The notes under the pieces are model-generated. The model did no database searches. It saw nothing but the letters and a program-made list of their open reading frames with translations, and was not told where the DNA came from. 64,000 nucleotides of DNA from Methylorubrum populi (GTDB lineage Bacteria; Pseudomonadota; Alphaproteobacteria; Rhizobiales; Beijerinckiaceae): positions 631,961-695,960 of the forward strand of contig JAQIIU010000003.1 in NCBI GenBank assembly GCA_036946625.1, given 5' to 3'. How positions within the stretch are numbered: position 1 is the stretch's first letter; each line of letters opens with the position of its first letter. Positions 1-64,000 of this stretch are shown piece after piece. The position numbers and the translations under genes were made by a program.

Positions 1-81
1 CCTCTCTCGAGACGCCCCCTCGAACGCAGCAGCGCCGCATCGCTCGGCGGGTTTCGATCGGTCGCTTACTTCGCGGGTCGC

Positions 82-864
82 TTACTTCGCAGTCTTGGCC
101 TCGTGCGACGAGCCTGCATTTTGTGCGTTCGTCTTCGCATCCGTCGCGTGAGCCGCCTTTTGCGGGAGACCGACCGCGTCGATCACGTCGAAGCGCATCC
201 GATCCTCCGCGGTTTTCAGCAGCGCGTTCGCCTCGTAGTACTTGCCCTGCTCGATCAGCGCTGCGGCCTGATCGATATCCGTCGCGGTCTTGTCGAGCGG
301 CAAGACCGCCATGATGAAGTTGACATCGACGTCGGCAAGCTTGAGTTTTTCCAGCGCGGCCTTCTTGTCTCCCTTCATGAGGCTCTTGTTCGCGTCCGTC
401 ACCGCGGAGGCCTTGGCTGGCGTCGCCTGGAAATCCTCGCCGAGCGTCAGTTGCGCATCGACCGGGAGCCAGGCGATCTGCTCCGATGAGGGAATCTTCT
501 TGTCGGGCGTTTTGTCCGTCGCTTTGGCCGAAGCCGACAGGTCGGCCGGTGTCTTGAGGTCGGCCTCCGCCTTGTTGAACACGGCGTCGTCCGTCTTCGC
601 CTTCGCCAGCGCCGCCTTGGCTTTGCCGATGAAGTCCTTCGCCTGGGCGGGGGCGGCATCGAAGATGGCGACGCGGGCGAGGTGCATGTCGCGGAACGCC
701 TGAGCGCCGTCCTTCGAGAGCTTGCCGACATCCTTGTCGACGGCCTTCTGGGCCGGTGTCTCCTTCGTGACCGCCGGCGGCGTTGCCTGCTCGGCAGCGA
801 GGGCCGCACCACCCAGAACAGTCGTCGCCAAGAGGGCGACAGCAAGGGATCTCCGGTAGGACAT
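82..864 (-). CDS. YfdX family protein, exported
   Basis: A 260-aa protein with an N-terminal signal peptide: basic start, hydrophobic core, then a likely cut after ALAA near residue 24. The mature part is Lys/Ala-rich and helical, with the long alternating helix pattern of YfdX proteins. The family is linked to acid or stress responses in enterobacteria and is often multicopy in methylobacteria; no enzymatic role is established. The tail after about residue 235 is low-complexity. A 16-bp tandem duplication (GTCGCTTACTTCGC at 61-74 and 77-90) overlaps the stop codon, so a second copy of the last codons lies just downstream. The AT-rich stretch upstream (about 920-980) probably holds its promoter, with TATAAG on the minus strand. 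Confidence 0.85.
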   Translation of the reverse strand: MSYRRSLAVALLATTVLGGAALAAEQATPPAVTKETPAQKAVDKDVGKLSKDGAQAFRDMHLARVAIFDAAPAQAKDFIGKAKAALAKAKTDDAVFNKAEADLKTPADLSASAKATDKTPDKKIPSSEQIAWLPVDAQLTLGEDFQATPAKASAVTDANKSLMKGDKKAALEKLKLADVDVNFIMAVLPLDKTATDIDQAAALIEQGKYYEANALLKTAEDRMRFDVIDAVGLPQKAAHATDAKTNAQNAGSSHEAKTAK

Positions 865-1174
865 GGCAAGTCCAATCTTGGTTTGGTTGCTTTCATTTGT
901 TTGTGTCGAGTGTCGTCGCTCGACTTATATTAAAGTCCTGCCGGAAAACCCCGTTGCCGAAGTAAAGGATTAAAATATGTTAATGTTCTCTCCGCCTGAG
1001 GGATCGGTTGAAGGCGCCCGTCGTCATCGAATCCGACCGAGGCCACGGAGAGTGCCGGTCGGCTCCGTGCCTTCACGAGGCATCGGTGACGGATCCGAAA
1101 TCGTCGCCGAACGGAGCTTCGAAGTCGCCGTCGCAACCCTTCTGCCGCACCGTCTCGTCTGCCGGATGAGGCCG
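865..1174. other. intergenic region with probable yfdX promoter
   Basis: About 310 bases with no convincing gene. The part next to the YfdX gene is clearly AT-richer than its surroundings (TTATATTAAAG and GGATTAAAATATG), as expected for a promoter. On the minus strand TATAAG is a plausible -10. The part from about 1000 to 1174 is ordinary high-GC sequence downstream of the TAXI gene and shows no obvious terminator. Confidence 0.4.
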
Positions 1175-2635
1175 CTACTCCGCCGCCGGCAGGCTCAGCG
1201 ACAGCAGCCGCGCGGTGCGCGTCCGCCCGCCGTTTCCCGGCTCACCCCCCGGCTCGAAGGCCCGGCGGCCGTCGTCCAGGGCGCCGTTGACCGCGTCGAT
1301 GGCGAGGATCAGGGCGCTGATCATCCGCGAGTCGATGCTGCGCTCGCGGGCCTGCCTCACCACGTCGGCGATGAGCGCGTCGGTCTCGTGGGTCAGCGTT
1401 TCGAGGGCGGCGGCCGACTGTGCCGTGCGGGCCTCCGCCAGGATGTCGAGCAGCCGGTCGAGGATCACGTCGATGCGCTCGCGCCGCTTGCGGGCGAGCC
1501 GCTGGCCGAGCCACGCCACGCCCGAGCCCAGCGTGCCGCCGAAGAAGGCGAACAGGTAGATCCAGTCCTCGTAGCGGTCGAGGAAGGTCTGCTGCTCGCG
1601 CTCGAAGTAGTCGACCGCGCCGGGGTGGTTGGGGAGCTGGGCGCTCGTGGCGGTGACGGTGGTGTCGTAGTCCGGCGGCTTCATCTGGTGGGCGATCGGC
1701 GCGGCGGCGGCGAGCCGCGAGCGCCATTCGAACAGGTGCTGCACGACCGAAGCGACGGCCACGCGGCTCACCGCGCCGCGGGCCATCAGGCGATAGGAGA
1801 CGCCCACGGTCTCGACATCCTCCTCCGGCCGCTTCGGCCGCCCGCCGAAGGTGCCCGCGGACAGGGTGACCGCCTGGAGCGCCGGCATGCGCTGCACGAT
1901 CGCCTTGCCGTCCGGCACGCTGACGAGGGTGACCTTGCGTTCCGGCGAGGCCGCCTCGACCGCGCGCAGCATGCCCTGCGCCGGCTTGGCGGTGGGGGAG
2001 GCGATGATCGCCACCGCGTCGACCCGCTTCGCCTCCAGGGCCTGGGCGACTTCGGTGGCCTTCAGCGGCACGAGGCCGACATGCCCCGCCGCGAGCGGCT
2101 GGGTGCCCAGGGCGTCGTCCTCGGAGGCCGCCTTGAAGTCGTAGAAGTCGAGCAGGCTCGTCAGCACCGGCAGGTCGGCGACGTGGCGCGTCACCACGCC
2201 GAGGCGCCGGGTCGAGAGATCGGAGAAGCTCTCGATCTCGGCGGCCTCGGGCGCGGCGACGATCAGCGCCTCGTCGTGGAGGATCGCCAGCGTCAGGCCG
2301 TTGTCCGGCAGCTTCACGTCGGGCCGCACCACGGCGAGATCCGCCTTGCCCTGCTCCAGCGCGGCGGCGCTGTCGCGCACGTCGTCGAACGGCACGACCC
2401 GCAGGCGCACGTCTTCGCGGTTGCGGCTCAGCGCCCGGGCGTAGGTCTCGATCAGGGCGGCCTCCGCGCCGTCGCGGGGGCCCACCGCCACGGTCAGCAG
2501 GGCGGGGCGGGAGAAATAGACGACGAGGCCGGCGACGGCCGCGAACCCGAGGGCCAGCAGCACGAACAGCCATTCGCGTCTCATGAGGATGGCCGCCATG
2601 CGGCGGCGGAGCCCTCGAAATCGCGTGCGATCCAT
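1175..2635 (-). CDS. TAXI-domain (TRAP-type) solute-binding protein anchored by two TM segments
   Basis: A 486-aa protein. A TM segment at about residues 20-42 (LFVLLALGFAAVAGLVVYFS) precedes a TAXI-family periplasmic binding fold of about 300 residues. A second TM follows at about 360-382 (YLFAFFGGTLGSGVAWLGQ), then a basic, coiled-coil cytoplasmic tail. Ordinary TRAP solute-binding subunits are soluble and secreted, and no DctQM-like membrane subunits are nearby. A membrane-tethered sensor-like role is therefore as likely as transport; this is inference. The start is set at the ATG of MDRTRF because further upstream codons would run into the divergent recX gene, whose start is 44 bases away. 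Confidence 0.8.
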   Translation of the reverse strand: MDRTRFRGLRRRMAAILMRREWLFVLLALGFAAVAGLVVYFSRPALLTVAVGPRDGAEAALIETYARALSRNREDVRLRVVPFDDVRDSAAALEQGKADLAVVRPDVKLPDNGLTLAILHDEALIVAAPEAAEIESFSDLSTRRLGVVTRHVADLPVLTSLLDFYDFKAASEDDALGTQPLAAGHVGLVPLKATEVAQALEAKRVDAVAIIASPTAKPAQGMLRAVEAASPERKVTLVSVPDGKAIVQRMPALQAVTLSAGTFGGRPKRPEEDVETVGVSYRLMARGAVSRVAVASVVQHLFEWRSRLAAAAPIAHQMKPPDYDTTVTATSAQLPNHPGAVDYFEREQQTFLDRYEDWIYLFAFFGGTLGSGVAWLGQRLARKRRERIDVILDRLLDILAEARTAQSAAALETLTHETDALIADVVRQARERSIDSRMISALILAIDAVNGALDDGRRAFEPGGEPGNGGRTRTARLLSLSLPAAE

Positions 2636-2679
2636 CCAAGATTCATGAATCGAAAACCTGTCCGGATCGTGAAGAACGG

Positions 2680-3282
2680 ATGATGGCCCGCACCGGTTCA
2701 CCCGAACGCCAAGCAAGGCCCGAGCCGCCGGTCACCGCGGCGTGGCTCGAACGCGTGGCCCTGCACTACCTCGATCGCTACGGCGCCTCGACCGAGATGC
2801 TGCGCCGGGTGCTGGCGCGCCGGGTCGAGCGCCGCTGCCGCGCCCGCGAGGAGGACCCGGCGACGCACGCGAACGTGATCGACGAGGTCGTCGCCCGCTC
2901 GCGGCGCGCCGGTCTGGTGGACGATGCGCGCTTCGCCGCCGCCCGCCTGCGGGGCCTGAGGAGGCGCGGAACCTCGACCCGGCAGGCGCAGGTGCGGCTC
3001 GCCGCCAAGGGGATCGACGCCGGCACGATCGCCGAGGCGCTTGCCGAGGAGCGCGACGCGTCCGCCGTCCCCGGGGAGGGCGGGGCCGATACCGAGGAGC
3101 GGGCGGCCCAGGCCTATGCCCGCCGCCGCCGCCTCGGCCCCTACCGCCGCCCCGGGACCCGCGAGGCCCACCGCGACCGGGATCTCGCCGCCATGGCACG
3201 GGCCGGCTTCTCCTACGGGCTCGCCAGGGCCGTGATCGGCGGCGAGGGCGACGCGGAGGCGCTGACGGCCGACGAAGATTGA
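2680..3282 (+). CDS. recX: RecX family regulatory protein
   Basis: A 200-aa protein with the RecX pattern: three-helix repeats rich in Arg and Ala, a Y-L-x-R-Y-G-A-S-T motif near residue 30, and DDARFAAARL near residue 82 (the family's characteristic D-x-x-F-A segment). RecX binds RecA filaments and limits recombination and SOS activity. It is not next to recA here; it stands alone, divergent from the TAXI gene. Two in-frame ATGs (2680 and 2683) open the gene. No LexA-type box was seen upstream. The C-terminal third is more basic and less typical of the family. Confidence 0.8.
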   Translation: MMARTGSPERQARPEPPVTAAWLERVALHYLDRYGASTEMLRRVLARRVERRCRAREEDPATHANVIDEVVARSRRAGLVDDARFAAARLRGLRRRGTSTRQAQVRLAAKGIDAGTIAEALAEERDASAVPGEGGADTEERAAQAYARRRRLGPYRRPGTREAHRDRDLAAMARAGFSYGLARAVIGGEGDAEALTADED

Positions 3283-3477
3283 GGGTTCGAGCCCCTCGAC
3301 TTGCGCGGTCCTCGCTCCACCTCGCCTGCGACGCGGAGCGGCATCCGCTCCGGATCCTTCGGCGATCGCCGGCGGATCCGAATTTCTGTTGTGACGCGCT
3401 CTGTTCGCGCCGAACCGGTGATCACTCCCGGTGACCACTTCGGCGAAAGAGCGCTCGAGACGACGAGGACGACAGGC

Positions 3478-3909
3478 ATGACCGACCGCCACGCGAGCGC
3501 CCACTGGGAGGGCGACGGCAAGACCGGCAAGGGCAGGATCACGACGCAGTCCGGCGTGCTCTCGGACAACCCCTACGGCTTCAACACCCGTTTCGAGGAC
3601 GAGCCGGGGACCAATCCGGAGGAGCTGATCGCCGCGGCCCATGCCGGCTGCTTCACCATGGCGCTGGCCTTCCAGCTCCAGTCCGCCGGCCTGAAGGCGA
3701 CCTCCCTCGACACCAAGGCGGTGGTCACGCTCGTTCAGGACGGCGACGGCTTCAAGGTCACCCAGTCGGCCCTCACCCTGAAGGCGGTGATCCCCGGCAT
3801 CGACCAGGCGAAGTTCGACGAGCTCGCCGGCAAGGCCGAGAAGGGCTGTCCGATCTCGAAGCTGCTGAACGCCGAGATCACCCTCGACAAGACGCTCGCC
3901 CAGGGCTGA
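3478..3909 (+). CDS. OsmC family peroxiredoxin (thiol peroxidase)
   Basis: A 143-aa cytoplasmic protein. It carries both redox cysteines of the family, C58 in HAGCFTM and C124 in KGCPISK, and the N-terminal W-x-G-x-G-K-T-G-x-G segment typical of OsmC rather than Ohr. The family reduces organic hydroperoxides through an intramolecular disulfide. The ATG at 3478 gives the standard length of about 140 residues; the upstream in-frame sequence does not look like protein. It is transcribed alone. A dispersed palindrome follows directly downstream at 3948-4042. Confidence 0.92.
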   Translation: MTDRHASAHWEGDGKTGKGRITTQSGVLSDNPYGFNTRFEDEPGTNPEELIAAAHAGCFTMALAFQLQSAGLKATSLDTKAVVTLVQDGDGFKVTQSALTLKAVIPGIDQAKFDELAGKAEKGCPISKLLNAEITLDKTLAQG

Positions 3910-3947
3910 CGCCGACCGCATGGCTTCGGCGGAGGCCGGCTTGCGGC

Positions 3948-4042
3948 CGTCATTGCGAGCGCAAGCGAAGCAATCCAGACGGCGCGCCCTGTCCGGAGAG
4001 GGCGGCGCACTGGATTGCTTCGGCTTCGCCTCGCAATGACGG
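3948..4042. repeat. dispersed palindromic repeat, family A, copy 1
   Basis: An imperfect palindrome. The left arm reads CCGTCATTGCGAGCG...GAAGCAATCCAG and the right arm CTGGATTGCTTCG...CTCGCAATGACGG, around a GC-rich centre. The same pattern recurs at 12109-12200, 12272-12368, 43137-43228 and 43691-43786, always between genes. It has no coding capacity and resembles REP/BIME-type intergenic elements. Confidence 0.85.
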
Positions 4043-4113
4043 AGAGGGGCCATCCGGTCCGCCGCATTTCCGGTGCGCAGGCCAACGCGTCGCATTGATC
4101 CGGGCGCGGGCGT

Positions 4114-4128
4114 GTTCATCTTCCGTTC
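4114..4128 (+). promoter_or_regulatory. candidate LexA (SOS) box at the start of the radical SAM/UdgX operon
   Basis: GTTC-ATCTTCC-GTTC matches the alphaproteobacterial LexA operator GTTC-N7-GTTC exactly. The second half-site ends one base before the ATG at 4130. There is no Shine-Dalgarno sequence between it and the start codon, so the mRNA may be leaderless. Such a box would block initiation of the repair operon that follows. About one such match is expected by chance in a 64-kb high-GC window, so position and context carry the argument. Confidence 0.5.
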
Positions 4129-4129
4129 G

Positions 4130-5341
4130 ATGGACGAGACCCTCGCGCGCAAGCTGCGCATCCTCGCGGATGCGGCCAAATACGATGCCTCCTGTGCCTC
4201 CTCCGGCGCGCCCAGGCGCAAGGCCGGCGCGGACGGGCTCGGCTCGACCACGGGCGCCGGCATCTGCCACGCCTACACGCCGGACGGGCGCTGCGTCTCC
4301 CTGCTCAAGATCCTGCTGACCAATTACTGCCTGTTCGACTGCGCCTACTGCGTCAACCGGCGCTCCTCGAACGTCGCCCGCGCCCGCTTCTCGGTCGAGG
4401 AGGTCGTGACGCTCACGGTCGAGTTCTACAAGCGCAACTACATCGAGGGGCTGTTCCTCTCCTCGGGCATCATCCGCTCGCCCGACTACACCATGGAGAC
4501 GCTGACCCGCGTCGCCAGGAAGCTCCGGCGCGAGCACGGATTCCGCGGCTATATTCACCTGAAGTCGATCCCCGCGGCGAGCCCCTGGCTGATCGAGGAG
4601 GCGGGGCTCTACGCCGACCGGCTCTCGGTCAACCTCGAACTGCCGACCGAGGCGAGCCTGATCCGCCTCGCGCCGGAGAAGGACGGCGCGGCGATCGAGG
4701 AGGCGATGGGCCAGATCGGCGAGCGCATCGTCCAGGCCAGGGAGGAGCGCCGCCGCTTCTCCCCGGCCGGGCAGTCGACGCAGGTGATCGTCGGGGCGGA
4801 TGCCACCACCGACGAGGCGATGATCCGCAAGTCCGCGCTGCTCTACGGCACCTACGGGCTCAAGCGCGTCTATTACTCGGCCTTCAGCCCGATCCCCGAC
4901 GCCTCGGCCGCCCTGCCGCCGCAGGCCCCGCCGCTCCGGCGCGAGCACCGGCTGTATCAGGCCGATTGGCTGATCCGGTACTACGAGTTCTCCCCCGACG
5001 ACGTGGCCGGCGCCGCCGAGGGCGGCATGCTCGCCCTCGACATCGACCCCAAGCTCGCCTGGGCGCTGAAGAACCGCCACCGCTTCCCCGTGGACGTCAA
5101 CCGCGCCGACCGGGAGATGCTGCTGCGGGTGCCGGGACTCGGGGCGCGGGCGGTCGACGCGATCGTCAAGGCGCGCCGCCACGGACGCCTGCGCCTCGAC
5201 GACGTGGCCCGTCTGACCTCGGGGCTGAAGCGCGCCCGGCCGTTCCTGATCGCCGAGGATTTCAGGCCGACGACGCTGACCGACCGGCTGGACCTGCGGG
5301 CGAAGCTCGCCGAGCCGGCCGAACAGTTGAGCCTGTTCTGA
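4130..5341 (+). CDS. putative DNA modification/repair radical SAM protein with C-terminal HhH
   Basis: A 403-aa protein. Its radical SAM cluster motif is C67-x3-C71-x2-C74 (NYCLFDCAYC). Extra cysteines at about 22, 46 and 55 could hold a second centre. The C-terminal segment (about 330-380, NRADREMLLRVPGLGARAVD) is a helix-hairpin-helix DNA-binding motif. This architecture belongs to the family named 'putative DNA modification/repair radical SAM protein', whose reaction is unknown and which is usually paired with a UdgX/DUF4130 protein, as here: the stop codon overlaps the next start (TGATG). The ATG at 4130 gives the family's usual N-terminus and sits one base after a LexA-type box. Damage-inducible repair is the likely role. 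Confidence 0.88.
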   Translation: MDETLARKLRILADAAKYDASCASSGAPRRKAGADGLGSTTGAGICHAYTPDGRCVSLLKILLTNYCLFDCAYCVNRRSSNVARARFSVEEVVTLTVEFYKRNYIEGLFLSSGIIRSPDYTMETLTRVARKLRREHGFRGYIHLKSIPAASPWLIEEAGLYADRLSVNLELPTEASLIRLAPEKDGAAIEEAMGQIGERIVQAREERRRFSPAGQSTQVIVGADATTDEAMIRKSALLYGTYGLKRVYYSAFSPIPDASAALPPQAPPLRREHRLYQADWLIRYYEFSPDDVAGAAEGGMLALDIDPKLAWALKNRHRFPVDVNRADREMLLRVPGLGARAVDAIVKARRHGRLRLDDVARLTSGLKRARPFLIAEDFRPTTLTDRLDLRAKLAEPAEQLSLF

Positions 5342-6807
5342 TGGAAGAGGCGCCGCGCCCGCAAAACCCTCTCCCCTCTGCGGGAGAGGGGGGAGGGCTT
5401 CTGGGCCGTGGCATCCGCGCCGCCGGTCTCGCTCCCGGCGCGGATCTCGCCGGCTTCCGCGCCGCGGCCCGCCGTCTGATCGCCGCGGGCGTCTCTCCGG
5501 ACGACATCGTCTGGCAGACGGAGGCCGCCAGCCTGTTCGCCGCCGCGCCCATCCCCGCGGACGGCTCGCCGCTGCATCTGCCCCGGGCGGTGGCCGACCT
5601 GATCCCGATGGTCGTGCCCCATCGCGATCCCGAGCGCTACGGTCTGCTCTATGCCCTGATCTGGCGGGTCAGCCGCGGGGAGCGGGCGCTGATGGAGGTG
5701 GCGAGCGACCCCCTCGTCCACCGCCTCCACCGGATGCGGAAGGCCATCGGGCGCGACCTGCACAAGATGCACGCCTTCCTGCGCTTCCGCCGGACGCCGG
5801 GGGAGGGCCCGGAGCGCTTCGTCGCGTGGTTCGAGCCCGACCACCACATCCTGGAGGCCGCCGCGCCGTTCTTCGTCGACCGTTTCCGCGCGCTGAACTG
5901 GTCGATCCTGACGCCGGAGGGGTCGGCCCATTGGGACGGCGCGCTTCGCTTCGGCCCGCCCGGCCGCCGCGAGGACGTGCCGGAGGGCGATCGCTTCGAG
6001 GCCGGCTGGCGCGACTACTACGAAAGCACCTTCAACCCGGCCCGGCTCAACCTCGACGCCATGCGCGCCGAGATGCCCCGCAAGTACTGGCGGAACATGC
6101 CGGAAACGGCGGCGATTCCCGCCCTGGTGCGGGCCGCGGGCGCCCGCGCCCGGGCGATGATCGAGAGGGAGCCGACCATGCCCGCCAAACGCGACCCCGT
6201 CCGCGCCGTCGCGCGGATGGCGCAGGACGAGCCGGAGACGCTCGAGGCCCTCAACGCGATCATCGCCCGCTCCGAGCCGCCGGTGCCCGGCGCCACGCAG
6301 GCGGTGCTCGGCGAGGGGCCGGTCGGCGCGCGGATCGCCTTCGTCGGCGAGCAGCCGGGCGATCAGGAGGATCGGCAGGGCCGTCCCTTCGTCGGCCCGG
6401 CCGGGCAGCTTCTCTCGCGGGCGCTCGAAGAGGCGGGGATCGACCGGCGCGAGGCCTACCTCACCAATGCGGTCAAGCACTTCAAATTCAGCTTGCGCGG
6501 CAGGCGCCGCATCCACGAGAAGCCGACGGCCGGCGAGGTGAGCCATGACCGCTGGTGGCTCGAGCGCGAACTCGGCTTCGTCGGCCCGAAGCTCGTCGTG
6601 GCGCTGGGCGCCACCGCCGTGCTGGCGCTGACCGGCAGGCAGATCCCGATCACCCGCGCCCGCGGCCCGGCCGATTTCCACAAGGCGTTCGAGGGGTTCG
6701 TCACGGTCCACCCCTCCTACCTGCTGCGCCTGCCCGACGAGGCGAGGGACGTCGCCTATCGGGCCTTCGTCGACGACCTGCGGCGGGCCCGCGCCATGGC
6801 CGCGTGA
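5341..6807 (+). CDS. DUF4130 + UdgX-family uracil-DNA-binding fusion protein
   Basis: A 488-aa protein with two domains. Residues about 30-270 match the DUF4130 family found beside the radical SAM partner. Residues about 300-488 are a family-4-like uracil-DNA glycosylase fold of the UdgX class: GEQPGDQED near residue 337, the UdgX-specific basic loop GRRRIH with H392, and VHPSYLLRLP near the end. In mycobacterial UdgX the histidine of the KRRIH loop stays covalently bound to the abasic site after uracil removal; the same residue is present here. The start overlaps the radical SAM stop. Residues about 9-19 are encoded by an inserted palindrome, so the N-terminus is probably extended relative to relatives. 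Confidence 0.88.
   Translation: MEEAPRPQNPLPSAGEGGGLLGRGIRAAGLAPGADLAGFRAAARRLIAAGVSPDDIVWQTEAASLFAAAPIPADGSPLHLPRAVADLIPMVVPHRDPERYGLLYALIWRVSRGERALMEVASDPLVHRLHRMRKAIGRDLHKMHAFLRFRRTPGEGPERFVAWFEPDHHILEAAAPFFVDRFRALNWSILTPEGSAHWDGALRFGPPGRREDVPEGDRFEAGWRDYYESTFNPARLNLDAMRAEMPRKYWRNMPETAAIPALVRAAGARARAMIEREPTMPAKRDPVRAVARMAQDEPETLEALNAIIARSEPPVPGATQAVLGEGPVGARIAFVGEQPGDQEDRQGRPFVGPAGQLLSRALEEAGIDRREAYLTNAVKHFKFSLRGRRRIHEKPTAGEVSHDRWWLERELGFVGPKLVVALGATAVLALTGRQIPITRARGPADFHKAFEGFVTVHPSYLLRLPDEARDVAYRAFVDDLRRARAMAA
5367..5390. repeat. small palindrome inside the udgX-like coding sequence
   Basis: A 9-bp perfect stem, CCCTCTCCC / GGGAGAGGG, with a 6-base loop. It is translated as PLPSAGEGGG, the low-complexity peptide often produced when CTCTCCC...GGGAGAG palindromes enter coding regions. 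The same stem sequence flanks the larger element inside birA at 46001-46183. It lies before the conserved DUF4130 domain, so function is probably unaffected. Confidence 0.75.
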
Positions 6808-7199
6808 GGCGGACGAGGCCGCGTCCGACCTCGCGAATTCCGCACTGTCTGGAAACGACGCCCGCCGTCCCCGTCTTTCACGGATCGGAGGCCGGCCGAC
6901 GGAAGGCCTCCGTCGTGCGCGGCACGGCTCCCGATTTCACGCGGCGGAGGTTTCATGTCCCGGGCAGCGACGGACGGCCGCCCGGTGAACGGCCGCCCGA
7001 ACGTCTCGACCGGATCGGCCCCGATCCACGCCATCCGCTTCCTCCGTCGTCGTTCCGGAGCGCCGACAAGCGACCCCGGACCCGAAGGGGCGCGCCGGAG
7101 GCGTGCCATCCACGACGGGCCGCGACGCCCGGGCTTCGGCGACGCATCACGATTGGATTCCGGGTTCCGCTGCGCGGACCCGGCATTGTCTGTTGTCGT
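6808..7199. other. non-coding gap upstream of the IS110 remnant
   Basis: About 390 bases downstream of the UdgX gene. I recognise no gene. Short ATG-started frames exist but encode Arg/Pro-rich peptides without family features. Near 7160-7183 an imperfect inverted repeat (CCGGGTTCCGC / GCGGACCCGG) resembles common intergenic hairpins and may mark the edge of the IS110 element. Confidence 0.4.
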
Positions 7200-7235
7200 G
7201 CTGGTCAGGTGAGGGTGTTTCGCGCCCGCGGGATG

Positions 7236-7419
7236 CCTGGTCCGGGTGGCCACCCGGACCAGGCGCGGGACGCCGACCGTCCCGGAATGGGGCTGCAACG
7301 CCCGTCGTCATCCTGGTCGGCGTCCCGCTTCCCTTGCCACGCTTGATGAGTTGCCTGGCCCCCTCGGCTCGCGAGCCCGACGCCCGCAGACAATCGCAAG
7401 CCGCATCAGGATAGCCTCC
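7236..7419 (+). ncRNA. candidate bridge (seek) RNA region of the IS110 remnant
   Basis: The 5' non-coding end before the transposase holds three strong hairpins in a row. A perfect 28-bp palindrome, CCTGGTCCGGGTGG plus its complement, lies at 7236-7263. A 14-bp stem, GCGGGACGCCGACC (7265-7278) with GGTCGGCGTCCCGC (7315-7328), encloses a 36-base loop. GGCTCGCGAGCC lies at 7366-7377. In IS110 elements the left end encodes a bridge RNA whose stem-loops with large internal loops pair with target and donor DNA; this layout fits. Expression is not shown, and the element's transposase is broken. Confidence 0.4.
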
Positions 7420-8073
7420 ATGCCGGAGCCCGTCACCACACCGATCCTCACCCCGCCCCCGACCCACTTCATCGGCTGCGACGTCGGAAAGCACGCCATC
7501 GTCGTCTTCGACAGCCGCGCGGGCAGCCCGCGCACCCTGGCCAACACGCCCGCGGCGCTCGCCGCCTTCGCCGCCCGCCTGGACGCCACCGGCCTCGTCG
7601 TCTGCGAAGCCACCGGCGGCTACGAGGACGCGCTGCTCGCCGCCCTGCTCGCCGCCGGCATCCCGGCCCACCGCGCCGACGCGCGCAAGGTCAAGGCGTT
7701 CATCCGCTCGTTCGGCACGCTGGGCAAGAGTGACGCGCTCGATGCCCGCGCGCTGGCGCGCTACGCTGGCGAGCGCCATGCCCGCCTCGTGCGCTGGCAT
7801 GCCCCCGACCCGCAGCGCGAGCGCCTGCAGACCCTGGTGCTCACCCGCGCCGACCTCATCGCCCAGCGCACCGCCTGCACCAACCGGCTGGCCGCCCCCG
7901 GCGCCGAGCCGGGGCGCGCCGACCTCGAAGCCCTGCGCACCTGCCTCATCGCGCAGATCCAGGCTCTCGAGACGGCCATCACAGCCCTGATGCGACGCCT
8001 CATCGTCATCGCCAACGCATGTCGGCGCGACGCCTACCCCACCCCAGCAGACAACCAGCACAAACTGAGTTGA
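7420..8073 (+). pseudogene. IS110 transposase, internally deleted
   Basis: A 217-aa frame. It starts with the IS110 RuvC-like DEDD domain: CDVGKH near residue 20, CEATGGYEDAL near 62, KSDALDARALARY near 105. After the helical region ending in ALMRR it jumps straight to the usual C-terminal tail (LIVIANACRRDAYPT). The Transposase_20 domain with the catalytic serine is absent; intact relatives are roughly 310-400 aa, so some 100 or more residues are lost. The frame is open across the junction, suggesting a clean in-frame deletion. It cannot be an active recombinase alone but could still bind RNA or ends supplied by a full-length relative. Confidence 0.8.
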
Positions 8074-8138
8074 TGACGACGGTGAGGACCGATCGGCAGC
8101 CTGAAGGCTTTCTGTGTGAACCCGAGTTCGCAGTCCGG

Positions 8139-8534
8139 TCAGGGGGTCGGCGAATCCAACTCCGAAAACGGCTCGCTGCGGTGCCCCTCGCACACGTCCT
8201 CCTCGTCGTGCAGGACGCTGAGCGCGCCCGCCTCCTCGCGTACGACCAGCTTCGGCCGCTCCGGCTTGCCGAAGGTGCGGCCCTTCATCCGGGTCGAGAC
8301 GCAGGTGAGCCGGCGACCGCCGTCCTCGAACGGGCCGGCGATGCGGCTGTGCTCGAACCGCACCGGGATCAGCGAGACTGCGCCGAAGGCGACCTGTCGG
8401 CGGGCGAGCGCGGCGATCCGCTCGCGCACGGTGCCGGCAGGGGCGGTCGGAGCGGGTGGGGCAGCCGTCGTCGCGGTGCAGCCGCCCGCGGCGAGGACCA
8501 CCGCCAGAATCACCCCGCCGTGCCGTGCCACCAT
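8139..8534 (-). CDS. putative lipoprotein of unknown function
   Basis: A 131-aa protein whose first 19 residues form a lipoprotein signal peptide ending in the lipobox LAAGGC, with the acylated Cys at 19. A short Ala/Pro/Thr linker follows, then a region with several charged residues and two further cysteines (C84 and C120 approximately). I do not recognise the family. It lies between the IS110 remnant and a cluster of palindromes and is transcribed opposite to its neighbours. The signal peptide is the main evidence that it is a real gene. Confidence 0.6.
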   Translation of the reverse strand: MVARHGGVILAVVLAAGGCTATTAAPPAPTAPAGTVRERIAALARRQVAFGAVSLIPVRFEHSRIAGPFEDGGRRLTCVSTRMKGRTFGKPERPKLVVREEAGALSVLHDEEDVCEGHRSEPFSELDSPTP

Positions 8535-8669
8535 CGCCGAATCTCCGCAACGCGGGGAAGCGTAGCCGTTTCAAGCAAGGCGGGAAACAAGGCCAGGGCT
8601 ATCGCTCGAAGCCGCTTGAGCGGCTTCGCGACGCCAAGGGACACGACCAAGAGCGCCGCGCGGAGCGGG

Positions 8670-8695
8670 TTTGTCAGGACATTCGTCCTGACAAA
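8670..8695. repeat. hairpin, 11-bp perfect stem
   Basis: TTTGTCAGGAC, a 4-base loop ATTC, then GTCCTGACAAA. It ends in AAA/TTT arms that would look like a bidirectional terminator, but no T-tract follows. It belongs to the hairpin cluster between the lipoprotein gene and recO. Confidence 0.6.
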
Positions 8696-8787
8696 CATCG
8701 AGCGGAGCGAAAGCCCAAGGGGCCGAGATGTCCGCGGAGGCGGGCGCCGGCGACTGAGGCTGGCCAAGAAAACCCTGGACAAGAAAA

Positions 8788-8818
8788 CCAGGGCCATCGC
8801 TTCAAGCGATGGCCCTGG
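8788..8818. repeat. hairpin, 15-bp perfect stem, 1-base loop
   Basis: CCAGGGCCATCGCTT, C, AAGCGATGGCCCTGG. It lies 78 bases before recO. On either strand it would form a very stable stem; no T-run follows, so a simple intrinsic terminator is not supported. Confidence 0.65.
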
Positions 8819-8896
8819 AAACAAGGCTTTCGCCGCAACCCGATTTCGGGCGGCCGGGCAGTCCCGTTCCGGCGCGGGAACGACTATCTCCGTCTC

Positions 8897-9640
8897 ATGC
8901 AGTGGATCGACGAAGGCCTCGTGCTCGGCCTGCGCAGGCACGGCGAGACCGGAGTCGTGCTCGAACTGATGACGCCGGAGCACGGGCGCCATCTCGGGCT
9001 CGTCCATGGCGGGCGCTCGCGGCGGATGCAGCCGATGCTCCAGCCCGGCAACACCCTGCGCGCCACGTGGAGGGCGCGGCTCGACGGAGCGCTCGGCTCC
9101 TATGCGGTCGAGCCCCTGAACCTCGGCGCCTCGCGGCTGATGGGTTCGGGGCTCGCGCTCTACGGCATCGGTCATCTCTCGGCGCTGCTGCGGCTCCTGC
9201 CCGAGCGCGATCCCCACCCGGCGCTCTACGCGGCGGCGCAGATCCTCGTCGGTCACCTCGACGATCCCGAGATCGCCCCCGCGCTGATGGTGCGGTTCGA
9301 ACTGGCCCTGCTCGCCGGGCTCGGCTTCGGCCTCGACCTGTCGCATTGCGCGGCGACGGGGGCCAACGACGCCCTGGTCTACGTTTCTCCGAGGAGCGGG
9401 CGCGCGGTCAGCGCCTCGGCGGGCGAGCCTTTTCGCGATCGTCTGCTGCCCCTGCCCCCCTTCCTGCGCGACCGCGACCGGCCCGGCAGCGGCTGGCGCA
9501 CGCCGGACGCCCACGCCGTTCGCGAGGGGTTTACCTTGACGGGCTATTTCCTCGATCAGCACGTCTGGCGTCCCCGTGCGCAGGACGCGCCGGAGGCGCG
9601 GGCACGATTCGTCGCACTCGGCACGGGCCATAGCCGATGA
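8897..9640 (+). CDS. recO: DNA repair protein RecO
   Basis: A 247-aa protein with the RecO layout. An N-terminal OB fold begins MQWIDEGLVLGLRRHGETG (typical: W-x-D-E-G-x-V-L-x-x-R-x-H-G-E), followed by an all-helical C-terminal domain. RecO acts with RecF and RecR to load RecA on SSB-coated gaps. The zinc cysteines seen in some RecO proteins are lacking. The ATG at 8897 gives the canonical start. A GTTC-N7-GTTC box begins two bases after its stop and precedes parC. Confidence 0.93.
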   Translation: MQWIDEGLVLGLRRHGETGVVLELMTPEHGRHLGLVHGGRSRRMQPMLQPGNTLRATWRARLDGALGSYAVEPLNLGASRLMGSGLALYGIGHLSALLRLLPERDPHPALYAAAQILVGHLDDPEIAPALMVRFELALLAGLGFGLDLSHCAATGANDALVYVSPRSGRAVSASAGEPFRDRLLPLPPFLRDRDRPGSGWRTPDAHAVREGFTLTGYFLDQHVWRPRAQDAPEARARFVALGTGHSR

Positions 9641-9641
9641 T

Positions 9642-9656
9642 GTTCGTGTTATGTTC
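9642..9656 (+). promoter_or_regulatory. candidate LexA (SOS) box between recO and parC
   Basis: GTTC-GTGTTAT-GTTC matches GTTC-N7-GTTC and lies in the 150-base gap between the recO stop and the parC start, about 138 bases before the parC ATG. The spacer is AT-rich, as in known alphaproteobacterial operators. It may control parC transcription. Confidence 0.4.
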
Positions 9657-9794
9657 CAAACGGTTTTCATTCGTGCCGCGATCGGTCATGACCGTCCGCG
9701 ATGCGCCCGGCGAGGAATCGCCGCCCCGCCCGTGCGGGGACGGACGCCGACGCGGGGTCGTCGTCCGGTCCGGATTGACGATGGGGAGTGAGTG

Positions 9795-12041
9795 ATGGGC
9801 CAGCCCGTCCTGCCGCCGCCGAGCGACGGCATCGAGAGCGTCGAGCTGAAGACGGCGCTGGAAGAGCGCTACTACGCCTACGCGCTCTCCACGATCATGC
9901 AGCGCGCCCTGCCCGATGCCCGCGACGGCCTGAAGCCGGTGCACCGGCGCATCCTCTACGGCATGCGCCTGCTCCGGCTCGACCCCACGGCGGCCTTCAA
10001 GAAATGCGCGAAGATCGTCGGCGACGTGATGGGCGACTTCCACCCCCACGGCGACCAGGCGATCTACGACGCGCTGGTGCGCCTCAGCCAGGACTTCGCC
10101 CAGCGCTACCCGCTGGTCGACGGCCAGGGCAATTTCGGCAACATCGACGGCGACGGCCCGGCGGCCTACCGCTACACCGAGGCGCGGCTCACCGAGGTGG
10201 CCCGCCTGCTGCTCGACGGGATCGACGAGGACACGGTCGATTTCCGCCCCTCCTACAACGGCGAGAAGGAGGAGCCCGTCGTCCTGCCGGCGGCCTTCCC
10301 GAACCTTCTGGCCAACGGTTCGCAGGGCATCGCGGTCGGCATGGCGACCTCGATCCCGCCGCACAACGCCGCCGAACTCTGCGACGCGGCGCTCTACCTG
10401 ATCCAGAACCGCGAGGCGACCTCCGAGCAGCTCTGCACCTTCGTGCAGGGACCGGACTTCCCCACCGGCGGCATCCTGATCGACTCGCCCGACGTGATCC
10501 GCGAGGCCTACCGCACCGGCCGCGGGGGGTTTCGCGTGCGCGCCCGCTGGGCCAGGGAGGAGCAGGGCCGCGGCACCTGGACCATCGTCGTCACCGAGAT
10601 TCCCTACGGCGTGCCGAAGGCGCGGCTGATCGAGAAGCTCGCGGATCTCCTCCAGGAGAAGAAGCTGCCGCTTCTCGCCGACGTGCGCGACGAGTCGGCC
10701 GAGGACGTGCGCGTCGTGCTGGAACCGCGTTCCCGCTCGGTCGATCCGGTGATGCTGATGGAATCGCTGTTCCGGCTGTCCGAGCTGGAGGCGCGGGTTC
10801 CGCTCAATCTCAACGTGCTCGTCGGCGGCGTCGTGCCCCGGGTGATCGGGCTGGCCGAGTGCTTGCGCGAGTGGGTCGACCATCGCCGCGTCGTGCTCCG
10901 GCGCCGCTCCGGCTACCGCCTCGGCCAGATCGAGCGCCGCCTCGAAATCCTCGGCGGCCTGCTCATCGTCTATCTCGACCTCGACGAGGTGATCCGCATC
11001 ATCCGCGAGGAGGACGAGCCGAAGGCGGCGCTGATGGCCCGGTTCGACCTCACCGAGGTCCAGGCCAACGCCATCCTCGACACCCGCCTGCGCTCACTCC
11101 GCAAGCTCGAAGAGATGGAGCTGAGGCGCGAGTTCGACGAACTCACGAAGGAGAAGGAGGGGATCGAGGCGCTGCTGGCTTCCGAGAAGCTGCAATGGGC
11201 CGACATCACCCGGCAGATCCGCGCGGTGAAGAAGACGTTCGGGCCCGAGACCAAGCTCGGCCGCCGCCGCACCACCCTCGAAAACCCGCCCGACACCGCC
11301 GGCATCGACTTCACCGCCGCCATGGTCGAGCGCGAGCCGATCACCGTCATCCTGTCCGAGAAGGGCTGGATCCGCGCGCTGAAGGGGCACGTCGCCGACC
11401 TGTCGGGCGTGACCTTCAAGGGCGACGACACCCTCAAGGTCGCTTTTCCGAGCGAGACGACGGCAAAAATCCTGCTGCTCGCCTCGAACGGCAAGGTCTT
11501 CACCCTCGAAGCGTCGAAGCTTCCGGGCGGGCGCGGCTTCGGCGATCCGGTGCGGCTGATGGTCGATCTCGACGACGGCACCGAGATCGTCGCGGCGCTG
11601 CCCTACCGGCCCGAGAGCAAGCTGCTGGTCGCCGGCTCGGACGGGCGCGGCTTCATCGCGCCCTCCGACGCGCTGGTCGCCAACACCCGCAAGGGCAAGG
11701 CGATCCTCGGCCTCGACGAGGGGACGCGCGCGGTGCTGCTGGCGCCGGCCGAGGGCGACCACGTCGCCGTCTGCTCGTCCGACAAGCTGATGCTGGTCTT
11801 CCCCGTCTCCGAGGTGACGGAACTCGGCCGCGGCAAGGGCGTGCGCCTGCAGCGCTGCCGCCAGAGCCGGCTCGCCGACGCCTGCGTCTTCATCCTGGCG
11901 GAGGGCCTGCCCTGGCGCGACGGGACCGGTCAGGCGAAGCTCGCTCAAGGCGCGATGCTGGAGAAGTGGATGGGCCACCGCGCCGAGGCCGGCACCCTGA
12001 TGACCCGCAGCTTCCCGAAATTCGAGCGGTTCGGGAAATAG
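9795..12041 (+). CDS. parC: DNA topoisomerase IV subunit A
   Basis: A 748-aa type IIA topoisomerase A subunit, the usual length for alphaproteobacterial ParC. It shows the N-terminal [20 protein letters not shown] segment, the HPHGD motif, and the catalytic tyrosine in [10 protein letters not shown] near residue 124. A coiled-coil gate follows, then a beta-pinwheel C-terminal domain lacking the GQRGxxG box of GyrA, which favours ParC. With ParE it decatenates chromosomes in the cytoplasm. A GTG at 9792 directly precedes the ATG at 9795; either could start it. A candidate LexA box lies upstream. Confidence 0.93.
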
Positions 12042-12108
12042 CCGGGTGTCGCGCTTCCGGATCGCTTCGCCTGATACGACATCCGGTTGATGGCTTCGGC
12101 CTCTCCTG

Positions 12109-12200
12109 CGTCATCGCGAGGCGAAGCCGTGGCGATCCAGGGCGCGCCCTTTCCGGACCTGTCGCGCCCTGGATCGCTTCGCGGCCGCTCGCGAGGACGG
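12109..12200. repeat. dispersed palindromic repeat, family A, copy 2
   Basis: Left arm CGTCATCGCGAGGCGAAGC...GGCGATCCAGGG, right arm CCCTGGATCGCTTCGCGG...CTCGCGAGGACGG. The central GGGCGCGCCCTTTCCGGA also occurs in copy 4, so the loop as well as the arms is conserved. Confidence 0.85.
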
Positions 12201-12271
12201 AGGGGGGCCAAACCCGAAGCGATCAAGCGGAAACGGTATGACAGGTCGCAACGGCGGTGCGGGCTTCCCTC

Positions 12272-12368
12272 CCCGTCCTTGCGAGGCGAAGCCGCAGCGA
12301 TCCACTGCGGCGACGGATCCGGACAGGTCGCGCGGCGGCGTCGTTTGCCCGGCGCTCGCGATGACGGG
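12272..12368. repeat. dispersed palindromic repeat, family A, copy 3 (degenerate)
   Basis: The left arm (CCGTCCTTGCGAGGCGAAGC...GCGATCCA) is well kept. The right arm keeps only the outer GCTCGCGATGACGGG. The middle matches copy 2 poorly, so this is a decaying copy lying in tandem with it. Confidence 0.7.
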
Positions 12369-12416
12369 CGAGATCGAAATGGCCGGCCGGGAACGGTCGA
12401 ACGCGATGGGCCTCGG

Positions 12417-12437
12417 CGGTGCCCTTTCGGGGCACCG
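12417..12437 (-). terminator. possible infA terminator hairpin
   Basis: CGGTGCCC, TTTC, GGGGCACCG: a strong short hairpin just past the infA stop on its coding strand. No U-tract follows, so it may only protect the 3' end. Confidence 0.4.
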
Positions 12438-12442
12438 TCAGG

Positions 12443-12721
12443 TCAGCGCCGGCGGAACTGCTGGCCGCCGCGCTGGGGCGGACGCGGGCCGGAGGAGCGC
12501 TCGTCCTTGTGGCGGAACACGAGGCGGCCCTTCTCGAGGTCGTAGGGGGACATCTCGACGGTGACGCGGTCGCCGGCCAGGGTCTTGATGCGGTTCTTCT
12601 TCATCTTGCCGGCCGTGTAGGCGACGATCTCGTGACCCTGGTCGAGCTGCACGCGGTAGCGCGCGTCCGGCAGAATCTCGACGACCAAGCCGTCGAACTG
12701 CATCAATTCCTCTTTCGCCAT
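12443..12721 (-). CDS. infA: translation initiation factor IF-1
   Basis: A 92-aa OB-fold protein beginning [20 protein letters not shown]. The core includes [20 protein letters not shown] and [20 protein letters not shown], unmistakable IF-1 signatures. IF-1 binds the ribosomal A site during initiation. The usual length is 72; here a basic, Gln/Pro/Arg-rich tail of about 20 residues (ending GGQQFRRR) follows, as in several relatives. The ATG at 12721 gives the standard N-terminus. The gene stands alone between repeat-filled gaps. Confidence 0.95.
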
Positions 12722-13032
12722 GCACCTGTCTCCGGCCGGGCTGCCTGCACGGGGCGCTCCGGCAAAGTCAAAAATCGGTCTGTCGTGCAAAACGCGCGGC
12801 GCTGCGGGTCCGATCCGCTGACGGAGAGGCGCAAGCGATGCCGGGCGTCGGGCGCCTTTCGCAAAACTCCCGGATCAGGGAGCCCTCCCTCCGGCCGGAT
12901 GACGGCACGACGGGCGTTTTGCGAAGGGCACCGAGCGTGGGACTTAAGCGCCGGGGGCGCTTCGCGCAAGAATGACCGCCGCCGAACCGGGCGTTAACGT
13001 CAATCCGCGGCTTTGGAGACGGGAATTCATCC
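12722..13032. other. intergenic region upstream of infA
   Basis: About 310 bases between infA and the binding-protein gene. It presumably carries the infA promoter, though no strong boxes stand out. It contains an inverted repeat of 13/14 matches, GCCTTTCGCAAAAC (12854-12867) and GTTTTGCGAAGGGC (12916-12929), 48 bases apart. No gene is seen. Confidence 0.5.
12854..12929. repeat. inverted repeat GCCTTTCGCAAAAC / GTTTTGCGAAGGGC
   Basis: Arms of 14 bases with one mismatch, 48 bases apart, upstream of infA. The phrase CAAAACGCGCGGCGCTGCGG nearby carries a related half-site. It could be another small palindromic element or a regulatory structure. Confidence 0.5.
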
Positions 13033-14157
13033 TCACGGCGCGACTTCGCTGCCGGCAAAGTCGAGCCGGCCGTCGGGGAGCCTGCGCCAAGCATGGACGG
13101 AGAAGGGGGGCCTCGTCAGGTCGCCGCGGGTATCGAAGGCGATCTCGCCGAGCACCGTGCGGAGTGGGACGCCTCCGTGCAGGAAGGCGGCGACCTTGGC
13201 GGGTTCGACCGAGCGGGCGCCCTCGATGCCCTGGCGGACGACCTCGACCGCCGCGTAGCCTGGCCCGGCGAACATCTCGGCCTCCGGACCCGGCGGCGAC
13301 CGCCGTGCGCCCCGCGGCTCGGGCGGGTGCGGGGCCGCGGGCGCCAGCGTCATCAGCGTGCCCTCGGCCCCCGGGCCGGCACCCTGCGCGAAATCCTTGT
13401 CGAGCAAGCCGTCGCTGCCGATCACGGTGGCCGTGAGACCCGCCTCGCGCATCGCCCGCACCAGCGTCGCCGCCGGGGCGGACAGGCCGCCGAAATAGAC
13501 CGCCTCGATCCCGAGCGCCCGCAGCTTGGCCACCAGGGCGGCGACCTCGCGGTCGTCGCGGGAGACGCCCTCGAACAGCCGCTCCCCGCCGCCGCGGACC
13601 TTCAGGGCGCGGGCAGCCTCGTCGGCGAGCGCGCGGCCGAAGCTGGTCCTGTCGTGGACGACGGCGACCGGCCGGTCCCGGAACCGTTCGGCGAGCAGCG
13701 TGCCGCCGAGCGCCCCCTGCTGCGCATCGCTCCCCGAGAGCCGGAACAGCAGGTTCGCGCCCCGGCGCGTCAGCGGCGCCCAGGTCGCGCCGGGCGTGAC
13801 CGAGACGATGCCGGCCTCCTCGTAGACCGGGCTCGCCGCGGCGGTGGCGCCCGAGGTGAGATGACCGACGACGAAGCGCACGCCGCCCTCCGCGAAGCGG
13901 CGCGCCACCGCCGCCGCCTGTTTGGGATCGCCCGCGTCGTCCTGCACCACGAGATGGAACTTGCGCCCGGTCACGCCGCCCGCCCGGTTGATCTCGGCCA
14001 CCGCCTGCTCGGCCCCGAGCCGAGCGCCCTGGCCGAAGCCGGCATCCGGCCCGCTCAAGGGGACGGCGAGCCCGATCTTCAGGGGCTCGGCCGCGCCGGC
14101 CGGACCGGCCAGCAGCGTCAGGGCGAGGAGGGCCGGCAGCGCGCTCCGCTTCGTCAC
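13033..14157 (-). CDS. branched-chain amino-acid-type ABC transporter substrate-binding protein
   Basis: A 374-aa periplasmic binding protein of the LivJ/LivK (peripla_BP_6) class. A signal peptide ends in GPAGAAEP, followed by KIGLAVPLSGPDAGFGQGA and the usual two-lobe fold with GSDGLLDKDF near the hinge. No Liv permease or ATPase genes are adjacent, so the ligand and its transporter are unknown; amino acids, amides or urea are possible. The best start is the GTG at 14157, directly before a typical signal peptide (VTKRSALPALLALTLLAG). A Pro/Arg-rich insertion (PHPPEPRGARRSPPGP) breaks the C-terminal lobe and is unusual. Confidence 0.85.
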   Translation of the reverse strand: MTKRSALPALLALTLLAGPAGAAEPLKIGLAVPLSGPDAGFGQGARLGAEQAVAEINRAGGVTGRKFHLVVQDDAGDPKQAAAVARRFAEGGVRFVVGHLTSGATAAASPVYEEAGIVSVTPGATWAPLTRRGANLLFRLSGSDAQQGALGGTLLAERFRDRPVAVVHDRTSFGRALADEAARALKVRGGGERLFEGVSRDDREVAALVAKLRALGIEAVYFGGLSAPAATLVRAMREAGLTATVIGSDGLLDKDFAQGAGPGAEGTLMTLAPAAPHPPEPRGARRSPPGPEAEMFAGPGYAAVEVVRQGIEGARSVEPAKVAAFLHGGVPLRTVLGEIAFDTRGDLTRPPFSVHAWRRLPDGRLDFAGSEVAP

Positions 14158-14327
14158 GGCCGATCCCCGTCCGGTCGTTCGATCCACACGGCTTCTTGAT
14201 GACGGCCGGCCGCGCCCCTTGCAAGGATTCCCGGGATGCGCCCCTTCGCGCCGCATTGCGGAAACGTCCCGCGCGCCTACCTCTTCCGTCACGGGACGGT
14301 CGGGGGCGGCGGAACCGGCATTCTCTC

Positions 14328-14406
14328 AGAGCCTGTTCGACCGGCCGACGTGTCTTCGTCAGGCAACGGCAGGGCGAGATGGGATCACTGCAGTCAAACA
14401 GGCTCT
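14328..14406. repeat. dispersed element, family C, uninterrupted copy
   Basis: A 79-bp unit with near-perfect 14-bp ends, AGAGCCTGTTcGAC and GTCAAACAGGCTCT, enclosing CGTGTCTTCGTCAGGCAACGG. The same unit occurs at 36719-36937, where another repeat interrupts it. It lies just before the XdhC-like gene. Confidence 0.8.
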
Positions 14407-14420
14407 CAGGACGTGAAACC

Positions 14421-14744
14421 ATGCTCTCCACCGAGGACGACATCCTGCGCGCGGCCGAGGGCTGGCGCCGCGAGGGGCGGGCGGTCGCGCTCGCCACCGT
14501 GATCGAGACCTGGGGCTCGGCGCCGCGCCCGGTCGGCAGCCACCTCGTCATCGACGGCGACAGCCGGTTTCTCGGCTCGGTCTCCGGCGGCTGCGTCGAG
14601 GGCGAGGTCATCACCGAGGCGCTCGACGTGATCGAGGACGGCCGCCCCCGCACCCTGGAATTCGGCGTCGCCGACGAGACCGCGTGGCGGGCCGGCCTCT
14701 CCTGCGGCGGCCGCATCCGCGTCTTCGTCGAACGCGTCGATTGA
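14421..14744 (+). CDS. XdhC/CoxI family protein, N-terminal domain only
   Basis: A 107-aa protein matching only the N-terminal XdhC_CoxI domain: VALATVIETWGSAPRPVGSH and GSVSGGCVEGEV are the signature segments, and C98-G-G-R-I follows near the end. XdhC-type chaperones load sulfurated molybdenum cofactor into xanthine dehydrogenase or CO-dehydrogenase-like enzymes. The Rossmann half sits in a separate downstream gene (14995-15714), so the protein is split in two. A family B repeat separates them. The start is the ATG 15 bases after a family C element. Confidence 0.88.
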   Translation: MLSTEDDILRAAEGWRREGRAVALATVIETWGSAPRPVGSHLVIDGDSRFLGSVSGGCVEGEVITEALDVIEDGRPRTLEFGVADETAWRAGLSCGGRIRVFVERVD

Positions 14745-14775
14745 GGCGTGCCCGTCCGTGCCGATCCCACTCATC

Positions 14776-14885
14776 CCCTCATCCTGAGGTGCCGCAGCGA
14801 AGCGGAGGCCTCGAAGGGGGCTCCGGTTCTCGCGCGATTCCTGGAGCACCCTTCGAGGCCGCTTCGCGGCACCTCAGGATGAGGG
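14776..14885. repeat. dispersed palindromic repeat, family B, copy 1
   Basis: About 110 bp. Left arm CCCTCATCCTGAGGTGCCGC...GGCCTCGAAGGG, right arm CCCTTCGAGGCCGC...GGCACCTCAGGATGAGGG. It lies between the two XdhC halves. A second copy is at 36794-36904. Confidence 0.88.
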
Positions 14886-14994
14886 AGCGGGTTGGACGAA
14901 GGCCGCTTGCCTCTGCCGGCTCTTCGAGCCGAATTCCGACTCGGCCAACCCCCGACTTGCCGGATCGCTCTCCGAGACCCCCATCGAGACCCCC

Positions 14995-15714
14995 ATGCGC
15001 CTCGACACCCTGTCGGCCCTCAATGCGGAGCGCGCGGCGCGCCGCGCGGCCCTGATCGTCACCGATCCGGCGGACGGCGGCCAGCGCCTCGTGCGCGCCG
15101 CCGAGATCGACGCCGACCCGCTCGCCGGCCTGCTGCGCGCGCGCCTGCGCAGCGGTCGCAGCGGCCTCGGCGAGGGGCCGGACGGGCACCCGGTCTTCGT
15201 CGCGGTCCACGCGCCGCCGGTCCGCTTCGTCGTGGTCGGCGCCGTGCACATCTCCCAGGCGCTGGTGCCGCTGGCCGGACAGCTCGGCCTCGACCTCACG
15301 GTGATCGACCCGCGCACCGCCTTCGCCAGCCCGGAGCGCTTTCCCGGCGTGCGGCTGATCGCGGAGTGGCCGGACAGGGCGCTGGAACAGATCGGGCCGC
15401 TCGACGCCTACACGGCGCTCGCCGCGCTCACCCACGACCCCAAGATCGACGATCCCGCCCTCGTCGCGGCCCTGCGGGCGGAGTGCGCCTATGTCGGCGC
15501 CCTCGGCTCGCGCAAGACCCATGCGCGCCGCGTCGAGCGGCTGGAGCAGGCCGGCTTCGACGCGGCGGCGATCGCCCGCATCCACGCGCCGATCGGGCTC
15601 GACATCGGCGCGGTCTCGCCGGCCGAGATCGCCCTGTCGATCCTGGCGCAGCTCGTCGCCACCCTGCGCAAGGACCGCGTCGAGGCGCCCGATGCCGCGC
15701 GGGCCGGGGCCTGA
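14995..15714 (+). CDS. XdhC family protein, C-terminal Rossmann domain
   Basis: A 239-aa protein. Residues about 75-220 form the XdhC Rossmann domain: VVVGAVHISQALVPLA, LTVIDPRTAFASPERF, THDPKIDDPAL and YVGALGSRKTHARR are all characteristic. IHAPIGLDIGAVSPAEIALS near the end matches the family's closing motif. It probably works with the separate XdhC N-terminal protein upstream and the MoeA-like protein four bases downstream. No molybdenum hydroxylase genes are in the window. Confidence 0.9.
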   Translation: MRLDTLSALNAERAARRAALIVTDPADGGQRLVRAAEIDADPLAGLLRARLRSGRSGLGEGPDGHPVFVAVHAPPVRFVVVGAVHISQALVPLAGQLGLDLTVIDPRTAFASPERFPGVRLIAEWPDRALEQIGPLDAYTALAALTHDPKIDDPALVAALRAECAYVGALGSRKTHARRVERLEQAGFDAAAIARIHAPIGLDIGAVSPAEIALSILAQLVATLRKDRVEAPDAARAGA

Positions 15715-15717
15715 GCC

Positions 15718-16717
<1,000 letters not shown>

Positions 16718-16731
<14 letters not shown>

Positions 16732-17311
16732 GCCTTCCGTCGGCGCGGTGATCCTCGCCGCCGGCCTCGGCTCCCGCTTCGGCGCCGCGCCGAAGATGCT
16801 GGCGCCCTATGCCGGCATGCCGATGGTGCGGCGCGCCGCCGAGGCGGCCCTGGCCTCGCGGGCGAGGCCGGTCGTCGCGGTGCTCGGCGCGCATGCCGAG
16901 GCGCTGAAGGTAGCGCTCGCCGGCCTCGGCCTGACACTGACCGAGAATCCCGACCCCGCCGCCGGGCTCTCGGCCTCGCTGCGCCTCGGCCTCGCCGCCC
17001 TGCCGCCGGGAACGGAGGCGGCCGTGGTGCTGCTCGGCGACATGCCGCGGATCGGACCGGCCCATGTCGATGCGCTGATCGCGGCCTATGCGAGCGCCGC
17101 GCCGCGTCCGGCCGCCGTGGTGCCGGTGAGCGGGGGGCGCCGCGGCAATCCGGTGCTGCTCGATCTCGCCCGCCTCGCCGACGATCTCGCGGCGCTGACC
17201 GGCGACCGCGGGGCGGGGCCGATCCTGAAGGGGCGCGGCGACGTGCTGGAAGTCCCGGCCGACCCGGCGGTGGCCTTCGACGTCGACACGCCGGACGCGC
17301 TCGACGGGTAA
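16718..17311 (+). CDS. MobA-like NTP transferase (molybdenum cofactor nucleotidyltransferase type)
   Basis: A 197-aa protein starting at a GTG inside the previous gene. It shows the nucleotidyltransferase signature VILAAGLGSRFGAAPKML, a central LLGDMPRIG metal-binding Asp, and GGRRGNPVLL. This places it with MobA/MocA-type enzymes that attach CMP or GMP to molybdopterin. As the last gene of the XdhC cluster it is best read as MocA-like, making the cytosine dinucleotide form used by molybdenum hydroxylases; the nucleotide is inferred from context. Confidence 0.85.
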
Positions 17312-17318
17312 GGCCGGG

Positions 17319-17471
17319 TCAGGTCCGGCGCGGGTTCCGCTTCGCCTCCGCCCGGCACCGGTCGGAACAGTAGCGCACCGCGTCCCAGGCCCGCTCCCAC
17401 TTCCTGCGCCAGGTAAAGGGCCGGCCGCACTGCGCACAGATCTTTTCCGGCAGATCGCCCTTGCGGCGCAT
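17319..17471 (-). CDS. DUF2256 small zinc-ribbon protein
   Basis: A 50-aa protein with two Cys pairs, C12-x2-C15 and C35-x3-C39, and the sequence [20 protein letters not shown], diagnostic of DUF2256. The family has no known function. It lies 35 bases downstream of the formyltransferase gene on the same strand and probably shares its transcript. Confidence 0.88.
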
Positions 17472-17506
17472 CGGCGGCACGGATTCGGGACCTCGCTCGA
17501 AAGAGA

Positions 17507-18373
17507 TCAGCGCCCGATCTGCCTCGCCTCGTCGAGCGGCACCGGGCTCCAGCGGGTGATCTGGACGTAGCCGTCGCGGGCGGCGACCAGGACGTGGCGG
17601 CGGTGGCGGTGCACCACCGTGCCGGGGGCGTGGCCGTGCGCCTCCGGCCAGCCGTCGGCGGCGGCGACGAAGATCCGGGCGCTGCCGAGCCGGGCGATGG
17701 TCTCGACCGCTCCGAAGGCGCGCACGTGGCGCAGCACCTCGGCCACGTCCCGGCGGAAGTCGAGGGTGCGGTCGGCGTCGTTCATCCGCGGCCAGTAGGA
17801 ACCGTCGCCCTGCGGCTCCGGCCGACGCCAGCGCTCGGCCAGTTCTCTCCCGATCGGCCCGAGCGCGAGGCGGCGGCCCGCCATCTGGCAGCGGGCGAGC
17901 AGCGTCTCGTGCGTCTCCCGCTCGTCGAGGGGGAAGATATCCTGCGCGAGGATGTCGCCTGTGTCGAAGCCCTGCTCGGCCAGCACGTGGGCGGTGACGC
18001 CCCAGCTCTCGTAGCGGTCGAGGATCGCCTTGAACAACGGGTAGGGCCCCCGCCCGATCGGCAGCGGCGAGGGGTGGACGTTGAGCGCGTAGCGCATCCG
18101 CCCGTGCCAGCCGCGCACCAGCCAGGGATAGCCGGCCACGACCAGGGCGATGTCGCGCCCGTGCTCCCCGGCGAGCCGCTCGATGTCGTCGGGCAGGAGC
18201 CGCGAGAGCTGGATCGGGATGCGGTGGCGCCGCCCTTGAGCCACCACGACGTCGTTGAAATCGTAGAGGCCGTCGCAGGGCCGGGTGAACAGCTTGACCG
18301 GCGTCCAGCCCGCCTCGACCAACCCGTCGAACACGCCGCCGAGGAAATCGATGCCGGCGAAAGCGAATTTCAT
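17507..18373 (-). CDS. formyltransferase-family protein (Fmt-like)
   Basis: A 288-aa protein of the formyl-THF transferase fold. An N-terminal Rossmann-like half begins [15 protein letters not shown]. The [15 protein letters not shown] active-site segment corresponds to the N-x-H-x-S-L-L-P-x-Y-R-G motif of Fmt/PurN/ArnA enzymes, and a C-terminal subdomain follows. It differs from housekeeping Fmt in its first strand and C-terminus, so the acceptor is probably not initiator tRNA; an amino sugar is possible. The ATG at 18373 gives a normal N-terminus. Confidence 0.78.
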
Positions 18374-18547
18374 GGGCGACGATGTCCCGTCCTGTCGTCG
18401 TGACGACGTCGTGTCCTGCGACGGTCCGCGCGGGCACTCGGAGCGACCGCCGGCTCCACGCTGAGCGGCCATGCCTTAGCTAATCGATTTCTCGGGTGCC
18501 CACAAAAGGCTTCGGTCCGAGGGGTGAGCGACGGGTGAGGCGCGGCC

Positions 18548-19306
18548 TCACAGCGCGTTCCAGATCGCGAGGGAGAGGTAGGGGCTCACCCGTTCGAGCG
18601 GGGTCTCGATCTGGCAGCCGGCGGCGAGACGGAAACGGTAGCCGCCGAATCCGTAATCGGTGGCGTGGAGGCCGACGCTCCACTTCCGGTACCCGGTGCG
18701 GTCGGCGTAGACGGCGACCTCGGGGCCGAGATAGGCGCCGAACAGGGCATAGCCCCAGGACAGGCGGCCATAGGCGTCGCCGCGGGCGGAGCCCAGGATC
18801 ACCGTCGCGGTCGCCAGCGTCGCCTCCGAGGGCCGCGCCCAGACCTCGCCGTGCAGGCGCATGCCCCCGCGCAGGGGCAGGACCGCCGGGCCGCCCGGCC
18901 CCGCCAGCGTTTCCCAGGACGCTTCGGGACCGGCCAGGACCGTCACCGCACCCCACTCCCGGATGAACTGGTAGCCGCCGAGCGCGGCGCCGAGGAGTGT
19001 GGCGCGCACCAGGACCGGCGCCCGGAACCCGTTCTCCAGCCGCACCCCGCTGCCCATCGTCACCAGGGCGACGGGGCCGTCGCGTTCGAACCGGTCGAAG
19101 GCGAGCTTCGCCCCGCTCGCGGAGAAGGTCGAGGCACCGGCCTCCAGGCTGCCGAACAGCACGGTCCGCAGGCCACCGTCCTCGCTCCGGGCCGGGCCGC
19201 AGGCGAGGACGAGCAAGCCGAGAAGCCCATGTGCGCGACGGCACGCGACCCGCCCGAGCGTAGACGAGCGGCGTGCGTCGACCTCCGGTGGAGCCACGGC
19301 CAGCAT
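18548..19306 (-). CDS. bcsS: cellulose biosynthesis protein BcsS family
   Basis: A 252-aa exported protein. The signal peptide has an extended basic N-region and a LLGLLVLAC core. The mature protein alternates short beta strands rich in Gly, Tyr and aromatic residues, as in outer-membrane barrels (FGSLEAGAS, YGRLSWGYALFGAYLGPE, YGFGGYRFRLAAGCQ), the pattern of BcsS in alphaproteobacterial cellulose clusters. No bcsA/bcsB genes are near. It ends IWNAL, with an aromatic residue near the C-terminus typical of barrels. Confidence 0.75.
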   Translation of the reverse strand: MLAVAPPEVDARRSSTLGRVACRRAHGLLGLLVLACGPARSEDGGLRTVLFGSLEAGASTFSASGAKLAFDRFERDGPVALVTMGSGVRLENGFRAPVLVRATLLGAALGGYQFIREWGAVTVLAGPEASWETLAGPGGPAVLPLRGGMRLHGEVWARPSEATLATATVILGSARGDAYGRLSWGYALFGAYLGPEVAVYADRTGYRKWSVGLHATDYGFGGYRFRLAAGCQIETPLERVSPYLSLAIWNAL

Positions 19307-19370
19307 CAGGCGTCGTACTTGGACCGATCGAAGGACCGCAGGTTGTCACAGATGAGGGCAATGTTTAAGT

Positions 19371-19382
19371 CTTCTTAAGAAG
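19371..19382. promoter_or_regulatory. 12-bp perfect palindrome in the bcsS/exoD divergent region
   Basis: CTTCTTAAGAAG lies in an AT-rich island (about 19360-19440) between bcsS and exoD. It may be an operator, but palindromes of this length in AT-rich patches are not rare. Confidence 0.3.
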
Positions 19383-19589
19383 TAGACGCGCAGAGCTTGT
19401 GCAATATTATCTGAAGTAATCGTCATCAGGTATTCGGAAACCTGAGGATGCCTTTTGCCGGGGGACGCGGCGGGGGTGTGCCATCCGCGTGCTTGGCGGA
19501 CGGCCTGCATTGGGCTAGAGCCCGCTCACCGAAAACCCAACGGCCGAGCCGGTTTGTCCTCCGCTGCGCGCACCTCCGACGTTCTCACC

Positions 19590-20186
19590 ATGCTCGCGAG
19601 CCAGGAGAGCGAGCGGCTGACCGTCGGCGACATCATCGCCGTGCTGCGCGATCGCGCCTTCGCGCTGCTCGTGGTGCTGCTCGGCCTGCCCAACTGCCTG
19701 CCGATGCCGCCGCCGATCCCGCTGGTCTGCGGCTTGGTCCTGCTCGGCATCGCCGTCCAGATCGTGGCCGGCATGTCCGCCCCCTGGCTGCCGCGGCGCC
19801 TGCTCGATCAGTCGATCGCCCGCGCGACGGTGGAAAAGGCGGTGAAGCGGGCGGTGCCGCTGCTGCGCCGCCTGGAGCGCTGGTCGCGCCCGCGCCTGAG
19901 CGTGTTCGACGGCGCCATCGGCATGCGCGGCATGGGCGTGCTGATCCTGGCGCTGGCGCTCGCCCTGATCGTGGCGCCGCCGTTCTTCGGTCAGATCCCG
20001 CTCGGGCTCGCCGTCTCGCTGATCGGCCTCGGGCTGGTGGAGCGCGACGGCTTCGTGGTGCTGATCGGCCTCGTGATCGGCGGCATCGGCGTCGGCATCT
20101 CGATCGGTTTCGTCTACACGCTGTTCGCCAGCGTCATGGGCGCGCTGGCGTGGCTCTCGCAGGCGATCCCGGGACTCGGGCTGTAG
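19590..20186 (+). CDS. exoD: ExoD family exopolysaccharide protein
   Basis: A 198-aa integral membrane protein. It shows the ExoD signature LTVGDIIAVLRDRAFALLVVLLGLPNCLPMPPPIPL, then GMSAPWLPRRL and several further TM helices. In Sinorhizobium ExoD affects exopolysaccharide production and nodule invasion; its biochemical role is unknown. The ATG at 19590 yields the standard family start (E-x-L-T-V-G-D). It lies divergent from bcsS. Confidence 0.88.
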   Translation: MLASQESERLTVGDIIAVLRDRAFALLVVLLGLPNCLPMPPPIPLVCGLVLLGIAVQIVAGMSAPWLPRRLLDQSIARATVEKAVKRAVPLLRRLERWSRPRLSVFDGAIGMRGMGVLILALALALIVAPPFFGQIPLGLAVSLIGLGLVERDGFVVLIGLVIGGIGVGISIGFVYTLFASVMGALAWLSQAIPGLGL

Positions 20187-20267
20187 GGCCTTCCGCACAA
20201 GGCCGGCGCGAGCGCGGGTGGTGTCGAGGTGTCCTCATCGGAAGCCGGGCCCGCCGAACGAAAACGC

Positions 20268-21155
20268 TCACGCCTCCAGGTGACGCCGCCGCACGAGGCG
20301 GTGGATCAGGCCGCCGCGGGGGCCGACCAGCATCGAGGCGAGGTAGAGCGCGCCCGCCGCCAGCACGATCGCCGGTCCCGTCGGGAGCCGGATGCCGGCG
20401 TGATAGGAGACGAGCAGGCCGGTCACGCTGGAGAGCAGCGAGACCAGCATCGCGACGGGGATCAGCCCCGACAGGTCGGCGGCCCAGAACCGGGCGGTGA
20501 TCGCCGGCAGCAGCATCAGGCCGACCGCCAGCAGCGTGCCGAGCGCCTGGAAGCCGCCGACGAGGTTGACCACCACCAGCGCCAGGAAGGCCGAATGCAC
20601 CGGCCCGCCGGCCCGGCTCACCGTGCGCAGGAACAGCGGATCGACGCACTCGATCACCAGCGGGCGGTAGAGCACGGCCAGGGCGGCCAGCGTCAGGCTG
20701 CTGATGCCGCCGAGCAGCGTCAGCGCGTCGTCGTCGAGCGCCAGCACGGTGCCGAACAGGATGTGCAGGAGATCGACCTGCGAGCCCCGCAGCGACACGA
20801 GGAAGACGCCGCCGGCCAGCGAGATCAGGTAGAAGGCGGCGAGACTCGCATCCTCCTTCAGCACGGTCGAGCGGGTGACGAGCCCGGCGGCGAGCGCCAC
20901 CGCGAGCCCGGCCACCAGTCCCCCCAGGGTCATCGCCGGCAGCGACAGCCCGGCGACGAGGAAGCCCGCGGCGGCCCCGGGCAGGATCGCGTGGCTCATC
21001 GCCTCGCTCATCAGGCTCATCCGGCGCAACATCAGGAAGACGCCGAGCGGCGGCGCCGACAACGACAGGGCGAGGCAGCCGGCCAGCGCCCGGCGCATGA
21101 AGCCGAACTCGGCGAAGGGGCCGATCAGGAGATCGTGGAGGCCGGCGAGGGTCAC
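20268..21155 (-). CDS. metal ABC transporter permease (ZnuB/MntB type)
   Basis: A 295-aa permease of the ABC-3 family with 8-9 hydrophobic segments and characteristic MLRRMSLMSEAMSHAILPG and GFQALGTLLAVGLMLLPAIT motifs. It starts at a GTG overlapping the ATPase stop (GTGA), so the two are co-translated. Such permeases import zinc or manganese. The divergent Fur-family gene with a palindromic operator favours zinc. No periplasmic binding protein gene is present locally. Confidence 0.9.
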   Translation of the reverse strand: MTLAGLHDLLIGPFAEFGFMRRALAGCLALSLSAPPLGVFLMLRRMSLMSEAMSHAILPGAAAGFLVAGLSLPAMTLGGLVAGLAVALAAGLVTRSTVLKEDASLAAFYLISLAGGVFLVSLRGSQVDLLHILFGTVLALDDDALTLLGGISSLTLAALAVLYRPLVIECVDPLFLRTVSRAGGPVHSAFLALVVVNLVGGFQALGTLLAVGLMLLPAITARFWAADLSGLIPVAMLVSLLSSVTGLLVSYHAGIRLPTGPAIVLAAGALYLASMLVGPRGGLIHRLVRRRHLEA

Positions 21156-21997
21156 GAAGCGGTCCGGTGATGGGCATGGGCATGGCCGTGCCCGTGGCGA
21201 TCGTGCGCGGCGGTCGGCGCGTCATCGGCGGAACGAGGTCCGTGATGCGCGTCGTGGCGGCAGATCGCGGCGGCCTCGTCCCAGGCCTCGGACAGGCGCA
21301 GCGCCCGCGCCAGCACCGGCGGCGTCAGCACCTCCCGCGTCGGCCCCCAGGCGATCGGGCGGCGGGCGAGCACGAGGGTCGAGGGGAAGTGCGCGCGCAC
21401 CTGGGCGAGGTCGTGCAGGGCCGCGACGACGGTGCGGCCCTGGCGGTGCCAGCCGCGGATCAGCGCGAGCAGGTCGGCGGTGGTGCGCTCGTCGATGCCG
21501 GTGAAGGGCTCGTCGAGCAGGATGATCCGCGCATCCTGCAGGATCAGCCGGGCGAACAGGGCCCGCTGGAACTGGCCGCCGGAGAGGGTGCCGATCGGCC
21601 GGTCCTCGAAGCCGGTGAGCCCGACCGCGGCCAGCGCGTCGAGCAGCCGGGGGCGCTGGCGGGTCAGGCTGCGCCAAGCGCCCAGCGGACGCCACAGCCC
21701 CATCGCCACGAGGTCGAGCACGCTCACGGGGAAGCTGCGGTCGATCTCGGCGGCCTGCGGCAGGTAGGCGACGGCACCCGCGCGCGGCCCCGCCTCGACC
21801 GCCCCGTCGAGGGGGCCGATCTCGCCGATGATGCCCTTCAGCAGGGTCGACTTGCCCGCTCCGTTCGGCCCGACCACGGCGAGCAGGTCGCCCGGTGCGA
21901 TGGTGCCGTCGAGGTGGTGCACCGCCGGGTGCCGGTCGTAGCCGAGCGTCAGGCCGCGGAAGCGGATGGCGCCCGTGCACGCCGCCGCGGCGTTCAC
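21152..21997 (-). CDS. metal ABC transporter ATP-binding protein with His-rich tail
   Basis: A 281-aa ABC ATPase: Walker A GPNGAGKST, signature LSGGQFQRALFAR, Walker B IILLDEPF. The last 30 residues are rich in His and Asp (DRHGHGHAHAHHR), a likely zinc-binding tail. The GTG at 21997 overlaps the stop of an upstream 43-aa frame (GTGA); a second GTG at 22009 is possible. It works with the permease downstream and is probably repressed by the divergent Zur-like regulator. Confidence 0.88.
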   Translation of the reverse strand: MNAAAACTGAIRFRGLTLGYDRHPAVHHLDGTIAPGDLLAVVGPNGAGKSTLLKGIIGEIGPLDGAVEAGPRAGAVAYLPQAAEIDRSFPVSVLDLVAMGLWRPLGAWRSLTRQRPRLLDALAAVGLTGFEDRPIGTLSGGQFQRALFARLILQDARIILLDEPFTGIDERTTADLLALIRGWHRQGRTVVAALHDLAQVRAHFPSTLVLARRPIAWGPTREVLTPPVLARALRLSEAWDEAAAICRHDAHHGPRSADDAPTAAHDRHGHGHAHAHHRTAS

Positions 21998-22125
21998 GAC
22001 GTCGCCCACAGGATCACCCCCCAGAGCAGGCCCGACAGGACCAGGGCGGCCGCGAGGCGCAGGCCGGCTCCGCTGCGGAACAGCGAGCGGCGCGGGAGGC
22101 GGACGGTCCCGCCGGCACGGGTCAT
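21994..22125 (-). CDS. 43-aa single-TM membrane protein leading the metal ABC operon
   Basis: It starts MTRAGGTVRLPRR, a basic cytoplasmic-type end, followed by one hydrophobic segment (LAAALVLSGLLWGVILWA). Its TGA overlaps the GTG of the ABC ATPase (GTGA), the typical sign of translational coupling, and it is the first frame after the divergent promoter. It could be a small transporter subunit or only a leader peptide. I know of no named family for it. Confidence 0.5.
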   Translation of the reverse strand: MTRAGGTVRLPRRSLFRSGAGLRLAAALVLSGLLWGVILWATS

Positions 22126-22229
22126 GGAAGCTCCGAGGATGGGCCGGCGCGGGCCGTGTCGCGGCAAGGGCGGGAGGCCGCGACCCGCATCGTTGCCCGA
22201 ACGCGGCCGGACGCTTATCCTGGGTGGGC

Positions 22230-22244
22230 TGATACACTGTAACA
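22230..22244. promoter_or_regulatory. candidate Zur operator
   Basis: TGATACACTGTAACA reads as a palindrome TGnTACAnTGTAnCA on both strands. It sits in the gap between the metal ABC operon and the Fur-family gene, about 105 bases before the first and 50 before the second. Its form and place suit a Zur/Fur-type operator controlling both directions. Confidence 0.5.
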
Positions 22245-22293
22245 CGGACCGAGTTCAATCGGCCCGTTCGGTGCCGATACCGGGGAGGTCGGG

Positions 22294-22830
22294 ATGCGCG
22301 CTCACGCGCAGCGGGATCACGATCACGACCACCGTCACGATCATGATTCGCACGATCATGATCCGTCGGGCTGCGGCGCCGCGGACGTGGTCGAGCGGGC
22401 CGAGCGCCTGTGCCGGGAGCGCGGCCTGCACTTCACGCGGCTGCGGCGGGACGTGCTCGCGGCGGCGGCGGCGGAGCATCGGCCGCTCGGCGCCTACGAC
22501 ATCGCCGAGCGGATGAGCGCGCCGGGCCGCCGGGTCGCGGCGGTGTCGGTCTACCGGGCGCTCGACTTCCTCACCGAGCAGGGCTTCGTCCACCGCATCT
22601 CCAGCCGCAACGCCTTCGTCTCCTGCGGGCACGAGCACGGGGCGGGGGCGGGCCTCGTCTTCCTGATCTGCCGCACCTGCGGCGGCATCGACGAGATGAC
22701 GGCGCCGGCCGTCGAGAGCGCCCTCGACCAGACGCTCGCCGGAGCCGGCTTCACCCCGACGAGCCGCATCCTCGAAGTCGAAGGCGAGTGCGGTGCCTGC
22801 CGCGGGCGCGGGGACGCGCCTGAAGGATAG
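22294..22830 (+). CDS. zur: Fur family transcriptional regulator, probably Zur
   Basis: A 178-aa protein with a His/Asp-rich N-terminus (DHDHDHRHDHDSHDHDP), then the Fur winged-helix domain (LHFTRLRRDVLAA, AYDIAERMS, VSVYRALDFLTEQGFVHRI). The metal-binding dimerisation domain has CRTCGG and a C-terminal C-x2-C (CGAC). The structural zinc cysteines are intact. The neighbouring metal ABC genes across a palindromic operator point to zinc sensing. The extra His-rich leader matches the His-rich tail of the ATPase and may buffer zinc. Confidence 0.85.
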   Translation: MRAHAQRDHDHDHRHDHDSHDHDPSGCGAADVVERAERLCRERGLHFTRLRRDVLAAAAAEHRPLGAYDIAERMSAPGRRVAAVSVYRALDFLTEQGFVHRISSRNAFVSCGHEHGAGAGLVFLICRTCGGIDEMTAPAVESALDQTLAGAGFTPTSRILEVEGECGACRGRGDAPEG

Positions 22831-22891
22831 AGCCTCGTCCTGGACCCGATCCTGGATCCGATGTCCGGGACGAGGCTCGGGCGCGTTCTGC

Positions 22892-24397
22892 TCAGAACGC
22901 GTTCCGGTAGGCCCTCGGCGAGACGATCGTCCGGAAAAGGATCGTCATGTCGAGCCAGAGCGACCAGTTGTCGATGTAGTGCAGGTCGGCCTGGACGCGG
23001 GCTTCCATCGCCGCGTCGGTCAGGGTCTCGCCGCGGAAGCCGTTGACCTGGGCCCAGCCGGTGATACCGGGCTTCACGTTGTGGCGGCGGGCGTAGAGGG
23101 CGATGCGCCGCTCGAAGCTGCGGTCGTGGGCGAGCGCGTGCGGGCGCGGCCCGACGAGCGACATGTCGCCCCGGATCACGTTGAGGAGCTGGGGCAGTTC
23201 GTCGAGGTTGGTCCGGCGCAGCAGGGCGCCGACGCGGGTGATGCGGTCGTCGTTGCGCGAGGCCTGCCGGAAGGGAGCGTCGGGGGCGGCCCGCATGCTG
23301 CGGAACTTGTAGACGCCGAAGGCCTCCTGGTTGAAGCCGTAGCGCCGCTGCCGGAAGAAGACCGGGCCGGGGCTGTCGAGCTTGATCAGCACGGCGAGCG
23401 CGATGAACAGGGGCGCGAGCAGCAGGAGCCCGATCCCGGCCAGCGTCACGTCGAAGGCGCGCTTGAGCAGGATCTCGCCGACGGAGAGCGGCCGGCGGCC
23501 GATGTTGAGGCCCGACAGCCGCCCGACCCGGGCGACCTGAAGGTCGGGGAAGCGGTCCATCATCGTGCCGGGCCGCAGGTGCAGGGCCGCCGGCACCCGC
23601 AGGAAGGCGTCGATGCAGCGCTCGATATCGGCGGCGGCCGACCACGGCACCAGCACGAACACGTCGTCGGGCCGCAGGAAGCGCACCACCGAGACCGCGA
23701 GGTCGAGATCCTCGGCGAGCAGCGCCTCCGCGCTTCCGGGGCCGGGGCCGGGATCGAAGCGGCGCAGGTAGCTCGTGCCGACGATGCGCAGCCCGAGCGC
23801 GTCGACGTCGTTGTTGGCGTAGAAGTTCGCGATGTCCTCCTCGTAGCCGACGAGATGGACGCGGCTCGCCGAGGCCGAACGCGAGGTGCTGCCGCGGCGC
23901 ACCAGCGCCACCATCGTCGCCCGGACGAGGATCGTGACGGGCAGTCCGACGAGGAAGAAGGCGACCGAGGCCACGCGGGAGAAGTCGTGGGTGGTCTTCG
24001 TGGCGAAGCCGACGAGCAGGGCCACGGCCCAGGCCAGCAGCCAGAGCGTCGCCGTGCGCTGCAGGTGGGGCGTCCGCGACAGGCAGTGCTCGATTCGGTA
24101 CTCGCCGCGGGCGAGGTTGGTCAGCACCACGATCAGCGCCAGGAAGCCGGCCGTCTGGAGGTTCAGGCTGCGCGACAGCGGGATCAATGCGCCCCCGGAG
24201 GTGTAGGCGTAGTAGGCCGCATCCATCGCGAACCCGACCATGACGATCGCCGCGAGATCGGCCGCGAGCAGCGAGGCCGAGATGCCGATGCGCAGGGCCG
24301 TGCGCCGCCGCCGCGGCAGCAGGGAGGCCCAGACGGCACGGCGCACCCGGTCGGCGGGCAGGTGCTGGTACTGCTCGGGTGGGCGCTCGTGAAACAT
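22892..24397 (-). CDS. exopolysaccharide polyprenyl glycosylphosphotransferase (WcaJ/ExoY-like)
   Basis: About 501 aa from the ATG at 24397; an ATG at 24517 would add 40 residues. Four N-terminal TM helices precede a CoA-binding-like Rossmann segment and then the C-terminal bacterial sugar transferase domain. That domain carries LLKRAFDVTLAGIGLLLLAP, SPGPVFFRQRRYG, VYKFRSMR, LDELPQLLNVIRGDMSLVGP and KPGITGWAQVNGFRGE. The enzyme moves a sugar-1-phosphate (usually glucose) onto undecaprenyl phosphate, starting exopolysaccharide repeat assembly at the inner membrane. It stands apart from other eps genes here. Confidence 0.9.
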   Translation of the reverse strand: MFHERPPEQYQHLPADRVRRAVWASLLPRRRRTALRIGISASLLAADLAAIVMVGFAMDAAYYAYTSGGALIPLSRSLNLQTAGFLALIVVLTNLARGEYRIEHCLSRTPHLQRTATLWLLAWAVALLVGFATKTTHDFSRVASVAFFLVGLPVTILVRATMVALVRRGSTSRSASASRVHLVGYEEDIANFYANNDVDALGLRIVGTSYLRRFDPGPGPGSAEALLAEDLDLAVSVVRFLRPDDVFVLVPWSAAADIERCIDAFLRVPAALHLRPGTMMDRFPDLQVARVGRLSGLNIGRRPLSVGEILLKRAFDVTLAGIGLLLLAPLFIALAVLIKLDSPGPVFFRQRRYGFNQEAFGVYKFRSMRAAPDAPFRQASRNDDRITRVGALLRRTNLDELPQLLNVIRGDMSLVGPRPHALAHDRSFERRIALYARRHNVKPGITGWAQVNGFRGETLTDAAMEARVQADLHYIDNWSLWLDMTILFRTIVSPRAYRNAF

Positions 24398-24785
24398 CGT
24401 GTCCCGTGCCGTGATGCCCTGGGGCCGTGGTCTGTCCCGAAGCGGGACGGTTTCGGTCGCCACCACGGGTTGCGCGCCTCTCAGCGCAAACCGCGCACCG
24501 GTTTCGCTCGACGGCATTGCCCCATCGAGGGCGGCCTGACATACGAAGCCCCGGCCCTTCCCCCCGGAAGGGCCGATCCGCAATCAGTGCCGTGCCAGCC
24601 GAACGCGCCTCCGGTCGATCCCGATCCGACTCACGTCCGGCCCGCACGGCGAGAACGCGCTTTTCGCGGACGGATTCAAACCGATTCTTTCGCCGACGGC
24701 CTGAGAAACCGGCTCCGGCTTTCGGAACAATCGGAGCGAGGCGGCCGCCGGCCTGAAGACCGGCGATGCCAGGACGGAGAACGGC
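24398..24785. other. divergent intergenic region
   Basis: About 390 bases between the sugar transferase and the MFS gene. The first 120-190 bases may encode an alternative N-terminus of the transferase (in-frame ATG at 24517). The rest holds both promoters. I see no RNA gene or repeat. Confidence 0.35.
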
Positions 24786-26042
24786 ATGAGAGCCGAGGCG
24801 GGCGAGAGTCCGGGATTGCAGGGCGTGTCCGAGGTGCCGGCGCGGGCGGCTCCGGTGCAGGCCTCGCCCGCGCAGGCCTCGGGCCCGGCGCTCGCGGTGC
24901 TGATGGGCCTCAGCCTCTCGCACCTCCTGAACGACCTCGTGCAGTCGCTCCTGCCGGCGATCTATCCCCTGCTCAAAGCGGGCTTCCATCTCGATTTCGG
25001 ACAGATCGGGCTCATCACCTTCGTGTTCCAGGTGACGGCCTCGCTGCTCCAGCCGGCGGTGGGGCTCTACACCGACCGGCGCCCGCTGCCCTTCTCGCTG
25101 GCCGCCGGCATGGGGCTCTCGCTCGGAGGCCTCGCCCTGCTCTCGGTGGCGCCGGCCTACGGCGCCCTGCTCGCCGCCGCGGCGCTGATCGGCCTCGGCT
25201 CGGCGATCTTCCATCCGGAGGCGAGCCGGGTGGCGCGGCTCGCCTCCGGCGGGCGCTACGGGCTGGCGCAGTCGGTGTTCCAGGTCGGCGGCAATGCCGG
25301 CACCGCACTCGGGCCGCTGCTCGCCGCCTTCGTCGTGGTGCCGCACGGCCAGGGCAGCGTCGCGTGGTTCTGCCTCGCGGCCCTCGCCGGCATCCTCGTG
25401 CTCTCCATGGTGGGCCGCTGGTACGCGGGGCAGATCGCCGGGACGGCGCGGGTCGCCCGAAAGGCTTCCGGGGCCGCGTCCGGGCCGCTGAGCCGCGGGC
25501 GGGTCGTGGCGACGGTGGCGATCCTGCTCGGGTTGATCTTCTCCAAATACTTCTACATGGCGAGCTTCTCGTCCTACTACACGTTCTACCTGATCCACCG
25601 CTTCGGCGTGCCGGTGGCGCTGGCCCAGGTCTACCTGTTCGTCTTCCTCGGCGCGGTGGCGGCGGGCACGATCCTCGGCGGCCCGGTCGGCGACCGGTTC
25701 GGACGCAAGCTCGTGATCTGGATCTCGATCCTCGGCGTTCTGCCCTTCTCGCTCGCCCTGCCGCACGCGGATCTGTTCTGGACGGTGATGCTGTCGGTGC
25801 CGATCGGCCTGATCCTGGCCTCGGCCATGCCCGCGATCCTGGTCTATGCACAGGAATTGTTGCCGGGGCGGATCGGGCTCGTCGGTGGCCTGTTCTTCGG
25901 CTTCGCCTTCGGCATGGGCGGCCTCGGGGCCGCGCTGCTCGGCGAGATGGCCGACCATGTCGGCATCGAGCGGGTCTACGACCTGTGCGCCTTCCTGCCC
26001 GCCCTGGGCCTGCTCGCGGTGTTCCTGCCGCGGCTGCGCTGA
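24786..26042 (+). CDS. MFS transporter, fosmidomycin resistance (Fsr) type
   Basis: A 418-aa membrane protein with 12 predicted TM segments. Family-typical stretches are LSHLLNDLVQSLLPAIYPLLK, ITFVFQVTASLLQPAVGLYTDRR, AIFHPEASRVARLAS and GPVGDRFGRK. These match Fsr-type exporters of the major facilitator superfamily, which extrude fosmidomycin and other small molecules. The first 35 residues are an Ala/Pro/Gln linker. The gene is monocistronic and is followed by a stem-loop shared with the convergent ABM gene. Confidence 0.88.
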   Translation: MRAEAGESPGLQGVSEVPARAAPVQASPAQASGPALAVLMGLSLSHLLNDLVQSLLPAIYPLLKAGFHLDFGQIGLITFVFQVTASLLQPAVGLYTDRRPLPFSLAAGMGLSLGGLALLSVAPAYGALLAAAALIGLGSAIFHPEASRVARLASGGRYGLAQSVFQVGGNAGTALGPLLAAFVVVPHGQGSVAWFCLAALAGILVLSMVGRWYAGQIAGTARVARKASGAASGPLSRGRVVATVAILLGLIFSKYFYMASFSSYYTFYLIHRFGVPVALAQVYLFVFLGAVAAGTILGGPVGDRFGRKLVIWISILGVLPFSLALPHADLFWTVMLSVPIGLILASAMPAILVYAQELLPGRIGLVGGLFFGFAFGMGGLGAALLGEMADHVGIERVYDLCAFLPALGLLAVFLPRLR

Positions 26043-26063
26043 AGATCGTGCTCGAGGATCACC

Positions 26064-26085
26064 CTCCCGGGCCCGGGTCCGGGAG
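26064..26085. terminator. bidirectional hairpin between the MFS and ABM genes
   Basis: CTCCCGG, 8-base loop, CCGGGAG, followed by AGGGCGTTTT. The convergent arrangement suits a shared terminator. Confidence 0.45.
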
Positions 26086-26100
26086 AGGGCGTTTTCCCGG

Positions 26101-26436
26101 TCAGGCCGCCTGTTCGGCCTCGGGCCGGGCGACGGTCTGGATCGACTCGAAGCCTTCGAATTGCGGGTGGCCGAGATAGAGCGGCTTGGTGCCCGGCACG
26201 CGGCCATGCGCCTTGCGGAACTGCTCGGAACGGGTCCAGGCCTCGAAATCGGCCCGCGAGCGCCAGATCGTGTGCGAGGCGTAGAGGATGTGATCCTCCG
26301 CCTCCGGGCCTCTGAGCAGGTGGAACTCCACGAACCCTTCCATCTCGCCCAGACGGCTGTCGCGCCCGAGCCAGACGCTCTCGAAATCCTGCGCCGACTC
26401 CTTGACCACCTTGAATCGGTTCATTGCGATGAACAT
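26101..26436 (-). CDS. antibiotic biosynthesis monooxygenase (ABM) domain protein
   Basis: A 111-aa ferredoxin-like ABM-fold protein: MFIAMNRFKVVKESAQDFE, GFVEFHLLRGPE, YASHTIWRSRADFEAWTRSE. This subgroup resembles IsdG/HmoA-type heme-degrading enzymes, with a W-x-S-x-x-x-F-x-x-W segment and a conserved Asn at residue 6. Heme iron release is possible but unproven. It is transcribed alone, convergent to the MFS gene. Confidence 0.85.
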   Translation of the reverse strand: MFIAMNRFKVVKESAQDFESVWLGRDSRLGEMEGFVEFHLLRGPEAEDHILYASHTIWRSRADFEAWTRSEQFRKAHGRVPGTKPLYLGHPQFEGFESIQTVARPEAEQAA

Positions 26437-26894
26437 GCCGGAACGCTCCCGATTGCATCGGGCCGGCCTGGCTTCGGCCGCCCGATTTTGATGACTCTAC
26501 GTAACTTCGCCCGTAAGCTGAACCCGGATGGGCCGCACGCCTTTCGGTACGGTCCGCCCGGCTTCAGCGAATTCGCGAGAAATTCCGAGAAATCCCATGA
26601 AACGCCAACGGAGGTTGTCGATTTTGCCGCATGAACGTTCCGCGAACGGAAATGTCCAGCAAACTGAAAACTCCCTTCGCCAGCAGGTAGGCCCTTGCTT
26701 TTCGTATGCACTTCATGGTGATGCTGCGGCTAGGCTAAACCACAGCGATACGGTTGCCTCCCGATGCCTCTCTGCGGTTCACTCCGGCAGTAGAAGCTCT
26801 CCAGGGCACCCGAAGTTGCAGTCCAGAACTCCAGCGCCGCCGACCTGAGGTCCTTGGGTCGGTCCGCGACATCGAACAGGGACCGTGCCGTAAG
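26437..26894. other. intergenic region upstream of the XRE regulator
   Basis: About 460 bases, lower in GC than most of the window. It holds promoters for the ABM gene (minus strand) and probably the XRE gene (plus strand). A GAAC-N7-GAAC match lies at 26633-26647, the reverse of the LexA box form, but it is far from both starts. No gene is seen. Confidence 0.4.
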
Positions 26895-27311
26895 ATGATG
26901 CCGAAACAGACAACCGATGTCGACCGCCTCGTCGGACTCCGGATCACCGCGTTGCGCAAGGCACGCGGCCTGAGCCAGACCGCGCTCGGGACCGCGGTGG
27001 GCGTGACCTTCCAGCAGGTCCAGAAATACGAGAAGGGTCAGAACCGCGTCGGCGCCGGTCGCCTGCGCGAGATCGCCCGGCTCCTCGAAGTGCCGGTCTC
27101 GGCCTTCTTCGAGGAGGGCGACGGCGCCGCCGCCCAGGAGCAGACGGAGGTGTTCGGCTTCCTGCGCGCCCACGGCGCCGTCGACCTGCTGCGTGCCTTC
27201 GCCTCGATCGAGGACGACCAGATGCGCCGCGAGGTTCTGGCGCTCGTGCGCAGCGCCGCCCGCCTCGGCCGCAAGAAGGACGCGGTCATGGACGTACCCC
27301 TGGACGCGTAG
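26895..27311 (+). CDS. XRE family helix-turn-helix regulator
   Basis: A 138-aa protein (ATGATG start). An N-terminal HTH_3 domain, GLRITALRKARGLSQTALGTAVGVTFQQVQKYEKGQNRV, is followed by a dimerisation segment. The VTFQQVQKYEKG helix is shared with alphaproteobacterial SinR/CtrA-adjacent XRE regulators that bind short palindromes. It is monocistronic with a stem-loop after its stop. Its target is unknown; the adjacent genes (ABM, cobB) are convergent or divergent and give no clue. Confidence 0.88.
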   Translation: MMPKQTTDVDRLVGLRITALRKARGLSQTALGTAVGVTFQQVQKYEKGQNRVGAGRLREIARLLEVPVSAFFEEGDGAAAQEQTEVFGFLRAHGAVDLLRAFASIEDDQMRREVLALVRSAARLGRKKDAVMDVPLDA

Positions 27312-27314
27312 CGG

Positions 27315-27343
27315 CCGCGGAGCCGGACGGGCCGGCTCCGCGG
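27315..27343. terminator. hairpin between the XRE gene and cobB
   Basis: A 12-bp perfect stem CCGCGGAGCCGG / CCGGCTCCGCGG with a 5-base loop, four bases after the XRE stop. It lacks a T-run but sits where a terminator for the plus-strand gene is expected. Confidence 0.5.
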
Positions 27344-27430
27344 CACCGGCTTCCGGGTGCCTTCACCCGCGCGCTGTCGCGCCTTTCGCCCCATTCGCTC
27401 GTTCGCCCTCACCGGGCCGGTGCGGCTGCG

Positions 27431-28756
27431 TCACGGTCCCGTCGCGTCCGCGATCAGGTGGAAGAAGCTGCCGGTGACGTGGCCGCGGCGGTGGCCGGCG
27501 AGCCCCAGCGGCGTGCCCTCCGCATCCGTGACCCGTGCCAGGGCGAGGTCGGCCTCCGGGGCCGGCGTCAGCTCGCTCGCGTAGTGGAATTCGTGCCCGA
27601 TCAGGCGCGTGCCCGCGGCCCCGAGCAGCCCGTCGGCGACGAGGCGCGCCACGCGGTAGCCGAGATGGAGCTTGCGCTTCCGGTAGGAGGTCGCCACCGG
27701 CAGCAGGCCCGCCATCGGATGGGTGACGCCCTCGGCATCCTCCAGGCTCGCGCCCAGCACCATGTAGCCGCCGCACTCGCCGTGCACCGGCTTGCCTTGC
27801 GCGAAGCGCCGCAGGCCCGCGAGGAACCGGCTCGCCCCGGCGAGCGTGCCGGCGTGCAGTTCCGGATAGCCGCCCGGCAGCCAGCAGGCGCCGCAATCGC
27901 CGGGCGGTGCCGCGTCGGCGAGGGGCGAGAACGGCACGATCTCGGCGCCGGCCGCGCGCCAGCCCGCGAGCATGTGGGGGTAGAGAAACGAGAAGGCGGC
28001 ATCCCGCGCCACGGCGATCCGCTGGGCCGGCGGCTTCGGCAGGCCTGCGAATGCGGCCGGGGAGCGGCCGGCCGCGGCGGCGAGAATCGCGTCGAGGTCG
28101 AGGCAGGCTTCCGCCAGATCGGCCAGCCGGTCGAGCCGGGCGTGGAGGTCGGCGGTCTCGCCGGCCTGGACCAGGCCGAGATGGCGCTCGGGCAGGACGA
28201 GCCCCGCCTCGCGCGGGAAGGCGCCGAGCACCGGCAGCCCGACCCGCGACAGGCCCGCCTCGACGAGGCGACGATGGCGCGGGCTCGCGACCTTGTTGAG
28301 GATCACGCCGGCGATCCGGATCCGGGCATCGTAGGCGGCGCAGCCGAGCGCGACGGCGGCGGCCGATTGCGCCGCGCCCGACACGTCGAGCACCAGCACC
28401 ACCGGCCAGCCGTAGCGCGCGGCGATGTCGGCATTGGCCCCCGTGCGGCCCTCGCCCGCGACGATGCCGTCGTGCAGCCCCATCGAGCCCTCCGCCACCA
28501 CCAGCGCGGCGTCGCGCGCGGCCAAGCCGGCGCAGGCGTCGAGCAGCGCGTCCGGCATGGCGAAGCTGTCGAGGTTGAGGCTCGGCGCGCCCGTCGCCGC
28601 CTCGTGGAAGGCGGGGTCGATGTAGTCGGGCCCGCATTTGGCGCCGCGCAGGGCCACGCCCCGGCGGCGCAGCGCCCGCATCAGCGCGAGCGTCACCGTG
28701 GTCTTGCCGGAACCGGAGCGCGGCGCCGCGACGAGGAGGCCGGGGGCAGGGGTCAC
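27431..28756 (-). CDS. cobB: cobyrinate a,c-diamide synthase
   Basis: A 441-aa ATP-dependent amidotransferase of vitamin B12 synthesis, which amidates the a and c side chains of (hydrogeno)byrinic acid. An N-terminal P-loop ([30 protein letters not shown]) is followed by a C-terminal GATase_3 domain with the nucleophile Cys in [11 protein letters not shown]. The GTG start overlaps the cobM stop (GTGA), so the two are co-translated. The remaining cob genes are not in the window. Confidence 0.93.
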
Positions 28757-29553
28757 CGCGGCGCCTCGTCCGACGTCGCATCCGGGGTGCCGACCGCGCC
28801 GTGGGGCCGGAAGCGGCGGTCGTAATCGGGGGCGTAGAGGGCGCTCTCGCGGAAGTCCGGTGGGTCGAGGGCCGGGCCCACCAGGATCAGCGCGGTGCGC
28901 TCGATCCTTTCCGCCCGCACGCGTTCCGGAAGATCGGCGAGCGTGCCGGTCAGCACCTGCTCGTCGGGCCAGGTCGCGCGGAACACCACCGCGGCGGGAC
29001 AGTCCGGTCCGTAGAAGGGGAGGAGATCGGCGCAAGCCCGCTCGACCACGTGGATCGACAGGTGCAGCGCCAGGGTCGCGCCGGTGGCGGCGAAGGCGGA
29101 GAGCCGCTCCCGCTCCGGCATCGGGCTCGCCCGGCCCGCGGTGCGGGTCAGCACCACCGATTGCGTCAGCCCCGGCACGGTCAGTTCGCGCCGCAGCAGG
29201 GCGGCGGCGGCGGCGAAGGCGGGAACGCCCGGCGTCACCGTGTAGGGAATGCCGAGAGCATCGAGCCGGCGGGTCTGCTCGGCGAGCGCGCTCCAGACCG
29301 AGAGGTCGCCCGAATGCAGCCGCGCCACGTCCCGCCCCCGCGCGTGCGCCCGTTCGATCTCCGCCATGATCGCGTCGAGATCGAGGGGAGCGGTGTCGAC
29401 GATGCGCGCGCCCGGCGGGCACCACGACAGGATCTCGGGGGCGACCAGCGAGCCGGCATGGAGGCAGACGGGGCAGGCGGCGATGCGATCGCGCCCGCGC
29501 ACGGTGATGAGGTCGGCCGCGCCCGGCCCGGCGCCGATGAAATGGACGGTCAT
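28753..29553 (-). CDS. cobM: precorrin-4 C11-methyltransferase
   Basis: A 266-aa SAM-dependent methylase of the tetrapyrrole family: [17 protein letters not shown] at the N-terminus, [30 protein letters not shown] and [13 protein letters not shown]. It methylates precorrin-4 at C-11 in the aerobic cobalamin pathway. It ends inside the cobB start. Upstream, 60 bases separate it from the dnaE stop on the same strand; no cobalamin riboswitch is seen in that gap. Confidence 0.93.
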
Positions 29554-29613
29554 GGGCGCCCGCTTACAGCATCGGACCGGGCGTTGGGGAGAGCGGCGCG
29601 CCCGACGCCGGCC

Positions 29614-32600
29614 TCAGTTCACCTCGACCTGCACGACCCCCGGCACGGCGCGCAGCGCACCCGCCACCTGCGGCGTCGCCTGATAGCGGTCCTTGAGGCG
29701 CACCTCGACCTCGCGATCGCCGCCGTCGAGGATCAGGATCAGCGACACCTCGCCCTCGCCGCGCAGGGTCAGGCGCTGCTGCACCGAACTGAGGGCGCGG
29801 TCGTCGCGCAGGAAGATGCGCATGCCCTTCTGGTGGCGGGCGGCGGCCTGGTCGAGGGGTTCGGCGGCGGTGATGCGGGCGCGCACGTCCTCACCCTCCA
29901 GGTTCGCCTGGATCGTCAGCACCAGCGGACGGCCGGGTTCGAGGATGTCGCGGTACTGGTTGAGACCTTCGGAGAAGATGATCGCCTCGAAATGGCCGGT
30001 CTGGTCCGAGAGGATGACGATGCCGAGCTTGTTGCCGCTCTTGGTGCGCCGCTCCGAGCGGTCGAGCACCGAGGCCGCCACCCGCCCGACGCTGGCCGTG
30101 CCCGCCCGCACGGCCCGGCAGAAATCGGCCCAGGACTGGACCCGCAGCTTTTCGAGGATCGGCCCGTACTCGTCGAGCGGATGGCCCGAGAGGAAGAAGC
30201 CGATGGCGTCGCACTCGCGCTTGAGCTTGTCGGTGTGGGTCCAGAACTCGTGGGGCGGGATGCGCAGGCCCACATCGGCGGACGCGACGCCGCCGAACAT
30301 GTCGGCGATCCCCGAGGTCTCGGCCTCCGCCGCGCCTTGAGCCATCTTCATCATCGGCTCGACCGCGGCCCAGGCCCGCGCCCGGTCGGGCTCGATGCCG
30401 TCGAGGGCGCCCGCCGCGATCAGGTTCTCCAGCGTGCGCTTGTTGACGTGGCGCGGGTTGAGGCGCCGGGCGAAGCAGGCGAGATCCCTGAACGGCCGGG
30501 TCCCGCGCGCGGCGACGATGGATTCCACGGCCGAGCGGCCGACGCCCTTGATCGCGGCGAGCGCGTAGAGGATGCGCCCCTCACGCACGTCGAACACGAC
30601 GCCCGAGGTGTTCACCGACGGCGGCTCCACGGTGATCTTGAGGCGCTGCGCGTCCTGGCGGAATTCGGCGAGCTTGTCGGTGTTGTCGATGTCGAGCGTC
30701 ATGGCCGCGGCCAGGAACTCGACCGGGTAGTTCGCCTTCAGGTAGGCGGTCTGGTAGGTCACCAGGGCGTAGGCCGCCGCGTGGGACTTGTTGAAGCCGT
30801 AATCGGCGAACTTGGCGAGCAGGTCGAAGATCTCGTCCGCCTTGGCCTTGGTCAGCCCGCGCTCGGTGCAGCCCTTGACGAAGCGGTCGCGCTGGGCGTC
30901 CATCTCCGCCTTGATCTTCTTGCCCATGGCGCGGCGGAGCATGTCGGCTTCGCCGAGCGTGTAGCCGGCGAGAACCTTGGCGACCTCCATCACCTGCTCC
31001 TGGTAGACGATGATCCCGAAGGTCTCCTTCAGGATCGGCTCCAGCATCGGGTGCGGGTACCAGCTCGCCTCGTTGCCGGCGTCGCGCCCGAGCTTGCGCT
31101 CGCAATAGACCGGGATGTTGGCCATCGGGCCCGGGCGGTAGAGCGCCACCAGGGCGATGATGTCCTCCAGGCGGTCGGCCTGCATCTCGCACAGCGCCTT
31201 TCGCATGCCGGCCGATTCCACTTGGAACACCGCGACGGTCTCGCCGCGCCCCATCGGCTCGTATGTCTTCGGGTCGTCCAGCGGGATCCGGGCGAGATCG
31301 ACCTCGATGCCGCGCTGCTTGAGCAGGTCGGTGCAGCACCGCAGCATCGTGAGGGTCTTGAGTCCCAAGAAATCGAACTTCACCAGCCCCGCCTGCTCGA
31401 CCCACTTCATGTTGAACTGGGTCACCCGCATGCCGGTCTTCGGGTCTCGGTAGAGCGGCACCAGCTCTTCGAGCGGCCGGTCGCCGATCACCACGCCGGC
31501 GGCGTGGGTCGAGGCGTGGCGGTGCAGGCCCTCCAGCTTCTTCGAGATCTCGATGAGGCGGGCGACGATCGGCTCCTCCCCGATCGCCTGCTGCAGCTTG
31601 GGCTCGCCCTCGATCGCCTGGGCCAGCGTCACGGGGTTGGCCGGGTTCTGCGGCACGAGCTTGGTCAGCTTGTCGACCTGTCCGTAGGGCATCTCCAGCA
31701 CGCGGCCGACGTCGCGCAGCACGCCGCGGGCGAGCAGCGTACCGAAGGTGATGATCTGCCCGACCTGGCCCTCGCCGTAACGCTGCTGCACGTAACGGAT
31801 CACCCGCTCGCGGCCCTCGACGCAGAAGTCGATGTCGAAATCCGGCATCGAGACGCGTTCGGGGTTGAGGAAGCGCTCGAACAGCAGGCCGAAGCGAAGC
31901 GGATCGAGGTCGGTGATGAGGAGGGACCACGCCACCAGCGAGCCGGCGCCCGAGCCGCGGCCCGGCCCGACCGGGATGTCGTGGTCCTTGGCCCACTTGA
32001 TGAAGTCCGAGACGATCAGGAAGTAGCCCGGGAACTTCATCTTGACGATGACGTCGAGCTCGAACTTCAGGCGCGCGCGGTAGTCGTCCTCGGAGAAGCC
32101 CGGGGCGATGCCGTGCTGCTTCAGCCGCAGGTCCAGTCCGGCTTCGGCCTGGCGGCACAGCTCGGTCGGCTCGTCGGCGGCCACCGCCTGCACCGGCGCG
32201 CCTGCGGCTTCGGCGAGCGCTTCGGCCATCGGCGGAGTCTCGCCCGCCGCGACGCTGGCGAAGTTCGGCAGGATCGGCTTGCGGGTGCGCGCCCGGTAGG
32301 AGCAGCGCATGGCGATCTCGACGGTGGCCGAGAGCGCATCCGGCAGGTCGCGAAAAAGCTCCATCGTCTCGGCGCGCGTCGTGAAGGCGTGGCGCGGCGT
32401 CAGCCGGCGGCGGCGCTCGTCCGAGACGAGGCGCCCTTCCGCGATCGCCAGCAGGGCGTCGTGGGCCTCGTAATCGCCGGGCTTGGCGAAGAACGGCTCG
32501 TTCGTGGCGACGATGCCGAGGCCGTGGCCGTCGGCGAGCCGCAGCAGGTCACGCTCGACCGCGCGCTCGTCGTCGAGGCCGTGGCGCTGGATCTCGACGT

Positions 32601-33135
32601 AGAGACGCTCCTCGCCGAAGGCGGTCTTCAGGAATTCGAGGCGCCTGGCGGCCTGGTCGTGCCGCCCGGCGCGGAGCGCCGTGTCGAGCGGACCGGTGAG
32701 GCCGCCGGAGAGCGCGATCAATCCCTCGACGGCACCTTCCAGCGCCGCGACCGCGACCCGCGGCGGCTCGCCGAGCTGCCCGTCGAAATAGGCCCGGCTC
32801 GCGAGCCGCAGCAGGTTGCCGTAGCCGGCCTCGTCCTGAGCCAGCAGCACGATGTTGGCGCAGCCCGCTTGGGACAGGCGCGCCATCGGGTCGGGCGCCT
32901 CGAAGCAGATCGTGAGCTGCAGGCCCGCGATCGGCTGGATGCCGGTGCCGGCGGCCTTCTCCGAGAATTCCAGCGCGCCGAACAGGTTGTTGGTGTCGGT
33001 GAGCGCGAGCGCGGGCTGCCGGTCGGCGGCGGCCGCCTTGACGAGGTCGGCGACCTTCACCCCGCCTTCGAGCAGCGAGTAGGACGAATGGACGTGGAGA
33101 TGGACGAATCCGACTTCTTTGAGCGTGCGCGCCAT
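29614..33135 (-). CDS. dnaE: DNA polymerase III alpha subunit
   Basis: A 1173-aa replicative polymerase. It carries an N-terminal PHP domain (HLHVHSSYSLLEG), then the C-family polymerase core with GPGRGSGAGSLVAW and the catalytic PDFDIDFC. Tandem HhH motifs follow near residue 880 and an OB fold near 1000. The length and domain order are those of housekeeping DnaE1, not the damage-induced DnaE2. The ATG at 33135 gives the normal start (MARTLKEVGFVHLHVH). It precedes cobM on the same strand. Long open frames on the opposite strand are GC-driven shadows. Confidence 0.96.
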   Translation of the reverse strand: MARTLKEVGFVHLHVHSSYSLLEGGVKVADLVKAAAADRQPALALTDTNNLFGALEFSEKAAGTGIQPIAGLQLTICFEAPDPMARLSQAGCANIVLLAQDEAGYGNLLRLASRAYFDGQLGEPPRVAVAALEGAVEGLIALSGGLTGPLDTALRAGRHDQAARRLEFLKTAFGEERLYVEIQRHGLDDERAVERDLLRLADGHGLGIVATNEPFFAKPGDYEAHDALLAIAEGRLVSDERRRRLTPRHAFTTRAETMELFRDLPDALSATVEIAMRCSYRARTRKPILPNFASVAAGETPPMAEALAEAAGAPVQAVAADEPTELCRQAEAGLDLRLKQHGIAPGFSEDDYRARLKFELDVIVKMKFPGYFLIVSDFIKWAKDHDIPVGPGRGSGAGSLVAWSLLITDLDPLRFGLLFERFLNPERVSMPDFDIDFCVEGRERVIRYVQQRYGEGQVGQIITFGTLLARGVLRDVGRVLEMPYGQVDKLTKLVPQNPANPVTLAQAIEGEPKLQQAIGEEPIVARLIEISKKLEGLHRHASTHAAGVVIGDRPLEELVPLYRDPKTGMRVTQFNMKWVEQAGLVKFDFLGLKTLTMLRCCTDLLKQRGIEVDLARIPLDDPKTYEPMGRGETVAVFQVESAGMRKALCEMQADRLEDIIALVALYRPGPMANIPVYCERKLGRDAGNEASWYPHPMLEPILKETFGIIVYQEQVMEVAKVLAGYTLGEADMLRRAMGKKIKAEMDAQRDRFVKGCTERGLTKAKADEIFDLLAKFADYGFNKSHAAAYALVTYQTAYLKANYPVEFLAAAMTLDIDNTDKLAEFRQDAQRLKITVEPPSVNTSGVVFDVREGRILYALAAIKGVGRSAVESIVAARGTRPFRDLACFARRLNPRHVNKRTLENLIAAGALDGIEPDRARAWAAVEPMMKMAQGAAEAETSGIADMFGGVASADVGLRIPPHEFWTHTDKLKRECDAIGFFLSGHPLDEYGPILEKLRVQSWADFCRAVRAGTASVGRVAASVLDRSERRTKSGNKLGIVILSDQTGHFEAIIFSEGLNQYRDILEPGRPLVLTIQANLEGEDVRARITAAEPLDQAAARHQKGMRIFLRDDRALSSVQQRLTLRGEGEVSLILILDGGDREVEVRLKDRYQATPQVAGALRAVPGVVQVEVN

Positions 33136-33340
33136 CGGGTTCTTTTTGCTCGGCCTTGCGTGGCCCGCCAGGATCCCGGTTCGGTGCCGGAGAGTCGATC
33201 CGCTCGAACGGGTTTGATCGCGATATCCACCGGCCATGCCCGGCCTGCATCAGGCCCGGCGGGAAACGCAGCCTCACGTCGGGCAAACGGCGCGATTTCC
33301 CGTGCACGAGCCGATACGGCAAGGAACGAAACGGGATCGC

Positions 33341-33445
33341 TTAATGGATCGGCGCCAAGGCGACCGCCCAGAGCGCGACCGCACCGAAGAGCAGGCCGAA
33401 GGCGGTGAACTCGACGAGGCCGGTGAACAGCACGCGCTTGGTCAT
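33341..33445 (-). CDS. 34-aa single-TM protein, probably SOS-induced
   Basis: It reads MTKRVLFTGLVEFTAFGL..., with two or three basic residues at the N-terminus, then one hydrophobic helix covering almost the rest, and ends APIH. A good Shine-Dalgarno (AGGGAG) lies 8 bases before the ATG. A LexA box sits between a TTTACA -35-like hexamer (33495-33500) and the -10 position, 32 bases before the start. Small SOS-induced inner-membrane proteins in other bacteria block division (SidA in Caulobacter) or depolarise the membrane (TisB in E. coli); this gene has the same size, topology and control. The function is inferred from these features, not from similarity. Confidence 0.65.
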   Translation of the reverse strand: MTKRVLFTGLVEFTAFGLLFGAVALWAVALAPIH

Positions 33446-33805
33446 GGCTTCCACTCCCTGTTGACGGGGCGAGTTTTGTTCTTGTTTTGTTCTGTGTAAA
33501 GACGTGGACGCGCTCGGACCGGCGAGATGGTGAACGATGTGTTGTTGGCGCCACGTCGGCCGCGGGTTCCAGTGCCCATGTGGTACGAAGCGGCAACAGC
33601 GCGCATTTCTCCGACACCCGGATTCGCCTGCCGATTGACAGACGAGAGCCCGCGGGCGCACGCGATGGGCAAGGATCCGCGGCCTCACGAATGCCGGTCG
33701 CCGGGTCCGACGCGGCTTCCGCGGGAGGGCTGGCGGATGCCGGCTCACCCGTGGGCACGACACCGACCCAGCCGACGCCGTTCGGCGCGAGAAGACGTCC
33801 GGATC
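33446..33805. other. divergent region between the 34-aa protein and the glycosyltransferase operon
   Basis: About 360 bases. The part at 33471-33500 is the promoter and LexA box of the small membrane protein. The remainder is open in one frame on the plus strand but shows no glycosyltransferase similarity before the ATG at 33806. It probably includes the promoter of the glycan operon. Confidence 0.5.
33478..33492 (-). promoter_or_regulatory. LexA (SOS) box upstream of the 34-aa membrane protein
   Basis: GTTC-TTGTTTT-GTTC on the plus strand (GAACAAAACAAGAAC on the coding strand) is a near-ideal alphaproteobacterial LexA operator, including the T-rich spacer. It fills the gap between TTTACA (33495-33500) and the expected -10 (33472-33477, AAAACT), exactly where a repressor would block RNA polymerase. 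The window's other GTTC-N7-GTTC matches have less T-rich spacers. Confidence 0.75.
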
Positions 33806-34585
33806 ATGCTGCACGGGAAGACCGTCGTGGTGGTCATGCCCGCCTACAACGCGGCCAGGACCCTGCATCGAACCGTCGCCGAGATCCCTCGGGACGTGGT
33901 CGACGAGGTCATCCTGATCGACGACGCGAGCTCCGACGACACGGCGCGGATCGCCGACGAACTCGGCCTGCGCACGCTCGTGCATCCGAACAACCGCGGC
34001 TACGGCGGCAACCAGAAGACCTGCTACCGGGTCGCGCTGGAGCGGGGCGCCGACATCGTCGTGATGCTCCACCCGGACTACCAGTACGCGCCCCGCCTCG
34101 TCACGGCGATGGCCTCGATGATCGTCTCGGGCGAGTACGACGCGGTGCTGGCCTCGCGCATCCTCGGCAACGGCGCGCTCGCGGGCGGGATGCCGCGCTG
34201 GAAATACGTGGCCAACCGCGGGCTGACCCTCGTGCAGAACCTGCTGATGGGCCAGAAGCTCTCCGAGTACCACACCGGCTACCGCGCCTGGAGCCGCACG
34301 GTGCTGGAGCGGCTGCCGCTGCTGCGCTGCTCGGACGATTTCGTGTTCGACAACCAGATGCTGGCCCAGGCCGTCCATGCCGGCTTCCGCCTCGGCGAGA
34401 TTTCCTGCCCGACGCGCTACTTCCCGGAAGCCTCCTCGATCAATTTCCGCCGCAGCGTCGTCTACGGACTCGGCGTGCTGGGCACCTCCCTCGAATACCG
34501 TGCCCACCGGATGGGCCTGCGCGCCTCGCCGCTGCTGGCGGAGATGCGCTCGGGGCAGCTTCTCGGCGCCGGAACGGGGGAGTGA
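33806..34585 (+). CDS. glycosyltransferase family 2
   Basis: A 259-aa GT-A-fold enzyme: [19 protein letters not shown], the nucleotide-sugar binding [14 protein letters not shown], then [17 protein letters not shown] and [10 protein letters not shown] (the D-x-D region). It resembles dolichol-phosphate-mannose-type and polyprenyl glycosyltransferases with no C-terminal TM. The stop overlaps the region of the next start. With the VTT and DUF2142 proteins it forms a three-gene envelope-glycan operon. The start chosen is the first ATG before the conserved domain. Confidence 0.88.
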
Positions 34586-34590
34586 AGACC

Positions 34591-35289
34591 ATGCCGAAGC
34601 GGTTCGATCTCCGCCGCGCGCTCGCGCCCGCGGCCATCCTGCTGGTCGGCCTGTCGGGGGCCGCCGCCGGTCTGCTGGCGCCGGAGGCGGCGGCCTCCGC
34701 CTCGCGGCAGGTCGCGGCGGCCTGCGACGCCGCCGGCCCGGCCGGCTGGGCCCTGCTCGTGGCGATCCAGGTCGCGGTCGCGGCGAGCGGCATCCTGCCG
34801 GCCTCGCTGTTCGGCGTCCTGGCCGGGGCGCTCTACGGGCCGGGGACGGGCTTCGGCCTCGCCGCCGCCGGCACGCTCTTGGGGGCGGGCCTGAGCTTCG
34901 CCCTCGGCCGGGCCTGGGCCGCCCGGCGGCCGCGCCCGGGCAGCAATCGCCTTCGGCAGATCGACGCGATGATCGTGCGGGACGGCTGGCGGGCGGTGTG
35001 CCTGCTGCGGCTCTCGCCGGTCATGCCGTTCGCCCTGACGAGCTGGGCGCTCAGCCTGAGCCGGGTCTCGCCCGCCGCCTACGGCCTCGGCACGCTCGCC
35101 GCCCTGCCCTCGCTGCTCGTCTACGTGGTGACCGGCAGCCTCAGCCGCACGGGTACGGCGGATCTCGCCCGAACCGGATTGTTCGCCCTCGGCGCGGTGG
35201 CGACGCTGATCCTCGCGATCCGTCTGCGGCGCAGCCTCGCGCAGCGGATCGGCGAGCCGGACGCGATCGTCGCGGACCCGGCGGCGTGA
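34591..35289 (+). CDS. VTT-domain (TVP38/DedA-like) membrane protein
   Basis: A 232-aa protein with 5-6 hydrophobic segments. The VTT signature covers VAASGILPASLFGVLAGALYGPGTGFGLAA, LGAGLSFALGRAWAAR and LLRLSPVMPFALTSWALSLS. VTT/DedA proteins are lipid scramblases or carriers; some recycle undecaprenyl phosphate, which would suit a glycan operon. A GTG at 34582 overlapping the previous stop (GTGA) is an alternative start to the ATG at 34591. Its last codons overlap the GTG of the next gene. Confidence 0.82.
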   Translation: MPKRFDLRRALAPAAILLVGLSGAAAGLLAPEAAASASRQVAAACDAAGPAGWALLVAIQVAVAASGILPASLFGVLAGALYGPGTGFGLAAAGTLLGAGLSFALGRAWAARRPRPGSNRLRQIDAMIVRDGWRAVCLLRLSPVMPFALTSWALSLSRVSPAAYGLGTLAALPSLLVYVVTGSLSRTGTADLARTGLFALGAVATLILAIRLRRSLAQRIGEPDAIVADPAA

Positions 35290-36719
35290 GGCACCCGCGT
35301 TCCGGCGACGTCGGCGGCGCGCGCGCCTGCATCGCCGCCTTCCTGCTGCTCGCCCTGCCGGTGAGCCTCTGGTTCGCGCTGAAGACGCCGCTCGGCGACG
35401 TCGCCGACGAGCCGGCCCATCTCATGCGCGCCGCCGCCCTGCTCGACGGGCAGATCGTCGGCCACCGCGAGACGGTGAGGCTGCCGGACGGGCGCGCCTT
35501 CGTCGCGGCGGGCGTCACGGTCGATCCGGTCTGGAAGGCGATGAGCCGCAGCCGCGATCCGGCCGACGTGTCGCGACCGGCCGACCCGCCGCCCGATCCG
35601 GCGCTCGGCAGCGGCCCCTGGGACGCGACGCGGCGCTTCGAGGCGCTCTACACCATCGGCACCTACTTCCCGGCCTTCTACGCGCCCGGAGCGCTGGGCC
35701 TCGCCGCCGGGCGGCTGACCGGCGCCTCGCCCCGCGAGGCCGCCATCCTCGGCCGCCTCGCCGCGACGTTGGCCTATGCCGGCCTTGCCGTCGCGGCCCT
35801 GGCGCTGGCGCGGCGGGGCCGGCTGCTGCTGCTCGCGACGCTCGCCCTGCCGATGTCGCTCTCGCTCGGCGGCTCGTTCAACCACGACGGCCTCATCATC
35901 GCGGCCGCCTGCCTCGCCGCCGCCCTGCTGTCCCGCAGTTGGGACGATGCGCCGGGCGCGCCACGGCGGCCCGCCTCGTGGCTCGCGGCGGCGCTGATCG
36001 CCCTGATCGTCCTGGCCAAGCCCCCCTACGCGCCGCTCGCCGTCCTGCTGCTGCCGCCCCTGCGGCGGCCGGGCCTGCCGCTGCGGGCAAGCCTCATGGC
36101 GCTCGCGGTGCTGCCCGGGGTGCTGTGGGCCGGCTTCACCGTCGCGCACGTCGCGACGCCGGTGCCGCGCGCCGCCTACGAGGCCGGCCCGCTCTGGCCG
36201 GGGCCGCGCCCGGCCGTGTTCGCGGCGACCGATCCGCAGGCGCAGTTCCAGGTGCTCGCCGCCGCGCCGGCCCGGATCGCGACGCTGCCGGCGGGCTACC
36301 TGTTCACGCTCAAGCACGCGCTCTGGCTCGGCCGGACCGGCATCGGCCTGCTCGGCTGGCTCGACCGTCCGCTCCCGACGCCGCTGTACCCGCTCTGGGC
36401 GCTCGGGCTCGTCGGCGCCCTGCTGGCGGGAGGCCGGGCGCGGGACGGCGGCTGGGTCGAGCGCGGCGGGCTGCTCCTGCTCGCCGCCCTCGCCTGCCTG
36501 TGGGGCATCCTGCTGTCGCAGTACCTGACTTGGACCCATGTCGGCGAGCCCCGCATCGACGGGCCGCAGGGCCGCTACCTGCTGCCGCTGATGCCGCTGA
36601 TGCTTCCGCTGCTGGCATCCGGCGGCGCCGGCGCGCCCTGGCGGCGTGCTGCCGGCTGGCTCCCCATCCTCGCGGCGGGGGCCGGCCTCGCGCTCGTCCC
36701 CGCGCTGATGCGGCTGTGA
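35286..36719 (+). CDS. DUF2142-type polytopic membrane protein
   Basis: A 477-aa membrane protein with about 11 TM helices and DUF2142 features: ALKTPLGDVADEPAHLMRAAAL (an Asp-Glu-Pro loop after TM1), LGGSFNHDGLIIAAA, and PRIDGPQGRYLLPLMPLMLP near the C-terminus. This resembles GT-C glycosyltransferases, which use polyprenyl-linked sugars on the outer face of the membrane. The GTG start overlaps the VTT stop (GTGA). The stop codon abuts a family C repeat. A role in decorating a surface glycan is likely from context. Confidence 0.82.
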   Translation: MRHPRSGDVGGARACIAAFLLLALPVSLWFALKTPLGDVADEPAHLMRAAALLDGQIVGHRETVRLPDGRAFVAAGVTVDPVWKAMSRSRDPADVSRPADPPPDPALGSGPWDATRRFEALYTIGTYFPAFYAPGALGLAAGRLTGASPREAAILGRLAATLAYAGLAVAALALARRGRLLLLATLALPMSLSLGGSFNHDGLIIAAACLAAALLSRSWDDAPGAPRRPASWLAAALIALIVLAKPPYAPLAVLLLPPLRRPGLPLRASLMALAVLPGVLWAGFTVAHVATPVPRAAYEAGPLWPGPRPAVFAATDPQAQFQVLAAAPARIATLPAGYLFTLKHALWLGRTGIGLLGWLDRPLPTPLYPLWALGLVGALLAGGRARDGGWVERGGLLLLAALACLWGILLSQYLTWTHVGEPRIDGPQGRYLLPLMPLMLPLLASGGAGAPWRRAAGWLPILAAGAGLALVPALMRL

Positions 36720-36937
36720 GAGCCTGTTTGACCGACCAACGTGTCTTCGTCAGGCAACGGCAAGGCGAGGGAAGGTCCTACTCCCATCCTGAACCCTCAT
36801 CCTGAGGTGCCGGAGCGCAGCGGAGGCCTCGAAGGGTGCTCCAGGAATCACGCGGGATCTGGAGCCCCCTTCGAGGCCGCTCACGCGGCACCTCAGGATG
36901 AGGGGCGAGAGGGGAGCACCGCAGTCAAACAGGCTCT
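36719..36937. repeat. dispersed element, family C, interrupted by a family B copy
   Basis: Perfect 14-bp terminal inverted repeats, AGAGCCTGTTTGAC (36719-36732) and GTCAAACAGGCTCT (36924-36937). Inside the left end is the same CGTGTCTTCGTCAGGCAACGG core seen in the 79-bp copy at 14328-14406. Here the middle is expanded by a complete family B palindrome (36794-36904), so one element is nested in another. Confidence 0.88.
36794..36904. repeat. dispersed palindromic repeat, family B, copy 2 (nested)
   Basis: Left arm CCCTCATCCTGAGGTGCCGG...GGCCTCGAAGGG, right arm CCCTTCGAGGCCGC...GCACCTCAGGATGAGGG, closely matching 14776-14885. It sits inside the family C element. Confidence 0.88.
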
Positions 36938-36973
36938 GATACGGGATCGGCTCGGATCGGGCGGAGATCCGCA

Positions 36974-38653
36974 TCAGACCGGGTAGGAGAGTTGCCGGAG
37001 CATGCCGCCGGCGACGCGCCGGAACGCCTCCTGATCCTCGGCGCTCATCTCGCGCCGCCAGACCTCGGCACGCTCGGGCAAAGGTGGCTTCGAGGTCAGC
37101 GTGAACAGCCCCTTCCGCTGCTCCGCCGTGATGCGCCGGGTTCCCCAATGCACGTCCTTCAATTCGGTCAGCCGGGCGGCGGCCCGCTCGTGGGCCCGAA
37201 GCTGATCCTCGTGGAACGGCAGGTCGATGAACGCGCCGATTTCGGTCAGCACCTTGCGCGGATCGGCCACCAGTTCCTCGAAGCGCACCTCCAGGTAATG
37301 CGGCACGAACTGCGCCTCCTGACGGATCTGGCGCAAATGCCACATCCAGAACGCCGCGGCGTCCTCCGCGTCGCGGCCGGGCCCGAACCACAGTTCGCGC
37401 AGGCTCAAGGCGACGTCCCGGCCGTCGCGGACGATGTGGATGAAGCGGGCTTCCGGAAGGGCCTCTCGGATCGTCGTCATCCGGCTGCCGTGAAGGGGGG
37501 TCTTGTCACCGATCCGGGAAACGCCGAAACGGGCGGCATACGCCCGGTAGATCGCTCGCAGCCGATCGCCCGGCGCCGCGAAGGGCTGCGCCAGGATCGC
37601 GTCGAGCGCCGCCTCGCCGATCTCCATGTCGCCCCAGTTCGGGGCACCCGTCAGCGCCTTCCGGAACGCATCGGCCGGAGCGTCCGGCCGAAGCGCGGCG
37701 AGGGCGCCGCCGAGCCAGTTCGTCTCCGGCGTCATCGCCAAGTCCGGGTGGGCATCGAGCAGAAGGCGCAGCAGGGTCGTGCCGGATCGCGCGACGCCGA
37801 CCACGAACGGCATCGGGGCACGGGACTCGTCCGCCGGCAGGCGCCTGGGCGGGACGTAGGGCCCCGGCTGATCGAAGACGAGGTGTTCGATCCGTTTCCG
37901 GTCCTTGCGCCATCCGTCGCGATCGAGATCGTGCAGTTGGTCGGGTTCCGGAAGGCGGGCGAAGTCGAGCGTGGTCGCGACGCGATTGTGATGCCAGCCC
38001 TTCTCAAGCTCGCGACCGCAGAACACTCGGCCGAGATATTGCGACTTGAGATGCCCCAGGGACAAGGCGATGTAGTGCCTCAAGATGAAATTCTCGGGAA
38101 AGAGCTTGAGATGCTCGCCGTATTCCTGATGGCCGCCCGTCGCGGTCAATTGCCTTGCCAGAGCCTTCTTCTTCCAGGCCCTGACGAGGCGATTCGGCAC
38201 CGGCTCGAAGAAATAATATCGGCGCATCTTCGCAACGTGATCGTCATCCTCGAAGTTTTCTCCCGCACAGGGCGCGAACACGAATTCGTCGAAGTTGATG
38301 GCGTTCGCCCCCGCGGCGTCAGCGGTTGCGATGGCGGAACGAAGGTCGGGAAAGCCTTCCGGAGCCTGCAGGATTTCGTCCGCATCCTGGTGGATGAACC
38401 AATCCGCCTCGATCTCCTCGGCGAGCCGCTGCTTCATCTGCAGTTGCTGCGTGAGCTCGAAATAGCCCCGGTACGGGAGCGTCTCGATCCGGAACACGCC
38501 CCGATCGCGAAAGCGCTCAGCGATCGCGCGCGTCCGGTCCGTCGACTCGTTGTCGATGATGCAGACGTCGATTCCCTGCCGATGAAGATGATCCAGGGTT
38601 CGCGGCAGCATCAACTGCTCGTTCCGGGCGGAAATGATTGCGACGATACGCAT
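36974..38653 (-). CDS. glycosyltransferase family 2 - sulfotransferase fusion protein
   Basis: A 559-aa two-domain protein. Residues 1-about 270 are a GT2-like domain (IVAIISARNEQLMLPRTLDH, CIIDNESTDRTRAIAE, DWFIHQDADEIL). Residues about 285-559 are a PAPS-type sulfotransferase: the 5'-phosphosulfate loop FVVGVARSGTTLLRLLLDAH and the 3'-phosphate motif IVRDGRDVALSL. A single polypeptide that could add and sulfate a sugar is unusual. The 5' half of the gene is visibly less GC-rich than its neighbours, suggesting transfer. It is monocistronic, next to nested repeats. Confidence 0.85.
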   Translation of the reverse strand: MRIVAIISARNEQLMLPRTLDHLHRQGIDVCIIDNESTDRTRAIAERFRDRGVFRIETLPYRGYFELTQQLQMKQRLAEEIEADWFIHQDADEILQAPEGFPDLRSAIATADAAGANAINFDEFVFAPCAGENFEDDDHVAKMRRYYFFEPVPNRLVRAWKKKALARQLTATGGHQEYGEHLKLFPENFILRHYIALSLGHLKSQYLGRVFCGRELEKGWHHNRVATTLDFARLPEPDQLHDLDRDGWRKDRKRIEHLVFDQPGPYVPPRRLPADESRAPMPFVVGVARSGTTLLRLLLDAHPDLAMTPETNWLGGALAALRPDAPADAFRKALTGAPNWGDMEIGEAALDAILAQPFAAPGDRLRAIYRAYAARFGVSRIGDKTPLHGSRMTTIREALPEARFIHIVRDGRDVALSLRELWFGPGRDAEDAAAFWMWHLRQIRQEAQFVPHYLEVRFEELVADPRKVLTEIGAFIDLPFHEDQLRAHERAAARLTELKDVHWGTRRITAEQRKGLFTLTSKPPLPERAEVWRREMSAEDQEAFRRVAGGMLRQLSYPV

Positions 38654-38807
38654 ATCGGACTCCGGACATTCAGGGCGCCGATCGGTCGGCCGGTTCGCCG
38701 CTGCTTCGATCCCGTCGATCCGGCCACGGGGCCCGGCTCGATCGGTTCTATCACGAGCCGCCCGCCTCCCGCCGAACGGGAAGCCGTAGGGGTGATGGTG
38801 GGACGGC

Positions 38808-39518
38808 TCACGCCACCTGCTCGATCATTCCCTCGCGGATCGTCACGCGGCGGTCCATGCGGGCGGCCAGATCCATGTTGTGGGTCGCGATCAGCGCCGC
38901 GAGGCCCGAGGCGCGCACGAGCTGGAGCAGGATGTTGAAGACCCGGCCCGAGGTCTGCGGGTCGAGGTTGCCGGTGGGCTCGTCGGCCAAGAGCAGGCGC
39001 GGGCCGTTGGCGACCGCGCGGGCGATGGCGACGCGCTGCTGCTCGCCGCCCGAGAGTTCGGCCGGGCGGTGCGGCAGGCGGTCCTTCAGGCCGAGGAAGC
39101 TCAGGAGTTCGGCGGCGCGGGCCTCCGCCTCCCGGCGGGCGAGCCCGCGGATGAGCTGGGGCAGCACCACGTTCTCCAGCGCCGAGAACTCGGGCAGCAG
39201 GTGGTGGAACTGGTAGACGAAGCCCATCTCCTCGCGCCGCAGCCGGGTGCGCTCGCCATCCGACATGCCCGCGGTCGGCTGGCCGCCGATATAGACCTCG
39301 CCGCCGTCTGGCCGCTCCAGCAGGCCGGCGACGTGGAGCAGGGTCGACTTGCCGGCGCCCGAGGGCGCCACCAGGGCGACCAGCTCGCCCGGCCAGATCG
39401 CGAGATCGGTGCCGCGCAGGATCTCCAGCGCGTCCTCCCCTTGCGCATAGCGGCGCTGGACGCCCGAGAAGAACAGGGCCGGCACCGGCTGGGCGGCGCC
39501 GGCATTGGTCTGAGCCAT
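38808..39518 (-). CDS. lolD: lipoprotein-releasing system ATP-binding protein
   Basis: A 236-aa ABC ATPase of the MacB/LolD class: Walker [10 protein letters not shown], signature [14 protein letters not shown], Walker [13 protein letters not shown], and H-loop IATHNMD. It powers extraction of outer-membrane lipoproteins from the inner membrane with the LolC/E-type permease encoded 14 bases upstream. The ATG at 39518 gives the family-sized protein. Confidence 0.92.
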
Positions 39519-39532
39519 GAGGGAAAAGCCCG

Positions 39533-40855
39533 TCAGCCGTAGCGCAGGGCCTGCACCGGATCGAGCCGGGCGGCGCGCCAGGAGGGATAGAGCGTCGCCA
39601 CCAGCGACAGCAGGATCGAGGTGACGACGATGATGACGACCTCGCTCGCGTTCATCTCGGCCGGGATCTCGGCGAGGAAGCGCACGGTCGGGTCCCAGGC
39701 GCCGGGAAACAGCGTGCGCTGGATCGGCTTGATGTTGAGGGTGAACAGCACGCCGCCGACGAGCCCGATCAGGGTGCCGACGAGGCCGATCAGCGCCCCG
39801 TTGATGAGGAAGACCCGCATGATCGTGCCCGGCGTCGCCCCCATGGTGCGCAGGATCGCGATGTCCGAGGACTTGTCGCGCACGAGCAGGATGAGCCCCG
39901 AGACGATGTTGAGGGTCGCCACGATGACGATGAGGTTGAGGATCAGGAACATCACGTTCCGCTCCACCTCCAGGGCGCCGAAGAAGGTGCGGTTGGTCTG
40001 GCGCCAGTCGGTCAGCAGCACCGGGCGCTCGGCCGCCATCTCCAGCGGCTCGCGCATCTCGCCGACGGAATCGGCATCGTCGAGATAGATCTCGATCACG
40101 CTGGCGTCGCCGTCGCGGTTGAAGAAGGCCTGCGCCTCGGTGAGCGGCATGAAGGCCATGGTGGTGTCGAAATCGGTCACGCCGATCTCGAAGATCGCCT
40201 TGACCGTGTAGGCCTTGGTGCGCGGCGCCGTGCCGAAGGGCGTGCTCGCCCCCTTCGGCGTCGAGAGCGTCACCTGATCGCCGGCCTGGAGCCCGAGGGA
40301 ATCGGCGAGCCGCTTGCCGAGCGCCACGCCGGTGCCGTCGTCGAACCCTTCCAGCGTGCCGCTCTTCACGGCGCCGGAGACCGCCGGGATCTTCGGCAGG
40401 TCGGATTCGCGCACGCCGCGCACCAGCACGCCGGAGCCGCCATAGGGCGAGGAGGCGAAGGCCTGCCCCTGCACCATCGGCACCACGGCGCGCACGCCCG
40501 CCACCTTCTCCAGCCGCTCGGAGAGATCGACGTAATCGGTGAAGAGCCGGTCGATCGGCGCGGCGAAGACGTGGCCGTTGAGCCCGATGATCTTGGAGCG
40601 CAATTCCGAGCGGAAACCGTTCATCACCGAGAGCACGATGATGAGGGTGGCCACCCCCACCGCGATGCCGAGCACCGAGAACAGGGCCACCACCGAGACG
40701 CCGCCGCCCCGGCGGCGCGCGCGCAGGTAGCGCCCGGCGATCAGCCATTCGAAGCCGGCGAAGGGCCGGGTCGAGGCGGTGGCGCGGGCGCTCCGCAGCC
40801 GTGACAGGAGGCCCGCCACGCCGACGCCTCTCCCCTTGCCGAGCGCGAGCGCCAT
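39533..40855 (-). CDS. lolC: lipoprotein-releasing system transmembrane protein (LolC/E)
   Basis: A 440-aa permease with four TM helices. It shows the N-terminal [47 protein letters not shown], a periplasmic MacB-like core, and a C-terminal FtsX domain ending [18 protein letters not shown]. As in most alphaproteobacteria a single LolC/E-type gene is present, probably forming a homodimer with LolD. The gap to proS is 13 bases on the same strand, so proS-lolC-lolD is probably one operon. Confidence 0.92.
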
Positions 40856-40868
40856 GTGAGCCGCTTCC

Positions 40869-42194
40869 TCAGACGCGCCGGATCCGGGCGGGCAGATCGA
40901 CGGGATCGAGGGTCTCGCGCTCGCCGCTGGCGCGGCGCTTCAGCTCGACCCTGCCCTCGGCCAGCCCCTTCGGGCCGACGATCACCTGCCAGGGCAGGCC
41001 GATCAGGTCGGCGGTGGCGAACTTGGCGCCGGGCCGCTCGTCGCGGTCGTCGTAGAGCACGGAGAGGCCGGCGGTCTCGAGCGCCGCCTGGATCTCGGCG
41101 CTGGCCGCGTCGCAGGCGGCGTCGCCGACCTTGAGGTTGATCAGCGCCACGTCGAAGGGGGCGATCGCGTCGGGCCAGATGATGCCGGCCTCGTCGTGGC
41201 TCGCCTCGACGGTCGCGGCCACGAGCCGGCTCGGGCCGATGCCGTAGGAGCCCATATGCACCGGCCGCTCCCCCCCGTCGGGACCGGTGACGACCGCCTT
41301 CATCGGCGTCGCGTACTTGGTGCCGAAGTAGAAGATGTGGCCGACCTCGATGCCGCGGGCGGAGAGGCGCGCGGCCTCCGGCACCTCGGCGAAGACCGCC
41401 TCGTCGTGCATCTCGTCGGTGGCGGCGTAGTGCGAGGTCCAGGCGTCGACCACGCCCTGGAGGCCGGCCACGTCGTCGAAATCGACCGACGGAGGCGGCA
41501 CCGGCATGTCGAGATAGGCGCGGTCGCAGAAGACCTCGCTCTCGCCGGTGTTGGCCAGGATGATGAACTCGTGGCTGAGATCGCCGCCGATCGGCCCGGT
41601 ATCGGCGCGCATCGGAATCGCCCTCAGGCCCAGCGCCTCGAAGGTACGCAGGTAGGCGACGAACATCTTGTTGTAGGAGTGGCGCGCGCCCGCCTGATCG
41701 AGGTCGAAGGAATAGGCGTCCTTCATCAGGAACTCGCGCGAGCGCATGGTGCCGAAGCGCGGGCGCACCTCGTCGCGGAACTTCCACGAGATCTGGTAGA
41801 GGTTCTTCGGCAGATCCTTGTAGGAGCGCGCGCTCGCGCGAAAAATCTCGGTGACGACCTCTTCCGCCGTCGGTCCGTAGAGCAGGTCGCGCTCGTGGCG
41901 GTCCTTCAGGCGCAGCATCTCCTTGCCGTAGGCCTCGTAGCGGCCGGATTCGCGCCACAGGTCGGCGGCCTGGATCGTCGGCATCAGGATCTCGATGGCG
42001 CCCGAGCGGTCCTGCTCGGCGCGGATCACCTGGCAGACCTTGTTGAGGACGCGCAGGCCCAGCGGCAGCCACGCGTAGATCCCGGCGGCCTCCTGGCGGA
42101 TCATGCCGGCGCGCAGCATCAGGCGGTGCGAGACGATCTCCGCTTCCTTCGGCGTCTCGCGCAGGATCGGCAGGAAGTAGCGGGAGAGACGCAT
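40869..42194 (-). CDS. proS: prolyl-tRNA synthetase, short alpha type
   Basis: A 441-aa class II aminoacyl-tRNA synthetase: motif 2 region [29 protein letters not shown], motif 3 [17 protein letters not shown], and a C-terminal anticodon-binding domain. At 441 residues it lacks the about 180-residue YbaK-like editing insertion of E. coli ProS. This is the known rhizobial/alphaproteobacterial form, where mischarged Ala-tRNAPro is cleared by a free-standing editing protein. The start at 42194 gives [15 protein letters not shown], the family N-terminus. Confidence 0.95.
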
Positions 42195-42731
42195 CGATCG
42201 ACCTTGGAAGACGGCGGGCGCGGCCGGCGGCGCGGAAGACCGGCCCGGCGTGCGAGGGCACACAACACAGGGCGCTCCTAAAACACAAGCGCCCGGCGAC
42301 CACAGGATCGGTCCGTAATACGGCGGAATGGAGCCGGCGAAGCGGCCTCTCGCCGCTTCGTGAATCGTCCGGGAGAGTGTTTGCCGCGAGTCTTGCAAAA
42401 AAGCGCCGCGAACCCTCTCTACCCTGATGACAAAGAGAAATCTTCTTCCTATAAGCAGCGCCGTGATGGTCGCAGCCCACGAGGCCGCGCACGGTCCGGG
42501 TCTTGGGAGGAACAACCAGCCGCCGCGCCGTAAGAAATGCGCGAGACAAATCCGGCTGAAACAGACTGCAGTCGCTTAAAGCAAGGCCTCGGGCCTTGCT
42601 TTTTGTTTTTGAGCCGTATTCTTCGCCGATACGACTCGGCGGCCGCGGCGGACGGAGCGGCGCGATGGAGAAGCGGCGCAGCACCGGTACGTTCAGGGTG
42701 GGGCCGAACCGATCGGTGCGGCCCGCCCGCG
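42195..42731. other. intergenic region upstream of proS with an intrinsic terminator
   Basis: About 540 bases. The part from 42350 to 42460 is AT-richer and should hold the proS promoter. A clear rho-independent terminator on the plus strand (42581-42612) has no annotated gene before it. A 37-codon frame (42466-42579) ends directly before that terminator but lacks an obvious ribosome-binding site. A small RNA or very small gene is possible here. Confidence 0.45.
42581..42612 (+). terminator. rho-independent terminator with no assigned gene
   Basis: GCAAGGCC, TCG, GGCCTTGC, then TTTTTTGTTTTTG: a textbook intrinsic terminator on the plus strand. No annotated plus-strand gene lies upstream for several kilobases, so it must end an unannotated transcript starting within about 42380-42500. 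Confidence 0.8.
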
Positions 42732-43070
42732 TCACAACCGGGCGAGCGGGAAGATCAGGAGGGCGGCGAAGAAGGCGATGCCGGCCAGGACCGTCGTCAG
42801 CAGCGCCTTCTCGCGCAGGCGCGGGCTCGCGGGCGCGCCCGGATCCTGGCCCGGCACCAGCCGCTGCGGATCGGCCTCGGCGGCATTGCCCAGCGGCAGG
42901 ATCGCGAACAGGAAGGTCCACCACAGCACGAAGTAGAGCGCCAGGGCGCCGAACACCGTCAGGGCGAACCCCTTCACGGCCACGGCGGCCATGATCCCGA
43001 CCAGCACCGCCACCGTCAGCAGGGTCAGCGGGGTCGAGGCGGCGAGGATGCGCAGGGGCGAGCGGGTCAT
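42732..43070 (-). CDS. DUF1467 membrane protein
   Basis: A 112-aa protein with three hydrophobic segments. The FGALALYFVLWWTFLFAILPLGN segment is diagnostic of DUF1467. It is usually found between mce and proS in alphaproteobacteria, as here, but its function is unknown. The ATG at 43070 gives MTRSPLRILA; a second in-frame ATG six codons upstream is less likely. Confidence 0.82.
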   Translation of the reverse strand: MTRSPLRILAASTPLTLLTVAVLVGIMAAVAVKGFALTVFGALALYFVLWWTFLFAILPLGNAAEADPQRLVPGQDPGAPASPRLREKALLTTVLAGIAFFAALLIFPLARL

Positions 43071-43136
43071 GGATTTCGACGGGTCATGGAAGGGCGCAGC
43101 CGGGCGGCGGCACGCGTCGCGGCCGGATGCCCGCAC

Positions 43137-43228
43137 CGTCATCGCGCGCGGCCGCGAAGCGATCCAGGGCGCGGGCATGTCCGGAAAGGGCGCGCCCCGG
43201 ATGGCCACGGCTTCGCCTCGCAAGGATG
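43137..43228. repeat. dispersed palindromic repeat, family A, copy 4
   Basis: Left arm CCGTCATCGCGCGCGGCCGC...GCGATCCAGGG, right arm GGATGGCCACGGCTTCGCCTCGCAAGGATG, around GGGCATGTCCGGAAAGGGCG. It fills the gap between the DUF1467 gene and mce. Confidence 0.8.
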
Positions 43229-43263
43229 CAGGACGGCCGAAGCCATCGACCGGGCGTCGCGTA

Positions 43264-43668
43264 TCAGACCTGCTCCAGTTCCACCAGCGTCCCCAGAAAA
43301 TCCTTGGGGTGGAGGAAGAGCACCGGCTTGCCGTGGGCGCCGATCTTCGGCTCGCCGGTGCCGAGCACGCGGGCACCCGCCGCCTTCATCTTGTCGCGGG
43401 CGGCCAGGATGTCCTCCACCTCGTAGCAGACGTGATGGATGCCGCCGGCCGGGTTCTTGTCGACGAAGCCCTGGATGGTCGAGTTTTCGCCGAGCGGCGA
43501 CATCAGCTCGACCTTGCTGTTGGGCAGTTCCACGAACACCACGGTCACGCCGTGCTCCGGCTGCGGCAGCGGCTCGGTGACCTTGGCGCCGAGGGTGTCG
43601 CGGTAGATCGCGGTCGCCGCATCGAGATCCTTCACCGCGATGGCGACGTGGTTGAGTCGTCCGATCAT
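43264..43668 (-). CDS. mce: methylmalonyl-CoA epimerase
   Basis: A 134-aa vicinal-oxygen-chelate protein: MIGRLNHVAIAVKDLDAATAIYRDTLGA, ELPNSKVELMSPLGENSTI, GGIHHVCYEVEDI and HPKDFLGTLVELEQ. Metal-binding His and Glu residues are in place. It interconverts (R)- and (S)-methylmalonyl-CoA, a step of propionyl-CoA use and of the ethylmalonyl-CoA pathway used by methylobacteria to replenish glyoxylate. Family A repeats flank it on both sides. Confidence 0.94.
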   Translation of the reverse strand: MIGRLNHVAIAVKDLDAATAIYRDTLGAKVTEPLPQPEHGVTVVFVELPNSKVELMSPLGENSTIQGFVDKNPAGGIHHVCYEVEDILAARDKMKAAGARVLGTGEPKIGAHGKPVLFLHPKDFLGTLVELEQV

Positions 43669-43690
43669 GTTTTCTCCCTCCCTGCCGATC

Positions 43691-43786
43691 CCGTCATTGC
43701 GAGCGGCAGCGAAGCAATCCAGCGGCGCGACATCTCCGGATGATGCGGAGCGCTGGATCGCTTACGCCTCGCCTCGCAAGGACGGG
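43691..43786. repeat. dispersed palindromic repeat, family A, copy 5
   Basis: Left arm CCGTCATTGCGAGCGGCAGC...GAAGCAATCCAG, right arm CGCTGGATCGCTTACG...CTCGCAAGGACGG. It lies between mce and rnj. Its arms are nearest to copy 1. Confidence 0.85.
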
Positions 43787-43803
43787 GCGCCTTTACGAGC
43801 CGA

Positions 43804-45477
43804 TCACACCTCCACCACCTGCACGTGGCAGGCGGGCTTCTTGCCCCAGACCTCGTTGACGGCGGAGCGCACGGCGCGGTCGACCGCGTTCTCCACGGCC
43901 TCCGAGTCCTTCATCTTGCCGCGCGATAGGCCGTTGAGCGTCCGGTTGACCGTATCGACCACGGTGTCGAGCAGGGGCTCGCCGTCGCGGCCGCGGTTGG
44001 GCAGGCCCATGATGTCGACCGCCGGCTCGCCGGCCACCTCGCCGCGCTCGTCGATGGCGAGCGCCACCGAGACGATGCCGGTCTGCGACAGCTTGCGCCG
44101 CTCGGGGATCGCCCGGTCCTTGGCGTCGATCAGGACGTTGCCGTCCTTGTAGAGGCGCCCGGCGCGGACGTGCTCGACCACCTCGGGCTTGCCGGGAGCG
44201 AGACGCACCACGGCGCCGTTGCGGGCCTTCACCACGGTCTCGACGCCCTGCGAGCGGGCGAAGCGCGCGTGCTCGTCGAGATGCAGCGCCTCGCCGTGCA
44301 CCGGCACGACCGATCGGGGCCGCGTCCAGGAATACATCGCCACCATCTCCTCGCGCCGGGGATGGCCGGAGACGTGGACGAGCTCGGTCCGGTCGGTGAT
44401 GACCTCGATGCCGTCCTCGATCAGGTCGTTGATGATGGCGCCGACATCGCGCTCGTTGCCGGGGATGGCGCGGGAGGAGAAGATCACCCGGTCGCCGGCG
44501 GTCAGCGAGATCGCCGGATGGTCGTGGCGCGACACCCGCGCCAGCGCCGCCCGCGGCTCGCCCTGCGAACCGGTGAGCAGGCAGACCACCTTGTCGCGCG
44601 GCACGTGGGCGTAGGAATCGGCCGAGAGGAAGTCCGGCAGGCCGTCGAGGTAGCCGCACTCGCGGGCGACGTCGATCACCCGGTCCATGGCGCGTCCCAC
44701 CGCGATCACCTGACGGCCGCAGGCCTGCGCCGCTTCCGCTACCGCACGGATGCGGGCGACGTTCGAGGCGAAGGTCGTCACCGCCACGCGGTGGGGTGCG
44801 TTCTCGATCAGCTTCCTCAGCGTCGCCGCGACCTCGGTCTCGCTCGGGGAGCGGCCCTCGCGCAGCACGTTGGTCGAGTCGCAGACCAGCGCCAGGACGC
44901 CCTCGTCGCCGAGCGCCGTGAACGCCTCCGGCGAGGTCGAGTCCCCGGCCACCGGCGTGTCGTCGAGCTTCCAGTCGCCGGTATGCAGCACGAGGCCGTG
45001 CTCGGTGCGGATCGCCACCGCGTTCGATTCCGGGATCGAGTGCGCCACCGGCACGAACTCGATGTCGAACGGCCCGACCGTGACGCGGCGGCCCGGCTTG
45101 ATCTCGCGCAGGTCCACCTTCGGCGCGCCGGGCTCGGAGAGGCGGCGGGTCTCCAGCAGGTTCTTGGCGAAGCGCGTGGCGTAGACCGGCGCCTTCAGGC
45201 GCGGCCACAGCTCGGAGATCGCGCCGATATGGTCCTCGTGCGCGTGGGTGATGAAGATGCCGAGGAGATCCTTCCTGCGCTCCTCGATGAAGGCGAGATC
45301 GGGGAACATCAGGTCGATGCCCGGCAATCCTTCCTCGCCGGCAAAGCCCATCCCGCAATCGACCATGATCCATTTGCGCTGCTTCTCGGGTCCGATCCCG
45401 TAGAGGCCCGCATTCATCCCGATCTCGCCCACGCCGCCGAGCGGCACGAAGACGAGTTCGTCCTGCCGTGTCGTCAT
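43804..45477 (-). CDS. rnj: ribonuclease J
   Basis: A 557-aa metallo-beta-lactamase/beta-CASP nuclease. HAHEDHIGAI (zinc ligands), LHTGDWKLD and the beta-CASP insertion with LLTGSQGEPRAAL and SGHPRREEM are all present. RNase J is a 5'-3' exo/endonuclease involved in mRNA decay and 16S rRNA maturation, and is common in alphaproteobacteria. It lies 19 bases downstream of birA on the same strand, continuing the nuo-birA gene order. Confidence 0.94.
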   Translation of the reverse strand: MTTRQDELVFVPLGGVGEIGMNAGLYGIGPEKQRKWIMVDCGMGFAGEEGLPGIDLMFPDLAFIEERRKDLLGIFITHAHEDHIGAISELWPRLKAPVYATRFAKNLLETRRLSEPGAPKVDLREIKPGRRVTVGPFDIEFVPVAHSIPESNAVAIRTEHGLVLHTGDWKLDDTPVAGDSTSPEAFTALGDEGVLALVCDSTNVLREGRSPSETEVAATLRKLIENAPHRVAVTTFASNVARIRAVAEAAQACGRQVIAVGRAMDRVIDVARECGYLDGLPDFLSADSYAHVPRDKVVCLLTGSQGEPRAALARVSRHDHPAISLTAGDRVIFSSRAIPGNERDVGAIINDLIEDGIEVITDRTELVHVSGHPRREEMVAMYSWTRPRSVVPVHGEALHLDEHARFARSQGVETVVKARNGAVVRLAPGKPEVVEHVRAGRLYKDGNVLIDAKDRAIPERRKLSQTGIVSVALAIDERGEVAGEPAVDIMGLPNRGRDGEPLLDTVVDTVNRTLNGLSRGKMKDSEAVENAVDRAVRSAVNEVWGKKPACHVQVVEV

Positions 45478-45496
45478 CTTGTTCTTCTATCCAGTC

Positions 45497-46495
45497 TCAG
45501 GCCGCCGTCGCGGCACGTCCGAAATGCACCTCGCCCGCCGTCACGGTTCGCCGTGTTCCATCCGGGGCGAGGATCACGAGCCGCCCCCCCTCGTCGATCG
45601 TTTCGAAGATGCCCGTCAGCGTGGCCTCGGCCATGCGAACCGACACGGGGGCACCCACCCCCGCCGCGCGCTCCAGCCACCGCCGCCGGACGTTCGAGAA
45701 TCCGCGCCCCTTGTTCCAGATCCGGACCGCTTCGACAAACCGTTCCGACAGGAATTCGAGCAGCATCGGCGCATCCGCCGCGGAAAAGGCGGACAGCGCC
45801 GCCGCCGGATAGGGCAGACCGTCGGGTGCGGCCGCGACGTTGACGCCGAAGCCGATCACCACGGCCCGCCGCCCGCCCGGCAGCGACTCGGCTTCCAACA
45901 GGATGCCGGCGAGCTTTTTGCCGTCGGCGAGGACGTCGTTCGGCCATTTCAGATGGATGGCCGCCGAGGCAGGGGCAATGCCCTGCGGCGCCAGCGCATC
46001 CCCTCTCCCCGCGCGCGGGGAGAGGGCTTCGGCGACCTTGTCGTCGCCGAAGCGAGGCGGCAGCCGAAGGTGAGGGGGCGTCTCAGGATAAGTCTCTTGC
46101 GGAAACGCCTCCTCACCTTCGCTCCCGCTCGTCGCGCCGACGACAGGGGCGTCGCGACCCTCTCCCCGCGTACGGGGAGAGGGGACCAAGCGGCACGCAT
46201 CGCGAAGGGCATCGACCAGCGCCACGCCCGCCACGAACCCCAAGGTGGCGACCATCTCCGGTGCCACGCCCGCCACCGGCATCAGCAGGCTGGCGGCGAG
46301 GTTGCCCTCCGGCGAGGTCCACGCGTTGCCGCGGCGGCCGCGGCCCGCCTCCTGGCGGCGGGTCGCGACCCAGAGCGGTCCCGTCTCGCCGCCATGGGCG
46401 AGGCGCATCGCCTCGCTGTTGGTCGAACCGAGCCGGTCGTGGCTGTGCAGCCGATGGCCCTCGGCCCGGGCCGCCTGGCTCAGCCGGAACCGCAT
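45497..46495 (-). CDS. birA: biotin--[acetyl-CoA-carboxylase] ligase with in-frame repeat insertion
   Basis: A 332-aa BPL/LplA-fold enzyme: HSHDRLGSTNSEAMRLA, RRQEAGRGRRGNAWTSPEGNL (biotin/ATP loop), IHLKWPNDVLADGKKLAGILLE and IGFGVNV. It has no N-terminal DNA-binding domain, so it is a ligase only. Residues about 105-165 are a Pro/Arg/Glu-rich segment encoded by a 183-bp palindromic element. Without it the length would be 271, normal for the family. The insertion lies in a surface loop before the KWPND motif and keeps the frame, so activity is probably retained. The start is 5 bases after the nuoN stop. Confidence 0.9.
   Translation of the reverse strand: MRFRLSQAARAEGHRLHSHDRLGSTNSEAMRLAHGGETGPLWVATRRQEAGRGRRGNAWTSPEGNLAASLLMPVAGVAPEMVATLGFVAGVALVDALRDACRLVPSPRTRGEGRDAPVVGATSGSEGEEAFPQETYPETPPHLRLPPRFGDDKVAEALSPRAGRGDALAPQGIAPASAAIHLKWPNDVLADGKKLAGILLEAESLPGGRRAVVIGFGVNVAAAPDGLPYPAAALSAFSAADAPMLLEFLSERFVEAVRIWNKGRGFSNVRRRWLERAAGVGAPVSVRMAEATLTGIFETIDEGGRLVILAPDGTRRTVTAGEVHFGRAATAA
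46001..46183. repeat. 183-bp palindromic element inserted in birA
   Basis: The ends are two near-identical palindromes: a perfect 26-bp one at 46001-46026 (CCCTCTCCCCGCG and complement) and CCCTCTCCCCG...CGGGGAGAGGG at 46158-46183. Inside are an 11-bp stem GCTTCGGCGAC/GTCGCCGAAGC (46026-46053) and GAAGGTGAGG/CCTCACCTTC (46066-46075 with 46111-46120). The length is exactly 61 codons and all codons are sense in the birA frame. Confidence 0.85.
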
Positions 46496-46500
46496 CCGCC

Positions 46501-47940
46501 TCAGAACAGCGCCTTGGCGGCGTCGCCCGCCGCCGCGACCAGCGGGGCCGGGATGAGGAAGAACAGCACCACAACGACGCTGGAGGCGCCGAGCACGATG
46601 GCCGAACCCGGCGGGATCCGCTCGTAGGGCGCCCGCGCCTCGTCGAAATACATCACCTTGACGAGGCGGATGTAGTAGAACGCGCCGACCACCGAGGTCA
46701 TCACGCCGACCACCGCCAGCGTCACCAGACCCGCCTGGATGGCGGCGGCGAAGACGTAGAACTTGGCGAAGAACCCGGCGAGCGGCGGGATGCCGGCGAG
46801 CGAGAACATCATCGCGGCGAGGCAGAAGGCCAGCCACGGATGGGTGCGCGACAGGCCCGAGAGATCGTCGATCGTCTCGAACATCTTGTCCTTGCGCCGA
46901 AGCGACAGCAGCACCGCGAAGGCGCCGAGCGTCATCGCGAGGTAGATGATCATGTAGATCACCACGCCGCGCACGCCCTCCTCCGAGCCCGCCGCGAGGC
47001 CGATCAGCGCGTAGCCGACATTGCCGATCGAGGAATAGGCCATCAGGCGCTTGATGTTGCGCTGGCCGATCGCGGCGAAGGAGCCGAGCGCCATCGAGGC
47101 GATCGAGACGAACACGATGATCTGCTGCCAGACCGCCGTGACGTCGGGGAAGGCGCCGATGAAGACGCGCACCGTCATCGCCATGGCGGCGACCTTGGGT
47201 GCGGAGCCGAAGAAGGCGGTCACCGGCGTCGGCGAGCCCTCGTAGACGTCCGGCGTCCACATGTGGAACGGCACGGCGGCGAGCTTGAAGGCGACGCCGG
47301 CGGCCACGAACACGATGCCCAGCACGATGCCGAAGCTCGCCGGACCGTCGAGCGCGGTGACGATGCCGGGGAAGGAGACCGTGCCGGTGAAGCCGTAGAC
47401 CAGCGAGGCGCCGTAGAGCAGCATGCCGGACGAGAGCGCGCCCAGCACGAAGTACTTCAGGCCGGCTTCCGTGGACTTCACGTCGTCGCGATGGAAGGCG
47501 GCGATGACGTAGGCGGCGAGCGATTGCAGCTCCAGGCCGAGATAGAGCGCGATCAGGTCGTTGGCCGAGGCCATCACCATCATGCCGATGGTGCAGAGCA
47601 CGATCAGGATCGGGTACTCGAACCGGTCGATGCGCTCGCGCTGGAAGTAGTCGCGCGAGAGCAGGATGGTCGCCGCCGAACCGATCAGGATCAGCGCCTT
47701 CATGATCCGCGCGAAGGGGTCGGCGATGAAGGCGCCGTTCAGCGTCGTCACCCGGCCCGTCTGAGAGACCACGAGGAAGAAGGTGAAGATCAGGAGGATC
47801 AGCGCGCCGACATTGACGCCCTCGGACGAGCGCTCGCCGCGCCACGCCCCGTAGAGGACGAGCAGCAGAGCACCGACGCTCAGGACGATCTCCGGCAGGA
47901 CCGGGGTGATCGCCGGCAGGACGGACTGGATCGGGGTCAT
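46501..47940 (-). CDS. nuoN: NADH-quinone oxidoreductase subunit N
   Basis: A 479-aa antiporter-like membrane subunit of complex I with about 14 TM helices: [64 protein letters not shown] and [17 protein letters not shown]. The conserved Lys of the broken helices are present. It pumps protons in the inner membrane. The start overlaps the nuoM stop (ATGA). It is the last nuo gene and is followed by birA. Confidence 0.96.
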
Positions 47941-49520
47941 CGCGCGGCGGCCTCGACGGTTTTTTCGGACCTGGGTCCGACGGACTTCTCGACCGCGGCG
48001 GTTCCGGCGGCCCTGGCCGCCGCCTCCGCGGTCTGCGTGTTCGACAGCGCGGCCCGCATGTTCTGCATCAGCGCCTCGGTGGAGGGCGCGAAGGTGTCGA
48101 GGATCGGGGCCGGGTGGACGCCGTACCAGATCGTCAGCGCGACGAGCGGCGCGATGATGATCTTTTCGCGATGATCCAGATCCAGGATGCCCTGGAGGCT
48201 GGGCTTCTCCAGCTTCCCGTAGATCACCCGGGCGTAGAGCCAGAGCGCGTAGCCGGCCGAGAGGATGATGCCGAAGACCGAGAAGAAGGCGACCGTCGGG
48301 TTGGCCCGGAAGGCGCCCATCATCGCCAGGAACTCGCCGACGAAGCCCGACGTGCCGGGCAGGCCGACATTGGCCATGGTGAAGACCATCATCGCGGCGG
48401 CGTAGAGCGGCATCCGCTTCACGAGGCCGCCATAGGCCGCGATCTCGCGGGTGTGCATCCGGTCGTAGACGACGCCGACGCAGAGGAAGAGCGCGCCCGA
48501 GACGATGCCGTGAGAGATCATCAGGAACAGCGCGCCCTGGATGCCCTGCTCGTTCAGCGTGAACAGGCCCAGCGTCACGAAGCCCATATGCGCCACCGAC
48601 GAGTAGGCGATCAGCTTCTTGATGTCGGTCTGCATCATCGCGGTGAGCGAGGTGAAGATGATCGCGATCACCGAGAGGGCGAAGACGAGCGGCGCGAAGG
48701 ACTGGCTCGCATCCGGCAGCATGGGCAGCGAGATGCGGATGAAGCCGTAGCCGCCCATCTTCAGCAGGATGCCGGCCAGGATCACCGAGCCCGCGGTCGG
48801 CGCCTCGACGTGGGCGTCGGGGAGCCAGGTATGGACCGGCCACATCGGCATCTTCACCGCGAAGGAAGCGAAGAAGGCGAGCCAGAGCCACCATTGCAGG
48901 CCGACCGGGAAGCGATGCTGCAGCAGCGTCGGGATGTCGGTGGTGCCGGCCTCCCAGTACATCGCCATGATGGCGAGCAGCATCAGCACCGAGCCGAGCA
49001 GGGTGTAGAGGAAGAACTTGAAGCTCGCATAGATGCGCCGCTTGCCGCCCCAGATGCCGATGATGAGGAACATCGGGATCAGGCCGGCCTCGAAGAACAG
49101 GTAGAACAGCACGAGGTCGAGGGCGCAGAACACGCCGATCATCGTCGTTTCCAGCACGAGGAAGGCGACGAAGTACGCCTTCACCCTGGATTCGACCGAG
49201 AGCCACGACGCCCCGATGCAGAACGGCATCAGGAAGGTGGTCAGCAGGATCAGCGGCATCGAGAAGCCGTCGACGCCGAGCTTGAACCGGATCGTCTCGG
49301 CGAGCCACGCATGGCTCTCGACGAGCTGGAAGCTCGGGCTCGCCACGTCGTAGCGGGCCCAGGCTGCCAGCGAGAGCAGGAAGGTGACGACCGTGGTGAT
49401 CAGCGCCGCCCAGCGGGCGTTGCGCTTCACCGCCGCCGTCTCCTCGCCCAGCGTCAGGATGAAGGCGGCGCCCGCGAGCGGGACGATCAGGAGCCCGGAG
49501 AGAATGCCGAGGCCGAGCAT
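47937..49520 (-). CDS. nuoM: NADH-quinone oxidoreductase subunit M
   Basis: A 527-aa antiporter-like subunit: [41 protein letters not shown] (Glu of the proton path), [27 protein letters not shown] and [19 protein letters not shown] 30-residue Ala/Glu-rich hydrophilic tail follows the last TM helix and is longer than in E. coli. The start overlaps the nuoL stop (TGATG). Confidence 0.96.
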
Positions 49521-51616
49521 CAGTGGGTCCCCCCAGGCACGCCGGAGACGAGGTACCACGTGATCAGGCCGGCGACCCCGACGAGCATCACGAAGGCGTA
49601 GTGGTAGACGTAGCCGGTCTGGAGGCGGACCACGCCGCGGGTGATGTCCACGACCCGGGCCGAGATGCCGTCGGGGCCGAAGCCGTCGATGACGCGCCCG
49701 TCGCCCTCCTTCCAGAGGAACAGGCCGAAGTTCTTGGCCGGACGCACGAAGATCCGGTCGTAGATCTCGTCGAAGTACCACTTGTTGAGCAGGAAGCGGT
49801 ACAGGATCGGCTGCGACTCCGCGAGGCGGTGCGGCATGTCGGGCCGGCGGACGTACATCCAGAAGGCCAGCAGGAAGCCGAGCACCAGCATCACGAAGGG
49901 CGAGAGCGACACCCAGCGCGGCGCCTCGTGGATCGCGTGCATGATGTGGTTCTCGGGCCCGTGCGCCAGCGCGTGTCCCCAGAACTTCTCCATGTCGTGC
50001 CCGATGAAGCGCTCCTTGAAGACGATGCCGGCGAGCAGCGCCCCGACCGCGAGGATGCCGAGCGGGATCGTCATCACGAGCGGGCTCTCGTGCGGCTTGT
50101 GGGCGTGATGATCGTGGTGCTCGATCGCGCTGTGCGACGGCTTCTCGGCATCGTGGCCCTTGTCGTCGTGGGCGACGCCCTCGTGGTGCCCCGGCGCGCC
50201 GTCGGCCTCGTGCGCCGTCGCCGAACGGGCGTGCGCATCATGTCCATGAGCGTCATGGCCGTGGGCACCCCAGCGCTGCGGGCCCTCGAAGGTGAGGAAG
50301 AACAGGCGCCAGGAATAGAACGAGGTCATCAGCGCGGCGATCACGGTGGCGAGGAACGCCAGCACGTGGCCCGGGCGGTCGGACATGTAGGCCGCCTCGA
50401 TGATCGCGTCCTTGGAGTAGTAGCCCGCGGTGAAGGGGAAGCCGATCAGCGCGAGGGTGCCGACCGTCATCATCGCGGTGGTGAACGGGATGTAGCGGCG
50501 CAGGCCCCCCATGTTCCGCATGTCCTGCTCGTGGTGCATCGCGTGGATGACCGAGCCGGCCCCGAGGAACAGCAGCGCCTTGAAGAAGGCGTGGGTGAAG
50601 AGGTGGAACACGCCCGTCGCGTAGGCGCCGACGCCGAGGCCGACGAACATGTAGCCGAGCTGCGAGCAGGTCGAGTAGGCGATCACCCGCTTGATGTCGT
50701 TCTGCACGAGGCCGACGGTCGCCGCGAAGAAGGCGGTGATGCCGCCGATGATCGTGACGACGGTGAGCGCGGTCGGCGCCAGCTCGAAGAGCGGCGACAG
50801 GCGCGCGACCATGAACACGCCGGCGGTCACCATGGTGGCGGCGTGGATCAGCGCCGAGACCGGGGTCGGCCCCTCCATCGCGTCGGGGAGCCAGGTGTGC
50901 AGCAGGAACTGCGCCGACTTGCCCATGGCGCCCATGAACAGGAGCAGGCAGGCGAGCGTCAGGGCGTGCCAGTCGTGGCCGAGGAAGTGGAAGCTCGCGT
51001 CCTTCAGTTCAGGCGCCTTGGCGAAAATCGCGTCGAACCCGACGGAGCCCGTGAGGACGAACACCAGAAAAATGCCGAGCGAGAAGCCGAAATCGCCGAC
51101 GCGGTTGACGATGAAGGCCTTCATCGCCGCGGCGTTGGCCGAGGGCTTCTCGTACCAGAAGCCGATCAGCAGGTAGGAGGCGAGGCCGACGCCCTCCCAG
51201 CCGAAGAACATCTGCACGAGGTTGTCGGCCGTCACCAGCATCAGCATGGCGAAGGTGAACAGCGACAGGTAGGCGAAGAAGCGCGGCCGGTGGGGATCCT
51301 CGTGCATGTAGCCGATGGAGTAGAGGTGCACGAGGGTCGAGACCGAGGTCACGACGACGAGCATGATCGCGGTCAGCGTGTCGACCTTGAAGGCCCAGTC
51401 GACGGTCAGGCCGCCGGCGCCGAACCATTGCGCGACCGGCACCGTCTCGGCCCGGCCGTCGCCGGTGACGAGGAGGAAGGCGCCCCAGGACAGCAGGCAG
51501 GCGAAGGCGAGGCAGCCCGTGGTCACGATTTCGCTCGTCCGCGCGCCGATGACACGGCCGAACAGGCCGGCGATCAGGGCGCCGATGAGCGGGAAGAAGA
51601 CGATCGCGTGATACAT
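49520..51616 (-). CDS. nuoL: NADH-quinone oxidoreductase subunit L, with His-rich loop
   Basis: A 698-aa distal proton-pumping subunit: [73 protein letters not shown] and [18 protein letters not shown]. The C-terminal lateral amphipathic helix region is present. Residues about 449-509 form a loop very rich in His and Asp ([21 protein letters not shown]) not seen in model complex I. It could bind metal ions. Otherwise the sequence and length are normal. Confidence 0.95.
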
Positions 51617-51676
51617 GGGTCGTTCGTGCCTCGCAGCAGGCGGACGAAGGGTCGGGGCTCTCTGGGGTAAGGAGCG

Positions 51677-51982
51677 TCAGCCCTTCATCATGCTCACGTC
51701 CTCGACGGCGATGGAGCCGCGGTTGCGGAAGAACACCACCAGGATCGCCAGCCCGATCGCGGCCTCGGCCGCGGCGACCGTCAGCACGAACAGGGCGAAG
51801 ACCTGTCCGGTGATGTCGTTGAGGTGGGTCGAGAACGCCACGAGGTTGATGTTCACCGCGAGCAGGATCAGCTCGACCGACATCAGGATGACGATGACGT
51901 TCTTGCGGTTGACGAAGATGCCGAGCACGCCGAGCGTGAACAGGATCGCGGCGACCGTCAGGTAGTGGCTCAGTCCGATCAT
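51677..51982 (-). CDS. nuoK: NADH-quinone oxidoreductase subunit K
   Basis: A 101-aa subunit with three TM helices and two conserved membrane glutamates ([16 protein letters not shown] and [13 protein letters not shown]). It forms part of the proton path next to NuoJ. Five bases separate it from nuoJ. Length and sequence are canonical. Confidence 0.96.
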
Positions 51983-51987
51983 GGTCC

Positions 51988-52608
51988 TCAGACCTCCACG
52001 CCCCGCCGCGAGGGCACCTTGATGGTATCGACTGCCATCGCCTGGGTCCGGGCGTTCTGGACGGCGATGTTCTGGCGCTTGACGCCGGCACGGTCGCGCA
52101 GGGTCAGCACGATGGCGCCGATCATCGCCACCAGCAGGATCAGGCCGGCGATCTGGAAGAAGTAGACGTAGTCCGTGTAGAGCACCCGGCCGAGCGCCTG
52201 GGTGTTGGTGAGGCTCTCGCCGTGGGCGGTGCGACCGAGCGGCGCCTGCACGAGGCCCGGATCGACGGTCCAGGTGCCGACCACGAGCAGAAGCTCGATC
52301 AGGAAGATCGCGCCGATCAGGCCGCCGATCGGCAGGTAGCGCTGGAAGCCCTGGCGCAGCGCGGCGAAGTCGACGTCGAGCATCATCACGACGAAGAGGA
52401 ACAGGACCGCGACGGCGCCGACATAGACGACGACGAGGATCATCGCCAGGAACTCGGCGCCCATCAGGACGAACAGCCCGGCGGCGTTCACGAAGGCGAG
52501 GATCAGGAACAGCACCGAGGTGACGGGGTTCCTGGCGGCGATCACCATGAAGCCCGAGGCCACGGCGAGCCCGGCGAAGAGATAGAAGAAGGCGGCGGCT
52601 GCGGTCAT
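51988..52608 (-). CDS. nuoJ: NADH-quinone oxidoreductase subunit J
   Basis: A 206-aa membrane subunit with five TM helices: [70 protein letters not shown] is strongly conserved. It shapes the central proton channel of complex I. Upstream, a 215-base gap with GCGAATG/CATTCGC repeats separates it from nuoI, breaking an otherwise tight operon. Confidence 0.96.
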
Positions 52609-52734
52609 GCGATTTTCAGCATCGGCCGCCCGGTCGAGCGGCTCCCTTCTGCCTCGGTGGACCCTCGGCCGCAGGCGGCGGCCCGTCTATAGAACTCGGC
52701 CTTGCGGCGCACAACACTTCGCCGCTTCGCGGCG

Positions 52735-52817
52735 GCGAATGGCAGGCCTTGCGGTCGAGGCGCTGGCCGTGCTCACCGCTCGACCGCTCCATTCGCCATT
52801 CGCCCATCGCCATTCGC
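52735..52817. repeat. GCGAATG / CATTCGC heptamer relic between nuoJ and nuoI
   Basis: One GCGAATG (52735-52741) on the left. On the right are CATTCGC copies at 52790-52796, 52797-52803 and 52811-52817 with one degenerate copy (CCATCGC, 52804-52810). About 48 bases lie between the arms, with no gene. The layout mirrors the arrays around the four-helix-bundle gene at 60565-61034. Confidence 0.8.
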
Positions 52818-52823
52818 CTCTTT

Positions 52824-53312
52824 TCAGCGGTACGGCGCGTCCATCGCGATGTTGCGGGCGATCTCGCGCTCCCAGCGGTCGCCGTTCGCGAGCAGCTTCT
52901 CCTTGTCGTAGAGCAGCTCCTCGCGGGTCTCGACCGAGAACTCGAGGTTCGGCCCCTCGACGATGGCATCCACCGGGCAGGCTTCCTGGCACAGGCCGCA
53001 ATAGATGCACTTCACCATGTCGATGTCGTAGCGTGTGGTGCGCCGCGTGCCGTCGTTGCGGCGCGGGCCCGCCTCGATGGTGATGGCCTGCGCCGGGCAG
53101 ATCGCCTCGCACAGCTTGCAGGCGATGCAGCGCTCCTCCCCGTTGGGATAGCGGCGCAGGGCGTGCTCCCCGCGGAAGCGCGGGCCCCGGTGCCCCATCT
53201 CGAAGGGGTAGTTGATCGTGGCCTTCGGTTTCAGGAAGTACTTCATGGCGAGGAAGAACCCCGACACGAACTCCTTCAGCAGGAGACTTCTGGCGATCTG
53301 ATCGAGCTTCAC
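52824..53312 (-). CDS. nuoI: NADH-quinone oxidoreductase subunit I
   Basis: A 162-aa peripheral subunit with two 4Fe-4S clusters: [12 protein letters not shown] and [16 protein letters not shown] start (53312) gives [18 protein letters not shown], the family N-terminus with its membrane-surface helix. It carries electrons towards NuoB. The flanking gaps are unusual: heptamer repeats downstream and a 38-bp perfect palindrome upstream. Confidence 0.96.
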
Positions 53313-53394
53313 GGCGCGATCTCCGATTCCTTTGGGGCATTTCCGAGCGAGGTGGATACCGGCTCGCGTGAAGGAAATGCGACAGAGCGTGGAC

Positions 53395-53432
53395 TCAGGG
53401 CACGATCCCCCGATCGGGGGATCGTGCCCTGA
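53395..53432. repeat. 38-bp perfect palindrome between nuoH and nuoI
   Basis: TCAGGGCACGATCCCCCGA is followed at once by its exact reverse complement: a 19-bp stem with no spacer. It ends five bases from the nuoH stop. As RNA it would form a long hairpin inside the nuo message; as DNA it could form a cruciform or bind a dimeric protein. No T-run follows. Confidence 0.85.
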
Positions 53433-53437
53433 CGGGT

Positions 53438-54460
53438 TCAAGCGCCCGGTGCGAGGCCGGTCAGCTTCAGGACGAAGGCGACGACCACCACCGAGATGAG
53501 CGACAGGGGAAGAAAAACCTTCCAGCCGAGCCGCATGAGCTGGTCGTAGCGATAGCGCGGCACCATGGCCTTCACCATGGCGATCATGAAGAACAGGAAG
53601 CTGGCTTTCAGCGCGAACCAGATCACGCCCGGCACCCAGGTGAAGGGCGGCAGCGGGATCGGCGAGAGCCAGCCGCCCAGGAACAGGACGGTGCCGAGCG
53701 CGCACATGGTCATGATCGCCACGTACTCGCCGAGCATGAACAGCAGGTACGGCGTCGAGGAATACTCGACCATGTAGCCCGCCACGAGCTCGGATTCGGC
53801 CTCCGGCAGGTCGAAGGGCGGGCGGTTGGTCTCCGCCAGCGCCGAGACGAAGAACACGGCGAACATCGGGAACAGCCAGAGCCAGTACCAGCCCAACATC
53901 CCGAGCGCCGTGTCCTGCGCCATGACGATGCGCGAGAGGTTGAGCGAGCCGGCGCAGAGCAGCACGCAGATGATGACGAAGCCGAGCGAGACCTCGTAGG
54001 AGATCATCTGTGCCGCCGAGCGGAGCGCCCCGAGGAAGGCGTATTTCGAGTTCGAGGCCCAGCCGCCCATGATGACGCCGTAGACGCCGAGCGACGAGAT
54101 CGCGAAGATGTAGGTGATGCCGACGTTGATGTCGGCGATCGCCCAGCCGTCGGCGAGCGGGATCACCGCCCAGGACGCCAGCGCCAGCATGGCGAAGACC
54201 AGCGGCGCCAGCAGGTAGATCGCCTTGTTGGCGCCCGCCGGGATCACCGGCTCCTTCAGCACGAACTTGAGAAGATCGGCGAAGGATTGCAGCAGCCCGT
54301 AGGGCCCGACCACGTTCGGGCCGCGGCGCAACTGCACCGCCGCCCAGATCTTGCGGTCGGCCAGCAGTGCATAGGCGATGAAGACGAGGAGGGCTGCGAG
54401 CAGCACGAAGCTCTTCAGCGCGATCAGCAGGACGGTGCCGAGCACCTCTAGGAAGGTCAT
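53438..54460 (-). CDS. nuoH: NADH-quinone oxidoreductase subunit H
   Basis: A 340-aa membrane subunit at the quinone site: [63 protein letters not shown] and [32 protein letters not shown] are hallmark segments. Eight TM helices. Twelve bases separate it from nuoG upstream. Confidence 0.97.
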
Positions 54461-54472
54461 CGGAGACGTCCC

Positions 54473-56539
54473 CTATTCCGCCGCTTCGAGGGCACGGCCA
54501 CGGGCGAGGCCGGAGCACTCGGCGAGCACCCGCGAGGCGCGGGCGATCGGGTTGGTGAGGTAGAAGTCGGCGACCGGCGAGGAGAAGGCGCCCTTCGCCG
54601 CTCCCCCCGGAAGCGCCGCGAGCTTGTCCAGAGTCGCCGCCGCGTCGGACGGCTCGACCCGCCCGACCGCCGCGAGATGCGGATGCTCGGCATACATCGC
54701 CCTGCGCAGGCCGCTCAGCGAATCGTAGGGCAGGCGCTTGCCCAGCACGTCGGAGAGCGCGCGCAGGATCGCCCAGTCCTCGCGGGCATCGCCCGGCGGG
54801 AAGCCGGCGCGGTTGGCCATCTGCACCCGGCCCTCGAGGTTGACGTAGGTCGCGCTCTTCTCGGTGTAGGCCGCGCCCGGCAGGATCACGTCGGCGCGGC
54901 TGGCGCCGGCATCGCCGTGGGTGCCCTGATAGATCACGAAGGCGCCCGGCCCGATCGCCCGCTCGTCGGCGCCGAGGTTGAACACCACGTCGAGGGCGCC
55001 CGGCTCCAGCATCGCCGAGAAGCTCAAGCCTCCCCCCCCCGGCACGAAGCCGAGATCGAGGGCGCCGACGCGGGCGGCCGCCGTGTTGAGCAGGCCGAAG
55101 CCGTGCCAGCCCTCCGCGACCGCGCCGACATCCTTGGCCAGGGCCGCGACGGCGGCAAGCGAGTCGAGCGCCCCTTCGCCCACGATCACGAGCGGGCGCT
55201 CCGCCTTTTTCAGGACGTCGAGGAAGCTGTGCTCGCCCCTGGCGATGGAAGCGAGCGTGTCGGTGCCGGCGCCGAGATAGGTGTAGGGGTAGGTCAGGTC
55301 CGGCGGCTCGTCGAGGATCAGGCCGATCGAGATCGGGGCCATGCGCCAGCGCTTGCGGATGCGCACGTTGAGCAGCGAGGCCTCGGTGCGCGGGTTGGCG
55401 CCGACGATCAGGATCGCGTCGGCCTGCTCGATGCCGGCGATGGTCGCGCCGAGGGTGTAGGCGGCCCGGCCCCAGGCCGGATCGATCGCCTCGCCGGTCT
55501 GGCGCGCGTCGAGATTCGTCACGCCGAGCGAGCCCATCAGGGCTTTCAGCGCAAAAATCTCCTCCGCTCCCGCGAGATCGCCGACGAGCGCGCCGACGCG
55601 CTTGGGATCGGCGCCCTTCAGCTTCGCCGCGATGGCCGAGAACGCCTCGCCCCAGGAGGCGGGGCGCAGGCGCCCGTTCTCACGCAGGAACGGACGGTCG
55701 AGGCGCTGGAGCCGCAGGCCGTCGACCACGTGGCGGGTCTTGTCGGAGATCCACTCCTCGTTGATCTCCTCGCTGATGCGCGGCTCGATCTGCATCACCT
55801 CGCGGCCGCGGGCATCGATGCGGACCGCCGAGCCGACCGCATCCATCACGTCGACGGACTCCGTCTTGTGCAGCTCCCACGGGCGCACGTTGTAGCTCTG
55901 TGGCTTGTGGACCAGCGCGCCGACGGGGCAGAGGTCGGCGACGTTGCCCTGAAGCTCCGAGCCCATCGCCTGTTCGAGGTAGCTCGTGATCTCCATGTCC
56001 TCGCCGCGGCCGATGGCGCCGAGATCCGGCACGCCGGCCACCTCCGCCAGGAAGCGGACGCAGCGGGTGCAGTGGATGCAGCGGTTCATCGCCGTGCGCA
56101 CCAGCGGGCCGATAGACTTCTCCTCGACCGCCCGCTTGTTCTCCTTGTAGCGGGTCGAGTCGACGCCGTAGGCCATCGCCTGATCCTGCAGGTCGCAATG
56201 GCCGCCCTGGTCGCAGATCGGGCAATCGAGCGGGTGGTTGATGAGGAGGAACTCCATCACCCCCTCGCGCGCCTTCTTGGTGGTGCCGGAGCGCGTCAGC
56301 ACCTCCGGCGGCTCGCCGTTGGGGCCGGGGCGGCAATCCTTCACCGCGTAGGCGCAGGAGGCCACGGGCTTCGGCGCGCCCTTCAGCTCCACCAGGCACA
56401 TGCGGCAATTGCCGGCGATCGACAGCCGCTCGTGGAAGCAGAAGCGCGGGATCTCCGCGCCCGCGACCTCGCAGGCCTGGAGCAGGGTGTAGTCGGCCGG
56501 GACATCGACCTCGGTGCCGTCGATGAGGATTTTGGTCAT
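54473..56539 (-). CDS. nuoG: NADH-quinone oxidoreductase subunit G
   Basis: A 688-aa iron-sulfur subunit. An N-terminal 2Fe-2S domain ([18 protein letters not shown]) is followed by the His-ligated cluster region ([16 protein letters not shown]), a 4Fe-4S pair ([10 protein letters not shown]) and a molybdopterin-oxidoreductase-like domain that has lost its cofactor. Length matches alphaproteobacterial and mitochondrial NDUFS1-type proteins. A small coiled-coil gene sits between it and nuoF. Confidence 0.96.
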
Positions 56540-56548
56540 CGGTTCAGC

Positions 56549-56758
56549 TCAATGTGTCGCGTCGGCGAGATCGAGTCGGCGCTCGATGCGCTCGACGCGA
56601 AGCTCAAGGCGATCGATGCGGCGGTGGACGCCGGCCAAGTTTTCCTCGACCGCCGAGACCCGCGCCTTCAGGTCGTTCACGTCGTCGATGAGACGGTCGA
56701 CCTTCTCGTCGATCCGCCGCAAGTAGACGAGAACCGGATTGTCGGGTTCGCCGGTCAT
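56549..56758 (-). CDS. small coiled-coil protein between nuoF and nuoG
   Basis: A 69-aa protein starting MTGEPDNPVLVYLRRIDEKVD. Most of it is a regular coiled coil with hydrophobic heptads (DRLIDDVNDLKARVSAVEEN, DRLELRVERIERRLDL). The ATG at 56758 follows a GGAG eight bases upstream; a GTG at 56767 overlapping the nuoF stop is an alternative. It lies between two complex I genes with 5-9-base gaps, so it is co-expressed with them. I know of no named family; an assembly role is conceivable, but many short coiled coils of this kind lie beside unrelated genes. Confidence 0.65.
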   Translation of the reverse strand: MTGEPDNPVLVYLRRIDEKVDRLIDDVNDLKARVSAVEENLAGVHRRIDRLELRVERIERRLDLADATH

Positions 56759-56763
56759 GGCGC

Positions 56764-58065
56764 TCACTCCGCCGCCATCGGCACCGCATCCCTATGCGGG
56801 TTGGCGCTGTACTGATCGATGCGTTTCTCGATCTCGGGGCGGAAATGCCGGATCAGGCCCTGGATCGGCCACGCCGCGGCGTCGCCGAGCGCGCAGATGG
56901 TGTGGCCCTCGACCTGCTTGGTGACTTCCAAGAGCATGTCGATCTCGCGCTTCTGCGCCCGGCCGGCGGCCATGCGGGTGAGCACGCGCCACATCCAGCC
57001 GGTGCCCTCGCGGCAGGGCGTGCACTGGCCGCAGGACTCGTGCTTGTAGAAGTACGAGATGCGGGCGATCGCGCCGACGATGTCGGTCGACTTGTCGAGC
57101 ACGATCACCGCCGCGGTGCCGAGGCCGGAGCCGAGGTTGCGCAGGGTGTCGAAGTCCATCCTGGCGTCGATGATCTGCTCGGCCGGAACGAGCGGCACCG
57201 ACGAACCACCGGGAATGGAACACAAGAGATTGTCCCAGCCGCCGCGCATGCCGCCGCAATGGCGGTCGATCAGTTCGCGGAAGGTGATGCCGAGCTCTTC
57301 CTCGACGTTGCAGGGCTTGTTGACGTGGCCCGACACGCAGAACAGCTTGGTGCCGGTGTTGTTCTTGCCGCCCAGCCCCGCGAACCACGCGCCGCCGCGG
57401 CGCAGGATCGTGCCGGCCACCGCGATCGACTCGACGTTGTTGACGGTCGTCGGGCAGCCGTAGAGGCCCATATTGGCCGGGAACGGGGGTTTGAGCCGCG
57501 GCATCCCCTTCTTGCCTTCCAGACTCTCGATGAGCGCCGTCTCCTCGCCGCAGATGTAGGCGCCCGCGCCGTGGTGGACGTAGATGTCGAAGGGGTAGTC
57601 GTGGACGTTGGACTTTCCGACGAGGCGCGCCTCGTAGGCCTCGTCCACCGCGCGCTGGAGCGCGAATTTTTCCGCCACGTACTCGCCGCGGATGTAGATG
57701 TAGCAGGCATGCGCACCCATGGCGAAGCAGGCCAGCATGCAGCCCTCGATCAGGAGATGCGGGTCGTGCCGCATGATCTCCCGGTCCTTGCAGGTGCCCG
57801 GCTCCGACTCGTCGGCATTGACGACGAGGTAGTGCGGACGCCCGTCGGACTTCTTGGGCATGAACGACCATTTGAGGCCGGTGGGGAAGCCCGCACCGCC
57901 GCGGCCGCGCAGGCCTGAGCCCTTCATCTCGTCGATGATCCAATCCCGACCCATGTCGAGCAGGAACTTGGTGTCGTCCCATGCGCCGCGTTTCTTCGCG
58001 GCGTCCAGCCCCGGCGAGTGCTGGCCGTAGAGATTGGTGAAGATGCGATCCTGATCGGAGAGCAT
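56764..58065 (-). CDS. nuoF: NADH-quinone oxidoreductase subunit F
   Basis: A 433-aa NADH-binding subunit: FMN/NADH site [22 protein letters not shown], then [18 protein letters not shown] and the N3 4Fe-4S cluster [16 protein letters not shown]. It takes electrons from NADH. Ten bases separate it from nuoE. Length and motifs are fully canonical. Confidence 0.97.
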
Positions 58066-58075
58066 GATCCGCTCC

Positions 58076-59314
58076 TCAATCCTTGCTGCCAGCGAGATCG
58101 GCCGACTGTCCGACCCAGTTCTCCCGGTCGATGCGGCCGGGGAAGGCGAGGTAGGCGCTCACCCAGGCGACCTCCTTCGGCGACCAAGAGGCAATCTGGT
58201 CGTAGTGCCAGATACCCAGGTCGTTGAGGCGGCGCTGGTTGATCGGGCCGATGCCCTTGATCTTCGTCAGGTCGTCGGGACGGTCGTCCCGGGGGGCGTC
58301 GAGCCCCTTCGGCCGGGTGCCCGCGGCATCGGCCCGAGCCTCCGGGTTCTCCCCCTCGGGAACGTCGTCTCCGGCGCCGACGGTCGCCGGATGCTGCGGC
58401 GGCTCTGTGCGCAGAACCTTGTCTTCCTCGACTGCCGAATCCTGAGCCGACGGCGCCTTGGCGTCGCGCGCTTCCGCCCGATCCTCCGGCTTGACCGGCG
58501 TCTCGCCGGCACTCGCCCGCTCGGCGGGCGCATCGGCGGCCCGCGATTCGTTCGCGCGCCCCGCCGACGGATGGGCCGGCTTGGTCTCGTCCTTGACACG
58601 AGCTTCGGTCGAGGCGGCCTCTTCTTTCTTGACGCCTTCCTCGCTCGGACCTTCGCCCTCGGTCTGCTCGAAGCGCTTGCGCCACGCGCCGATGCGGGAG
58701 CCGTCGAACAGGCTCGGATCGGTCAAGGTGTTGACGGCGTCCTTCGGCTCCGAGGAGATCCGGCCGATCTGCGAGCCGACCTTCACGGGGCGGCCGGCGG
58801 CGAGGTCGTCCATGAGCTTGTTGAGGCTCTCGGGCGTCAGATCCTCGTAATAGTCCTGATTGATCTGCACCATCGGCGCGTTGCAGCAGGCCCCCAGGCA
58901 CTCGACTTCGAGCCAGGAGAAGTTGCCGTCGGCCGAGACATGGCCCGAGGGGCCGAGGCGGTCGTGCAGCGCGGCCTTCAGTTCCTTCGCCCCGCAGCAA
59001 TCGCAGGGCACGGTGCCGCAGACCTGAATCCAGAACCGGCCGACCGGCTCCAGGGCGAACATGGTGTAGAAGGTCGCGACCTCCAGCACGCGGATATGCG
59101 GCATGCTGAGCTCATCGGCGACCGCCTCGATCGCCTTCTGCGGCAGCCAGCCGCCGTTCTGCTCCTGCGCCTTCCACAGGAGCGGGATCACGGCCGAGGC
59201 CTGCCGGCCCTCCGGGTATTTCTGGATTTGGCCGCGGGCCCAGTCGGCGTTCTCGGGCGTGAACGCGAAGCTCTGGGGCTGCTCGGCGGCGGGGGCTAGC
59301 CTGCGGTTCGCCAT
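58076..59314 (-). CDS. nuoE: NADH-quinone oxidoreductase subunit E with C-terminal HhH-like extension
   Basis: A 412-aa protein. Residues 1-about 210 are NuoE, with the 2Fe-2S ligands in CGTVPC and CLGACCNAP. After it comes a long Glu/Ala/Pro-rich linker (about 220-335) and a C-terminal domain of about 70 residues ([29 protein letters not shown]) with the helix-hairpin-helix look of the domain also found on some ribosomal proteins and on NuoE of Rhizobiales. Canonical NuoE is about 170-220 aa, so length has doubled. The extension's role is unknown. Confidence 0.93.
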
Positions 59315-59333
59315 GACGTTTCGACCCGTCTCC

Positions 59334-60524
59334 TCAGCGGTCCACTTCGCCGAACACGATGTCGAGCGTGCCGAGCACGCAGGACACGTCGGCGAGCAGG
59401 TGGCCGCGGCACATCCAGTCCATCGCCTGAAGGTGGGCGAAGCCCGGCGCGCGGATCTTGCAGCGGTAGGGTTTGTTGGTGCCGTCTGACACGAGATAGA
59501 CGCCGAACTCGCCCTTGGGCGCTTCGACCGCTGCATACACTTCACCCTCGGGCACGTGAAAACCCTCGGTGTAGAGCTTGAAGTGGTGGATGAGCGCCTC
59601 CATCGAGCGCTTCATCTCCCGGCGCGGCGGCGGCGCGACCTTGCCGTCGAGCGAGGCGATCGGCCCCTGGCCGGCGGGCTCGCGCAGCTTGGCGCAGCAC
59701 TGCTTCATGATGCGCGTGGACTCGCGCATCTCCTCCATGCGGATGACCTGGCGATCGTAGGTGTCGCCGTTCTTCCCCACGGGAATGTCGAACTCCATCT
59801 CCTCGTAGGCCTCGTAGGGCTGCGACTTGCGCAGGTCCCAAGGCACCCCGGAGCCGCGCACCATCACCCCGGAGAAGCCCCAGGCCATGGCTTCGTCCAC
59901 CGAGACGATGCCGATGTCGACGTTGCGCTGCTTGAAGATGCGGTTGGCCATGACGAGGTTGTCGAGGTCGTCGACCACCTTCAGGAAGGGGTCGCAGAAC
60001 GCGTCGATGTCGTCGATCAGCGCGGGCGGCAGATCCTGGTGGACGCCGCCGGGGCGGAAGTAGTTGGCGTGGAGGCGTGCGCCCGAGGCGCGCTCGTAGA
60101 AGATCATCAGCTTCTCGCGCTCCTCGAAGCCCCACAGGGGCGGCGTCAGCGCGCCGACGTCCATCGCCTGCGTGGTGACGTTGAGGAGATGGGAGAGCAG
60201 CCGCCCGATCTCGCAGAACAGGGTGCGGATCAGCTTGGCGCGGCGCGGCACCTCGATGCCCGCGAGCCGCTCGATCGCCAGGCAGAACGCGTGCTCCTGG
60301 TTCATCGGCGCGACGTAGTCGAGCCGGTCGAAATAGGGTGTCGCCTGGAGGTAGGTCTTGTGCTCGATCAGCTTCTCGGTGCCCCGGTGCAGCAGGCCGA
60401 TATGCGGATCGACCCGCTCGACCACCTCGCCGTCGAGCTCCAGCACGAGGCGCAGCACGCCGTGCGCCGCCGGGTGCTGCGGCCCGAAATTGATCGAGAA
60501 GTTGCGGATGTTGTGTTCGGTCAT
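59334..60524 (-). CDS. nuoD: NADH-quinone oxidoreductase subunit D
   Basis: A 396-aa quinone-site subunit related to NiFe-hydrogenase large subunits: [57 protein letters not shown], and a C-terminal DIVFGEVDR. The ATG at 60524 gives MTEHNIRNF. Upstream, the four-helix-bundle gene with its repeats separates it from nuoC. Confidence 0.97.
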
Positions 60525-60564
60525 CGAAAGCCTCCCGCGACTTCGGCGAACGAAGCGCCCGAGA

Positions 60565-60592
60565 GCGAATGGCGAATGGCGAATGGCGACTG
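60565..60592. repeat. GCGAATG tandem array, left side of the four-helix-bundle cassette
   Basis: Three perfect 7-mers (60565-60571, 60572-60578, 60579-60585) and one imperfect copy (GCGACTG). The array lies 11 bases past the stop of the four-helix-bundle gene and faces the inverted array at 61000-61034. Confidence 0.9.
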
Positions 60593-60603
60593 GAGGCGCG
60601 GCA

Positions 60604-61023
60604 TCAACGAGCCTCCTCGTCGTGATCGGCACGGCGCTGCAGGGATCGGATCAACCCGCGGGTCTGACGTCCGAGGGATTCGCAGCGCGCGACGAGATCC
60701 GAGGCAGACTGTTTATCCGCCAATCCGACGCGGGACGCCAGGATGATGTGAGTCTCCAATTCCTTGAGCGAGCCTTGGGCGATGCGCAGGAAATGGATGA
60801 ACGACAGGGTTCGCTCGCGGCCGTGGCCCTCCGCGATGTTCGCAGCGACCGATGCGCCCGCACGCCGGATTTGCGCCGTCAGGCCGAACATCTCCTCCCG
60901 GGGAAATGGCCGGGTGAACTCGTAGCACGACACCGCGAGCGTCATGGCAGCCTGCCAGACGTCGAGGTCGCGATACGATCTGATCGGCTTGCCGCCTTCC
61001 ATTCGCCATTCGCCATTCGCCAT
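60604..61023 (-). CDS. four helix bundle protein (S23 / 23S rRNA-intervening-sequence family)
   Basis: A 139-aa helical protein. The family signature includes [45 protein letters not shown] and [20 protein letters not shown] (typical S23/avd-like: S-x-P-x-N-I-A-E-G). Such genes sit in 23S rRNA intervening sequences, beside diversity-generating retroelements, or scattered as single copies; function is unclear. The start codon lies inside a CATTCGC array (61000-61034), so the first residues MANGEWRM are repeat-encoded. It interrupts the nuo operon between nuoC and nuoD in the same direction. Confidence 0.88.
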
Positions 61024-61034
61024 TCGCCATTCGC
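61000..61034. repeat. CATTCGC tandem array, right side of the four-helix-bundle cassette
   Basis: Five perfect copies of CATTCGC (61000-61034), the inverse of the GCGAATG array at 60565-60592. The array starts inside the four-helix-bundle coding region and ends one base before the nuoC stop codon (TAG, 61036-61038). Confidence 0.92.
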
Positions 61035-61035
61035 C

Positions 61036-61704
61036 CTATGGCTTGGCCTTCTCGGCCTTCTCGTCGCCCGGCAGCACGTAATCCGTGCCCTCCCACGGCG
61101 ACAGGAAGTCGAAGTTGCGGAACTCCTGGGTGAGCTTGACCGGCTCGTAGACGACCCGCGCCTCGTCCTGGTCGTAGCGGACCTCGACGAAGCCGGTCAG
61201 CGGGAAGTCCTTGCGGAGCGGGTGCCCCTCGAAGCCATAGTCGGTCAGCAGCCGGCGCAGGTCGGGATGGCCCGAGAACAGGATGCCGTAGAGGTCGTAG
61301 GTCTCGCGCTCGTACCAGTTGGCGGCCGGGAAGACGGGAATCGCCGAGGGCACCGGCGTGGCGGCGTCGGTCTGAACCTTCACCCGCACCCGCATGTTAT
61401 GGCGCAGCGAGAGCAGGTGGTAGACCACGTCGAAGCGGCGCGCCCGCTGCGGGTAGTCGGCGCCGCAGATGTCGACGAAGCAGCGGAAGGCGCAATTCGG
61501 ATCGTCGCGCAGGTAGGTCAGCGCGTAGACGATATCGCTGCCCTGGACGACGACCGTCAGTTCGCCGCAGGCGACCGTCCAGTCCGTGACCGCCGGGCCG
61601 AGCGCTCCGGCGACGCGCTCGCCCACGGCCCGGAGGGCGTCCTCGCCCTGGGCTGCCGCGATGGTGCGGCGGAGCGTGATGCCGTTGGTGGTGATGGCCT
61701 CCAT
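61036..61704 (-). CDS. nuoC: NADH-quinone oxidoreductase subunit C
   Basis: A 222-aa peripheral subunit. [36 protein letters not shown] and [44 protein letters not shown] are the hallmark 30-kDa-subunit segments. It is a separate protein from NuoD, unlike the E. coli NuoCD fusion. The Lys/Ala-rich C-terminus (DEKAEKAKP) ends directly at the heptamer array. Confidence 0.96.
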
Positions 61705-61715
61705 CGCCCGCTCCC

Positions 61716-62303
61716 TCACCGCTCGATCGTGCCGATGCGGCGGATCTTCCGCTGCAGCAGCAGGACGCCGTAGAGCAGCGCCTCGGCGCTCGGCGGGCAG
61801 CCCGGCACGTAGATGTCGACCGGCACCACCCGGTCGCAGCCGCGCACCACCGAGTAGGAATAGTGATAATAGCCGCCGCCGTTGGCGCAGGAGCCCATCG
61901 AGATGACGTAGCGCGGCTCCGGCATCTGGTCGTAGACCTTGCGCAGGGCCGGGGCCATCTTGTTGGTCAGCGTGCCGGCGACGATCATCACGTCGGACTG
62001 CCGCGGCGAGCCGCGCGGGGCGAAGCCGAAGCGCTCGCAATCGTAGCGCGGCATCGACATCTGCATCATCTCGACCGCGCAGCAGGCGAGCCCGAAGGTC
62101 ATCCACATCAGCGAGCCGGTGCGGGCCCAGTTGATGAGCTCGTCGGCGGATGTGACGAGGAAGCCGCGGTCGGCCAGTTCGCTGTCGATCGACAGGAAGG
62201 TCGGGTCGTTCGCGCCGATCGGGCGTCCGGTCGCGGGATCGATGATGCCCTTCGGGGCCGGCGCGATCTCGGGCGCGCGGGAGAGGGTCGGAGTCAGGGC
62301 CAT
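61716..62303 (-). CDS. nuoB: NADH-quinone oxidoreductase subunit B
   Basis: A 195-aa subunit holding the terminal N2 4Fe-4S cluster: [18 protein letters not shown] (tandem Cys), [47 protein letters not shown]. It passes electrons to quinone. The N-terminal 30 residues are less conserved. Eleven bases separate it from nuoC. Confidence 0.97.
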
Positions 62304-62355
62304 GTCTGCCTCTGAGCGAGAGCGGAAGGGAAGCGACGCGGAAGCGGCCCGCGCC

Positions 62356-62721
62356 TCAGTCCCATTCGAGGGCGCCCTTGCGCCACTCGTAGACGAAGCC
62401 GACGGTGAGGACGCCGAGGAAGGCCATCATCGACCAGAAGCCGAACCAGCCGAGCTCCCCGAAGGTGATCGCCCAGGGGAACAGGAAGGCGACTTCGAGA
62501 TCGAAGATGATGAACAGGATCGCCACGAGGTAGAAGCGCACGTCGAACTTCATGCGCGCATCGTCGAAGGCGTTGAAGCCGCATTCGTAGGCCGAGAGCT
62601 TTTCCGGATCGGGGCTCGAATAGGCCACGACGAAGGGTGCGATCAGCAGCGCCGCCGCGATGAACAGCGACACCCCGATGAACACGATGAGCGGCAGGTA
62701 GTCTGCCAGCAGGCCGGTCAT
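62356..62721 (-). CDS. nuoA: NADH-quinone oxidoreductase subunit A
   Basis: A 121-aa membrane subunit with three TM helices: [67 protein letters not shown]. It is the first gene of the nuo operon, so the promoter should lie in 62722-62880. The ATG at 62721 gives [10 protein letters not shown]. Confidence 0.97.
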
Positions 62722-63345
62722 ACCGCACCTCTCGTATGGTTGCGCGTGAGGATCATGGAAGACGGCCCTCGCGACGGTTTCCGGCACGCGGAATCCCTCG
62801 GGTGGAATTCCTCCAATGCCAGACTGAGCGCGGGCGAGGCTTAGACGAGCCCCCCCGGCGAAACAAGGGTATTGCGCGTCGCACAATCACCGCATCGGCT
62901 GACAGGCGGACACTTTCTTGCACTTGGCCTTGCCCTCGGCGTTGCCCTTGGGCCTTGCCCTTGGCACGGGACGGAGTGGCGCAGCCCTGACGGCATGCGG
63001 CGGGCAGGATCTTCATCCATGTCTCCCGGTTGCGGCTGGGACGCAAAGCACGCATCCGCTCAGGGACGCAGGCCAAAAATGTCCGATGTGCGCGGTGTCG
63101 CCGGGAGCGCTTCACGGCGCTTGCGTGGGCTCAGGGCGGCGTCGCTTCGAGAGACGCCGGGCTGCCGGCTCGGGTTTTTCGCGCGGGCCCTGGTCCCCGG
63201 AGCCGCGAGGCCGCTCCCTGTCAGGCCTCCGTTCTCCGTCGCCGAACCGTCGCATTTCGCGCTTCCGCTGCTTGACAGCCCAGGGCGCCACACCTAAACC
63301 CCGCCTCGTCGCCGACACGGGCCCAGCCGGCCGGTGACGCAGAGT
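62722..63345. other. intergenic region between nuoA and tRNA-Asp
   Basis: About 620 bases. The nuo promoter is expected near 62730-62880. From 62887 to 63016 a probable frameshifted small gene lies on the minus strand. A GC-rich microsatellite-like tract of GCCCTTG/GCCTTG units (about 62920-62975) belongs to it. The rest up to the tRNA shows nothing I can support. Confidence 0.45.
62887..63016 (-). pseudogene. possible frameshifted small Lys/Gly-rich protein
   Basis: The frame from the ATG at 63016 reads MKILPAACRQG...AKGKA. Dropping one C from a CCC run joins it to a frame reading KGNAEGKAKCKKVSACQPMR and a stop at 62887. The two halves share the same repeated Lys-Gly pattern, so a one-base frameshift in a 42-codon gene is a simple explanation. 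Sequencing error is equally possible. No family is recognised. Confidence 0.25.
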
Positions 63346-63422
63346 GCGGGCGTAGCTCAGTCGGTTAGAGTGCCGGCCTGTCACGCCGGAGGTCGCGGGT
63401 TCGAGCCCCGTCGCCCGCGCCA
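63346..63422 (+). tRNA. tRNA-Asp (GTC)
   Basis: A 77-nt cloverleaf with encoded CCA. Acceptor stem GCGGGCG (63346-63352) pairs with CGCCCGC (63412-63418). D-arm TAGCTCAGTCGGTTAGAG; anticodon stem CCGGC/GCCGG with loop CTGTCAC (anticodon GTC at 63380-63382); T-arm GCGGGTTCGAGCCCCGT. Discriminator G73, as required for tRNA-Asp. Confidence 0.97.
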
Positions 63423-63594
63423 TGTTTCCAAGCACTTAGCATCGACTCTGCTCACCTTGCCGGACTCGTCTGGCCGGCATCGTCGGAGTTTTCGGTGCAC
63501 GTCTGTTCGCCCGCGGCGCCCGGCGGCCGTCGCCCCGATTTCGCCGCATCGGCCAGGGAAGCGAAGGCTCCTCTCGTCTCCCCTGACCCGTCCG

Positions 63595-64000
63595 ATGCCG
63601 AACCTGCGCCTTCCCGCCGCCGCGACCCTCCTCGCGTTGACGCTCGCCGGATGTGGCGGATCTCCCGTCCTCGACACGGACCTGCCGACCCTGCCGGCGA
63701 TCCTCGACGAGCAGGCGGCCGCCACGGCGATCTCGCGTTACCGCGCACAGCACGGCCTCGGCCCCGTCGCGATCGATTCGCGCCTGATCACGGCCGCCTC
63801 GTTCCAGGCGCAGGCCAATGCCAGGGCCGGGCGTCTCAGCCACGAGATCGCGGGCAGCTTCGACGGCCGCATGGCGGGCGCCGGTTTCGGCAGGCGCTAC
63901 GCCTCCGAGAACCTGAGCGCCGGCTCCGAGACCTTCGATCAGGTGTTCGCCCGCTGGAAGGCATCCCCTGAGCATAACCGCAACATGCTGATGCCCCAGC
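63595..64000 (+). CDS. CAP/SCP-domain lipoprotein (partial, cut by the window end)
   Basis: The first 135 residues of a protein whose signal peptide ends in the lipobox LTLAGC, so it is anchored by lipid. A CAP (SCP-like) domain starts at about residue 45: ISRYRAQHGLGPVAIDSRLITAASFQAQ, LSHEIAGSFDGRM, RYASENLSAGSETFDQVFARWKASPEHNRNMLMP. Bacterial CAP proteins are extracellular and mostly of unknown role. The 3' end lies outside the window. It follows tRNA-Asp by about 170 bases. Confidence 0.85.
   Translation, partial: MPNLRLPAAATLLALTLAGCGGSPVLDTDLPTLPAILDEQAAATAISRYRAQHGLGPVAIDSRLITAASFQAQANARAGRLSHEIAGSFDGRMAGAGFGRRYASENLSAGSETFDQVFARWKASPEHNRNMLMPQ

Follow-up and report, generated by a model that had tools for sequence, protein, structure and literature searches.

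A conserved 34-aa membrane protein between a LexA box and dnaE in Methylobacterium, a candidate SidA-type SOS division inhibitor

Analysing a 64,000-nt stretch of DNA (hereafter the window, taken at its full length), we recovered a gene of only 34 codons that encodes a predicted single-helix membrane protein and stands between a predicted LexA (SOS) box and dnaE. We propose, with a probability of roughly 70%, that this small gene represents in Methylobacterium an ancient alphaproteobacterial SOS gene, placed between a LexA box and dnaE, that it is the positional equivalent of Caulobacter sidA and that its product, by analogy, would act as a SidA-type division inhibitor. Two observations speak for a division inhibitor rather than a free membrane toxin: conservation along the helix favours one face, and the gene belongs to the core genome of the genus.

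The complete small gene announced by a preliminary description of the locus, with AGGGAG 8 nt before an ATG followed by 34 codons, is present in the sequence in every element (Table 1). The promoter proposed in the same description is likewise there, with its TTTACA and its 15-bp box, and TTtaca is the consensus of the -35-like site across 110 aligned promoters of the genus, but the GTTC-N7-GTTC form in which the box had been given belongs to the opposite strand, the gene itself reading GAAC-N7-GAAC (GAACAAAACAAGAAC, or GTTCTTGTTTTGTTC on the plus strand). Furthermore, the -10 element, AAAACT, is a weak one, and a generic scan called no sigma-70 promoter around the small gene. A generic scan for terminators found none on the strand of the small gene, and none between it and dnaE, which is the next gene there, on the same strand and 205 nt further 3'.

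Table 1. Position of the small gene, its predicted control signals and dnaE in the window
Feature	Position	Strand	Evidence and remarks
Small gene, 34-aa single-helix membrane protein (MTKRVLFTGLVEFTAFGLLFGAVALWAVALAPIH)	33341..33445, stop codon included	(-)	ATG at 33445-33443, 34 codons, TAA ending at 33341; sequence, homologues, dN/dS, predicted helix
Ribosome-binding site AGGGAG	33454..33459	(-)	8 nt ahead of the small-gene ATG; direct sequence reading
LexA (SOS) box GAACAAAACAAGAAC	33478..33492	(-)	47 nt 5' of the small-gene ATG; predicted, from sequence
-35-like TTTACA	33495..33500	(-)	2 nt 5' of the LexA box; direct sequence reading
dnaE (DNA polymerase III alpha)	29614..33135	(-)	Pfam PHP, DNA_pol3_alpha, finger and HHH_6 domains; synteny; start 33135 chosen by eye, at MARTLKEV

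Homologues of the small protein were detected by protein search in 110 of the 111 genomes of the genus, the sole miss being a 70%-complete assembly. All 110 homologous frames are open, ATG-started and 34, 35 or 38 aa long, and none carries the stop codons or frameshifts that the preliminary description had regarded as a possible objection. Among 1500 random pairs drawn from 97 distinct coding sequences, the 653 that could be scored gave a median dN/dS of 0.25, and substitutions in 537 close pairs were distributed as 1423, 378 and 3289 over codon positions 1, 2 and 3. These patterns indicate that the small protein is under purifying selection, which rules out a spurious open reading frame (ORF), and we regard the small gene as a real gene with near certainty.

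The box is as constant as the protein. Loci of the genus were picked by protein and not by box, and a perfect GAAC-N7-GAAC, searched with a regular expression that required the half-sites, was found 44–62 nt before the ATG in 110 of 110, three loci having an additional box of GTTC form. In three cases (L091, L092 and L102) both half-sites are intact while only 1–2 of the 7 spacer letters agree with the consensus; these GC-rich spacers (e.g. GAACGGAGAGCGAAC) constitute a natural test of what LexA reads.

At the scale of the window, four boxes of the GTTC/GAAC-N7 type were counted where 1.37 were expected, and because 4 of 100 shuffles reach this count, one box alone is little proof. Two of them, at 26633-26647 and 4114-4128, match GTTC-N7-GTTC with spacers that are mixed or rich in GC, roughly what chance would give. 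The whole genome (4.79 Mb) contains four copies of the strict form GAACAWAAYNNGAAC, and none when the pattern is read backwards; besides the small-gene box, they are found at parC, a radA-like gene and a DUF6456 gene. In addition, the lexA gene of this genome has a GAAC-N7-GAAC box upstream. A chance box is ruled out by the conservation throughout the genus together with the excess of boxes upstream of dnaE over shuffled sequences (see below), and the small gene is very probably under LexA control, as predicted from these sequence comparisons.

The parC box (GAACATAACACGAAC, window 9642-9656, minus-strand reading) stands ~140 nt before the start, at 9795, of the gene for topoisomerase IV subunit A (Pfam DNA_topoisoIV); in Sinorhizobium, parE is the gene reported as an SOS gene in the part of the literature consulted (PMC3323433). 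Elsewhere in the genome, strict boxes are located at the start of the DUF6456 gene (L233:1501-1515) and ~200 nt before the radA-like ATPase gene (L232:1501-1515). Of these two, the DUF6456 gene may represent an SOS gene not previously described.

The neighbourhood of the small gene is less uniform than its box. We identified dnaE at 102 of the 110 loci of the genus; across 191 box-bearing locus entries, in which some genomes were entered twice, it follows 3' of the small gene on the same strand, 9–573 nt past the stop codon (median 151). Among the eight loci of the genus without dnaE, one (L052) reaches a contig end and seven share a rearranged context, with a convergent gene after the small gene and no dnaE within the flanks examined (~500 nt either way, 1.5 kb for one genome). 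Linkage to dnaE is therefore not a constant feature. Both the box and the small protein are retained in these seven genomes, so that box and gene together are a unit independent of dnaE. In one Microvirga genome (L135), dnaE is divergent from the small gene. The convergent gene of the rearranged clade (L055-L061, L113) encodes a ~350-aa protein with an N-terminal membrane segment, OmpA/MotB-like by eye only.

Beyond the genus, profile A1 found the small protein in 14 Microvirga genomes of the family sample, each with a perfect box. Twelve of these loci (within L123-L136) carry a tandem pair of LexA boxes ahead of the small gene, spaced 21 nt apart, which suggests a tighter or cooperative repression. 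When applied to 297 genomes of the order, the same profile yielded 14 new loci, 4 with a box and 10 without a perfect one; 16 further candidates comprised 8 with a perfect box, 6 with 7 of its 8 letters (one of these, L164, is apparently fortuitous) and 2 without box. In three genomes from a single genus of the family (g15), a 33-aa member is preceded by 1–2 boxes with 7 of 8 letters, and no dnaE lies within 500 nt on either side.

Profile A2 matched 58 of the 297 order genomes at E ≤ 0.05. The 26 best new loci, two entries of which repeat Methylobacterium genomes, carry a perfect box in 25 cases and one with 7 of 8 letters in the last. Weaker hits were considered for 20 of the 30 listed, selected mostly for short frames, the 10 omitted having mostly long ones: 15 have a perfect box, 2 a box with 7 of 8 letters and 3 none. 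Over 289 genomes of the class, A2 returned 17 new loci with a box in only one, itself from the window's family; the other 16, all outside the family, had no box, and this search by protein alone thus produced no credible member outside the order. Members outside the order were found only via dnaE, by searching its upstream regions. Taken together, these profile matches indicate that many families of the order possess distant homologues, most of them lying behind a LexA box and just 5' of dnaE. The frame beside dnaE with its upstream box, which the preliminary description had proposed to look for in relatives, is thus conserved in the genus, in Microvirga and at many loci of the order. Its candidate, an SOS-induced division inhibitor or membrane toxin, gains support from this retention of frame and box, the division role being put forward by analogy.

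To avoid circularity, we also approached the locus from the polymerase, searching for the N-terminus of DnaE and then examining the upstream regions, where the unit was defined as a perfect box followed by a hydrophobic ORF of 22–60 aa with a ribosome-binding-like site. In the order, 50 regions were obtained from 62 dnaE-positive genomes among 67 searched, including the window's own locus and one more of its family; the unit was present in 26, one region had a box with 7 of 8 letters and 23 had none. One positive (G399), which differs from the others by its GTG start, is probably spurious, and two regions scored as absent (G361 and G406) do possess the unit farther upstream, with a box of 7 of 8 letters in G406. 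In the class, 90 regions were considered out of 175 dnaE-positive genomes among 220, 60 of them hand-picked mostly from larger genomes; 15 contained the unit, and once the 3 from the window's family are set aside, 12 of the 87 regions outside the order remain, with a further region having 7 of 8 box letters; 74 of the 90 lacked it by this definition. Either the unit is not universal or, in the negative regions, it is too divergent, too distant or lost.

The box part of this definition, the only part covered by the shuffle control, exceeds chance in both samples. Boxes within 500 nt of dnaE were found in 28 of the 50 order regions against a shuffle mean of 0.77 (maximum 4 over 100 shuffles), with 0 of 30 in dnaE coding controls, and in 18 of the 87 regions outside the order against a mean of 1.11 (maximum 4), with 1 of 27 in the coding controls. 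At least five class boxes, of GTTC form near the dnaE match, had no small ORF; they may be due to chance or serve dnaE itself.

The protein is built as a very short single membrane helix, as indicated by its 34 aa, its hydropathy (best 17-residue mean of 2.25) and the AlphaFold2 prediction of one helix over residues 2–33 (mean pLDDT 95.6, pTM 0.54). A family motif emerged from 239 proteins (159 distinct, ~53 after weighting), all extracted only behind boxes, with K or R at position 4 (61%), an acid at position 9 (71%) or 12 (34%), F19 (75%) and W26 (79%); in this numbering the window protein has its acid as E12 and an L at position 19. Over positions 6–30, conservation showed its strongest period at 100 degrees per residue (p 0.005, from a permutation run on this period alone, chosen after viewing 13 angles). 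Positions 12, 19, 26 and 30 fall within 20 degrees of the conserved direction; position 8, which is poorly conserved, falls there too, and the commonest acid site of the wider family, position 9, is 80 degrees off that direction. The most conserved sites are W26 and position 19, and the preference for one helix face fits docking on a membrane partner.

Despite this conservation, the family escaped the reference libraries. None of 10 members exceeded the Pfam cut-off (best E 0.54), no match to NCBIfam was found among 10 members or among 6 (best E 0.037 for the 6), 5 members tried against PHROGs gave a best E of 0.25, and 0 of 2 matched PADLOC. No solved relative was found in the PDB, where the best match (E 1.9) was an antibody chain. 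The window protein matched nothing in plasmids, one distant member nothing in plasmids or phages and profile A4 nothing in viral contigs, and we accordingly rejected a phage or plasmid gene.

The closest known system is SidA of Caulobacter crescentus, described as an SOS protein of the inner membrane, 29 aa long, whose action on FtsW blocks division (PMC4211646). As reported in the texts consulted, SidA is ~30 aa long, inner-membrane and LexA-controlled, in line with the size, helix and predicted LexA box of the window protein (PMC4211646, PMC12700426); the two differ in length (29 vs 34 aa), and the likeness rests on size, topology, box and a position deduced as follows. Published locus tags give dnaE as CC1926 and lexA as CC1902 (PMC1839093), lexA also as CCNA_01979 (PMC11535069) and sidA as CCNA_02004 (PMC10769358). 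The two lexA tags are offset by 77 and dnaE should therefore be ~CCNA_02003, so that, by this arithmetic, we infer that sidA adjoins dnaE. The position beside dnaE is thus seen directly in the window and at most loci of the order, and comes from the locus tags of papers on the Caulobacter side. SOS (LexA) regulation of dnaE has been reported earlier in Caulobacter and dnaE also figures in an alphaproteobacterial survey (PMC3323433), a regulation that would be expected if box, sidA and dnaE share a locus; the portion of that article examined mentions no small ORF between the site and dnaE. The preliminary description claimed no homology with SidA. Evidence from position would reach past it, since the succession of box, small ORF and dnaE is found repeatedly within the order and in some of the rest of the class, to which the sidA locus tags are added.

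A literature search, conducted largely at the level of titles and abstracts and with the original Caulobacter studies outside its scope, met no SidA homologue outside Caulobacter. By length, DidA of Caulobacter (71 aa), YneA of Bacillus and SosA of Staphylococcus are all larger than the window protein. DidA is reported to be a small membrane protein that inhibits division and is induced upon DNA damage but, unlike the window gene, it is not under LexA control, being driven by DriD, and it binds FtsN (PMC4211646). YneA and SosA are described as SOS-induced division inhibitors, YneA interacting with FtsW and blocking septal wall synthesis; they belong to Gram-positive bacteria and are likened here to the window protein by description only.

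Among other readings, the one that survives best, though we consider it unlikely, is an SOS membrane peptide like TisB or DinQ, which would lower membrane potential and growth instead of targeting the division machinery. TisB of E. coli is a short, SOS-linked, single-helix peptide. DinQ of the same species is described in similar terms, as toxic and accompanied by antisense RNAs. The window gene resembles both in its comparable size, single predicted helix, short basic N-terminus and predicted LexA box, but it differs from them as a core gene of its genus (110 of 111 genomes) that usually sits beside dnaE; the searches of plasmids, phages and viral contigs (plasmids only for the window protein) gave no match, and the conservation peaking at W26 and position 19, with one face favoured, suggests a specific partner.

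Slightly less probable still is an SOS-induced regulator of some other membrane protein, such as a protease, a transporter or a respiratory complex, that would have no direct effect on division. Many single-helix bacterial proteins regulate other membrane proteins, and one conserved helix face also fits such partners. The position deduced for sidA beside dnaE in Caulobacter, where SidA is a proven division inhibitor (PMC4211646), speaks against this reading. Finally, a translated leader serving solely the SOS control of dnaE, with an inert peptide, could draw on the same-strand dnaE that follows at short distance, on the lack of a visible terminator and on the reported LexA regulation of Caulobacter dnaE (PMC3323433), but as a sole role it is rejected by the dN/dS of the small gene and the seven Methylobacterium genomes that keep box and gene with a convergent gene next and no dnaE in the stretch examined, and it is made very improbable as well by residue-specific conservation across very divergent sequences and by the divergent dnaE of one Microvirga genome.

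Under the preferred reading of a SidA-type division inhibitor, LexA bound to the box between -35 and -10 would keep the small gene off in an undamaged cell. Upon DNA damage, RecA-driven cleavage of LexA would free the promoter, and the 34-aa protein would be made and inserted into the inner membrane, the basic N-terminus facing the cytoplasm. The helix face formed by E12, L/F19 and W26, seven residues apart, would then dock on a membrane partner, most likely, by analogy with SidA, the septal cell-wall synthase complex FtsW/FtsI/FtsN, and hold division until repair is complete. With no terminator seen ahead of dnaE, read-through may simultaneously raise DnaE.

At a broader scale, we lean slightly towards the view that a damage-checkpoint unit was already present in the last ancestor shared by much of the Alphaproteobacteria, a unit in which one LexA box drove both a division inhibitor of ~30 residues, of the FtsW type, and the replicative polymerase. 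SidA would then be one visible member of a class-wide and almost unannotated family, recognizable by an acid near the helix start, F19 and W26, and this family would account for the SOS division inhibitor still missing in the Hyphomicrobiales. The small gene illustrates that core genes of ~30 codons can escape family libraries. If the unit is as proposed, division arrest and replicase supply would be tied to one damage-controlled promoter and, if its members form one family, marked by the LexA box, the motif and the dnaE neighbour, symbionts, methylotrophs and others would gain an SOS division inhibitor.
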